A stretch of 43,134 nt of DNA from the NCBI RefSeq assembly GCF_016888165.1, contig NZ_JACSWC010000312.1, positions 1 through 43,134 on the forward strand. The letters run 5' to 3'. The translations under genes and the position numbers were made by a program. Below the pieces are notes generated by a model. That model made no database searches and was not told the DNA's origin. It saw only the letters and a list, made by a program, of their open reading frames with translations. The stretch is from Halomicronema sp. CCY15110. Its GTDB lineage: Bacteria; Cyanobacteriota; Cyanobacteriia; Phormidesmidales; Phormidesmidaceae. Shown piece after piece: positions 1 to 43,134 of this stretch; position 1 is the first letter of the stretch, and every line of letters begins with the position of its first letter.

Positions 1-309
1 CAGCATTACCGCGCCCGCACTCCTGAAATAAACTAGGGCCTGTCGTCCTTTTGCCGCAAGGCTTTGATGACTAAATGCTGACAGGTCCTAGGTCTGCCAC
101 TCGAAAAACGGGTAGCTCCAAGTCATCCCTGCGCCAGTACAGTCCTCGGAAATCGTGGACCTGGCACCACGCTCCCCTGCCCCTCATGCGCCCCCGCCCG
201 TCAGCCGTAATGACCCGAAAACTTTCCAATCGCACCCATTAAAGAAATTGCTCCCTAAGCCCCATAATTTCTTTTAAGCTTTGAACACAGCGTTTTGAAG
301 GAATCCCCC
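1..309. other. Upstream spacer of the first gene
   Basis: No convincing gene lies in the first 309 bases. The stretch holds the hairpin listed at 33-91. It ends in an AT-rich run and a Shine-Dalgarno match (AAGGA, 298-302) belonging to the gene that starts at 310. It should carry that gene's promoter, but I cannot pick a single -35/-10 pair with confidence. Confidence 0.6.
33..91. repeat. 59-base hairpin with 12-bp arms
   Basis: CTAGGGCCTGTC (33-44) pairs with GACAGGTCCTAG (80-91) over 12 bp with one G-T wobble. The 35-base loop contains a smaller GCC-GCAA-GGC stem. No T-run follows on either strand, so it is not a standard terminator. The arms begin and end in CTAG, like a short transposon remnant or dispersed palindromic repeat. 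No transposase is nearby. Confidence 0.5.
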
Positions 310-2385
310 ATGGTTCAAGTTGGTCAAGTTGGGCGGTTGGGCGTCATTGCCGGAACAGCGATCGCGATCGTTACCCCCGGTTTATTCAGCATGGCCGCTC
401 AGGCTCAAAACAGTTCTCCAGCTAGCGTGGCCGCGCTACCTGTGGTGCCCGACGAAGTCGTGACCTGTGACCTGTTGATTGTGGGGGGCGGCTTATCCGG
501 CACAGCGGCAGCCTATCAAGCCCTGCAAGCAGGACACACTGTGTGCCTCACCGAAATGACCGACTGGGTTGGCGGCCAAATTTCCTCCCAGGGCACCACC
601 GCGCTGGATGAATCTCGTCGCCAACGTCAGCTGCTCTTTTATTCCGCTGGCTACAACGATCTACGGCAGCGAGTTGAAGAAAAATATGGCGAACTTGATC
701 CCGGTCGCTGCTGGGTGAGTGCCACTTGCTTTTTGCCCTACGACGCCCACGCCATCTTATCCGACATGCTCGAAGAGGCCGCCCATGAAGGCAATGGCGA
801 GCTGAAATGGTTTCCCAACACCGTACCGAAAGACCTGGAATTCAATGCCGATCGCACCCAAATCGTCAGTCTGATCGGGATTCAACATACGCCCCAACCA
901 GAAACGCCACCGCTAAATACCGAGCCGCTGTCCGCCATCATCGAAGACTTTTACACCTTCGAAGATTCGGCCCGCTTTGCCAAGACCGTCATTCAATTTG
1001 TGCCGCCCGAAACGCCGCCCACAGGCCCGGCAGATTGGTACGTCATTGAAGCGACAGAAACAGGCGAACTGATTGCCCTGGCTGATGTGCCCTACCGACT
1101 GGGCCTTGATCCCCAGTCTCACCTCAATCCGTCGTCTCCGGTGACGGAACAAGATCCCTACTGCACCCAGGGCTTTACCTACACCTTCGCCATGGAGAAG
1201 ACCGAGGAGCCCCAGCCCCAAAACATTCCCGAGTATTACCCCCAGTACGAGCCCTACTTTAGTTGGGAGCAAGTCCGCGATTTCGACGCCCAAGACTATT
1301 ACGATTTCGTCTTCACCTATCGCCGCATCTGGGCCGCCGAGCCCGAACGGCACGAAACGATCGCAGGCGTGCCCCGGCCCCGGCCCGGTGATATCTCAAT
1401 GCAAAACTGGACCTGGGGCAACGACTATCGCCCTGGCAATGCGGTGGACAACCTCATCTACACCCACGACCAACTGGCGGAACTGGGACAGCTAGAGCCC
1501 GGTGGCTGGCTCGGTGGCCTGCGGCAAGAAACCCTGCGGCGCGGCGAGGAAAATGCCATCAGCTACTACTACTGGATGGTGATTGGCGAAGGCGACTCCC
1601 AACTGGATGACAGCCTTAAGGAACCTGTGTTGAACAGTCGCTATTTAGCTGGCTACGACTCGCCCATGGGAACCGCCCATGGCCTATCGAAATTTCCCTA
1701 CATTCGTGAAGCGCGGCGGATTGTCGGTCGCCCTTCCTTTGGCTATGACGATGGATTTGAGATTAATGAGGTCGATTTCACCTGGATTGATTTCAACGAC
1801 CCGTTTTATGAAGAAAACCTCGATCCCGCCACCTACGAGCGGCTGCGGGTGGAAGCGGCGGGCCAAGGGGCGATCGACGCCCTGGTCAACGAAACTCCCC
1901 CCGGCGAGATTCCCCAACGGCGGCGGGCCAGAATTTATCCCGATTCCATCGGCATTGCCCAGTATGCGATCGACTTTCACCCCTGCATGTTAGAGAGTCC
2001 GCCGGAAAAACCGGGCAACATTGAACGGCCAGGGGTGCGGCAGGCACACGGCCAAGCCTATCCGACTCAGATCCCCTTGCGGGCACTGATTCCCCAGCGG
2101 GTAGACAATCTGCTAGTGACGGGCAAAGGCTTAGCGATGAGCACGATCGCGGCCGCCGCCTACCGGGTGCATTCCTACGAATGGTCGGTGGGCGTGGGAG
2201 CTGCCGCCACGGCTGACTTTGCCCTGCGCAACGGCGTTTTGCCCTATGAACTGGTGAATGAGACACCGCTGCTTGATCCGCTGATGTATGAACTGCGGCG
2301 TGAGCTAGAACTGAGTGGCAATCCCACCCAGTTTCCCGGCACGTCCATTTTCAACGAAGATTGGGAAGACTGGCGGCCATGGTAA
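310..2385 (+). CDS. Secreted FAD-dependent oxidoreductase (FAD_oxidored family)
   Basis: The protein has 691 residues from the ATG at 310, chosen because AAGGA lies 7 bases upstream; the TTG at 295 lacks such a site. Residues 1-33 look like a Sec signal peptide: a hydrophobic stretch followed by AQAQ, with likely cleavage after AQA. A classic ADP-binding loop follows at the mature N-terminus (VGGGLSG, about 58-64; GxGxxG intact), then a WVGGQ segment typical of the FAD_oxidored family (PF12831). A second cofactor-contacting region near the C-terminus (LLVTGKGLAMS) agrees with an FAD enzyme. The substrate cannot be told from sequence. Export suggests work in the periplasm or thylakoid lumen. 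A degraded relative lies at 20714-22228. The family call is firm; the reaction is unknown. Confidence 0.85.
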   Translation: MVQVGQVGRLGVIAGTAIAIVTPGLFSMAAQAQNSSPASVAALPVVPDEVVTCDLLIVGGGLSGTAAAYQALQAGHTVCLTEMTDWVGGQISSQGTTALDESRRQRQLLFYSAGYNDLRQRVEEKYGELDPGRCWVSATCFLPYDAHAILSDMLEEAAHEGNGELKWFPNTVPKDLEFNADRTQIVSLIGIQHTPQPETPPLNTEPLSAIIEDFYTFEDSARFAKTVIQFVPPETPPTGPADWYVIEATETGELIALADVPYRLGLDPQSHLNPSSPVTEQDPYCTQGFTYTFAMEKTEEPQPQNIPEYYPQYEPYFSWEQVRDFDAQDYYDFVFTYRRIWAAEPERHETIAGVPRPRPGDISMQNWTWGNDYRPGNAVDNLIYTHDQLAELGQLEPGGWLGGLRQETLRRGEENAISYYYWMVIGEGDSQLDDSLKEPVLNSRYLAGYDSPMGTAHGLSKFPYIREARRIVGRPSFGYDDGFEINEVDFTWIDFNDPFYEENLDPATYERLRVEAAGQGAIDALVNETPPGEIPQRRRARIYPDSIGIAQYAIDFHPCMLESPPEKPGNIERPGVRQAHGQAYPTQIPLRALIPQRVDNLLVTGKGLAMSTIAAAAYRVHSYEWSVGVGAAATADFALRNGVLPYELVNETPLLDPLMYELRRELELSGNPTQFPGTSIFNEDWEDWRPW

Positions 2386-2407
2386 TCACATTCTCCGTCC
2401 CTGACGC

Positions 2408-3067
2408 TTGGGTACTGCTTTGAGCAACTTCCTGTTTGATTTTGATGGCACATTAGCCGATAGCTTATCGGCGATCGTCACCATCACGAATCGGTTAGCC
2501 CCCGAGTTTGGCTTTCGTCCCACCCCGTTGGCCGAGGTCGAAGCCCTCAAAGGGCTCACCGCGCGGCAACTGATTCGCTATTCTGGCATTCCGTTGCTCA
2601 AAATCCCGGCGTTACTGCGGCGCGTGCGGGCTGAGTTGAATCAACAAGGAGGACACATTGCCCCCTGCCCTGGCATCCCCAAAATCATTCGCACCCTGTA
2701 TGAGCAGCACCATACGCTGGCAGTGGTCACCTCCAACGCGCCGGCCACGGTGGAGGCCTTTTTAGCGGCCCATCAACTGGCGGACTGTTTTCTCAGTGTG
2801 GATGGCGGCGGCACCCTCTTTCGCAAAGGCAAGCTAATTGTGCGCTGTCTGGAAAAACATCAGCTTGCTCCCGCTGACACCGTTTACGTGGGCGATGAAA
2901 TTCGCGACATTGACGCGGCGCGGTTTGCTGGGGTCAGACCGGTTTCGGTGACTTGGGGCTTTAATAGCCGACCTTTACTGATGAAGATGACCCCCGACTG
3001 GTTAATTGATGATCCCGATCGCTTGCTGGCGATCGCCGAACAGTTACAAGCTCCTCAACGTCCCTGA
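2408..3067 (+). CDS. HAD-superfamily phosphatase, phosphoglycolate phosphatase-like
   Basis: About 219 residues. All four HAD motifs are visible: DFDGTLADS near residues 11-19 (nucleophile and acid/base Asp), TSNAP in the middle (motif II Ser/Thr), a lysine in FRKGK (motif III), and GDEIRDIDAARFAG (motif IV acidic pair). The cap is small and helical, as in Gph-like enzymes that hydrolyse phosphoglycolate or related phosphomonoesters. No ATG exists in frame near the start. TTG at 2408 or TTG at 2420 must be used; the latter places the nucleophile loop six residues from the N-terminus. It begins 22 bases after the FAD oxidoreductase and may be co-transcribed with it. The exact substrate is not determined. 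Confidence 0.88.
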   Translation: MGTALSNFLFDFDGTLADSLSAIVTITNRLAPEFGFRPTPLAEVEALKGLTARQLIRYSGIPLLKIPALLRRVRAELNQQGGHIAPCPGIPKIIRTLYEQHHTLAVVTSNAPATVEAFLAAHQLADCFLSVDGGGTLFRKGKLIVRCLEKHQLAPADTVYVGDEIRDIDAARFAGVRPVSVTWGFNSRPLLMKMTPDWLIDDPDRLLAIAEQLQAPQRP

Positions 3068-3417
3068 CTACAGCGCGATCGCCCGCGCCCACAGCCCCCT
3101 TCCGCGATCTCGCAGCAAATTATCCGCTGTTTCGACAACAAGGTGCTATAGTTAGGAGCCAACCCAAATGGCTACGGACGCTAGGAGAGTCAGCCGTTTT
3201 GTCGCGGTCAGCGTCACGTGTAAGTACAAGAGTTTTGCAAATGTAAAACTTTGCCATTTGTTACATAACGTCAATTAAGTTATTATTAGATTCTCCAAGG
3301 GTGCATTCTGGTCTGCACCTGCAATCTTCTCTGTATGGAGAGATGCTTAGCCACACACCGCCTAGACTGGGCCCAACTTGAACTTTGGGGTAGGCGCTTA
3401 CCGGAATTACATACTGT
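3068..3417 (+). other. 350-base leader/spacer upstream of the RNA helicase
   Basis: No gene is visible. The stretch contains a HIP1 octamer (GCGATCGC at 3075-3082) and small stems such as GGTGCA/TGCACC (3300-3305 with 3314-3319) and TCTC/GAGA just after it. At 3223-3236 the sequence AGTACAAGAGTTTT differs by one base from the Anabaena LexA consensus RGTACNNNDGTWCB. A one-mismatch hit is expected by chance in a window this size. Long structured leaders are known for cyanobacterial cold- and redox-regulated helicase genes, so a transcribed leader is plausible but unproven here. Confidence 0.4.
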
Positions 3418-4770
3418 ATGACTTTTGAATCTCTTGGCTTGTCTGGCAAGCTGCTGCGGGCGATCGCGGATGAAGGTTACGAGACGCCGACTCCCATTCA
3501 AGCTGAGGCCATTCCAGCGGTTTTGGCCGGCCATGATTTATTGGCCAGCGCGCAAACTGGCACGGGTAAAACAGCTAGTTTTACATTGCCGATTTTGGAG
3601 CGCTTGAACCAAGTTAAGCCTGCTCGCAATCGTCCAATTCGTGCTCTGGTGCTCACCCCCACTCGCGAACTCGCGGCGCAGGTAGAAGCCAGCATTAAAA
3701 CCTACGGCAAGTACATGCCGCTAAAGATTGCCTCCATCTACGGAGGGACTCGCATGGGGCCGCAAATCGCGCGCTTGCGCAAAGGCGTCGATGTGTTGGT
3801 TGCCACCCCAGGGCGTTTGCTCGACCATTTGGGTCAAGGCACCGCTGACCTTTCCTCAGTGGAAACGTTGGTGTTGGACGAAGCCGATCGCATGTTGGAC
3901 ATGGGCTTTATCCACGACATTCGCAAAATTATTGAGCACATAAAAAGCGAGCGGCAAACGCTGTTGTTCTCCGCCACCTTCTCGCGTCAGATTCGTAAGC
4001 TGGCGGACGATCTCTTAAACAATCCGCAGATGATTGAGGTCGCTCGTACGAACACCGTCGCCGAGAACGTTACCCAGGTGGTGCATCCGGTGGATCGCCA
4101 TCGCAAGCGCGAGCTACTGTCCCACATGATCGGCTCCAAAAATTGGCGTCGGGTGCTGGTATTCACCCGTACCAAGCATGGCGCTAATCGCCTGGCCGAG
4201 CAGCTCCAAAGCGACGGCCTAACGTCGGACACGATTCACGGCAATAAGAGCCAAAGCGCCCGCGCCCGCGCCCTCGACTCGTTTAAGCGGGGCAAGGTGC
4301 GCGTTTTAGTCGCCACCGATGTGGCCGCTCGCGGACTCGACATCGATGAACTGCCCCATGTGGTGAACTTTGATTTGCCGAACGTGGCAGAAGATTACGT
4401 CCACCGCATTGGCCGGACGGGCCGAGCGGGTAATGACGGCGATGCCATCTCCCTGGTCTGTGTCGATGAGCATTATCTGCTGCGCAATATCGAGCGGTTG
4501 CTCAAGCGCGATATTCCTTCGACGGTCATACCGGGATACGAGCCCGATCTCTCCATCGCGCCGCAGCCGATTCCGGGTGCTAAGCGTCCTTCGAATCGAA
4601 GCGGCAGCGGTGCCGGCAAGAGCTATTCCCGGAATGGCCAAAGCCGCCGTTACGGCGGTGGTGGTGGTGGTGGTCGCAATAGTGGGCGGCCATCGGCTCC
4701 CAATACTCGCGGTAGCGGCAAGTCACTGCCCGCGCCCGTACTGAATAAAGGGAAGCGTAAGCAAGCGTAA
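3418..4770 (+). CDS. DEAD-box ATP-dependent RNA helicase (RhlE/CrhR type)
   Basis: The protein has 450 residues and starts at ATG 3418; only a weak GGAA lies 11 bases upstream. Both RecA-like helicase domains are complete: Q-motif (TPTPIQ, about 24-29), Walker A AQTGTGKT (45-52), PTRELA (81-86), TPGRLLD (130-136), DEAD (154-157), SAT (185-187), and HRIGRTGR (329-336) with ARGLD before it. From about residue 385 a basic tail rich in Gly, Ser and Arg follows, including a run of seven glycines. Such tails give non-specific RNA affinity in RhlE-type helicases. The role is unwinding of RNA secondary structure, for example during cold or redox stress. It is a single-gene unit with its own terminator. 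Whether it is the CrhR orthologue cannot be settled by eye. Confidence 0.95.
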
Positions 4771-4796
4771 TCGCGGATTAGCGAGTTGATTTTGCG

Positions 4797-4829
4797 GGGG
4801 ATTGTCACTGTTGTGACAGTCCCCTTTTT
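4797..4829 (+). terminator. Rho-independent terminator of the RNA helicase gene
   Basis: GGGGATTGTCAC (4797-4808) pairs with GTGACAGTCCCC (4813-4824) over 12 bp with one wobble pair. The loop is TGTT and TTTTT follows at 4825-4829. It lies 26 bases after the helicase stop codon. Confidence 0.93.
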
Positions 4830-5543
4830 GCATGGGCACGCGTAACCGGGTGCATGTCAGGTTTGCAAATATCCTGCCTGGCCCACCCTTTGGGAAGAGC
4901 AAAGCTCTACATCCCCCAGCCCCTCCTCCCAACATTGGGCTACTACATACATCTCGATGGCTCCCTCAAAATGCTGCCTTTGCCCCCCAAACTTGGGGGA
5001 TTTAGGGAGCTGAATCACTGGCAAGTCATCACGGATAACTTGTGTACGTAGTATCCAAGCTGAGGAGAGGGGTTTAGGGTGAGGGCTCAGCGGTGACATA
5101 CTCCCCGCATGACCGCCCCAGTCTCTGCTTTCAGCAAATTAGGCAGAACTCTGTCAAAGACTTGTATAGCAAGGTTTCTGGCCTTGAGTTGCAGGGGGTA
5201 AAACCTCACCGCCGGCGGCACCTCTCCTGGGTAAGGAGAGGTTTATCAAGGCTGTCGGTTCGTCTCCTTGCGTGGGCGTAGCCTGCCCGGAGGGCTTAGG
5301 TGAGGTGAGGTTCTACAGCCCATAAAACTGCCACGACCGATCGCGGCAACCTTTCCCCGACCAGCGATGCAGCAACTTGTGTATCAGGGATGACTTCTGG
5401 GAGGGGTGCCCGCAAGGCGGGGTGGGTCTGAATTAAGAGGAGAAATTAGCGGCAAACCCATCCCCAACCCCTCCAGCAGAGGGGAAATTCACCCCCAAGA
5501 GGCTGGTTGGACATGAGATTTATTTGACCCGAACTGACGTTCG
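4830..5543. other. Repeat-rich gene-free spacer
   Basis: About 700 bases contain no credible gene; short open frames there have no family features. The sequence is made of short G- or C-run repeats typical of cyanobacterial intergenic DNA: CCCCCAA/TTGGGGG at 4984-4999, a GGAGAGGGG-TTTAGGGTGAGGG segment near 5061-5084, the palindromic unit at 5198-5316, and a C-rich segment near 5458-5500. Similar G-rich sequence reappears at the right edge of the window (43077-43122). It separates the helicase terminator from the convergent tetR gene. Confidence 0.7.
5198..5316. repeat. 119-base MITE-like palindromic unit
   Basis: Terminal inverted arms at 5198-5210 and 5304-5316 match at 12 of 13 positions (core AACCTCACC with GGTGAGGTT). 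Inside is a second perfect hairpin: CCTCTCCT (5221-5228), loop GGGTA, AGGAGAGG (5234-5241). I see no target-site duplication and no coding capacity. It could be a non-autonomous mobile element or a folded intergenic repeat. Confidence 0.5.
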
Positions 5544-6215
5544 TTATGGCGCTGGCGATTGCTGGGCCGTAATCATCCCAATCAATCCGTCAATCATGCG
5601 ATCGCGCTCTAGGGGCAACACGTCATCCCCATGCAGGAGTTTCTGAATAATCAGGTAATGCACCAGAGAACCGGCAAAAATGCGGGCGGCGATCACCGGG
5701 TCAGGCAATTGCAGTTGAGTTTGGGACGACAGGTATAGCGTCAGCTGATCCAACATGGGCTTGGTGATGTCTGTCACAAACGTTTTAGCGACCTCCGGGA
5801 AGCGATCGGATTCGCCAATGACCAAACGCATCAGGGTCAGCAAAGGTTGGTTTTGCTCAAAACTATCGAGCATACACACCGCAATTTGACGCAGCACCTG
5901 CTGGGGCGGCGCTTGCAAATCAGCCTGTGAGAGCAAGGCAAACGCTTCTTGACGACTGGCAAAAGTCATCTCCTGCATGAGCGCTAAAAACAACCCCTCC
6001 TTGTCTTGAAAATTGCTGTACAGCGTCGATTTGGAGACGCCGGCGGTGGCGGCAATGCGATCCATGCTGGCCGCGGCATACCCCTGAGCCATAAATACCT
6101 GAAAGGCTCCCTCTAGAACCGCCCTTGCCTTTTCGGAACGCTCCCTCATCGGCGGCATTGAAGAGGATGAATTGGGCAACATCGGCACACGTTCAGAAAC
6201 ATTCACTGCCCTCAT
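5544..6215 (-). CDS. TetR/AcrR-family transcriptional repressor
   Basis: The protein has 223 residues from the ATG at 6215, preferred because GAAGG lies 6 bases upstream; an ATG at 6236 has no ribosome site. A still later methionine (MPPMRERS) is a possible alternative. The N-terminal TetR helix-turn-helix is clear: ARAVLEGAFQVFMAQGY, then TAGVSKSTLYSNFQDKEGLF, the recognition helix with its YxxFxxKE signature. The C-terminal two thirds are helical, as in ligand-binding domains of AcrR regulators. It is divergent from devBCA and shares with it a control region holding two palindromes. It therefore most likely represses the exporter and perhaps itself, released by a compound the pump handles. 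The ligand is unknown. Confidence 0.92.
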   Translation of the reverse strand: MRAVNVSERVPMLPNSSSSMPPMRERSEKARAVLEGAFQVFMAQGYAAASMDRIAATAGVSKSTLYSNFQDKEGLFLALMQEMTFASRQEAFALLSQADLQAPPQQVLRQIAVCMLDSFEQNQPLLTLMRLVIGESDRFPEVAKTFVTDITKPMLDQLTLYLSSQTQLQLPDPVIAARIFAGSLVHYLIIQKLLHGDDVLPLERDRMIDGLIGMITAQQSPAP

Positions 6216-6258
6216 TGTCCACCTTCGGAGCCACATTTGACATGCCAGCGCGAACCAT

Positions 6259-6295
6259 ACTAAACGGTTTAGTTGACAAAACCATACCGTTTAGT
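6259..6295. promoter_or_regulatory. Two palindromic boxes, probable TetR operators
   Basis: Box 1 (6259-6273) is ACTAAAC-G-GTTTAGT, a perfect 7+1+7 palindrome. Box 2 (6281-6295) keeps GTTTAGT and matches 5 of 7 bases in the other half. The centres are 22 bp apart, about two helical turns. A 13-bp inverted repeat (6256-6268 with 6286-6298) overlaps both. The boxes flank the devB promoter and lie between the divergent genes. Confidence 0.75.
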
Positions 6296-6300
6296 ATGAT
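6273..6300 (+). promoter_or_regulatory. Near-consensus sigma-70 promoter of devBCA
   Basis: The -35 TTGACA (6273-6278, six of six) and -10 TATGAT (6295-6300, five of six) are separated by 16 bases. Transcription would start near 6307, about 25 bases before the devB ATG. The -35 abuts one palindromic box and the -10 the other, so bound repressor would block polymerase. Confidence 0.75.
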
Positions 6301-6332
6301 CTAAGTGTCGTTCATCCGCTTGAGTCAAAGTT

Positions 6333-7541
6333 ATGAGTGCGAATGCGTTGAATTCCCAGGGGTATGGCGGCCAGCGATCGCGGCGTTGGGGGGTCATTAT
6401 CGGGCTGGTTGCCGTCAGTTTGGCGGGAGGAATGGCCTGGAAAAATGGACAATGGGCAGCTATCGATGGCCCCGAGTCGGCAGTTGTCCTCAGTGCTGAC
6501 ATCAATACCGTGACGGCTCTGGGACGTCTGGAGCCAGAGGGGGAGGTGATTCAGTTAATGGCACCCACCGCGATTCAAGAAAGTCGCATTCAAGAATTGC
6601 TGGTTAATGTTGGGGATCACGTGGTCGCTGGGCAAACGATCGCCATTCTGGATAATCGCGATACCTTGCAAGCCGCTCTGGCCAGCGCCCAAGAACAAGT
6701 CCGCATTGCCCAGGCCCGGTTGGCCCAGGTGCAGGCCGGGGCTAAAACCGGCGAGTTGCAGGCCCAGAATGCGGAAATTTCGCGTTTACAGGCCAACGAA
6801 GCGGGGGTGTTGGCAACTCAGCAAGCCACCATTGACCGCTTGCAAGCAGAAGTGAATAATGCCCGGTTGGAATACGATCGCTACGATGCCCTCTATCAGC
6901 GGGGTGCCATTTCAGCATCAGAGCGAGATGCCCGCGAGTTGACCTGGGCAACGACCCAGCGGCAGCTCCAGTCAGCCCAATCAGAGCTGGCCCGGCTCCG
7001 GAGTACCAGTCAGGGGCAGATTCAGCAAGCGAGGGCGACTCTCGACCAACTGGCAGAGGTGCGTCCCGCCGATGTGGAATTAGCCGAGGCCGAAGTGGCG
7101 GCGGCGAGGGCAGCCGTTCAAGAAGCGGCGAGTCATTTAGCCAAAGCCTATGTGCGATCGCCGCAAGCTGGGCAAATTCTCAAGATTCATACTCACCCCG
7201 GAGAGAACATTGCGAGCGCAGGGATTGCCACTGTGGGGCAAACCGACCAGATGATAGCGATCGCTGAGGTTTACCAAAGCGACATTCAGCACATTCAACT
7301 GGGGCAAGCCGCGATCGTGACCTCTCCCGTGATTGCGGGCGAACTGTCAGGCACCGTCGAGCGCATTGGGTTGCAGGTTGAGCCGCAGCAAGTGGTGGAT
7401 GAAGACCCCGCTGCCAATATCGACGCCAAGGTGATTGAAGTGCAGGTGCAGCTAGACGATGCCGCCAGGGCCCAGGTGACCGGCCTGACGAATCTCCAGG
7501 TCACGGTCCGCATTGCGATCGCCGAGGGAGGTCTGGAATGA
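6333..7541 (+). CDS. devB: DevB-family membrane fusion protein of an ABC exporter
   Basis: The protein has 402 residues. A short cytoplasmic start is followed by one membrane segment (about 20-37), then the adaptor domain. GRLEPEGEVIQL, characteristic of DevB proteins, begins the barrel/lipoyl half (VGDHVVAGQTIAILDN). A long Ala/Gln/Glu-rich coiled-coil hairpin runs from about 115 to 260. The second half-lipoyl motif follows (VRSPQAGQILKIHTHPGE). It bridges the inner-membrane permease to an outer-membrane TolC-like channel; no tolC gene is in the window. It overlaps devC by 4 bases (ATGA), so translation is coupled. In Anabaena DevBCA exports heterocyst glycolipids. In this TetR-controlled copy the cargo is more likely a lipid or toxic compound, which is inference. 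Confidence 0.92.
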   Translation: MSANALNSQGYGGQRSRRWGVIIGLVAVSLAGGMAWKNGQWAAIDGPESAVVLSADINTVTALGRLEPEGEVIQLMAPTAIQESRIQELLVNVGDHVVAGQTIAILDNRDTLQAALASAQEQVRIAQARLAQVQAGAKTGELQAQNAEISRLQANEAGVLATQQATIDRLQAEVNNARLEYDRYDALYQRGAISASERDARELTWATTQRQLQSAQSELARLRSTSQGQIQQARATLDQLAEVRPADVELAEAEVAAARAAVQEAASHLAKAYVRSPQAGQILKIHTHPGENIASAGIATVGQTDQMIAIAEVYQSDIQHIQLGQAAIVTSPVIAGELSGTVERIGLQVEPQQVVDEDPAANIDAKVIEVQVQLDDAARAQVTGLTNLQVTVRIAIAEGGLE

Positions 7542-8716
7542 TGCGTCGTTTTCTAAACGCCTTGCAGCAGCGTACGCCCCTCGGACTGAAGCAACTCAAA
7601 CATGATCCGATCCGGTTACTGACGGCCATTGCAGGCATTACGTTTGCCGATATTTTGATCTTTATGCAGTTAGGGTTCGCCGACGCCCTCTACAAAAGCA
7701 ATACCCAATACCCTCGCGCATTGCAGGCAGATCTCGTCATGATTAGCAGTGAGGCCAAAAACTTTGGGCAGTTGAGCACCTTTGCCCGGCGGCGGTTGTA
7801 TCAGTCTTTAGATGTGCCGGGGGTGCAGTCTGCCGATGCCATTTATTTGGGATCCACGCAATGGCGCAACCCGCAAACCGGTCAAGAGACTTCGATGCTC
7901 ATTGTGGGACAAAACCCAGAGCAGCCGGCTTTAGATTTGCCCGTGGTCAATGCACAACTCGACCTGCTGCGCCTGCCAGATACCGTGCTCTTTGACCAGG
8001 CTTCGCGGGGCGATTATGAGACGGTGATTGCCCAAGTTCGGGCCGGGGTGCCCGTCTTTACCGAAATTGGCCTCCGGACGGTCGCTGTGGGTGGCCTGTT
8101 TGAAGTGGGGGCGTCCTTTAGTGATGATGGGGCCTTGATTACCAGCGATCAAAACTTTTTGCGACTCTTCGGTCGTCGGGACGCTGGGGCCGTGAGTCTG
8201 GGGCTGATGCAGCTCGATGAGGCGGCGGATTCGACTCAAGTGCTGGAGGCGTTGCGCGATCGCCTGCCGGGGGATGTGCAAGTCTTGACCCACGCCGAAT
8301 ATATCGACTTCGAGCTGAATGATATTCAGTCCGAGTCGCCCATCGGCTTTGTATTTGGCCTGGGGTCAGCCATGGGCTTCATTGTGGGCGTCGTGATTGT
8401 ATACCAAGTGCTATCGACGGATGTGAATAGTCACCTGGGCGAATACGCCACCTTTCGAGCGATGGGCTATCGCAACGCCTACCTGCTGGGCATTGTCTTC
8501 GAAGAGGCCGTGATTCTCTCGGTGCTCGGGTTTGTCCCTGGTTTGATCATCGCTCTGGGTGCCTATCAACTCACGGCAGCGGCTACCGCGTTACCCCTCG
8601 CGATGCCGGTCAGTCGCGCCATTTCAGTGTTGCTGTTGACCTTTGTCATGTGTGGCGGCTCCGGCGCCATTGCCACCCGTCGTCTTCAGGCTGCCGACCC
8701 TGCCGATATTTTTTAA
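7538..8716 (+). CDS. devC: DevC-family ABC exporter permease
   Basis: The protein has 392 residues from ATG 7538, with GGGAGG upstream and a 4-base overlap with devB. It has MacB/FtsX-like architecture: a first membrane helix at about 28-48 (LLTAIAGITFADILIFMQLGF), a large extracytoplasmic domain (about 55-270), then three helices near the C-terminus. The opening (TPLGLKQLKHDPIRLL) is typical of DevC. It forms the membrane part of the pump with DevA as ATPase and DevB as adaptor. The full-length reading frame and tight spacing indicate an intact operon. Confidence 0.92.
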   Translation: MMRRFLNALQQRTPLGLKQLKHDPIRLLTAIAGITFADILIFMQLGFADALYKSNTQYPRALQADLVMISSEAKNFGQLSTFARRRLYQSLDVPGVQSADAIYLGSTQWRNPQTGQETSMLIVGQNPEQPALDLPVVNAQLDLLRLPDTVLFDQASRGDYETVIAQVRAGVPVFTEIGLRTVAVGGLFEVGASFSDDGALITSDQNFLRLFGRRDAGAVSLGLMQLDEAADSTQVLEALRDRLPGDVQVLTHAEYIDFELNDIQSESPIGFVFGLGSAMGFIVGVVIVYQVLSTDVNSHLGEYATFRAMGYRNAYLLGIVFEEAVILSVLGFVPGLIIALGAYQLTAAATALPLAMPVSRAISVLLLTFVMCGGSGAIATRRLQAADPADIF

Positions 8717-8749
8717 CTCAGGCCGTTCAACGCTTACCTTTCCATCATC

Positions 8750-9454
8750 ATGAGTCAAAATTTTTCCATTGTGGTTCATCAGCTGGATCATTTCTTCGGC
8801 ACTGGCAAACTCCGCAAACAGGCCTTATTCAACATTAATTTGGAAATTGCGGCGGGTGAAATTGTGATCATGACGGGGCCTTCGGGCTCTGGCAAGACTA
8901 CTCTGCTCACCCTGATTGGCGGATTGCGATCGGCTCAGTCCGGCAGTTTGCGTGTCGTGGGGCACGAAATTTGCGGCGCTACTGAAAATGATTTAGTGCA
9001 AGCCCGTCGCCATAATGGGTACATTTTTCAAGCTCACAATTTGCACGGCAGTTTAACCGCGCTGGAAAATGTGCAGATGGGGCTTGAAGTGCATCGCCGT
9101 TGGGCCAAAGCTGACAGACATCGCCAGGCGGCGGCAATGCTGGAGCAGGTAGGGCTAGCAGAGCGCATGCATTACTATCCCGGCGATCTCTCAGGCGGGC
9201 AGAAACAGCGAGTGGCGATCGCCCGCGCTTTGGTGAGTCGCCCTAAAATCGTTCTCGCTGACGAACCCACCGCCGCCCTAGACAAAAAATCGGGGCGCGA
9301 TGTGGTGGACATTATGCATAATCTCGCCAAGCAACAGGGCTGCACCATTTTGTTAGTCACCCACGACAACCGCATCCTTGACCTTGCCGATCGCATCGTC
9401 TACATGGAAGACGGGCGTCTTTCTAAGCAACCGGAACCATCAGCCTTGCCTTAG
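8750..9454 (+). CDS. devA: DevA-family ABC exporter ATP-binding protein
   Basis: The protein has 234 residues and starts 33 bases after devC. Walker A is GPSGSGKT (43-50), the Q-loop lies in YIFQAHNL, the ABC signature is LSGGQ (147-151), Walker B is VLADEP (168-173), and the H-loop is in LVTHD. All catalytic elements are present. The protein is closest in pattern to LolD/MacB-type ATPases that drive DevC. It powers the three-part exporter encoded with devB and devC. No terminator is obvious after the gene, and the next coding region begins over 300 bases later. Confidence 0.95.
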   Translation: MSQNFSIVVHQLDHFFGTGKLRKQALFNINLEIAAGEIVIMTGPSGSGKTTLLTLIGGLRSAQSGSLRVVGHEICGATENDLVQARRHNGYIFQAHNLHGSLTALENVQMGLEVHRRWAKADRHRQAAAMLEQVGLAERMHYYPGDLSGGQKQRVAIARALVSRPKIVLADEPTAALDKKSGRDVVDIMHNLAKQQGCTILLVTHDNRILDLADRIVYMEDGRLSKQPEPSALP

Positions 9455-9781
9455 CGGCGCTGCCATCGGTTGCCTGCCCTAACGTCATGGTTTGCCATCT
9501 CAACTGGCGTAGCAATCGATTGAAAGGGGCCAGGGACAAGGTGTACGGAACGCTATTGTCTCAAGCGGTTTAGTCATTGAGAGTAGCCCAACCTGATGGT
9601 GGATTGCGATAGCAAAAGGCAAAATTCAAAAGGTAAAATTGAGACCCTCGCAGCACAAGGCTTCTAGCATTTTGAGGGGGGTGAATCTGACAGCCGCTCG
9701 CTATATGAGCGTATGCCTTTTGCCCAGGGCCACATCGGCCGCCAGGGCTGGTTTACCATAGGAAGCACTGAAACTATTCGC
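9455..9781 (+). other. Spacer after devA
   Basis: No convincing gene is visible. Two imperfect tandem copies of a 14-base unit (AAAAGGCAAAATTC and AAAAGGTAAAATTG) lie at 9614-9641, a kind of short A-rich tandem repeat common in cyanobacterial spacers. A reading frame extends left to an ATG at 9713, but the conserved-looking part of the next protein starts only near 9782. Confidence 0.5.
9614..9641. repeat. Two-copy 14-base tandem repeat
   Basis: Units 9614-9627 and 9628-9641 agree at 12 of 14 positions (AAAAGGCAAAATTC and AAAAGGTAAAATTG). Confidence 0.6.
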
Positions 9782-10012
9782 GTGAAATTGCCTGTGCTGC
9801 TCGATCAGATGGGATTTGTGGTCAAAGTATTGGGGATGTCGGCGGCGATCGCGATCGCGTTCAAAACCGTCGCTCCCCAGCTCCCGATTCCGGCCACCTC
9901 GGCGGTGAGTCTGGCGATCGTGCTCTTGCCGTCCCTCATTGTCGGGGCTATTCTGACCTGGCAACTGTGGAAACTGAACCATGCCGACGCGACGCACCCT
10001 CGACGAGATTAA
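9782..10012 (+). CDS. Small two-helix membrane protein, unknown function
   Basis: About 76 residues from a GTG at 9782. An ATG at 9713 in the same frame would add 23 residues of unremarkable sequence, so the start is uncertain. Two hydrophobic segments are clear: LLDQMGFVVKVLGMSAAIAI and, after a short IPATS loop, a second helix in SLAIVLLPSLIVGAILTW. The tail is basic and hydrophilic. The last 32 bases overlap the start of the DUF39 gene, suggesting translational coupling and a shared role. I do not recognise a named family. It could be a membrane partner of the downstream protein. Confidence 0.55.
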   Translation: MKLPVLLDQMGFVVKVLGMSAAIAIAFKTVAPQLPIPATSAVSLAIVLLPSLIVGAILTWQLWKLNHADATHPRRD

Positions 10013-11180
10013 CGCCAAAATCCGCACTCAAACGGCGGTGGTAGAAACGGCAGAAGCTTTCAAACAACGAGTCGCTCAGTCGAGCGTGGGCGAAGCTTTG
10101 GCTGCCGTGGATGTGGTGACGACGGGCACCTTTGAGCCAATGGAATCGTCGGGAGCGATACTCAATATTGGCCACACCGACCCGCCGATCAAAATTCGTG
10201 ACTGTCGGTTGGATGGGGTGCCCGCTTATGCCGGGTTCGGGGCGGTGGATTTGTATCTGGGAGCCAGCCAACCCGCCGACTCTGGCAACCCTGGCGACAA
10301 CGTGCCGATGCGAGACCGAGGCGGCGGCCATGTAATTGCCGATTTGGTCGCAGGCAAGGCGGTGCAACTGCAAGCGACGGGGCACGTAACGGACTGCTAT
10401 CCGCGCGGCAAGCTCGACACCACGATTTCCCGCGAGACGATCAACCAGTTTTATCTGTTTAACCCGCGCAACCTCTACCAAAACTTTATCGTGGGGGTGA
10501 ATGGCGGCGATCGCCCCCTCGCCACCTATCTGGGGCCGTTGCAACCCAATTTGGGCAACGCGGTGTATGCCAACTCCGGGGCTCTGTCGCCGCTGATGAA
10601 TGATCCCCATTTGAACGTGGTGGGCATTGGCAGTCGCATTTTCCTCGGCGGCGGTATTGGCTATGTGGCGTGGGAAGGGACGCAGCATTTCCCCCTGCAA
10701 AAGCGCTTGCCCAATGACACGCCCATTGGCCCCGCCGCCACCGTGGCGCTAATTGGCGATGCCAAACAGATGCAGCCGCAGTGGGTGCGGGGCTGCTATT
10801 TCAAAGGGTATGGCCCCTCGCTGATGTTGGGCATTGGCATGGCGATTCCCCTGCTGAACGAGGAAATTGCCCGCCATTGTTCAGTACAAGACAAAGACCT
10901 AGTGGCCCCGGTGATGGATTTTTCCATTCCGCGCCGGGTGCGCCCCACCTTTGGCCTGGTGAGCTACGCCCAGCTCAAGTCAGGCCGCCTCACCCTGAAC
11001 GGCCAAACGGTGCGCACGGCTCCCCTTGCCAGCATTTATCTGTCGCGCCAGGTCGCCGCTGAACTCAAAGACTGGATCACCCAGGGCCAGTTTGAGCTGA
11101 CTGCCCCCGTCGCCCCCCTGGCCCGCGATCGCGCCTTCCTCGCCCAAGACACCTGGAATCCCCAGGGCGGGCTGAGCTAA
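9981..11180 (+). CDS. DUF39 (HcyBio) family protein, homocysteine biosynthesis type
   Basis: The protein has 399 residues and is a full-length member of the DUF39/HcyBio family (PF01837). Visible family features include VVTTGTFEPMESSGAILNIGH near residues 45-64, a conserved cysteine in TDCYPRG (Cys139), and the Gly-rich RIFLGGGIGYVAWEGTQH segment. In methanogens a member works with an NIL/ferredoxin protein to turn aspartate semialdehyde and sulfide into homocysteine, and a conserved cysteine is essential. Cys139 is a candidate for that residue. No ferredoxin partner is encoded here. Cyanobacteria also have ordinary methionine routes, so the role is open. The start overlaps the upstream small membrane gene by 32 bases. 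Confidence 0.85.
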   Translation: MPTRRTLDEINAKIRTQTAVVETAEAFKQRVAQSSVGEALAAVDVVTTGTFEPMESSGAILNIGHTDPPIKIRDCRLDGVPAYAGFGAVDLYLGASQPADSGNPGDNVPMRDRGGGHVIADLVAGKAVQLQATGHVTDCYPRGKLDTTISRETINQFYLFNPRNLYQNFIVGVNGGDRPLATYLGPLQPNLGNAVYANSGALSPLMNDPHLNVVGIGSRIFLGGGIGYVAWEGTQHFPLQKRLPNDTPIGPAATVALIGDAKQMQPQWVRGCYFKGYGPSLMLGIGMAIPLLNEEIARHCSVQDKDLVAPVMDFSIPRRVRPTFGLVSYAQLKSGRLTLNGQTVRTAPLASIYLSRQVAAELKDWITQGQFELTAPVAPLARDRAFLAQDTWNPQGGLS

Positions 11181-11224
11181 CGCGGCGGATATCCCTCCAC
11201 AGAGCGAGAGCGTCCGCTCGCCGA

Positions 11225-11266
11225 CTTCGTTAACATGTCAACAGAGGTTTACAAATGTTAACGAGG
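11225..11266 (+). promoter_or_regulatory. 12-bp stem covering a ribosome binding site
   Basis: CTTCGTTAACAT (11225-11236) pairs with ATGTTAACGAGG (11255-11266) over 12 bp with one wobble; the loop is 18 bases. The right arm ends in GAGG, the only Shine-Dalgarno-like sequence before the ATG at 11278. The element could be an RNA switch that hides the ribosome site, or a DNA operator (TCGTTAACAT...ATGTTAACGA). Confidence 0.5.
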
Positions 11267-11277
11267 CGCTCACCGAT

Positions 11278-11541
11278 ATGTTTGACCTGCTAGCAGCCAC
11301 CCGCGACTACTGGAAACAGCTCGATCACGTGGAAGCGGCCTACCACCGGGGCGAGCTGTCGGCCCAGGAAGTCAATACGCAGGTGCATGACCTGATGGCC
11401 GAACTGGGGGACGCCCGCCGCCAAGCCTTTAAAGATGTGTGGGCCAGTCTACAGGTGACCCTATCGCAGCAGCGAGACGCGATCGCGGGCACCGTCGCGG
11501 TGGGCCTCTTAGCCTATCTCTGGCTCGCGACCCTGGCCTGA
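11278..11541 (+). CDS. Small protein with C-terminal membrane anchor, unknown function
   Basis: The protein has 87 residues. Residues 1-65 are charged and helical (KQLDHVEAAYHRGELS, then AQEVNTQVHDLMAEL). Residues about 68-86 form a hydrophobic helix (AIAGTVAVGLLAYLWLATLA), so the protein is probably tail-anchored. It starts 97 bases after the DUF39 gene and converges with the minus-strand gene at 11570. Codon use matches the neighbours. I recognise no named family. Confidence 0.65.
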   Translation: MFDLLAATRDYWKQLDHVEAAYHRGELSAQEVNTQVHDLMAELGDARRQAFKDVWASLQVTLSQQRDAIAGTVAVGLLAYLWLATLA

Positions 11542-11569
11542 TGGCGAACTGGCTGGTTCGGCTCCAGCT

Positions 11570-12259
11570 TCAAAGCATAAATGGCTCTACGCGCTGGTCA
11601 CTGCGAATGCGATCGCGATCGACCGCCGACAGCACTTGATGCTCGGCTGGGGCAGACGACAAACAGCGCATGACGAGATCGGCCACGTCGGCGCGGGTGA
11701 TACTCCCCGCGATGCGTTCATCCTTCACCAACATGCCCTGGCCCGTCGCCGGGTCAGACAGCAGCCCCCCCGGTCGCACAATGGTGAAGGGCAAGCCACT
11801 CGCCATCAAATGTTCTTCGGCCTTGGCCTTAGCCAGCAGCGCTGGCCGCAGGGTTTCCAACACTTGCTCTGGCAACGCCACCGCACTCTCTCGTACTCCA
11901 ATGGAAGAGACCAGAATTAACCGCTCACAGGGCAACCCTTTCACCGCATCGATTAAGTGGCGGTTGCCTAAATAATCACACCGAGGCTCGTCGCGGGTGA
12001 AGCCCTTGCCCCCCAACGTCGTCACCACGGCAAACGGTTCATCTCCAAAGCACTGCACCGCTGCGTTCATCCGGTCGGGATCAAGGGCATCGCCGATTTG
12101 CACTTCAGCGCCTAGCGCTTCGAGTTGCGGACGGGCGTCGTCGGTGCGCAGCAGTGCCATCACCCGGTATCCCCGCTGCCGCAAGCCTCTGACAACTTCA
12201 AAGCCAACACCGCGGCTAGCACCTGCGACAAACACGTTGTGAGAATGAGAGGTGGTCAT
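11570..12259 (-). CDS. NAD(P)-binding SDR-like (atypical, NmrA/YwnB type) protein
   Basis: The protein has 229 residues. The N-terminal nucleotide-binding loop is VAGASRGVGFEVV, near residues 11-23, a GxxxxxGxxG pattern of atypical short-chain dehydrogenases. LILVSSIGV matches the conserved strand-4/5 region, and SGLPFTIVRPGGL is the signature of NAD(P)H-binding (NmrA-like) folds. The canonical YxxxK catalytic pair is missing, as in atypical SDRs of the YwnB/BLVRB group. It may reduce an unknown substrate or sense the NADP(H) state. It stands alone on the minus strand, 28 bases from the convergent small gene. Confidence 0.85.
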   Translation of the reverse strand: MTTSHSHNVFVAGASRGVGFEVVRGLRQRGYRVMALLRTDDARPQLEALGAEVQIGDALDPDRMNAAVQCFGDEPFAVVTTLGGKGFTRDEPRCDYLGNRHLIDAVKGLPCERLILVSSIGVRESAVALPEQVLETLRPALLAKAKAEEHLMASGLPFTIVRPGGLLSDPATGQGMLVKDERIAGSITRADVADLVMRCLSSAPAEHQVLSAVDRDRIRSDQRVEPFML

Positions 12260-12385
12260 TGTTATTGGTATGACTGAGGGCGTTCATTTAGTCTCAGCGT
12301 CTCACATTAACAATGCTCTACGCACGATGATGCGGACTGTCTTTAGCGATTAGGCCGCCGACTAGGCATTCTCCTCCAGCTCGTT

Positions 12386-13240
12386 TCACGGAAATGGTTC
12401 AGGATGCGATTCATGCTCCACTTCAAAGACGTGACCATACAGGCTAGAAAGGATCTGTTTGCCCTCTTGGGTAAGTTTCAAGTGCGCGATCGCATCCTTA
12501 ATAAAGGGGTACACCGTCTTCCAGTAAAAGCGGGGATAGTTGCGCCGCAAATCTTCGGGGTGACGATAGCCCAACTGCTGGTTGACGCCCGTTTCTTCAA
12601 ATTCATAAAACAGGGCGGGAATTTTGTGCAAATAGCGCGGATCGGACAGTTGCCCGATCAGGTCAGCGGCTCGCACTAACCCCGGAAACTCCACCGTGTC
12701 TTGGTGATCCCCATCGAAGGGCACCGGAAACCGGGTGAGTTCAATATTGCTTTTGATAATTTCCGCATCAATTAAACTGTGCCCCCCAAAGCGTTCTTCG
12801 ACAAAGCGCTTGCCGCGATCGACATGGTAGGGCGTGAGACTAGCGTCGGTGTGCCCTTCGGGAAACTGCACCGTCTCCTCGTCATTTTTACCCGTGGCAT
12901 AGGTTCTCGCCGAAACGACGTCCCGACGACAGACACCTTTGACATAGCCAATATCGTGACAGACGAGCGAGATGGTGAAATGGAGCCAATCTTCGCACGA
13001 GACCCGGCCCTCGCGAATGTGCTTGCCCCGCAAAATTTGCTGCCCCACCAATGTGACAAAGATGGCGTGCTCCACATCGTGATACAGGGCATTGCTGTTG
13101 GCAATGGTTTCCACCCCCATGTTGCCCACCCACGCAATGATATCAGCGTAGTCAGGCTTTAACCCGCCATAGGTTTGGGTGTAGTTAGACCGCAGCTCAG
13201 CCACAAAGGCATTGCCGAGAAGCTTGTTGGGGTTGATCAT
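12386..13240 (-). CDS. HD-domain metal-dependent phosphohydrolase
   Basis: The protein has 284 residues. The metal-binding pattern is visible as YHDVEH (His54, Asp55, His58) and CHDIGY (His95-Asp96), the core of an HD-type domain. The first motif, Y-H-x-x-x-H-A, resembles class I cyclic-nucleotide phosphodiesterases (YHNxxHAxDV) more than the usual HD-GYP or RelA patterns. The C-terminal half is helical and ends in an acidic tail. No sensor domain is attached. The likely role is hydrolysis of a nucleotide or phosphate ester; cyclic-nucleotide hydrolysis is a guess. No operon partner is evident. Confidence 0.8.
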   Translation of the reverse strand: MINPNKLLGNAFVAELRSNYTQTYGGLKPDYADIIAWVGNMGVETIANSNALYHDVEHAIFVTLVGQQILRGKHIREGRVSCEDWLHFTISLVCHDIGYVKGVCRRDVVSARTYATGKNDEETVQFPEGHTDASLTPYHVDRGKRFVEERFGGHSLIDAEIIKSNIELTRFPVPFDGDHQDTVEFPGLVRAADLIGQLSDPRYLHKIPALFYEFEETGVNQQLGYRHPEDLRRNYPRFYWKTVYPFIKDAIAHLKLTQEGKQILSSLYGHVFEVEHESHPEPFP

Positions 13241-13553
13241 GCGACTGGGGGAAACGGGGAGAAAATTGTGCGCCGGCCATAAGACTGTTCTATCCGATCT
13301 AACAAAGGCTCAACAACCTGATCAGGACTGATTACATCTCATTTATTGCCAAGGGGACAATGAGGCGTGAGGGATGATGAGCATCAGCACCGTTACTTCC
13401 GGGCTGGGTTGCAGCATCTGCCCGAACAAGCCTTGCTGGGATCAGGCAATGGCCGACAATGCCGAGCTAGCTGATCGGTAAATATCGCCCGATCGCTGCC
13501 GCTGTCCATGCGTTAACCCATCAGGCGACTGGCAATCGCGAGAGGGAACCGCT
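13241..13553. other. Spacer between the HD-domain gene and the YchJ-like gene
   Basis: I see no gene, strong terminator or long repeat here. Two or three GCGATC-type HIP1 fragments occur. The promoter of the HD-domain gene should lie near 13250-13320, but no clear hexamers stand out. Confidence 0.5.
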
Positions 13554-14036
13554 TTAAGGGTGCGACTTACCGTGGCATTGCTTGTATTTTTTGCCGCTGC
13601 CACACCAGCAAGGCTCGTGGCGTTTGGGCTCTACAGGTGGCAAATGCTCGCCGTCCAGGTAAAACCAGACCCCTTTCTGCTTTTTGAACCGCGATCGCTC
13701 GTGGATTTGTCCGGGCTGGTCGGCCTGAAACCGCGCGACGAATTCAACCATGCCGGTATCGTCATCCGATTGGCCTTGCTGGGTCGAGAGAATGGTCAGG
13801 CCGAGCCAAGTCGTACTGGCCATACTTTGGCGCAGCGTGGCGCGATCGCTCAATTGCCGCTGGGTGGGATGGTGAGTCGCCATCAGGTAGTCAACGTTTT
13901 GCTGCACATAGGCGGTGTAGCGCGATCGCATCAGCGCTTCGGCCGTGGGCGCGACTTGTTGCCCAGAAAGATAAGGCTCACAGCAGCTCAAAAAGGGGCG
14001 ATCGCTGCCGCAGGGACAGGGAGAACAGGAATTCAT
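13554..14036 (-). CDS. YchJ-like (UPF0225) SEC-C motif protein
   Basis: The protein has 160 residues. It has a SEC-C zinc motif at each end: CPCGSDRPFLSCC (about 7-19) and CWCGSGKKYKQCH (about 143-155). Each gives the CxCx(8)C[HC] zinc ligand pattern. Between them is the NTF2-like YchJ domain with ALMRSRYTAYVQQNVDYL. The length fits the UPF0225 family, where two SEC-C motifs flank this fold. The function is unknown; SEC-C motifs bind zinc and often mediate protein or ribosome contacts. It lies alone between other minus-strand genes. Confidence 0.92.
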   Translation of the reverse strand: MNSCSPCPCGSDRPFLSCCEPYLSGQQVAPTAEALMRSRYTAYVQQNVDYLMATHHPTQRQLSDRATLRQSMASTTWLGLTILSTQQGQSDDDTGMVEFVARFQADQPGQIHERSRFKKQKGVWFYLDGEHLPPVEPKRHEPCWCGSGKKYKQCHGKSHP

Positions 14037-14257
14037 CTTGGCAACTCATAGTTGAGTCGGCACCACACATTCGCCGACAAATTTCAAGGCATTCGTCATT
14101 CGAGCCCCAGGCCAACCCACGTTACGCCGCCGTTAGGCAAGTTGCCCTCACAGTGTGAATGCACTCAGGCCGGCGTTTTCATCACATCGGCATCCACCAG
14201 CGAACACCGCTCAGCAACGGGGCAATCGCTTGTCGGCGGGGGGCGTCAATGGCGCGG

Positions 14258-15202
14258 CTAACTCGCCGATAATGTCACACAGGGTTCGCCTTGACACTGA
14301 TTCACCTCCACCAACACATGGGAAAGGGTCGGAATGTGAGCCAGTAATTGTTTATAGTCGGTCGGTGATTTGGGATCGTGCGTCACGAGTGAAATCGTTG
14401 CCGCCAAATGATTTTGGTCGAGATACCAAACATGTAAGTCGGCAATGCGATTATCCGCATCGGCCTCAATGGATGAAATGATGTCACGCTTCACCCGCTT
14501 GTCTACCGCACCATCCAGCAGCACTGCACTCGTATCTTGGAGCAGCCCATAGGCCCATCTCGTAATGACGATCGCCCCAACGATGCCCATCAAGGCATCC
14601 AGCCACACCCACCCGAAAAATTTGCCCGCAAACAACGCGACGATCGCAAACACCGATGTGAGGGCATCGGCGATGACATGAAAATAGGCTGCCCGGAGGT
14701 TCTGGTCTGGCGCATGAGGGTGATGATGATCATGACCACCATGATGATCATGGTCGTGCAACAACCAGGCACTGGCTAAATTCACCACTAGCCCCAAAGT
14801 AGCGACCCCAATGGCCTCATTAAACAGAATTGGATGGGGACTAAAAAACCGCTCTACGGATTCAAACGCCATCAAAAAAGCCACCACGGCTAGCGCCACC
14901 GCACTGGCAAAGCCCCCCAAAACACTCACCTTACCCGTGCCAAACGTATATTTTGGGTCGCCTGCATGTTGGCGCGCATAGCGATACGCAAAGATTGTGA
15001 TGCCAAAGGCCGCGACATGCGTTGCCATATGCCAACCATCGGCTAACAAGGCCATCGACCCAAAGAGGGTACCCGCGATAATTTCTGCCACCATCATGGC
15101 GGCGGTGAACCCCATTACGATGAGGGTATTTTTCTCGGCATGGCGCTGATGCGTTGCGAAGTTGTGCCGATGCTGCCATTGCTCCAATGTATGGATATGC
15201 AT
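14258..15202 (-). CDS. dmeF: Cation diffusion facilitator metal exporter, DmeF type
   Basis: The protein has 314 residues from ATG 15202, chosen because AGGAG lies 4 bases upstream; a longer frame to 15241 lacks one. Six membrane helices are expected. Transport-site motifs ADGWHMATH (helix 2) and HVIADALTS (helix 5) match DmeF/Co-Ni-type CDF members. Between helices 4 and 5 is a His/Asp-rich loop (HDHDHHGGHDHHHPH), a cytoplasmic metal-binding segment. The C-terminal regulatory domain contains the typical DLHVWYLDQNH strand. The role is proton-driven efflux of divalent metal, probably Co, Ni or Zn. No metal-sensing regulator gene is adjacent. Confidence 0.93.
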   Translation of the reverse strand: MHIHTLEQWQHRHNFATHQRHAEKNTLIVMGFTAAMMVAEIIAGTLFGSMALLADGWHMATHVAAFGITIFAYRYARQHAGDPKYTFGTGKVSVLGGFASAVALAVVAFLMAFESVERFFSPHPILFNEAIGVATLGLVVNLASAWLLHDHDHHGGHDHHHPHAPDQNLRAAYFHVIADALTSVFAIVALFAGKFFGWVWLDALMGIVGAIVITRWAYGLLQDTSAVLLDGAVDKRVKRDIISSIEADADNRIADLHVWYLDQNHLAATISLVTHDPKSPTDYKQLLAHIPTLSHVLVEVNQCQGEPCVTLSAS

Positions 15203-15240
15203 AAAACTCCTGTGGTGTTTGGTAGACAGACTTCCTGCCA

Positions 15241-15284
15241 CAGCCTGAGTGACTTCTATGGTTAAAAAATGGTTGAACAGGCTG
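15241..15284. other. Weak inverted repeat upstream of dmeF
   Basis: CAGCCTG (15241-15247) and CAGGCTG (15278-15284) form a 7-bp inverted repeat with a 30-base spacer in the dmeF leader. It could be a regulator site or chance. I could not fit it to a NiCo or other metal riboswitch. Confidence 0.25.
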
Positions 15285-15349
15285 CCATGCCCAAAATGGT
15301 TTCTAACCGTCTTAATTTTTGTCCCAGTACAAGGACGTGCATAGCTATT

Positions 15350-17035
15350 TTACCGAGTCGATAGTTGCGAGGGGACTGTCCGCCACAGTTCTTCTAGCTT
15401 GTTGGCGGGAATGGTGAGGTACAGCACATCTTGGTTGTCTAGCGTGTAAGAAAACAGGTCAAACCCGTGGAGGGCTCCCTGGGGGGTCTGAATGTATAGC
15501 GGCACCAGATCCGCTTCTTGGGCAATGTCTGCCACCCGTTTGCCAAAAAAGGTATGCCCCGGAGTGATCAAGGTACCCAGCGCAACCCACAAACTCTGAC
15601 CAGTCATCCCGCTGCCCAGCACTTGGCCCCCTAGCGCGGCGGCGGCAAACGAAGGGGCCGCTAATTCGGTAGGACTCAGCACTTGCTCGAACTCAAACAC
15701 TTGCTGCACTTGGCGGGCAAAGTTGGGGTCTTGATTGCGCACCACAATGGGCAACTGATGGGCGAGGCTCTTGGCCGCTAGCGCAATTTCGAGGTTGCCG
15801 GTGTCGTAACTGGTCACCGCCAGTAGTCCGGTAGCGGTGGTAATGCGGGCCTCTTTGAGGGTATCGGGCAGGCTGGCATCGCCCACAATCACGGGAATTT
15901 TGAGCGCACGAATGCTGTTGACAAAACGCCCTTGGGCGTCGCGTTCGATGACGACGACATCGTGGCCACCCAATTTGAGCTGACGGGCAATTTGAAAGCC
16001 CACGCCCCCCAGCCCACAGACAATGTAGTGGTGACGTTGCGGCAATTGCACCGCATTCCACACTTGATGAAAATGCGTGCCTAACACCAAGTCATTCAAC
16101 AGAGCATAGAACACCCCAATGACCCCGGCTCCCACCAGCATCATGATGGCGGTAAATATTTTGATGGCGACGGGAGCCTGCTCGGCGACTTCTTCGTGAC
16201 CGCCCGCACCCGTCAACATGCCCACGGTGAAATACAGGGCGTCGGCGATCGCGATATTGAAGTTGACGCTGATGTAAATCAGGGTGGCCGCCGCGATTAA
16301 TAAAAATAAAACGAGGGTAATAGCCAGCGCCGCCTGACTCTGTCGCCGAAATTGGCGTAAACCGGCCAAAAAACTGCGAATTCGTCGTTCCCAGGTGAGG
16401 CGCTGCATTCTGCCGGGGGAGGGTCGGGTCGCGATGATGAGGCGATCGCCCACGGCCAGTTTGTGATCTTGGAGCACCGCCGAGACCAAATCCACCTGCT
16501 GATGGGCGGCTTGGTAGTAGATCAACATGCGATCGCGGTTTTCCCATAGATGTCGCAGCAACACCCCATTCCAAGGATGGTTGCCATCGATCAATTCTTC
16601 GTACATGGGCCAGTTGCGCCCCATCAAATCAATCTGGCCGATGGCCGCATTGCCCAAGGCGGCATAGGCAAAGATGGGGCCAGACAACGCCGACACACTC
16701 ATGGAAACGTGATACGAGAGCGTTTGATCCAGACGGCTGCCCAGCCCCTCATTGAGGAGTCGGTTAATAATGAGAAGGCGCGGATTCAGCACGCGCGCTT
16801 GGGTCAAAATCGCCAAATTCAGGGCATCGTCTGAGGTCATCAAGAGCAAGGCGGAAGCATCGTGGATGCCTGCTTGTACCAAGACGTCGGGCGATCGCAA
16901 ATCGCCGACCACCACATGCTCTTCGTCGATGGGCTGCGAGCTGATGCCAATCACCTGCGCACCCTGCTGCCGCAACAGCGAAAAAACCCAATACCCCGTA
17001 TTTCCTAACCCACAGACAATAATTTTTGGCTTCAT
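15350..17035 (-). CDS. RCK-2TM-RCK channel-like protein with abnormal selectivity filter
   Basis: The protein has 561 residues from ATG 17035, which puts the first Rossmann strand at the N-terminus; a TTG at 17098 would add 21 residues. Order: TrkA-N domain with GLGNTG (9-14), TrkA-C-like segment, basic linker, first membrane helix (about 236-257), pore region ALYFTVGMLTGAGGHEEV (about 266-283), second helix (about 290-317), then a second TrkA-N domain with GLGGVG (341-346) and TrkA-C. This is a two-RCK potassium channel layout. The filter normally reads TVGYG but is TGAGG here (275-279). It may conduct another ion, be gated differently or not conduct. Both RCK nucleotide loops are intact, so ligand sensing is probably retained. 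Confidence 0.85.
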   Translation of the reverse strand: MKPKIIVCGLGNTGYWVFSLLRQQGAQVIGISSQPIDEEHVVVGDLRSPDVLVQAGIHDASALLLMTSDDALNLAILTQARVLNPRLLIINRLLNEGLGSRLDQTLSYHVSMSVSALSGPIFAYAALGNAAIGQIDLMGRNWPMYEELIDGNHPWNGVLLRHLWENRDRMLIYYQAAHQQVDLVSAVLQDHKLAVGDRLIIATRPSPGRMQRLTWERRIRSFLAGLRQFRRQSQAALAITLVLFLLIAAATLIYISVNFNIAIADALYFTVGMLTGAGGHEEVAEQAPVAIKIFTAIMMLVGAGVIGVFYALLNDLVLGTHFHQVWNAVQLPQRHHYIVCGLGGVGFQIARQLKLGGHDVVVIERDAQGRFVNSIRALKIPVIVGDASLPDTLKEARITTATGLLAVTSYDTGNLEIALAAKSLAHQLPIVVRNQDPNFARQVQQVFEFEQVLSPTELAAPSFAAAALGGQVLGSGMTGQSLWVALGTLITPGHTFFGKRVADIAQEADLVPLYIQTPQGALHGFDLFSYTLDNQDVLYLTIPANKLEELWRTVPSQLSTR

Positions 17036-17409
17036 TGAGTAATAGAACGCACGATGTGGGAACACCGCATCCATCTTTGTAATAGTGTCTAGGGGCAATC
17101 TAAACGTGTTGTAGCGTTTGATACATCTACTTACTTTTTAGGCCGCTTCCATGAATCGTGGCGCAGGGGCGATCGCCCGTAAGTCCACTTCCACAGCTAG
17201 TCCTTAAATCTAGCGCTTAAATCCAGCGGAAATAGCCTGCCGTAAACTCCCAACCCGCCTCCAGAAGCGGTTGGCTGGCAAATTCGCTGCCCCTGATCGG
17301 TGTGTAAGTGGTCGCCCCACGACTCCCCTCCACCCTTGCTAGTCTACGGGGCGCGCGGCATTCACGATCAGGGAAATCACGCTTTGGACATCCCGCCAAC
17401 CGAGAAGAC
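17036..17409. other. Spacer between the channel-like gene and sbcC
   Basis: I see no gene with support, no tRNA and no clear terminator for sbcC in this stretch. The right part (17300-17409) reads openly on the plus strand, but only as a shadow running into sbcC. Confidence 0.45.
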
Positions 17410-20400
17410 TTATCTGGAGAGGATGAGCTGGGAGCCGTCAGGGGTTTTGCAGACATCAATGCGGGTCTCAAAGGCTTCGCGAAAGTGGGGAATGTGAGTC
17501 ACGGCCAGGATGCAGGCAAAGTCCGCCGCGATCGCATTAATGGCCCCAATGAGGCGATCGCAGCCTTCCCGATCTTGCGTCCCAAACCCTTCATCAATGA
17601 TCAGCGTGCGCAATGGCGTACCCGAACGCTGAGCCAGCAGTCGCGCTAAGGCCAGACGAATCGCAAAATTGACCCGAAAGGCTTCCCCACCGGAGTAGGT
17701 TTCGTAGGGGCGGGTGCCCTGGGCATCGGCGATGACAATATCCAGGGTGTCGATGAGTTTGCCCTGGCGACTGCGACCCGCCCGCTGGGTGAGGAACTGC
17801 ACGTGGAGTTGGTGGGCACTGAGGCGACCCAACAGGTGGTTGGTTTCCGCTTCGAGTTGCGGCAGCAGATGCTCGATCAGTAGTGCCTGCAAGCCGTTGC
17901 GGCCAAAGGCGGTGGCGAGTTCTTGGTGGACGCGGTGACAGCGGCGGGCCTGGGATAAGTCTTGCTGGTGCTGGGTGAGCTGGTCTTGCAGTTGGTCAAA
18001 CTGGATGAGTTGCTGGCGCAAGGCCCCCAGTTGCGCCAGATGCTGTTCGCGCTGGTGTTGGCGATCGCGCTGGCGTTGCTGTACTTGCTGTATTTGGGCC
18101 TGCACGTCTGGGGACTGCTGCAACTGCACCGTGAGGACTTGTAACTGCGTGGTTAAATCGGTTTGCTGTTGAGCGACCTGCTGTCGCTGCTCGGTCAAAG
18201 CGGCGAGCTGCTGTTGCAGTTGGGGCTGTCGTTGCTGCGCCTGTCGCAGTTGTTGATCATGCAGCCGCCACCCTTGGGCTTCCTTCAGCTGCGTTCTCAG
18301 GGTTTGGTGCTGGTCCAGGCGGTAGCCCAACGCTGCGAGTTGGTCATCCAGCTGGATGATGGCCTGCACCGTGTCGGACTCTTTGAGGGCAGCGATTTCG
18401 GCATCCAAAGCGGCGATCGCTGCTGCCAGTTGCGGCTGTCGTTCCAGCAATTGGGCCTGCTGACGTTCGGCCTGGCGAATTTCGGCCTGACGAATCTCCG
18501 CCCAGCGCAGGCGATCGACCTGGCCCCGGGCCAGGGCGTGATCGCGCTCGTCATAGGCCAGTTGGACAAGTTGCGCTTCGATCTGTTGCAGTTCCGCCTG
18601 TAAATCCTGGGCATAATCGCGCTCTTGCAGACACCGTTCCAGATGCGATCGCTCTTGCCCCAGGGCCGCGAGCTGCTGGGCTACCGATTCGCTAGAACCC
18701 AGTTGGGCCATCAGACTGCCGCGCTGTTCGAGGATGTGACCATAGCTAGCGAGTTCCTCCTCCAGTTCGCGATATTCCTGGCGTAGAACCTGGATTTCTC
18801 GCTCGGACACGGCCAACTGCTCACGAATCACCCAAATCTCGCGCTGCAACTCCTCGCGCTCGGTCTGATGTTTTTGCAGCACGTCATCCCAATTGTGTTG
18901 ATCGAGGGGGCGATCGCACACGGGGCAGGCGGCATCGGGCTGTTGCAAAAGCTGCAGTTTTTGCTCAATTTGGCCGAGTTGGACTTCATAGCTGCGCTGT
19001 TCGGCCTGCAAGCGCTCCATAAAGTGGCGGCGTTCGATGCCTTTTTCCCGCACTTTTTCTTGATAGGCGCGTTTGGCCGTCAGGTCTTCCAGGGTGTGGC
19101 CGACGGCGAGCACCGCTTGCTGCAACTGGGGCTGCTGCGCCTGCTGTTGCTGGAGCTGAAATTCCGAATTGGCGAGGGCGGTCAAGCGCGCCGTGAGTTC
19201 GGCCTGGGTTTGGTCGAGCTGTCGCTGGAGGGTTTGCTGCCGCTGTCGCAGGGGACTGACCTGGAGCTGCACCTGGTCGAGGTGTTGCCGGCGATCGCGG
19301 GCTTGAGTCAGCGCCACGAGGGCGTCTTGTACGGCGGCCTGCTTTTGCAAAATCGGTTCCAGCTCAGCCAACTGCTGAGCCAGGCGATCGCGCTCGTGTA
19401 GCTGCTGCTGCCGCTGGGTTTGCAATTGCTGAACTTGGGTCTGGTGGGCTTGATAATGGCGATCGCGCTCGGTCTGTAGCGCTTGCTGTTGCTGAAATTT
19501 GGCCGAAAAGACCTCATCCTGGGTTTCCAAATCCTGCAATTGCGCTAGGCCAGCGGCAATCTCATCCGCCTGCGCTAAGACGGCGGCGACGTCTTGCCAC
19601 TGGGCCGTCACCTTCGCCGTTTCTGCCGCGAGCCGCTGGGTTTCGGCATGGCGATGGCTGAGCTGTTGTTCTAGCAACAATTGCGACTGCACCAAGCTTT
19701 GCCGCTGGTGTTGCTGCTGTTCTAGCTGTTGCTGCTGGGCGTGGTCTTGCTCGTAGGCCTGCTGAATGGCCACCAGACAGGCTTCTATGTGCTGGGCCTC
19801 CTGGGCGATCGCGCCGCGTTGCTGCACCTGTGCTGCCAGATTTGCCACCGAGGTTTCCAAGAGAGCCAGGGTGGCTTTGGCTTCCCGCGCCCGATCTTTG
19901 GCTTTGTCGGCCAGGTCGTCGTATTGCCCCAGCTTCAACAAATCGGCAAGAATCTGCTTGCGCTCGCTGGGCCGCTTCAGCATAAACTCGTCGGCCCGGC
20001 CCTGACGCAAATAGGCCGAATTCACGAAGGTCTCGTAGTCCAACCGCAGAGTCTGACAGATTAACTGTTGGGTAGCCCGCATGCCCCGCTGGGTCAAGGG
20101 CCGCCAGCCCGGCTCGGTCTGCACCTGAAACTCCAACGACCCGCCCTGGTTGCGCCGCCGCGATCGCACCACGCGATACAGCTGCTGTTGGTGCTCAAAG
20201 GTCAAATCCACCTGCGCTTCTAACGTGCCGAGATGGATCACATCGTCTTCGGCGACGGTGCGGCTGTGGCCCCACACCGCCCAGGCGATCGCTTCCAACA
20301 GCGACGATTTGCCCGAGCCATTGGGGCCGGACACACAGGCAACTTGCAAACCCTCAAAATTGAGGGTAGCAGCTCGATAACTCAGAAAGTTGCGGAGCGT

Positions 20401-20418
20401 TAGCTGCTTCGGGATCAT
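17410..20418 (-). CDS. sbcC: SbcC/Rad50-type nuclease ATPase subunit
   Basis: The protein has 1002 residues, the usual size of SbcC. Walker A is GPNGSGKS (31-38). Very long Gln-rich coiled coils run to and from a central zinc hook CPVC (near 499-502). The C-terminal ABC signature is YSGGEAF and Walker B is TLIIDEGFGTQD. All parts needed for head dimerisation and hook joining are present. With SbcD (Mre11-like, not in this window) it would cleave hairpins and process double-strand ends and stalled forks. It is transcribed alone. A palindrome containing a LexA-box-like core lies 51-69 bases upstream of the ATG. It has high Gln content but no frameshift or truncation. Confidence 0.97.
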   Translation of the reverse strand: MIPKQLTLRNFLSYRAATLNFEGLQVACVSGPNGSGKSSLLEAIAWAVWGHSRTVAEDDVIHLGTLEAQVDLTFEHQQQLYRVVRSRRRNQGGSLEFQVQTEPGWRPLTQRGMRATQQLICQTLRLDYETFVNSAYLRQGRADEFMLKRPSERKQILADLLKLGQYDDLADKAKDRAREAKATLALLETSVANLAAQVQQRGAIAQEAQHIEACLVAIQQAYEQDHAQQQQLEQQQHQRQSLVQSQLLLEQQLSHRHAETQRLAAETAKVTAQWQDVAAVLAQADEIAAGLAQLQDLETQDEVFSAKFQQQQALQTERDRHYQAHQTQVQQLQTQRQQQLHERDRLAQQLAELEPILQKQAAVQDALVALTQARDRRQHLDQVQLQVSPLRQRQQTLQRQLDQTQAELTARLTALANSEFQLQQQQAQQPQLQQAVLAVGHTLEDLTAKRAYQEKVREKGIERRHFMERLQAEQRSYEVQLGQIEQKLQLLQQPDAACPVCDRPLDQHNWDDVLQKHQTEREELQREIWVIREQLAVSEREIQVLRQEYRELEEELASYGHILEQRGSLMAQLGSSESVAQQLAALGQERSHLERCLQERDYAQDLQAELQQIEAQLVQLAYDERDHALARGQVDRLRWAEIRQAEIRQAERQQAQLLERQPQLAAAIAALDAEIAALKESDTVQAIIQLDDQLAALGYRLDQHQTLRTQLKEAQGWRLHDQQLRQAQQRQPQLQQQLAALTEQRQQVAQQQTDLTTQLQVLTVQLQQSPDVQAQIQQVQQRQRDRQHQREQHLAQLGALRQQLIQFDQLQDQLTQHQQDLSQARRCHRVHQELATAFGRNGLQALLIEHLLPQLEAETNHLLGRLSAHQLHVQFLTQRAGRSRQGKLIDTLDIVIADAQGTRPYETYSGGEAFRVNFAIRLALARLLAQRSGTPLRTLIIDEGFGTQDREGCDRLIGAINAIAADFACILAVTHIPHFREAFETRIDVCKTPDGSQLILSR

Positions 20419-20463
20419 GCCAGCAACAACTAAGGGATAGCTCTAAAATAGCAGTACAATCGA

Positions 20464-20487
20464 CCTAAAGTACAGACGAACTTTAGG
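20464..20487 (-). promoter_or_regulatory. Possible LexA (SOS) box upstream of sbcC
   Basis: CCTAAAGT (20464-20471) and ACTTTAGG (20480-20487) form perfect 8-bp arms around 8 bases. On the minus strand the core AGTTCGTCTGTACT (20469-20482) matches the Anabaena LexA consensus RGTACNNNDGTWCB at all but one constrained position. A TATTTT -10-like sequence lies between it and the sbcC ATG. Confidence 0.5.
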
Positions 20488-20713
20488 ATATTTGATCTTA
20501 TGAAACATTCCCCACTGGCTGACAGGAAATCGCGGCAAGGTTGTGTCCCAAATTATCGGCGGGCGATCGCGCCAAACCAATCACAATCGGGCTGAACCAA
20601 GTTGGGCAAAATGTCGATTTCACCATCACTTTAGTTGGGACAACCAGAATGTCTGATCGCCCCGATCACAGTTTTTTCTCCCCCATGGATCAGGCTATAC
20701 GGGCCATTGTCAG

Positions 20714-22228
20714 ATGAGATATGGTGATGCCAACCCTCTGGAGGCGAAAATCACCGTGGCTAGTAGCCTAACCGTGAGACAACTGGGAATACTGCGTCCT
20801 AACCATCGCGAAACAGTGTTTTGCCAAACCCTTGTGGTGGGCAATTCGGTGGCGGCGTACACAGCCACCCTGGCAATTTTGCAGGCGGGGGGACAGGTTT
20901 GTTGGGCGCAGGCGGGCACGTCAGCAGGGGGAGAAATTTGGCCCCGCCAATCGCGATCGCACCCCGCAGAATCGTACTTTAGTTGGCGTTTAGGTCGGCG
21001 GATTTCGCCCTGGGAAGCGGGCACCATCATGTCCGAAAGTCAGCAGGCTTTTTGGACCCATTGGCGCTCTCCGTCAGCTCTCCATGCCGCCTCATCCTCA
21101 ACATCGCAGTCCGCCCCCACAGCAGGCGCTGAAACCGCCCGCTCCCAGTCAAAGGGCGGCCAGTTTCGTGAGGCGATCGCCCCCTATTTACAAAACCAGC
21201 AGCTCATCTTGATTCCCCAGGGACTACCGATTCGTGTGCTCTATTCACAACAGCGGGGGCAGCGCCGGGTGCATCAGGTCGTCTTTCACGACCCCACCCC
21301 CCACCAGCAGTTTCAAGTCCATGCGCGGCTGATTCTCGATGCCACGACAGACGCTCGCTTACAACAAGATTTAGTGGCGGATGCAGCGGCTCCCCTCAGC
21401 CCCGAACATCAGCTCACGGTGGCAGAAGCGATCGCTCACCACCGGCGAGAAGCGCGGGGATACTTTTTTGCCGACAGCGTGGCCCTGGTGATGGCGACTG
21501 GGGAACCAGGGGGCAAACCGCGCCCCTTTTCAGTGCCGTTGCGATCGCTGATGTTGCGCAATACCGAAGGCTTTCTGACCGTCAGCCTGCCGGGGTGTGT
21601 CCCGCAGTTGCGGCCTCTGTTTGCCCATCCTCGCGCCCAGTGGGCCTTGGGAGAAGCCGCCGGACAAATCGCCGCCCGGGCAGCCCAACTGGGGAGCATT
21701 CAAGCGTTACGGCAGCCCACTCACTGGGCTTGGCGGTTGCAGCAAACCCTGGTGCGCCAGGGTATTCCCATTTTTGCCTTTGATGATGTGGCGCTGGACG
21801 ATCCCGACTTTGAAGCGATTCAAATGGTGGCGATCGCCGACGTGGTGCGCACCATGCGCCGCCGCGACCTCAGCTTTCGCCCCGCCACGCCGATTACCAA
21901 AGCGGTGCTCGCCTCGGCGCTGGCCCGCTTGCCGCAATCGAAAGTGGCCTCCCCGGATGACGCGACCGCCCTCTCGGATGTGACGGCCAACCACTGGGCC
22001 GAGCAAGCGATTCAAACGGCGATCTCGAACCACACCCTCTCGCCCGAACCAGACACCACCTTCGCCCCTGGCAAAGTATTGACCAAGCGCCAACTCTGGC
22101 AAGTGATGCAGCCACTGCTCCCCCCCGCCATGACGACCCCACTGTATCCGCTGGATGACACCCCCGCCCGCCGCCGACATCTATCGCGATCGCTCTATCC
22201 GATCCTGCAATCTCAACTCAGCGAGTGA
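20714..22228 (+). CDS. FAD-dependent-oxidoreductase-like protein with degenerate nucleotide loop and SLH-like tail
   Basis: About 504 residues. The start is uncertain: ATG 20714 has no clear ribosome site, and GTG codons at 20756 and 20776 are alternatives. The N-terminal TLVVGNSVAAYTATLAILQAG (from residue 40, with a few residues after it) aligns with the FAD loop of the secreted oxidoreductase at 310-2385. Two of the three glycines of GxGxxG are Ser and Ala here. A SAGGEIW segment replaces the WVGGQIS of that protein. A low-complexity Ser/Ala/Thr insert lies near residues 120-145. At about 420-475, DVTANHWAEQAI followed by a TFAPGKVLTKRQLW segment resembles one S-layer homology (SLH) domain. 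It may bind FAD weakly or not at all. No signal peptide is evident. Confidence 0.7.
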   Translation: MRYGDANPLEAKITVASSLTVRQLGILRPNHRETVFCQTLVVGNSVAAYTATLAILQAGGQVCWAQAGTSAGGEIWPRQSRSHPAESYFSWRLGRRISPWEAGTIMSESQQAFWTHWRSPSALHAASSSTSQSAPTAGAETARSQSKGGQFREAIAPYLQNQQLILIPQGLPIRVLYSQQRGQRRVHQVVFHDPTPHQQFQVHARLILDATTDARLQQDLVADAAAPLSPEHQLTVAEAIAHHRREARGYFFADSVALVMATGEPGGKPRPFSVPLRSLMLRNTEGFLTVSLPGCVPQLRPLFAHPRAQWALGEAAGQIAARAAQLGSIQALRQPTHWAWRLQQTLVRQGIPIFAFDDVALDDPDFEAIQMVAIADVVRTMRRRDLSFRPATPITKAVLASALARLPQSKVASPDDATALSDVTANHWAEQAIQTAISNHTLSPEPDTTFAPGKVLTKRQLWQVMQPLLPPAMTTPLYPLDDTPARRRHLSRSLYPILQSQLSE

Positions 22229-22232
22229 AACA

Positions 22233-22260
22233 GGAGGTATTGCTGATTGCCGCCTTTTTT
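22233..22260 (+). terminator. Probable terminator after the FAD-like gene
   Basis: An imperfect stem (left arm from GGAGGTA at 22233, right arm ending CCGCC at 22254) is followed directly by six Ts (22255-22260). It lies just after the stop codon at 22226-22228. Internal mismatches lower the confidence. Confidence 0.5.
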
Positions 22261-22399
22261 CCCTCTGGGAAAGAGGTTTGCCGAAACGGCCAAGCAGATC
22301 GTCAAGCGAGGGGGTTGCAGTTTCTCTACAGACAGAATGATGTCGGTTTAGAGCAACCCGTGGTATCTGTATGGTGATGTTTAGGCAGGGTACTGACTG

Positions 22400-22834
22400 A
22401 TGGATTTGATGAACATGGTGGGACAGGCGATCTCGCGCTCTGATACCGAAGCCAGTAACGACCTAATGGGCACCGTTTTGGGCGCGCTCAACAACGCACC
22501 CGTGGAAAACAACAAAATTGGCGACGTGGCCCATGACTTGCAATCGGAACTGCAAAAACGGGGAGACGCCAGTTCACTCATCGGCAGTTTGCAAAGCGTC
22601 GCCGCCACGGGAGCGGTTGAACAGCTGTTGGCATCCGAGCAGGTGATGGCGATCGCCCAACACGTCGGCGTCGAACCCGCCATGGTGAAAAGCGTGACCC
22701 CACTCATTGCTCAATTCATTGTTAAGGGCTCTAACAACCAGGGCGAAGGGCTGTTGGAGAAGGTGCTCTCGGGCGAGGTCGATCTCGGACAAATGGCTGG
22801 CATGATCGGTATGGCCAGCAAATTTATGAAGTAG
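22400..22834 (+). CDS. Conserved-looking helical protein, unknown function
   Basis: The protein has 144 residues from ATG 22400. It is almost entirely predicted helix with small residues and no membrane segment: MDLMNMVGQAISRSDTE, then a QSELQKRGDASSLIGSLQSV stretch, ending in LSGEVDLGQMAGMIGMASKF. The composition and repeated glycine-flanked helices resemble DUF937/YidB-type small proteins, but I cannot confirm membership. The stop codon is immediately followed by the stop codon of the convergent coaBC gene, with no base between. It reads as a real gene: codon use fits and the frame is full-length. Confidence 0.65.
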   Translation: MDLMNMVGQAISRSDTEASNDLMGTVLGALNNAPVENNKIGDVAHDLQSELQKRGDASSLIGSLQSVAATGAVEQLLASEQVMAIAQHVGVEPAMVKSVTPLIAQFIVKGSNNQGEGLLEKVLSGEVDLGQMAGMIGMASKFMK

Positions 22835-24091
22835 TTAGGAGTTCTCTTCCGCCCCCCCCTGCCTCTCCAAACCGTTCACAAAATCGTAGATTTGGTGAGC
22901 CAAATGGCGCTTCGGACAGGGGGGCACAACTTGTCTTTGGCCCTGCTGTCCCAACAAAATTGCCTGGTTCGAATCGCTGCCAAAGCCGCTGTCGGCCTGA
23001 TCGATGGGATTGGCGACGATCGCATCCAACCCTTTTCTCTGCAACTTTTCCCAGGCGGGGGGCTCAATGTCCCCAGTTTGGGCGGCAAACCCGATGAGTC
23101 GCTGGTGCGGCTGTTTGAGACTGGCAAGATGGGCGGCAATATCGGGCACCGGCGCGAGGGGCAACTGTTCCGGCAGGGCAGCTTTAGGCAATTTTTGCGG
23201 GGCGCGATCGCGGGGCTTCACATCGGCCACCGCCGCCGCCATGATGATCCAATCCGCCTGGGGCAGTTGCGCCACCAAGGCTTGCTGCATTTCCGCTGCG
23301 CTGGTGACGGCAATTTTCTGTACCCCCGTCAGCCCCTGCCGATGAGCCGCCACCATTGGCCCATGCACCAGGGTCACCGTCGCGCCGCGATGGGCTGCTG
23401 CTTGCGCCAAAGCGACGCCCATTTTGCCCGTCGAGGGATTGCCGATAAATCGTACCGGGTCAAGATATTCCTGGGTGCTGCCCGCACTGATTAATACATG
23501 CTTGCCCGCTAAATCACGCTGGCCCTGGGTCAGCAATAGCGAGTCAATCACCGCCAAAATTTCCGAGGGTTCAGCCATGCGGCCCTGACCAACGCGATCG
23601 CACGCCAACCGTCCCGCTCCAGGGGTGATCGCGTGATAACGCGGATCGGTCAAGAGCTGCTGCCAGTTGCGCTGCACCGTCTGCTGCTGCCACATGTCGG
23701 TGTTCATCGCCGGTACCACCAACACCGGACAAGTCGATGCCAGCACCGTATTCGTCAGCAGATTGTCTGCCAAACCGTGGGCCAGCTTTCCCAGCGTATT
23801 CGCCGTCAACGGCGCAATCACCAGCAAATCCGCCGATTCCCCCAGGTCAATGTGTAGGGGCCGGGAGTGCGTCGCCGCCCAAAACTCGCGATCGGTATAG
23901 GCCGGATGACGGCACAGCGTGGCCAAAGATAACGGCGTGACAAATTTCTGCGCCCCAGCCGTCATCACCGGCACCACATTAATGCCCGCCTTGGCCAGAC
24001 TCGAAGCAACTTCGCAGATTTTATAAGCGGCAATGCCGCCCCCCAGCCCCAAAATGACGCGGTGAGTCGTCGCCGCCGCTGCCGCCCCCAT
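22835..24091 (-). CDS. coaBC: Bifunctional phosphopantothenoylcysteine decarboxylase / phosphopantothenate-cysteine ligase
   Basis: The protein has 418 residues. The N-terminal CoaC half shows the flavoprotein opening [13 protein letters not shown], the active-site His region ([19 protein letters not shown]), PAMNTDMW, and the substrate-clamp cysteine in [14 protein letters not shown]. The CoaB half shows [22 protein letters not shown] and [19 protein letters not shown]. The first half joins cysteine to phosphopantothenate; the second decarboxylates the product to phosphopantetheine on the way to coenzyme A (domain order CoaC-CoaB). An AGGA 10 bases upstream supports ATG 24091. It follows the DUF2555 gene by 24 bases, so the two are probably one transcript. 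Confidence 0.96.
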
Positions 24092-24115
24092 AAATTTGCG
24101 TCCTAGGTGAACGAT

Positions 24116-24331
24116 TTACTCCTCATCAAACGGCTCATTATCAAGCAAATAGGTATAGTTCTTCACGAGTTCGGGCCGCTGAAAGGCCACCGCTCTGAGC
24201 AAATGCCAGTCTTTGAGGCCATCAAAGGCGCTGTCGTAGGCGTCTTGCTCCAGTCGTTTAGCAAGCTCGGCAACTGATTCGTGAGTCATCGCCGAGACCG
24301 ACTCTTGAGAAACATCATTCAGTGTGCTCAT
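24116..24331 (-). CDS. DUF2555 family protein
   Basis: The protein has 71 residues from ATG 24331, preferred over the frame's earlier start because GGGGAG lies 5 bases upstream. The family pattern is clear: VAELAKRLEQDAYDSAFDGL, then DWHLLRAVAFQRPELV and an acidic C-terminus (DNEPFDEE). DUF2555 proteins are small, soluble and confined largely to cyanobacteria; their function is unknown. It lies 24 bases upstream of coaBC on the same strand, suggesting co-transcription. That hints at a link to coenzyme A supply, though this is position-based inference only. Confidence 0.8.
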   Translation of the reverse strand: MSTLNDVSQESVSAMTHESVAELAKRLEQDAYDSAFDGLKDWHLLRAVAFQRPELVKNYTYLLDNEPFDEE

Positions 24332-24764
24332 GCTAACTCCCCTAGGGTTCTTCACCTTTGTCGATGGTATCGCAAACAAACCTAGCCATTTGGTCGCTCA
24401 CGACTGCTCAGCCACCCAGGGTGAAGAGCAGTCCCTTCTCCTGAAACCGCTGCCGAGCTGCCAAAAATTATTTCAGCAACCTCACCGCTGTCTGCAACTA
24501 CCTGCCAACGCCGGTTACTCTCATCTTAAAAGTTGGCCTGGGGATGCGATCGCCCCTGCGTCAAAACTTATCGAAGCGACAATTGGCCACCAGAATCCGC
24601 TAATGGCTCATGTCCCAACCGTACGATTCCTGGGCTCATGCCCCTGGTGGCCCGGTGATCGTCCATCCCATTGCGGTTGAAAACGGTGGACGGAAAGACT
24701 GGCAAACTTCAGCTTGCAGGCTTTTTCCTTTCGTAAGCTACTATTAGCGACAACAGCCTGCTCA
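24332..24764. other. Spacer between divergent DUF2555 and muramidase genes
   Basis: This is the divergent promoter region of the DUF2555-coaBC unit and the muramidase gene. I see no further gene, repeat or clear hexamer pair. The muramidase frame remains open to a TTG at 24714 and could start there. Confidence 0.5.
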
Positions 24765-25496
24765 ATGATTTCCCCAACTTGCCCTGTGGACTCTTTGCCT
24801 CCTTCCCAGCGACAGTCGCGCCAGATTGTGTCCCCCGCCAAATCAAAAAAACGCGGCCCCATTTTGGGCACCGCTTGTTTACTGCTGACAGTGGCCTGGC
24901 TCATCTCCACAGAAAGCCCGCTGATTTTTGGGCGATCGCTGCACCAGCTGCCATTCGTTGGCAACGTGGACTCAGTGCCCCTTGCGATGGAAACGGGCGA
25001 CCCCTACATTCGCGCCCTCATGCGCACCATTTCTGTTGCCGAATCACACACCGCCGACCCCTACCACACCCTGTATGGCGGACAGCGCATCAACGATCTA
25101 ACCCAGCACCCCGACCTCTGTATTAAGATTGTGGCTGGCCCGAATACGGATGATTGCACCACCGCCGCTGGACGATACCAGTTTCTGAGCACCACCTGGC
25201 TCGAAAAGGCCCGACAGTACCATCCCGAGCCGCCTCAGTGGTATTCCTGGTGGGCCGACTATAACTTTGGCCCCACCTATCAAGATGCCGTGGTTTACCG
25301 CTGGTTAAGCGATTTTGATGCCTGGAATGCGGATATTCCCGACCTACTACGGCAGGGACAGGTCGAAGAGGTGTTCTATTTACTCTCTGGCACTTGGACC
25401 AGCCTGGGCTACGGTACCGAAGACAATGTCGTGACGCCCTACCTGCGAGAGATTTATCAGCAAATGCTGCAAGAAGAACTGGCCGCCGCTCAGTAA
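24765..25496 (+). CDS. Membrane-anchored GH104 lysozyme-like muramidase
   Basis: The protein has 243 residues from ATG 24765; a TTG at 24714 would add 17. A basic segment (AKSKKRG) precedes one hydrophobic helix (about 33-48), so the enzyme is anchored or has an uncleaved signal. The catalytic domain follows: DPYIRALMRTISVAESHTADPYHTLYGG carries the conserved Glu (Glu93), split here as DPYIRALMRTISVAES and HTADPYHTLYGG. TAAGRYQFLSTTW is the other hallmark of lambda-endolysin-like glycoside hydrolase family 104. It should cleave the glycan strands of peptidoglycan. It faces a holin-family gene 276 bases downstream. The domain call is strong; the physiological role (growth, separation or lysis) is unknown. 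Confidence 0.88.
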   Translation: MISPTCPVDSLPPSQRQSRQIVSPAKSKKRGPILGTACLLLTVAWLISTESPLIFGRSLHQLPFVGNVDSVPLAMETGDPYIRALMRTISVAESHTADPYHTLYGGQRINDLTQHPDLCIKIVAGPNTDDCTTAAGRYQFLSTTWLEKARQYHPEPPQWYSWWADYNFGPTYQDAVVYRWLSDFDAWNADIPDLLRQGQVEEVFYLLSGTWTSLGYGTEDNVVTPYLREIYQQMLQEELAAAQ

Positions 25497-25704
25497 GTAG
25501 CCCGCTTGAAAATAAAATACTTACAAATATTTATAGGTTGAGTTTCGACTTTGTCCAGCTCTCGCAGCTAACAGATTGAGCGAAGCCGAAACCAGGTTCA
25601 TCCTGAATATTTCCGCCGCTGATCCCTAGAAGTGCGGGCGGCGGCGGCGGGCCAAAGACCAACCGTCGTAATGGATAGCACTGCTTCCGAGCAGCACAGA
25701 CAGA

Positions 25705-25742
25705 ATGCCTGAAGTTCCCCGTAGTCAGGAACATTCAGGCAT
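25705..25742. other. Hairpin between convergent genes
   Basis: ATGCCTGAAGTTCC (25705-25718) faces GGAACATTCAGGCAT (25728-25742), a stem with one bulged base. It lies between the convergent muramidase and holin-family genes. No T-run follows on either strand, so it is at most a weak two-way terminator or transcript-end stabiliser. Confidence 0.45.
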
Positions 25743-25772
25743 GAGGCGATCGCGCTTAGCTCCCGCCATCAA

Positions 25773-26144
25773 CTAAGCCAGCAGCCCAACCGAAGTCAAG
25801 ATCCAAGTCAGAATGCTGTTCACGATGGTCAGGGCAAAAGCACCCAAAATCGCGCTCATGATGCCCCACTTCAAGCGAAAACCATCTATCAGCATCGCGG
25901 CTAGACCAAACACCACAATACTGATGATGAGCGGAATCAGGCCAAGACTAATAATGGCTCCAAAGGTGCGCAACCCCTGCGGCAAAAAATGGTAGAGACC
26001 ATTGAGTGCGCCGATGATCGCCCCCCCCAACAATGCTTTGGCAGGACTATCAACTTCTACGCCTGTGGGCAGCAAAGAAACTAACCATAAGCTAATGGCT
26101 AGCACCACCACCGTAATTAAAAAACTGATAATTAAACCGGACAT
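25773..26144 (-). CDS. Phage-holin-family four-helix membrane protein
   Basis: The protein has 123 residues; AAGGAG lies 10 bases before ATG 26144. Four hydrophobic helices fill the chain: about 4-24 (LIISFLITVVVLAISLW), 38-55, 60-85 and 92-118, with short loops such as PTGVEVDSPAKALL. This matches the family annotated as phage holin/4-TMP (PF04020), widespread in bacterial genomes without phages. A true holin role is not shown for most members. Its convergent neighbour is a membrane-anchored muramidase, which keeps a lysis-related role open. No other phage gene is nearby. Confidence 0.82.
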   Translation of the reverse strand: MSGLIISFLITVVVLAISLWLVSLLPTGVEVDSPAKALLGGAIIGALNGLYHFLPQGLRTFGAIISLGLIPLIISIVVFGLAAMLIDGFRLKWGIMSAILGAFALTIVNSILTWILTSVGLLA

Positions 26145-26925
26145 TTCTGGTGAACTCCTTATCTTTACAGGTGAGTAACGCCGTCAAAAAGCTTTCGATA
26201 GAACCTGATTGCCAACAATGGGGCTTAAAGTTGGCAAAAACTACAGCACAGAGTCTATGCAATCAACAGGAGTCATAGACTTAACCTTAGAACGTTCTTT
26301 TTCAGCTATTCGTCTGGCGTAAGTTTGTACCTTTCAACATTACTTCATTTAGGTGCCCCGACTTGTTCAAGAAAATATAAAGCCCGAATGAAGGAATGAA
26401 AATCCAGCATTTTGGTCGGCTTTTGCGGTTGATTGATCAAATATAGGCTGAGCACAATCAACATCTGATGACGAAAAACCGGAACAGTGGTTGCCTTCAA
26501 TAACTTTGCTTTATTTCCATGTGGGGCTGATATTCATAGCCTAGGTGCGCCATATCCAAATATTGACACTGCTTGAACAAAGGGATCATGGGCTCGTACC
26601 TAGGACAATTTTTCACCTCCAAAGAAGCCACGGCCCGCCAATCACCAAGTCCTCCTCCCCAATTCGGGAGTCGATTTGGAAGCTTATCCCCTGACACCCG
26701 GCCCGCCCTGATCCAGCTACCCAACACTGTTCACGAGATACTCGCCGCGAAGGAAAATATCAGCGATCGCCCCCACGATGCAAGCGTGCAAGTATTTAGT
26801 TTAATAAATCCGAAATTCTGTAAAAAGGTGGACATACACCTTCTGAGTATGACCACCTGCCCAGTCTTTAACTGACTCCAAAGCCCGAGTTATTTTTCCA
26901 AAATGATCAGGCTTAGTAACCTAAT
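26145..26925. other. AT-rich spacer with a possible decayed gene
   Basis: About 780 bases without a supported gene, more AT-rich than the surroundings. On the minus strand 26533 to 26345 is open for 63 codons and ends in TGA. Its translation has a protein-like look (VPVFRHQMLIVLSLYLI, then a QPQKPTKMLDFHSFIRALYF stretch). The adjacent minus frame just upstream (to 26497) reads MAHLGYEYQPHMEIKQ, so a frameshifted remnant is possible. A C-rich intergenic-repeat fragment occurs near 26658-26675. I found no terminator or RNA gene. Confidence 0.35.
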
Positions 26926-27123
26926 TTACTTTTCTACCTCAGGTACGATGTCTGGACGTTCTTTACCTTCCCAACCAGTGGGGCGTTTAGAGTTGTACCA
27001 CGCAATTGAGCCAATGCTGACTGCCGCAATGAAGCCCACAATTCCTAAAATACTCACTATTGATAAATAAGAAGCATCAGCTGTCTCTACTTGCATTAGA
27101 GGCATATAAATAAGTGAGTGCAT
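26926..27123 (-). CDS. Psb35 (Ssl2148)-like single-pass membrane protein
   Basis: The protein has 65 residues; AAGGA lies 6 bases before ATG 27123. A short lumen- or periplasm-side start is followed by one hydrophobic helix (about 20-42, ILGIVGFIAAVSIGSIAWY), then a polar tail NSKRPTGWEGKERPDIVPEVEK in two parts (NSKRPTGWEGKERP and DIVPEVEK). The AWYNSKRPTGWE transition and acidic tail resemble cyanobacterial Psb35/Ssl2148, reported to associate with CP47 during photosystem II assembly. The match is from memory of the family pattern, so the function is tentative. It is a single-gene unit in an AT-rich area. Confidence 0.55.
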   Translation of the reverse strand: MHSLIYMPLMQVETADASYLSIVSILGIVGFIAAVSIGSIAWYNSKRPTGWEGKERPDIVPEVEK

Positions 27124-27558
27124 ACGTTTTCCTTAACGGGCTAACACGAGAAGGTTATCGAAATATCTTGCCGCTTACATCCCTCCTAGTGTGGAATTGA
27201 TTGCTCCATCAGGCGACAGAGTCAACAGAATAGTAGTGTCAGATTGACTGAGAAGTGATTCGATCTTGATCGCGTCTAAATCTTTCTGTCCGAACCCAAA
27301 TCTTAGGAGAAACTTTAAAGCGGTGGCTTGCCCAGCAAAGGATACCGGAGCCTGTTTTCAATGGCGTGACAATTAGATTCTAGGGCGCGATTCTCAGCGC
27401 TCAGGTATACCACTAGCAATCCAGATACTTTGCAAACACTCTTTTATCTAGGCGCAATAGTGGAGTTTTGATATTTGGATTGACCTTATCGACTGCGGCG
27501 TTTGAATAGTTATAGCTGTGACGCGACGATCGCCATTCTTCTCGGCAATCAGTCTCAT
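27124..27558. other. AT-rich spacer upstream of the Psb35-like gene
   Basis: No supported gene. The bases just right of 27123 should hold the promoter of the Psb35-like gene. I see no clear RNA fold or long repeat apart from the terminator at 27559-27604. Confidence 0.45.
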
Positions 27559-27604
27559 AAAAACAACGTAGCGGTGCGATTAGCCGTAGCGATCGCACCG
27601 CTGC
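27559..27604 (-). terminator. Rho-independent terminator of the DUF6398/pRiA4b gene
   Basis: AGCGGTGCGAT (27570-27580) and ATCGCACCGCT (27592-27602) are perfect 11-bp arms, extendable by two pairs, around an 11-base loop. Read on the minus strand, TTTTT (27563-27559) follows shortly after the stem. It begins about 12 bases beyond the stop codon of the gene ending at 27617. Confidence 0.85.
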
Positions 27605-27616
27605 AACCTCACTCCA

Positions 27617-28645
27617 TTAATCAAAATCGGCATATTGAGGCGGACTGTTACCCGTACGGCTGGTGATTTGAGGATAGTCACCCTTGGGCGCTTTTTTGCG
27701 CACCTCTCTCACTTCGATCACGTGCCACCAGTTGTCACCAAAGTCAAAGGTGTAGCCAAAAATTTCACCTTTTTCGAGGTTGAGATCATTGAGGGTGGTC
27801 TGGGCGACGTCACCCGCATAGTCCAGGCTACTGACCGCTGCGAGTCCGTAACGCTGACAGTCTGGGTCGTCTGGCCCTGCCCCCCCGACTTGAAAGTCGT
27901 ACATGTGCTCTTCTTCACGATCGAACGCCTCAAACAAAATCTGGTGCAGGTCTTGGAGCGACTGCTCTCCCTTGATGAGGACGATCCGCATGATCCGAGG
28001 ATTCTTTTTGGCAAAACTTTCGGTAACGGGTCCCTCGACTAAATCAACTTCCAAAATGTAGAGGGCGTCGCCCGATCGCTGAATGACTGATTTTGGTTTT
28101 TGTGATTTGGGAAGTGCTGGAGCCGCCGCCTCTGTCGTACTGGGTGCATAGGGAATGATCCCCGCCGCTGCCAGTTGTTCCTGTACTTCGGGGGGAGCCG
28201 ATCGCGCATCCAAAATCATGCCATTGACCGAAATCATCCACGCGAGGGGATTGTCGCCCAGCTTGCTGGGTAAGCACCAATCGGGGTCGAGTTGCCCCAT
28301 ATCCAGCATGTCGCGCACTTGCTTAGATTTGCCCTGGCCAGTGCTGCTGCCCACGCCAAACCAGGCATACAAATCGCTGGCGCTGATGTGCGGCGTTTGA
28401 GACGAGTCGAACAAAAAGTTCACCATGCCGATCGCGTGACTGAGGCCACAGGCCCAACTGCGATCGCGCCCACTTTTCAACGGTGAGGGGCGCTTGCGGC
28501 AAAGGGCTGCGGTGGCCTGGCGAATCAAAGTGGCATATTCGTCATGGAGGTGCTGCGCCGCAAACTCGTCGGTCATGGCGGTGATGCTGTCGAACTTAGC
28601 CTGCATCGCCTTGGGTACTTTTTCCGATGTGGTAGACTTTGCCAT
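27617..28645 (-). CDS. DUF6398 and pRiA4b ORF-3-like domain protein
   Basis: The protein has 342 residues from ATG 28645, supported by AGGAGG 4-5 bases upstream; the frame extends to a TTG at 28660. The N-terminal part (about 5-110) matches the DUF6398 pattern: VPKAMQAKFDSI, RKRPSPLKSGRDRSWACGL, NFLFDSSQTPH, then GKSKQVRDML. A helical linker with a DPDW-type segment follows. The C-terminal part (about 190-340) is the plasmid pRiA4b ORF-3-like domain (PF07929): LYILEVDL, RIVLIKGEQSLQDLHQILFE, a YDF patch, FGYTFDFGDNWWHVIEV. The function of both domains is unknown. The pRiA4b domain is often associated with mobile DNA, but codon use here matches the host. It has its own terminator. Confidence 0.85.
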   Translation of the reverse strand: MAKSTTSEKVPKAMQAKFDSITAMTDEFAAQHLHDEYATLIRQATAALCRKRPSPLKSGRDRSWACGLSHAIGMVNFLFDSSQTPHISASDLYAWFGVGSSTGQGKSKQVRDMLDMGQLDPDWCLPSKLGDNPLAWMISVNGMILDARSAPPEVQEQLAAAGIIPYAPSTTEAAAPALPKSQKPKSVIQRSGDALYILEVDLVEGPVTESFAKKNPRIMRIVLIKGEQSLQDLHQILFEAFDREEEHMYDFQVGGAGPDDPDCQRYGLAAVSSLDYAGDVAQTTLNDLNLEKGEIFGYTFDFGDNWWHVIEVREVRKKAPKGDYPQITSRTGNSPPQYADFD

Positions 28646-28796
28646 CTTGCCTCCTGCCAATGCGTCCGGTCAGCTGCGTGAGCCATGGGGGTTGATTGCC
28701 AACTTGCAGGCATTGTAGCGGAGCGATCACGATCGGCTGGTCGCAAGCCCTGCTATGGCCATTCACCAAGTGATGAGATTTGGCGGGGTGACCTGG

Positions 28797-29264
28797 CTAT
28801 TGGGCGTCGTCGCAGACGGTTTCTGTACCGGCTAACCGGGGCAACGGCATGCCCGTCTCAGATTCACACTGGGCAACGACCGTCGTAGTGCCGTTAGCTA
28901 CCTCAATCGCAAAAACGCCTGTCGCAAAGTTAGGGTTGCCTGGTGTATCTGGCGTGGCCGTCATGACGACCTGAGTGGGTTGCTGGTCGGCGATCGCGAT
29001 TTGATAGCCCCCCTCATCGAGTCGAACCCCAACCCCCAGATCGGCCAAGGTGCTCGTGAATTGTCCATTTTCCAGATAGTAAGCCTGTTGGCTTCGGGCC
29101 AGTGCGCCTAAGTTGGTGCGGACTTGCGAGGTTGTTGCCGCTGACGGATTGGGAGACAGGGCGCGATCGCCCCCAGGGGATAACAGCAGGCCAAAGCAAC
29201 CAGCAGTCAAGGTCGCCGACAGCAGGCTACCAGACAACATCATGAAGCGTCGGAAATACATCAT
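28797..29264 (-). CDS. Type IV pilin-derived protein with a lipoprotein-like N-terminus
   Basis: The protein has 155 residues; GAGG lies 4 bases before ATG 29264. The middle and C-terminus match cyanobacterial type IV pilin-like G/H proteins: SQVRTNLGALARSQQAYYLE (about 46-65), then NGQFTSTLADLG, ATGVFAIEV, VAQCES and a terminal VCDDAQ. The last two contribute the paired cysteines of the D-loop. What is missing is the pilin N-terminus: there is no GFTLIE-type prepilin peptidase site. In its place is a short hydrophobic stretch ending in LTAGC (Cys about 23), a weak lipobox. It is therefore probably exported by Sec and lipidated or cleaved, not assembled into a pilus. The role is unknown. Confidence 0.75.
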   Translation of the reverse strand: MMYFRRFMMLSGSLLSATLTAGCFGLLLSPGGDRALSPNPSAATTSQVRTNLGALARSQQAYYLENGQFTSTLADLGVGVRLDEGGYQIAIADQQPTQVVMTATPDTPGNPNFATGVFAIEVANGTTTVVAQCESETGMPLPRLAGTETVCDDAQ

Positions 29265-29332
29265 CAGCCCTCACAGTTCCAACAAAGATATAGACCCACA
29301 ATGCCCACATCCAGCCCGCAATCTTAAAGTTA

Positions 29333-30721
29333 CTAACGGGTCAGTTGCGCTTGCAATTGTTCCTTTTCTTGCTTGAGTTGAGCGACTTCTGCTTGCAATT
29401 GCTCATGTTTGAGCGCCCGCTCGATCGCGGCTCCAGCGTGGATGTTGAATGCCAGCATAAAAAACTCATCGTCATCGGTAAAGCTGGTTTTGAAACAGGT
29501 TGGCACTGCCACATTGGCGGGCTCAGGAACCACCGAAATGGGCGAGATCCCAGAGCGGTATTTATTGAAGGCTTGCGTCACCGCAATCAGCTGCCCCGCC
29601 GTATCGAACACGGGCATACAAAGCAGGCTGTAGGTGCGATAGCGGCCCTGGCGATCCACTTGCTGAGCCAGTTGCGAATCGGGGCGATCGTACACATCAC
29701 AAGGCAGATTCAAAATTGTCCCGGTTTCTGCCACTTGCCCCACGTAGCCCTGGCCCAGGGGCGATCGCATGCGGTGCGCGGTGCCATCTGGCAACCGCAG
29801 GTCAGTCCATAGATCGCCGCGATCGCGATCCCACAGCCAAATGGCGCTATGGTCCGCCTCCAGTAAATACTGCGCTTCTTGTTGGACTCGGCTTAAGGTG
29901 GCCGTCAGCGACGAACCACTGTAGTTCAGCGCTTGAGTCGCCTTGACCAGTAGGGTGGCCGATTTTTGGCGTTTGGCCGCTTGAAAAAAGGCCTGTGAGC
30001 TTTCTAAAATCAATCGAAAGACCCCGTGAAAGCCCGCAAAAGCGACCTCATCGGCTTGCGTAAACCCTTGCAAATCAATCCGGTGAATGAGGGGGACGCG
30101 GGGATCGGCATCGGGCAAACATTTATTCAACACCTCGATCACCGCTAACACCTCGCCGTAGGGGTCAAGCACGGGCAGCGCCATCAAGGTGTAAGTGCGG
30201 TAGCCGGTCTGGGCTTCCAACTTTTTGGCCGCCCCGGAGCGGACATCGTCATAAAAATCGAACGGGACGTTGATGCTGGCTTTGGTGTGCGCGACTTCGC
30301 CAGCAATGCCCTGGTGCCAGGGTAGGCGAATTTCCAGACCCACGGTCGAATGCTCCGTCTCGGTGACTGTCGACCACAGCTCTTGGCGATGGTGATCGAC
30401 CAGGAAGACCGTGGTGCGATCGGCGTTGAGAATTTCCCCCACCTTCAGCGCAAAGGTGCTCAACATGTCTTGCAGAATCACGTCAAAGGTTTGGCTTTCA
30501 AGCATCGCCAGAGTTTGCGTGACCACCTGCAATTGCAACTCGACCTGATGAATCACCTCTTGGCAAGTATCGCGATTGAGCGGGGCCAGGAGGTCGGCAA
30601 AAGAATGTGTGGGTTCTTGCGATCGCTCCAACAGCGGCGAATTCAACTTGGCAATGACTTCAAAATCCAGCTCTGAGGCCAGCTGTGACCAATCAACGAA
30701 ACACCCGTTAGTGACAACCAT
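29333..30721 (-). CDS. Double-GAF protein with two NKFDE cyclic-nucleotide signatures
   Basis: The protein has 462 residues from ATG 30721; the frame runs to 30880 but the extra 53 residues look non-coding. Two GAF domains are clear, at about 75-250 and 265-425. Each holds the NKFDE pattern (N-K...F-x3-D-E): VLNKC with FTQADE in the first, AFNKY with FTDDDE in the second. That signature marks cAMP/cGMP-binding GAF domains in phosphodiesterases and cyanobacterial cyclases CyaB1/CyaB2. A coiled coil (EQLQAEVAQLKQEKEQLQAQ) ends the chain. No cyclase, kinase or phosphodiesterase domain is attached, so it may act on a partner through the coil. Ligand identity is inference. Confidence 0.85.
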   Translation of the reverse strand: MVVTNGCFVDWSQLASELDFEVIAKLNSPLLERSQEPTHSFADLLAPLNRDTCQEVIHQVELQLQVVTQTLAMLESQTFDVILQDMLSTFALKVGEILNADRTTVFLVDHHRQELWSTVTETEHSTVGLEIRLPWHQGIAGEVAHTKASINVPFDFYDDVRSGAAKKLEAQTGYRTYTLMALPVLDPYGEVLAVIEVLNKCLPDADPRVPLIHRIDLQGFTQADEVAFAGFHGVFRLILESSQAFFQAAKRQKSATLLVKATQALNYSGSSLTATLSRVQQEAQYLLEADHSAIWLWDRDRGDLWTDLRLPDGTAHRMRSPLGQGYVGQVAETGTILNLPCDVYDRPDSQLAQQVDRQGRYRTYSLLCMPVFDTAGQLIAVTQAFNKYRSGISPISVVPEPANVAVPTCFKTSFTDDDEFFMLAFNIHAGAAIERALKHEQLQAEVAQLKQEKEQLQAQLTR

Positions 30722-31183
30722 GTGCGATTTCCCGATTCCAAAACAGTGACATTTCAGGCATCCAGTCAAGCTTGCCCTGGAGCGATCGCCGAGCGCGCCC
30801 CCGGTAAGTACCGCCGTCGCCCCCACTGGCGCGATGGCCGAGCCCTCGTCTGGGGTCAGTGATGGGGGGCCACCCCGCAATGGAGCGCTCGGCTGGCCCA
30901 GTGGATCACCAACCTGACTGGGCCGTTCTCGACTGAAGAACTCCCGTGTTAATAGTTAGAGTCTGCCCAGTGGTTGGAAGGGGCGTGACATCGGGACACT
31001 GTTTTTTACAAGGTGGCGAGCATGACTGCTGTCTCGAAAGGAATTGCGCCCCAGGCGGATAGCGGGCTCCAGCGGGGTCGAATTTGAAACTGCTGCCAAC
31101 CGTGCGAATGGGGCCGAGACCCGCTGAGAGGCATCGCCCAATCGGGGCTACCATGGGGCTATGCAGACAGGGCAAACGGATTT
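30722..31183. other. Spacer between divergent GAF and SDR genes
   Basis: About 460 bases. Several short open frames occur but none has family features or a ribosome site. It should contain the promoters of both divergent genes; I cannot pick hexamers. A HIP1 octamer lies near 30783. Confidence 0.45.
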
Positions 31184-31879
31184 ATGCGCAATCGCCACGT
31201 TTTGATTACCGGAGGCACGGGTGGCCTGGGCCGCGGCGTCACCGCAGTACTGCTCGCCCAGGGAGCCTCGGTCACCATTCCCTACGTCAATGCTCAGGGG
31301 GTGGACAACTTGCAAGCACAGCTGTCGGCTGATGAGCGATCGCGGGTGCGGTTTGTTTCGGCGGATCTCAGCGACGAGGCCTCGGTCATCTCGCTGATCC
31401 AGAGTCACGATCGCCTGGATGCCACGATTCATCTTGTGGGGGGCTTTGCCATGGGGGCAACGGCTGACTTCAGTTTTGCCGAGTGGCGACAACAGTTGGA
31501 CTTGAACCTGAACACCACATTTTTGATCTGTAAGCACAGCTTGCAAAAAATGCTCTCGCAAGACTATGGCCGCATCGTCACAGTGGGGTCGCGAGGGGCT
31601 GTACAGCCCACCGGACAGTTAGCCGCCTACTGCGCCTCTAAGGCGGGCGTTGTCGCGTTAACCCAAGCGATCGCGGACGAAACGAAGGGCACGGGGGTCA
31701 CCGCTAACGTCGTCTTACCCAGCGTGATCGACACCCCCGGCAATCGTCAGGCCATGGGTGCAGACCAAGCCCAGCAGTGGGTGACACCCGAGTCGCTGGG
31801 CCAGGTGATTGCCTTTTTAGTCTCCGATGCGGCCAAAGACATGCGGGGAGCAGCGGTGCCGGTATATGGCCAAGCTTGA
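31184..31879 (+). CDS. Short-chain dehydrogenase/reductase
   Basis: The protein has 231 residues. This is a classical SDR: cofactor loop TGGTGGLG (9-16), LNLNTTF in the central helix, catalytic Ser136 (VTVGSRG), Tyr149 and Lys153 in YCASK, and a following PSVIDTP turn. All catalytic residues are present. It resembles FabG-like 3-oxoacyl reductases but is slightly shorter, and the substrate is not evident. The 3' end overlaps the most likely start of the CPBP protease gene by 14 bases, so the two are probably co-translated. Confidence 0.92.
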   Translation: MRNRHVLITGGTGGLGRGVTAVLLAQGASVTIPYVNAQGVDNLQAQLSADERSRVRFVSADLSDEASVISLIQSHDRLDATIHLVGGFAMGATADFSFAEWRQQLDLNLNTTFLICKHSLQKMLSQDYGRIVTVGSRGAVQPTGQLAAYCASKAGVVALTQAIADETKGTGVTANVVLPSVIDTPGNRQAMGADQAQQWVTPESLGQVIAFLVSDAAKDMRGAAVPVYGQA

Positions 31880-32759
31880 CACCGCAACAGTCTTTGCGAA
31901 ACCAACTTTTCGGCGCTTTTTGGGGGTCATCGCTTTAATGTGGGTGACTTTGGGGGCGCTGCTGGCGATCGCCACCCTGAGCCAAAATGCTCCAACCACA
32001 ACGACCGAGCCGCTCTTGACGCCCATCTTCTATCTCATTGTGTTTGGGGGCGGCAGTTTGTGGGTGCTCTGGCAATATCGCCGCCGCCAGGTCAATCTCC
32101 CACTGCTCCTCGGGCCATGGCCCGAGCGCCCCGATTGGCTGGCCTGGTTTGGGGTCTGGGTCATGTCATTTATGTTTTCTCTCGGCGCGTTTCAACTGTC
32201 GTTTGTGGCGTTGTCGTACTGGGCACCCGATTGGGTCGCCAGCACCTTAGCCGAGTCACTATTTTTGGGCGCAGAGGAAACGGCTATTCCCTGGCTATAC
32301 AACCTGTTGATGGTGTTGCTGTTGGTCGTGGCCGCCCCGGTGTTGGAAGAGTTTTTGTTTCGGGGCTTTTTGCTACACCGCTGGGGCACCCGCTGGAATC
32401 CGCCGGTGGCAGTGCTGCTGACCTCCATCCTGTTCGGCATTTTGCACGGCAACGTGATTGGGCTCACCCTGTTTGGTCTGGTGATGGCGCTGCTGTATTT
32501 GCGCACCAACAGCTTAGGGGTGGCGATCGCCATTCATGCCCTCAATAACGCGATCGCGGCTAGTCTGGAAATCATCTCGCGCCTCACCGGCAACGCCGAA
32601 CCCACCTCGCTAGAGGAATTCCGTTCCGGCGTCTGGTTTGGGGCAATTCTATTAGCCGTATCGATGCCTTTTCTAATCAAATTCATTCGCCGCAATTGGC
32701 CGACCAAAGACACCCCTTTGCCCTATTGGGTCAACCGCGATCGCACCTTGGCGCGATGA
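31866..32759 (+). CDS. CPBP (Abi/CAAX-type) intramembrane metalloprotease
   Basis: The protein has 297 residues from ATG 31866, inside the end of the SDR gene; an earlier frame start at 31827 would overlap more. Several membrane helices are visible, with the motifs EEFLFRG (Glu161-Glu162-xxx-Arg166), GILHGN (His194) and HALNNAI, the three metal/catalytic motifs of CPBP proteases. Family members cleave prenylated or membrane proteins, and in cyanobacteria and plastids some affect photosynthetic membranes; the target here is unknown. It ends 39 bases before the convergent glgC stop. Confidence 0.92.
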   Translation: MAKLDTATVFAKPTFRRFLGVIALMWVTLGALLAIATLSQNAPTTTTEPLLTPIFYLIVFGGGSLWVLWQYRRRQVNLPLLLGPWPERPDWLAWFGVWVMSFMFSLGAFQLSFVALSYWAPDWVASTLAESLFLGAEETAIPWLYNLLMVLLLVVAAPVLEEFLFRGFLLHRWGTRWNPPVAVLLTSILFGILHGNVIGLTLFGLVMALLYLRTNSLGVAIAIHALNNAIAASLEIISRLTGNAEPTSLEEFRSGVWFGAILLAVSMPFLIKFIRRNWPTKDTPLPYWVNRDRTLAR

Positions 32760-32798
32760 CTCGGCAAACCTTGAAAATTAGACACCTAAAACCTTTGC

Positions 32799-34088
32799 CT
32801 AAATCACCATGCCATCGGGCAGGGTGGCATCTTTTAGCACCACCACAATCCCGCTGCGAATATAAAACCCATCCTGCTCACGCTCGGCTTCCTGCACATT
32901 GTCTTTATTCAAAATTTTGACATTGCACCCAATCCGAGCATTCTTATCAATGATGGCGTTGCTGATTTCGCTATTGGCTCCTATCCCCAGGGCAATTTGG
33001 GGGCGATCGCAGCGGCTATCTTGCTCAAAATCTGATTGATAATAATCGGCCCCCATCAGCAAACTATTGCGAATCAAGCAGCCTGATTCGATCCGGGTGC
33101 GGATGCCCAAAACGGAATGATGAATCTGGCAGCTTTTAAGAATACAGCCCTCACTAATCATCGACTCTGTCACGGTGCATTCCAGTTGCTTCGTCGGTGG
33201 CAAATACCGTGCTCGGGTGTAAATAGGGGCCGATTTATTGTAAAAACTAAAGTCAGGATTGGGCTGTTTTACCAAAGCCAAATTAGCGTCATAGAACGCT
33301 TTGATGGTGCCAATATCTTCCCAATAATCATTAAAAAGATATGCCTGCACCTTCATTTTATGAATCGCTTCAGGCAGGATCTCTTTACCAAAATCGGTAT
33401 AGTCTGGGCGACGCTGCAATAAATCTAACAGCGCCCGGCGCTTAAAAACATAAATCCCCATCGACGCAATGTAGGGCATTTTCTGAGCAGCGGCGGCATC
33501 CATGCCTAAAGCCGTCGTGTCAACCTGCATGTGTTTAAGCGCCTCGCCCTCAGGCTTCTCGTAAAAATCGATAATGCGACCATGCGGATTGATTTTCATC
33601 AGGCCAAAACTAGAGGCCCGGGCTTCATCCATCGGCACCACAGACAAAGTAATGTCGGCCCCACTCTCGCGGTGCTGACGAACAAAGTCGCTATAATCCA
33701 TCCGATACAGATGGTCTCCCGACAAGATCAAATAATCGTCCACATCATGGGACGCAAATCGCCCTAGATATTGTCGAACCGCATCCGCTGTGCCTTGAAA
33801 CCAAGCCTGGCTTTCGGGAGTCTGCTGCGCGGCCAAAACCTCGACAAAACCTTGTTGAAAGCCAGAAAAAGCGTAAGAGCGCGAAATATGTTGGTTTAAC
33901 GAAGCCGAATTAAACTGCGTCAGGATATAAATTTTGAGGATATTTGAATTGATGCAGTTGCTGATGGGAATATCAATTAGTCGATGCTTTCCGGCTAGTG
34001 GCACCGCTGGTTTTGCCCGAGTTTTGGTCAGGGGATAAAGGCGCGTACCAGCACCGCCGCCCAGAATAATGGAAATAACTCGATTCAT
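32799..34088 (-). CDS. glgC: Glucose-1-phosphate adenylyltransferase (ADP-glucose pyrophosphorylase)
   Basis: The protein has 429 residues, the normal cyanobacterial length. The substrate loop [21 protein letters not shown] (from residue 10, 20 residues plus the next) opens the nucleotidyltransferase domain. [23 protein letters not shown] and [11 protein letters not shown] follow; the Asp of [10 protein letters not shown] is catalytic. A left-handed helix domain occupies the C-terminus, ending in [19 protein letters not shown] with the effector-binding lysine. The enzyme makes ADP-glucose for glycogen and is normally activated by 3-phosphoglycerate and inhibited by phosphate. The segment near residues 355-370 ([14 protein letters not shown]) is a little shorter than in typical copies. 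It is a monocistronic unit. Confidence 0.95.
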
Positions 34089-34587
34089 TGACCTGACTAT
34101 TTAACAGCTTTTGAAAAACAAGATATTTGACCTGACATCAAGGGCTTCCAAATCGTGACTTACGGATTGCGATCGCAAGCAAAATACCTGTTCCGAAATT
34201 ATGGATAAATTGGCAAAATGTAAACTTTTCCTGGAAGTCTTACCTCAAGCCAGTACAGTATGCAAAATTAATTACATCATGCTATTGACAAGTTTTATCT
34301 GTGCTCACCTTCTCAAGAAAGTCGGATGCTGGCACGGGTCAATCGACATAACGCCACCTCTATCGAAATAGAGAGATGATGACTGGCCCACAGTGACAAG
34401 ATGTAGTCTAAATCTTAGCTGATGGTTTCCATTCCCCCAGCGAAGTAACGCATTGTTTCGATTCCTGATTCCCGGAAAACGGTCATGGAGAATTTATTCT
34501 TAATCTCTACCTCTAGCTAGAAGTGAGGATAGACACTTTCGAGTAACGTTTTAGAAATAAACATTATTGCAGATTTCATTCGTGACT
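34089..34587. other. AT-rich spacer between divergent glgC and a small gene
   Basis: About 500 bases with no supported gene. It holds the glgC promoter region (left) and that of the small gene (right). A perfect stem CTCTAT-CGAA-ATAGAG (34358-34373) has no T-run. A TTGACA at about 34285 lacks a good -10. The region is clearly richer in A and T than the neighbouring genes. Confidence 0.5.
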
Positions 34588-34842
34588 ATGAGTAATCCTA
34601 TTCCCTTGAAAGGACCGGAATTAGTAGATTGTGCAAAGGCCAATGCCGGTGAGGGTGTGGGTATTGCCGCTGAGCGATGTGGGTACGGTCAAGATGTTAC
34701 AACCTTTCAAACAGCCCTGAAACAGGCTTGTGCTGATATTGGTGTAAATGTAGAAGCGATCGCTGACTTAATTACTCCCCAGCAGCGGGTTATGACTCAG
34801 GGCGGATTGTCCATCTCTCCAGACACTTCTTCTGACCTGTAG
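34588..34842 (+). CDS. Small soluble protein, unknown function
   Basis: The protein has 84 residues from ATG 34588; the frame extends to a TTG at 34567. The chain begins MSNPIPLKGPELVDCAKANA, continues with a Gly/Ala-rich turn (GEGVGIAAERCGYGQD) and a helix with a second pair of cysteines, and ends in a polar tail. It resembles a small cyanobacterial conserved protein I cannot name. It has no membrane segment. It lies 97 bases before the PLD gene on the same strand and may share its transcript. Confidence 0.6.
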   Translation: MSNPIPLKGPELVDCAKANAGEGVGIAAERCGYGQDVTTFQTALKQACADIGVNVEAIADLITPQQRVMTQGGLSISPDTSSDL

Positions 34843-34939
34843 GATTGATCTATAGGGTTTGAAAGTTGCTAGCGCTCACAAATATTGTCAGACCATTAGA
34901 CACTGATCTTTCACAATACCTGTCACAACAAAGAGGGCA

Positions 34940-36220
34940 ATGACCGTCATCCTAATTAGCGGCATACTGGGCCTACTTTTGCTGTTTGCGTTTGTCAGCT
35001 ATCTTTACCTTAGCGGTCATTTTTTGCCCCGATTAAACTATTCGATTAAAGGGTTGAGTCCGTCGGCGTCTCACTTTTTGGCTACCATCGCCAGTATGTC
35101 TGATTCGTTGATGACTCAAGGCACGGCAACGAATTTTTGGTCAGATATTGCGGCTATTCAGTCGGCTCGACTGACACTGATGGCCCAGGCTCAAACCAGC
35201 ATTCAGTTCGAGACATTTACCATGACCCCGGGCCAACGCGCCGATGACTTTGCGACTGTACTCAAGTGCAAAGCGATGGCCGGCGTTGTCGTGGAGGTGT
35301 TAGCAGACAGCTATGGCGCTCATACATTGCCCGACAGCTATTGGCGATCGCTGAAACATGCGGGCGTCAAGGTTCGTTTTTTTAAGCCTTTTACCGCTAG
35401 AGCCCCGTTGGAATATTTGCGCCGCAATCATCGCAAATTGTTGATTGTGGATCAAACTGTGGCGATGATTGGCGGGGCTGGTATTGCCGACCGCTGGGAC
35501 GGCAAAGATGCTAACGAGGGTGAAGTGCCCTGGTATGACTTTGAAGTCGAGTGGCGGGGCGAAATCGTTAGTTTGTTGACGGGCTTTTTTTGGCAACATT
35601 GGCTGGATGCGGGCGGCGAAGTCGACCTTTCACGCCACGACCTGTCGTCAGCTCCCGATACCCACACGACACCGGTGCTCATCACCCCCGGCGAAGCTCC
35701 TTCCATGGGTGATTCGCCCATTCGCAGCTTGTTTCAGCTCTGTATTGCGGCGGCCAAAGCTCGATTGTGGATTGCCAGCCCCTACCTATTGCCAGACGAT
35801 GTCACTTGCCAAAAATTAGCCGCCATTCAACAGCAAGGGGTCGATGTGCGGATTCTGACCATGGGGTCTCGGGCGGATAAATATTTCGTGTATTGTGTGT
35901 CCCACGAGCGGTATCGCGCCCTACTCAACGCCGGCATCAAAATCCATGAGTATCAGCCCAGTATGATGCATGGCAAACTTGTGCTGATCGATGATTTGTG
36001 GGTGAGCTTGGGGAGTGCCAATCTTGATCCACGCAGCTTTTTCCACAACGATGAGCTAAATGTCTGCTCCAACGAGCCGACCTTGCTACAAGAAGTTGAA
36101 GCCTTTTTTGAAGCTGGTTTTGCCCGCAGTGAACGGGTGGAATTCCCTGCATGGCGGCAGCGATCGCTCAAACAGCGACTGATCGGTAAGGTGGGAAATC
36201 TACTGTATTGGCAACTCTGA
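34940..36220 (+). CDS. Phospholipase D-family protein, cardiolipin synthase-like
   Basis: The protein has 426 residues; AGAGG lies just before ATG 34940. One N-terminal membrane helix (about 4-27) is followed by two PLD domains. HKD motifs are complete: His164-Lys166-Asp171 in HRKLLIVD and His344-Lys346-Asp351 in HGKLVLID, each followed by the expected GGAGIADR or GSANLDPRS segment. This matches bacterial cardiolipin synthases of the Cls type, which join two phosphatidylglycerols. Only one membrane helix is present, where many Cls have two. Cyanobacteria are poor in cardiolipin, so another phosphatidyl transfer or hydrolysis reaction is possible. Confidence 0.9.
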   Translation: MTVILISGILGLLLLFAFVSYLYLSGHFLPRLNYSIKGLSPSASHFLATIASMSDSLMTQGTATNFWSDIAAIQSARLTLMAQAQTSIQFETFTMTPGQRADDFATVLKCKAMAGVVVEVLADSYGAHTLPDSYWRSLKHAGVKVRFFKPFTARAPLEYLRRNHRKLLIVDQTVAMIGGAGIADRWDGKDANEGEVPWYDFEVEWRGEIVSLLTGFFWQHWLDAGGEVDLSRHDLSSAPDTHTTPVLITPGEAPSMGDSPIRSLFQLCIAAAKARLWIASPYLLPDDVTCQKLAAIQQQGVDVRILTMGSRADKYFVYCVSHERYRALLNAGIKIHEYQPSMMHGKLVLIDDLWVSLGSANLDPRSFFHNDELNVCSNEPTLLQEVEAFFEAGFARSERVEFPAWRQRSLKQRLIGKVGNLLYWQL

Positions 36221-36227
36221 TTGCCAG

Positions 36228-36256
36228 CCCAGCGAGACCAGTCCTGGGGAATTTTT
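36228..36256 (+). terminator. Weak terminator candidate between cls-like gene and gmk
   Basis: CCCAG (36228-36232) and CTGGG (36244-36248) form a short stem, followed after GAA by TTTTT (36252-36256). The stem is only 5 bp, so the call is weak. Confidence 0.35.
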
Positions 36257-36876
36257 CAGAGCAGCACGTCTGCTAACCTGGCGACGGCCTGCTCCAAGTT
36301 GTCGTTCACAATTTGCAGATCGAACTCATCCGCTGCGTCGAGTTCCACGCGCGATCGCTCCAAGCGACGGGTGATGGCAGCTTCGTCATCCTGACCGCGA
36401 TCGCGAATGCGACGTTCCAATTCTTCCGGCGACGGGGGCACGATGAAAATTTTGAAAGCTGCGGGAAAGGATTGGGCCACTTGCCGGGCTCCCTTCAACT
36501 CAATTTCGAGAATCACTTGATTACCGCGCTCGATCTGCACTGTCACGGGCTGGCGGGGCGTGCCGTAATAGTTACCGGCAAACTCGGCCCATTCCAAGAG
36601 TTCGCCCGCCGCAATCATCGCTTCAAATCGCTCGCGGGAGACAAAGTAGTAGTCTTTGCCGTGCTCCTCGCCTTCTCGCGGGGCGCGGGTCGTCGCTGAG
36701 GTCGAGAGATACAGGCCAGGATGTTCCTGCCGGAGGCGATGCAGTAAGGTGCCCTTGCCAACGCCGCTCGGCCCGGTCAGCACGACTAACCGCCCTGGTG
36801 TCGCCGGGGCGGCGATCGGTTCGTCTGAAGCCTCATTAGAGAAGAGCGCAGCATCGGGAGATAACGTTTGAGTCAT
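36256..36876 (-). CDS. gmk: Guanylate kinase
   Basis: The protein has 206 residues. The P-loop GPSGVGKG (about 35-42) lies after a 25-residue non-conserved N-terminal extension. The GMP-binding segment is present: [27 protein letters not shown], seen as [13 protein letters not shown] and then [22 protein letters not shown] and the lid arginine-rich stretch [17 protein letters not shown] follow. The enzyme phosphorylates GMP to GDP, essential for GTP supply. Stop is close to the convergent cls-like gene. Cyanobacterial gmk is often preceded by remA; none is seen here. Confidence 0.96.
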
Positions 36877-37064
36877 GGGAGTTAAGGGAATCGCGGCAAA
36901 TAAAAACTAAAGGGGTTTAAAAATAAGCCTGAGTTCCGGCTGATAGGCTCAGCCAACTCGGGAAAAAGCGTCAATGACAGCCCCAGGATTAACGCAGTGG
37001 ATCGTGCCGTCAGAGACACTCATCCAGCATTCAGAAGTGAAAAAGTTGTTTGATATAGGATAAC

Positions 37065-37088
37065 AGGCATCGCCACCTTGGCACGCCT
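37065..37088 (-). other. Stem-loop at the end of pcyA
   Basis: AGGCATCGCCA and TGGCACGCCT fold over about 10 pairs with one bulge and the loop CCT. The structure touches the pcyA stop codon. No T-run follows closely, so termination here is uncertain. Confidence 0.35.
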
Positions 37089-37824
37089 AATTGGGTGCCT
37101 GATCAAACAGCACGGTGGTCATGTAACGCTCAGCCCAGGCATCGCCAAAGGCTTTCTCCAGCACTCGTCGCGTCTTATCGTTTTGCTGTTGTTGCGTGCA
37201 GTAGTGATTTTGCCCGGCGAGAATTTCGACCCGGCGCTCGGGCTGGGGAGCCGCCGCGATCGCCTGCTGACAGTGAATGGTGAGATAGCCTTGCACCTGC
37301 TGCAAAAACTGCTGCTCTTCTTCGGGGGTCGTTGGCCGCACAAATAGACACGCTTCGGAAAAAATGTCGCCCCACGTCGGAATTTCTCGCGGTTGACTAA
37401 ACTCCGGCTGGGCCAACTGGGCTAAAGCATCGCGATAACTGGCCGACAGGGTGCGATCGCGACTCACGGGCGACAAATCCACGATCGCGGCACTGATTTG
37501 GCCGCGCCCCCCCACAATGTCGCAGCCAAACATGGGCAAATCATAGTCAGGGTTGGGAAACATCACGCAGTGCAAGATATCCAGCGTTTTCCCCACCCGC
37601 GCCAACTCTAGGTGCTGCTTACGAAACTGAGGCGCTTGATAGCAGGCATTTTCGATGACGAGCTTTTCGCCTTCTAATCGACCTTCGACGTAGCCCAAAT
37701 CTTCCGGCAGGTGATAAGGCGATAGGGTGAGATGCTGCTGCCACACCGTTTCAATAATGTCCGCCAGTTGGCGAATCATCGGATGCTGCTGTTCGCGCAA
37801 AGAGGTGGATGGGGACGCGGTCAT
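37087..37824 (-). CDS. pcyA: Phycocyanobilin:ferredoxin oxidoreductase
   Basis: The protein has 245 residues from ATG 37824, the usual PcyA length; the frame runs on to 37932 but the extra 36 residues look unrelated. The bilin-binding core is present: [20 protein letters not shown] and the following [16 protein letters not shown]. Counting from this start, Glu73, His85 and Asp102 fall exactly three residues before the Synechocystis catalytic Glu76, His88 and Asp105. It reduces biliverdin IXalpha to phycocyanobilin with ferredoxin, providing the chromophore of phycobilisomes and phytochromes. It is a single-gene unit; heme oxygenase is not in the window. Confidence 0.97.
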
Positions 37825-38040
37825 AAGCAAGTTGGATGAGGGAAACAACGGAGCCAGCAGTGAGCATCGACAACTACTAAGGCAGCAGTCTGAAGACACG
37901 CTCGAATAAGCAAGCATTGGGATTCTCAGCATATCAGTTTAGTTGGCTTCCGCTAAATCTGAGGCTTGGGAAGGCATCCCCAAATGGTGAGAGTTACATG
38001 TGCAATTCGCCAAGGTTCTGTCCTGAATCACTCGTGAGTG

Positions 38041-40239
38041 ATGGGGAGATTTAAACTAGAGTTCTATGGCAATTACGTTGTGGTTACTGCGGTCTCTGTG
38101 CTTCCTCTGAATTCTCAAGTTTTGCCTGGACATAACCAGGAAACCTATCAACGGTTGCAGGCCGCCGTGCAGGCGATTCCCCCGCATCAGATTTGGTTGG
38201 CGACCTGCGACGATTTGCCTTTGCAGCGGCAGTTAGCCGCCACGTTGGCAGAAAGCTTACACCACCGCCGCCAGATGGCCGCCCCCCAGCGACTGTTCGA
38301 TATTGAGCAGCCGAACCTGGTACAGCAAATTCAAGGCTGGCTACCCTTGACGCTGGCTGATCGCCCGCCGGTGCTTCAGGTGCTGGGCATTGAACAACTC
38401 ACGCACTGTGGGCCAGACACGCAGTATCAATTTTTGCGATCGCTGCATCAGCTCTGGCCCATCTGGCAGCAGTTAGACGTCAGCCTGTTATTGTGGCTGC
38501 CCCGGCCCTGGCTGAAGCAAATTCGGCGGGAGGTGCCACATCTGGGGCGCAGCGTGTTTGAGTTTATCGGGGAACCGACCCCCATTTCGACGATCGCCCA
38601 TCAGCCCCACTTTCAGGTCGCTTTTTCCGCCGTACGTGATTGGCAATTTTGGTCACCGCCCGCTGCCGAAGAGCTGGCTGATGCTCCCGCGCCCACCGAG
38701 GCTTCGCTAGAGACACCGTCCGTCCCGATCAATGAGCCCCCAGAGGCAACATCGCCTGAAGACGCCGCCGCAGACGCGCCCTTGCCCACCGTCTCAGCCT
38801 CTTTGTGGCATCAGCTCCAGGATGATTTGACTGACTTTGAATCATCCCCCCGCCCACCCAGACCGTCCCTTGGGGAAGATGCGACATCAACCACCGATAC
38901 CGCCGCCGCTCCGGCTGCCGCCCCCGAGTCTTCCCCCGCCGCCACCACGTTGGACCAGCCCGCTGAGACGGCAGAGCGATCGCCCCAAACGATAGCCAAA
39001 GTGCCCGTACCCACCGAGACAGAAGCGGCAGGGTTCCAGTCGGTACCGTCAGCGTTCGTGCCGCCGCCAGGCGATCGTTCGCCGTCTGCTGATTGGGCGA
39101 TCGCGCTCGAACTACGCGATCGTGTACAGACGGGTGACCACAGCACGACCACTTTAGAGAGGGCCCTTCAGGCTTACGAGTCGCTACAGCCAGAGCACCC
39201 CGCGACGCCCCAACGCACCGAAGCCTTGAACGATTTAGGCAGCCTTTACTGGTTATGGGCGCAGCAGGCAACCACCGGGGAGGTCTATTGTCAACGGCTG
39301 ACCCACAGTTGCGAACTCTATGAAGCGGCTCTGGTGCACATTAGCCCGCACACTGCGCCAGGTGTATTGAATCGGTTGCATAGTAATCTCGGCAGCGTGT
39401 ATAGCTTGCTGGCCGTTCATCAACAGCCAGGGCAATATCTGGGAAAGGCCGTGCGGGCCTTTCATCGGGCGCTGCAATATGCCCCCGTCGAGTCCATGCC
39501 CGAAGAATATGTGACGTTGCAAACCCATTTGGGCACCGCCTACTGGAGTTTGGCTCAGCAGACCCAAGAGTCCACCCATTTGCACCGGGCGATCGCGGCG
39601 TATCAAGAGGCGCTACAACACTCGCAACCACAGCCCGCCCCACAGCTCTATGCGCAATTGCAAAACAACTTAGGGATTGCTCTTTGGAGCTTGGCTCGCC
39701 ATGAGCGGCCCGTGTTTTTGTTGGAGCAGGCAATCGGGGCATACCGCACCGCCCTGGCTTATCGCACGGTGGCAGCCGACCCCGCCGGGTATGCGGCCAC
39801 TCAGAACAATCTCGGTACCGCTTATTGGGATTTAGGGGGGCACTGCGAAGCACAATCCACGGCCCAGCAACAAGCTTGGCGACAGGCGATTCTTGCCTAC
39901 GAAGCGGCGATCGCGGCCACCGAACCGCTGGCGGAGTCACCCCTCAGTTTTGATGTGTGGGCCGCGCACCACAGTGTCGGCGTGGTTTATGACCAGTTAG
40001 CGATCGCCCTAGCGCCTAACATCACTGCGCAAGCGCCACTCTTGACTCAAGCCACCCACCACTACGTCGCCGCCCTGACGGGCTGGCAGTCGCTGGCCTC
40101 AGCCTCGGCAGAAACCGCCTTGCAGGCCTTGGTGCGCAATTTGCAGCTGCAGGCCAGGTTTCTGGGCATTGAGCAACAACAGCGATCGCTGAGCCAGATT
40201 CCCGCCGACTGGCTACCGGAGATTTGGCGCAAGCTCTAA
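38041..40239 (+). CDS. TPR-repeat protein with degenerate ATPase-like N-terminus
   Basis: About 732 residues; ATG 38041 (GTG 38038 also possible), no strong ribosome site. Residues about 1-190 form a folded domain recalling AAA/STAND modules of cyanobacterial TPR proteins: PPVLQVLGIEQL resembles a Walker-B strand and LLLWLPRPWLKQI a sensor strand. No GxxxxGK(S/T) P-loop exists, so ATP hydrolysis is unlikely. A long Pro/Ala/Ser/Thr-rich acidic linker (about 215-350) follows. From about 390 to the end there are roughly six TPR-type repeats of about 50 residues with the pattern NNLGxAYWxLA...AIxAYxxAL. It is probably a protein-binding scaffold; partners are unknown. Confidence 0.8.
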   Translation: MGRFKLEFYGNYVVVTAVSVLPLNSQVLPGHNQETYQRLQAAVQAIPPHQIWLATCDDLPLQRQLAATLAESLHHRRQMAAPQRLFDIEQPNLVQQIQGWLPLTLADRPPVLQVLGIEQLTHCGPDTQYQFLRSLHQLWPIWQQLDVSLLLWLPRPWLKQIRREVPHLGRSVFEFIGEPTPISTIAHQPHFQVAFSAVRDWQFWSPPAAEELADAPAPTEASLETPSVPINEPPEATSPEDAAADAPLPTVSASLWHQLQDDLTDFESSPRPPRPSLGEDATSTTDTAAAPAAAPESSPAATTLDQPAETAERSPQTIAKVPVPTETEAAGFQSVPSAFVPPPGDRSPSADWAIALELRDRVQTGDHSTTTLERALQAYESLQPEHPATPQRTEALNDLGSLYWLWAQQATTGEVYCQRLTHSCELYEAALVHISPHTAPGVLNRLHSNLGSVYSLLAVHQQPGQYLGKAVRAFHRALQYAPVESMPEEYVTLQTHLGTAYWSLAQQTQESTHLHRAIAAYQEALQHSQPQPAPQLYAQLQNNLGIALWSLARHERPVFLLEQAIGAYRTALAYRTVAADPAGYAATQNNLGTAYWDLGGHCEAQSTAQQQAWRQAILAYEAAIAATEPLAESPLSFDVWAAHHSVGVVYDQLAIALAPNITAQAPLLTQATHHYVAALTGWQSLASASAETALQALVRNLQLQARFLGIEQQQRSLSQIPADWLPEIWRKL

Positions 40240-40269
40240 AGCGATCGCCGCCAGCCCTGTCCTGAGATT

Positions 40270-40311
40270 GAGGCATCAGTGGCGCAAGCTGAAGCTGAAT
40301 CACGATGCCTC
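40270..40311. other. 8-bp inverted repeat after the TPR gene
   Basis: GAGGCATC (40270-40277) and GATGCCTC (40304-40311) are perfect arms around 26 bases. No T-run follows, so a terminator is not supported. Confidence 0.35.
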
Positions 40312-40464
40312 CGCCATCAGCTAGTCAGGCTGCATTCGGTGCAACGCTCTCAGGCGATGAACTTGAGGTTAGGCCAGCACTTCAATTCTTGCCTTTGGTC
40401 ACCTTTATTCGATATTTTCCTCTGTGGCATGTAGTACATAAACAACATCTACTTGAGGCTCCGC

Positions 40465-40854
40465 GTGTTAGAACACATTACTTTGCCTGATAACGTCCTG
40501 CCGCCTGTGGCACCTTATTCTCACGCCGTCCGAGCGGGGGATTTTTTGTTCGTGACGGGGCAACTCCCTGAAGACCCGCAATCTGGGGCAGTCCAAAAAA
40601 TCGCGATCGCGGATCAAACTCGCCAAGTGATGGAAAACTTGAAGCGAGTACTGACCCACGCCGAAACTGGGTTTGACCGAGTGGTCATGGCTCGCGTGTT
40701 TGTCACCGACTTTCGGTATTACGACACGGTGAATGAGATCTACGCCAGCTACTTTGGCGCGGCGCGGTTGCCAAGTCGTACGACCGTTGGCGTAACCGCC
40801 CTCGCCGGATATGGAGACGTTGAAATTGATTTGATCGTCTATTGTGGCGACTAA
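40465..40854 (+). CDS. ridA: RidA-family enamine/imine deaminase
   Basis: The protein has 129 residues from GTG 40465, chosen because GAGG lies 6 bases upstream and the length then fits the family; TTG 40453 is the alternative. Typical RidA features: PYSHAVRAGDFLFVTGQLPE near the N-terminus, ARVFVTDFRYYDTVNEIYA in the middle, and Arg105 in LPSRTTVGV at the same number as the catalytic Arg of E. coli RidA, followed by a conserved Glu in VEIDLIVY. It hydrolyses reactive 2-aminoacrylate-type enamines and protects PLP enzymes. It stands alone on the plus strand, convergent with htpG. Confidence 0.94.
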   Translation: MLEHITLPDNVLPPVAPYSHAVRAGDFLFVTGQLPEDPQSGAVQKIAIADQTRQVMENLKRVLTHAETGFDRVVMARVFVTDFRYYDTVNEIYASYFGAARLPSRTTVGVTALAGYGDVEIDLIVYCGD

Positions 40855-40903
40855 GAGTGGCGACTAAGATCAGCACCGCTAGGTAGTGGTCAGCGGGCCA
40901 AGC

Positions 40904-40934
40904 AAAAATGCTGCCTCCGGCTGGAAGCAGCATT
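40904..40934 (-). terminator. Rho-independent terminator of htpG
   Basis: On the plus strand AATGCTGCCTCC (40907-40918) pairs with GGAAGCAGCATT (40923-40934) with one C-A mismatch; the loop is GGCT. Read on the minus strand the stem ends in a TTTTT run (40908-40904). It lies 46 bases after the htpG stop. Confidence 0.85.
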
Positions 40935-40979
40935 CAAAATGCGGGGCGATCGCCCGCGATCGCCCCCAACTGACTCCTT

Positions 40980-42968
40980 TTAGTTGTCAGTCAACTGAGT
41001 CAGCAGCTTGCTTGATCGCTCCACAAACGATTTCATGCCATTGGCGTCAAACCCCTTTTGCGCCATGAGTGCTAGGTCATAGACATGCTGACAAATTAGA
41101 TCAGCCATGCCGCCAGCAGGAGAACTGCTGCCATCCGGTTGGACGATCGCGCCTTGCTTCAGCTTCGACAGATTCTTGATCAGCGGATGCGCCGTATTAA
41201 CCAGCAGCACATGCTCCTCGGGAAACTCAGCGTTGGTTTGCTGCATCATCGCCATCATTTCCTGCATCCGCCGAGTTTGTTCGGGCAGTAGCACCATGGC
41301 TGGCGGCGTGTCGGGGGTTTCCGTTTTCAGCGCTTGCGTACGCACATCTAACTTGGGCAGATTTAGAGCGGTTTCAAACAGGCTCTTGATTTCCTCGTCG
41401 CGGGTCTGATTGGTCGTCGGATCAACAATTTCGCTCTCTTGATCCTTATCAAACAGCGCATCATCTAACTCGGCATCCACCCGCGAGAACTTCACATCAC
41501 TGTATTGCTGCTCCAGGTAGGTGACAAAATGCTGGTCAATAAACGTATCGAGGAACAGCACTTCCAATCCTTGGGACTGATGCAGCGCAATGTAAGTCGC
41601 TTGCGAAGCCTCGTCCGTGGCATAAAACACCCGATTTTCGTGCTGCGCTTGGTTGCGCTCCAGGTAGTCCTTGAGGTTGGTGTAGTAGCAACCGTTCGCA
41701 TCGGTCGGTACCTGGTTGTCGCCATCAACCTCAGACCAAGCATCTCCCGCATCGGTTTGGACTTCCACCTTGGCGGCCTCTTCACCCGCATCTTCTCCCA
41801 GTTTGGCGGTGGTGCGGAAGATGATGAAATCTTCGACCTGCTGCTTGAACTTGTCATCGTTCATCGCCCCGAATTTGATGAAGGTGCCCAGGTCTTGCCA
41901 GGACGAAATATACTTCGCCAAGTCAGTGCGATAGAGCCCTTTCAAGCTATCGCCGACTTTGCGAGCAATGTATTCGGAGATTTTGCGGACGGTGCGATCG
42001 TTTTGCAAAAAGCTCCGCGACACGTTGAGGGGAATGTCCGGGCTATCGATCACCCCCCGCAGCGGCATCAGAAACCGGGGAATCACTTCTTCGCAGTTGT
42101 CGCTGACAAATACTTGATTGCAGAACAGCTTGATGTTGCTCTTAGTGACGTCAATGTCGGGCTTCAGCTTGGGGAAATACAGAATCCCGTTGACATCAAA
42201 GGGATAGTCCGTCTTCAGGTGAACCCACAGCAGCGGCTCCTCTTGAAAGGGATAGAGGTAACGGTAAAACTCCAGATATTCCTCATCGCTGAGGCTATTG
42301 AGAGACTCCTTCCAGGGAGCCTCGTGCTTATTGATCACCTCATCATCAAGTTTGATGGGGACGGGCAAAAAGTCGCAGTATGTCTTGACCAACTGGCGAA
42401 TGCGCGTTGGCTCCAGATATTCCTGCTCGTCTTCTAGCAGATGCAGGGTGACGGTGGTGCCGATGGTAGAGCGCTCCGAGGGGGATAACTCAAACTCCGT
42501 CGTGCCATCGCAACGCCAATGCACGGCTTCGGCCCCGTCCTGATAGGAGAGCGTGTCAATCTCGACTTCACTCGACACCATGAACGAAGAATAGAAACCC
42601 AAGCCAAAGTGACCAATGATGTTGGCATCACCGCTTTCTTTGTACTTGCTAACAAATTCTTCGGCGCTGGAGAATGCCACTTGGTTAATGTATTTTTTAA
42701 CCTCTTCGGCAGTCATCCCGAGTCCCGTATCGGAAATGCTCAGGGTTTTGGCGTCCTTATCCACCTGGATGGAAATCTCCGGTTCGCCGGCCTCACCGGC
42801 ATATTGGCCCGATCGCGACAACAGAGACAGCTTTTGAATCGCATCAACGCCGTTAGAAATCAGTTCCCGCAAGAAGATTTCATGGTCAGAATAAAGCCAC
42901 TTCTTGATGATGGGGAAAATATTCTCAGTATGGATACTGATATTGCCTTTTTCCAGAATCGTCGCCAT
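40980..42968 (-). CDS. htpG: Molecular chaperone HtpG (Hsp90)
   Basis: The protein has 662 residues and is full-length. The N-terminal GHKL ATPase is complete: ELISNGVDAIQKL (Asn for Mg-ATP; the usual NASDA reads NGVDA, as in cyanobacteria), DTGLGMT, GHFGLGFYSSFMV. The middle domain contains the client/ATP-contact Arg segment SRSFLQNDRTVRKI. The dimerisation domain follows, with HPLIKNL. Hsp90 folds and protects clients under heat, light and oxidative stress; in cyanobacteria clients include phycobilisome linker protein and HemE. No CIRCE element is visible upstream within the window. The gene has its own terminator. Confidence 0.97.
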   Translation of the reverse strand: MATILEKGNISIHTENIFPIIKKWLYSDHEIFLRELISNGVDAIQKLSLLSRSGQYAGEAGEPEISIQVDKDAKTLSISDTGLGMTAEEVKKYINQVAFSSAEEFVSKYKESGDANIIGHFGLGFYSSFMVSSEVEIDTLSYQDGAEAVHWRCDGTTEFELSPSERSTIGTTVTLHLLEDEQEYLEPTRIRQLVKTYCDFLPVPIKLDDEVINKHEAPWKESLNSLSDEEYLEFYRYLYPFQEEPLLWVHLKTDYPFDVNGILYFPKLKPDIDVTKSNIKLFCNQVFVSDNCEEVIPRFLMPLRGVIDSPDIPLNVSRSFLQNDRTVRKISEYIARKVGDSLKGLYRTDLAKYISSWQDLGTFIKFGAMNDDKFKQQVEDFIIFRTTAKLGEDAGEEAAKVEVQTDAGDAWSEVDGDNQVPTDANGCYYTNLKDYLERNQAQHENRVFYATDEASQATYIALHQSQGLEVLFLDTFIDQHFVTYLEQQYSDVKFSRVDAELDDALFDKDQESEIVDPTTNQTRDEEIKSLFETALNLPKLDVRTQALKTETPDTPPAMVLLPEQTRRMQEMMAMMQQTNAEFPEEHVLLVNTAHPLIKNLSKLKQGAIVQPDGSSSPAGGMADLICQHVYDLALMAQKGFDANGMKSFVERSSKLLTQLTDN

Positions 42969-43076
42969 AGTCGGTGACCCACGCTATTTCTACACTGCTT
43001 ATTGGGCTTGATTCTCGGCGGCGATCGCCCCTTTCATCAAGGGCAAAACTGCTCCTGAACCGGTACGGGTTTCCGA

Positions 43077-43122
43077 ATGGGAACAGGGAGAGGGGGGGTT
43101 GGGTGCCGGGGTAGGGGCGAGG
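43077..43122. repeat. G-rich intergenic repeat fragment
   Basis: A run of G-tracts (GGGAGAGGGGGGG, GGTTGGG, GGGGTAGGGG) of the kind dispersed in cyanobacterial spacers, similar in style to the sequence at 5061-5084. It is cut off by the window edge. Confidence 0.45.
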
Positions 43123-43134
43123 CATGCTCGATGT

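Follow-up and report, generated by a model that had tools for sequence, protein, structure and literature searches.

A gene of Halomicronema sp. CCY15110 encodes a protein that is laid out like a two-RCK potassium channel and lacks the TVGYG signature, the textbook mark of a K+ channel. Is such a protein still a channel, and if so, what might it conduct? We addressed this question within a window of 43,134 nucleotides, the whole stretch of DNA that was analysed, and by comparison with relatives in other genomes.

Architecture of the channel-like protein

The gene encodes 561 residues from an ATG at 17035, and an in-frame TTG upstream at 17098 is a possible alternative start that would give a longer protein. 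Pfam recognised TrkA_N (RCK) in two stretches, one at each end of the chain, and hydropathy placed two stretches in the membrane, at about residues 231-264 and 283-319, which together bear out the RCK-2TM-RCK layout proposed by a first-pass annotation of this DNA. According to Pfam and an AlphaFold2 model, one RCK domain is placed before TM1 and the other after TM2, and a unit of M1, pore helix, filter and M2 is found by both hydropathy and the model. Ion_trans_2 matched residues 242-315 weakly, with an E value of 0.019 that lies below the curated cut-off in Pfam. The N-terminal RCK consists of a Rossmann lobe, with the loop GLGNTG, and a C-terminal subdomain, and the stretch ALYFTVGMLTGAGGHEEV begins at residue 266. 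The features are as follows.

15350..17035, minus strand: RCK-2TM-RCK gene, 561 aa from the ATG at 17035, TAA stop included
16421..17029, minus strand: N-terminal RCK, about residues 3-205 (TrkA_N; AlphaFold2; PDB matches to TrkA and GsuK)
16265..16333, minus strand: TM1, about residues 235-257 (hydropathy; AlphaFold2 helix 210-257)
16211..16249, minus strand: pore helix, residues 263-275 (AlphaFold2; the D-A-L-Y-F start is common to the canonical relatives L064 and L065)
16199..16213, minus strand: TGAGG, residues 275-279, an invariant run in 59 aligned orthologues
16193..16210, minus strand: G-A-G-G-H-E, residues 276-281, probably in register with T-V-G-Y-G-D of K+ channels
16181..16183, minus strand: E285, acidic in 105 of 105 orthologues
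16082..16171, minus strand: TM2, residues 289-318, with G302, G307, Y310, A311 and D315 invariant in 59 orthologues
15386..16033, minus strand: C-terminal RCK, about residues 335-550, with loop GLGGVG and acid E364 (Pfam, AlphaFold2, conservation)

A motif scan found neither T.G[YFL]G nor G[YF]G anywhere in the 561 residues. The reported absence of TVGYG is thus confirmed, and a normal filter elsewhere in the chain is ruled out. The gene is single-copy in the Halomicronema genome, where the next matches are 27-30% identical. The same genome has six other Ion_trans_2 matches, and the filters of four of these read TTVGYGD, ATVGFAE, FGVGYGE and SIGYGA.

Conservation of the TGAGG motif

The first-pass annotation had asked whether TGAGG is conserved across cyanobacteria. 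We sampled 386 genomes within the phylum and scored up to three candidates per genome. At least 105 of these genomes gave a match at E 1e-30 or better. Orthologues, at 47-100% identity, are present in at least 94, and the remaining 11 of the 105 matching genomes have paralogues or distant relatives only. A scan of named genomes with short peptides of the 561-aa protein, which picks up close relatives only, added 12 loci, giving a set of 106 in which species may overlap between the two sources. One locus, L047, is a fragment without the pore, leaving 105 orthologues in which the pore can be read. TGAGG is present in 104 of these 105, far more often than chance would give, and is therefore conserved among the orthologues surveyed. 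The sole departure, TGASG in L067 (G385:C1:124641-126197), is counted as that of a decaying copy because in-frame stops are reported in its gene. The 104 motifs are written with 87 distinct 15-base strings, and all four codons are used at each of the five positions. A sequencing error, which TVGYG at the aligned site of homologues was proposed to betray, is ruled out because TGAGG recurs so widely and with such varied codons.

The named-genome scan returned cyanobacterial records and one record titled Candidatus Gracilibacteria (L043), whose orthologue nests among the cyanobacterial ones in the tree; this record may be misbinned. In two loci of one genus (L086 and L142, from G033 and G045), the matches break at about residues 175-181, in the C-terminal part of the first RCK, where roughly 50 extra residues lie in a continuous open frame. 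Another orthologue, L087 (G133:C75:4666-6346), appears as two adjacent matches split at about residue 288, the result of a frameshift or assembly error.

Alignment A2 comprises 59 orthologues; it predates L100-L142 and leaves aside the partial or broken L038, L047, L067 and L087. Invariant residues occupy 71 of the 561 positions in this alignment, and only in TGAGG do three or more of them follow one another. Column conservation averages 0.56 across TM1 and 0.68-0.76 across the RCK parts. Directly after the motif, residue 280 is variable (57 N, 25 K, 14 Q, 7 H, 1 L and 1 Y among 105), residue 281 is E or D in all 105, and residue 285 is likewise always acidic (103 E, 2 D). Neither K292 nor D315 varies among the 104 orthologues that are readable there. 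In a tetramer, E281 and E285 would together contribute eight carboxylates close to the outer mouth. The acid that follows the filter in K+ channels is packed behind the filter, and E281 therefore need not face the pore.

This pattern bears on the possibility that the protein is a non-conducting RCK membrane sensor, whose pore fold would be a scaffold relaying nucleotide or ion binding, or else a silent subunit that assembles with other channels. Simple loss of conduction would be expected to relax the filter, whereas here the filter is the most constrained stretch and the acids after it and the TM2 glycines are fixed. We prefer a conducting pore to a silent sensor because filter conservation is so strict, and we consider a sensor role, the main alternative, unlikely.

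Register of the filter

The pore aligns without gaps over 51 residues with those of three relatives, L064, L065 and L066 (19, 20 and 11 identities, respectively), and this pairs T-T-G-[YF]-G-D of the canonical relatives with G-A-G-G-H-E of the query. Pairing TVGYG with TGAGG, as the first-pass annotation had done, requires two gaps and scores 60, 70 and 48 for L064, L065 and L066, compared with 79, 87 and 54 for the gap-free register. If gaps are left uncharged, the best of 200 placements of the TVGYG = TGAGG pairing reaches 82, 92 and 70 for the same three relatives and wins, so alignment scores alone are not absolute. The gap-free register is supported by the predicted structures, since in the models of both the query and L066 the pore helix stops at the equivalent Thr (275 and 289, respectively). 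Alignments by phmmer to MthK and to the NaK-type chain 3tcu introduce single gaps within the filter, which results in a further pairing. Taken together, the lower scores under ordinary gap charges and the pore-helix ends disfavour the TVGYG = TGAGG register, and T-V-G-Y-G-D probably corresponds to G-A-G-G-x-[E/D]. Thus the loss of the K+ signature stands, but the replacement first proposed was probably off by one residue: where canonical K+ channels have a TVGYG-type filter, GAGGx stands at the aligned place.

In this register T75, V76, Y78 and G79 of the K+ signature (KcsA numbering) are all replaced, which speaks for a silent pore. A changed filter can mean no conduction, because a single change of GYGD to GAGD in a K+ filter is reported to abolish the current (PMC2853561). 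The register also bears on whether the protein could still be selective for K+, its unusual filter achieving this by other means. Its kin carry TTTGYGD, TTTGFGD or TVGYGD, and two features of GYGD, its central Gly and its acid, are retained; however, the Thr hydroxyl site is lost and the last filter Gly is now a variable N, K, Q or H. We regard K+ selectivity as highly improbable.

Predicted structure of the pore

The AlphaFold2 monomer model was built from alignment A3 of 59 sequences (41 orthologues and 18 more distant relatives) and reached a mean pLDDT of 85 and a pTM of 0.74 over the 561 residues. The predicted order is an RCK lobe, TM1, the pore helix (263-275), a loop (276-280), a short helix (281-286), TM2 (289-318) and an RCK lobe. 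Confidence at the filter is moderate in this monomer model, with 10-residue block means of 73 and 70; the canonical control, L066, also modelled as a monomer, has a block mean of 61 there. After the pore helix the query is predicted to have a five-residue loop followed by six helical residues, compared with an eight-residue loop followed by three in L066, a contrast that is suggestive only because model confidence is low in this region (block means 61-73).

Relatives and origin of the filter

Relatives from another class of the same phylum carry canonical filters, namely TTTGYGD in L064 and L065, TTTGFGD in L066 and TVGYGD in L146. Ion_trans_2 reaches its cut-off in all four, unlike in the query. 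L066 is a canonical member of the RCK-2TM-RCK architecture since it has two TrkA_N stretches together with a significant Ion_trans_2 match, whereas in L064, L065 and L146 Pfam recognises the C-terminal RCK alone. In a quick, unrooted maximum-likelihood tree of 52 proteins, the 28 sampled TGAGG orthologues form one side of a single branch with an SH-aLRT of 100. The deeper branching order is unsure because the outgroup branches are long in this quick tree. We infer that the canonical filter came first, in which case a whole clade would have swapped TVGYG for a sequence more tightly constrained than the remainder of the protein. Set beside this clade, the two-RCK L066 and the relatives with one recognisable RCK, which keep TVGYG-like filters, offer a natural before-and-after pair for the filter change.

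A second cyanobacterial family of RCK-2TM-RCK paralogues (L048-L063, for example L052:264-2258 on the plus strand) has open frames of 565-780 aa and 23-32% identity to the query; both members scanned, L052 and L063, have two TrkA_N stretches. These long paralogues share the phylum with the query but differ in their filters and form a separate group in the tree, with weaker support (75). All 16 examined read LGGYGD, LGGYAD, LGGYSD, IGGYDN, LGGYDN, TGGYGD or LGGFGD, that is, seven spellings in 16 proteins compared with the near-invariant TGAGG of the orthologues.

Other relatives were found on actinobacterial plasmids. Three from Streptomyces (L095-L097) have two TrkA_N stretches and the pores MGDPA, IGDPA and INEPA, and one from Rhodococcus (L094) has one recognised RCK and the pore TVGPAPA. 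Among the 31 matching records of a plasmid search, no relative spanned 80% of the query. The channel group seems prone to filter change, because these actinobacterial proteins carry yet other pores; such non-canonical pore loops also lend some weight to the sensor explanation.

Nucleotide-binding motifs of the RCK domains

Both nucleotide-binding loops had been described as intact. Both glycine loops are indeed present, and most orthologues keep them; the closing acid of the motif, however, is kept in the second RCK only. Among the 59 aligned orthologues, the glycines of the second RCK are conserved in 59 (G341), 52 (G343) and 58 (G346), and the acid at position 364 is E or D in all 59, so that this domain has the full GxGxxG...D/E motif. 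In the first RCK, G9, G11 and G14 are found in 52, 57 and 59 of the 59, respectively, and the acid is not conserved, being D in 32 orthologues and Ser in the Halomicronema protein.

Genomic neighbourhood

A metal exporter had been reported beside the channel gene, and a Pfam match confirmed it downstream:

14258..15241, minus strand: Cation_efflux protein (metal exporter)

Beyond the exporter, on the same strand, lies a gene for a YchJ/SEC-C protein, and upstream of the channel gene is one for an SbcC-like ATPase. With 0 to 5 kb of flank per locus, a search of 40 other loci gave an exporter-like gene in L036 alone and a SEC-C gene in five (L007 and L036-L039). A conserved operon with the metal exporter is ruled out by this single recurrence. 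Neighbour families were built from ORFs of at least 90 aa by blastp at E 1e-12. In 30 loci, mostly with 5 kb flanks and several with one short flank, no ORF family other than the channel occurred in more than four. The metal exporter is thus an incidental neighbour, and no recurring partner gene emerged in these 30 loci, which also counts against a sensor that would act through one.

Promoter-like matches were at chance level (three observed, 2.6 expected), and terminator-like matches were above it (13 observed, 3.5 expected); none of the minus-strand terminator-like matches falls in the gap between channel and exporter. The window also contains, at 12386-13240 on the minus strand, a gene whose 284-aa product matches no Pfam family at E 0.001. 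This product is conserved in L036 and L039, at 87-92% identity, and in L007 over the part that the flank covers.

A candidate RCK-gated cation channel

The reading that we favour, with a probability of roughly 0.6, is that of a cyanobacterial cation channel, tetrameric and RCK-gated, whose ancestors were K+ channels and which has given up the K+ filter. Four subunits would share one 2TM pore and form a cytosolic gating ring of eight RCK domains, to which each would contribute one N-terminal and one C-terminal RCK. Binding of an adenine-type nucleotide, most likely in the C-terminal RCK, or of an ion would exert a pull on TM2 that opens the gate. K+ selectivity should go because the filter lacks the Thr hydroxyl, the aromatic side chain and its final glycine, and G-A-G-G-x with an invariant acid just outside may form a shorter, wider and hydrated pore. 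Such a pore would pass cations with little preference for K+, possibly including divalents, and the fixed acids right after the filter would suit cation entry.

A broader proposal, which we put forward tentatively, is that these proteins form a widespread cyanobacterial class of RCK-gated channels, defined by their own GAGGx-[E/D] filter and a short second pore helix and serving nucleotide-linked entry of a non-K+, perhaps divalent, cation. If this were true, cytosolic nucleotide state would be tied to the entry of a cation other than K+. In either form, the protein is a candidate regulated channel for cations other than K+ in cyanobacteria. A literature search, mostly of non-subscription papers, gave titles and abstract openings that do not mention an RCK-2TM-RCK protein with TGAGG.

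Comparison with known channels

Foldseek ranked TrkA and GsuK at the top, with MthK next, and a PDB search with a profile of alignment A2 matched GsuK, TrkA, MthK and NaK-type chains. MthK has one RCK per chain. Its pore and following RCK align with query residues 232-458, but its filter is TVGYG. GsuK, among the best sequence and fold matches, resembles the query in having a pore and two RCK domains per subunit and the GxGxxG...D/E motif. PMC3510474 describes GsuK as a K+ channel whose two RCK domains lie in tandem; ADP or NAD+ opens it and Ca2+ inhibits it. The query differs in that one RCK lies ahead of TM1, so that tandem RCKs after the pore are lacking, and in its GAGGx filter.

The plant nuclear channels CASTOR, POLLUX and DMI1, a group characterised by Ca2+-selective, Ca2+-activated conduction, likewise gate a pore that lacks TVGYG with a ring of RCK domains. 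CASTOR is Ca2+-selective, with the filter AD[SA]GNHA, in which D265N abolishes the current (PMC6697748). The query might accordingly be a channel for Ca2+ or another divalent that works as these do, given its two RCK domains, its small-residue filter (TGAGGxE against AD[SA]GNHA) and the two fixed acidic positions just past it. Yet the AD[SA]G motif with its essential Asp is absent from the chain. The equivalent of D265, set by eye against the seven-letter motif only, is residue 276, which is Gly in 105 of 105 orthologues, and the abstract describes the two RCK domains of CASTOR as tandem. The protein therefore stands outside the CASTOR/POLLUX group by filter and by layout, and we think it improbable that the protein works in this way.

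The NaK and NaKTs channels, which conduct monovalent cations without selectivity, offer another parallel for the preferred reading of a cation channel without the K+ filter. Chain 3tcu shares the pore start DALYF(S/T)V with the query. NaKTs has a K+-channel-related pore domain with a changed filter, LPMGNGPLSP, and is non-selective (PMC5052707); it differs from the query in being a simple 2TM protein with other filter letters. Overall, the 561-aa protein belongs by its architecture among the RCK-gated 2TM channels and is set outside the canonical K+ channels by its filter.
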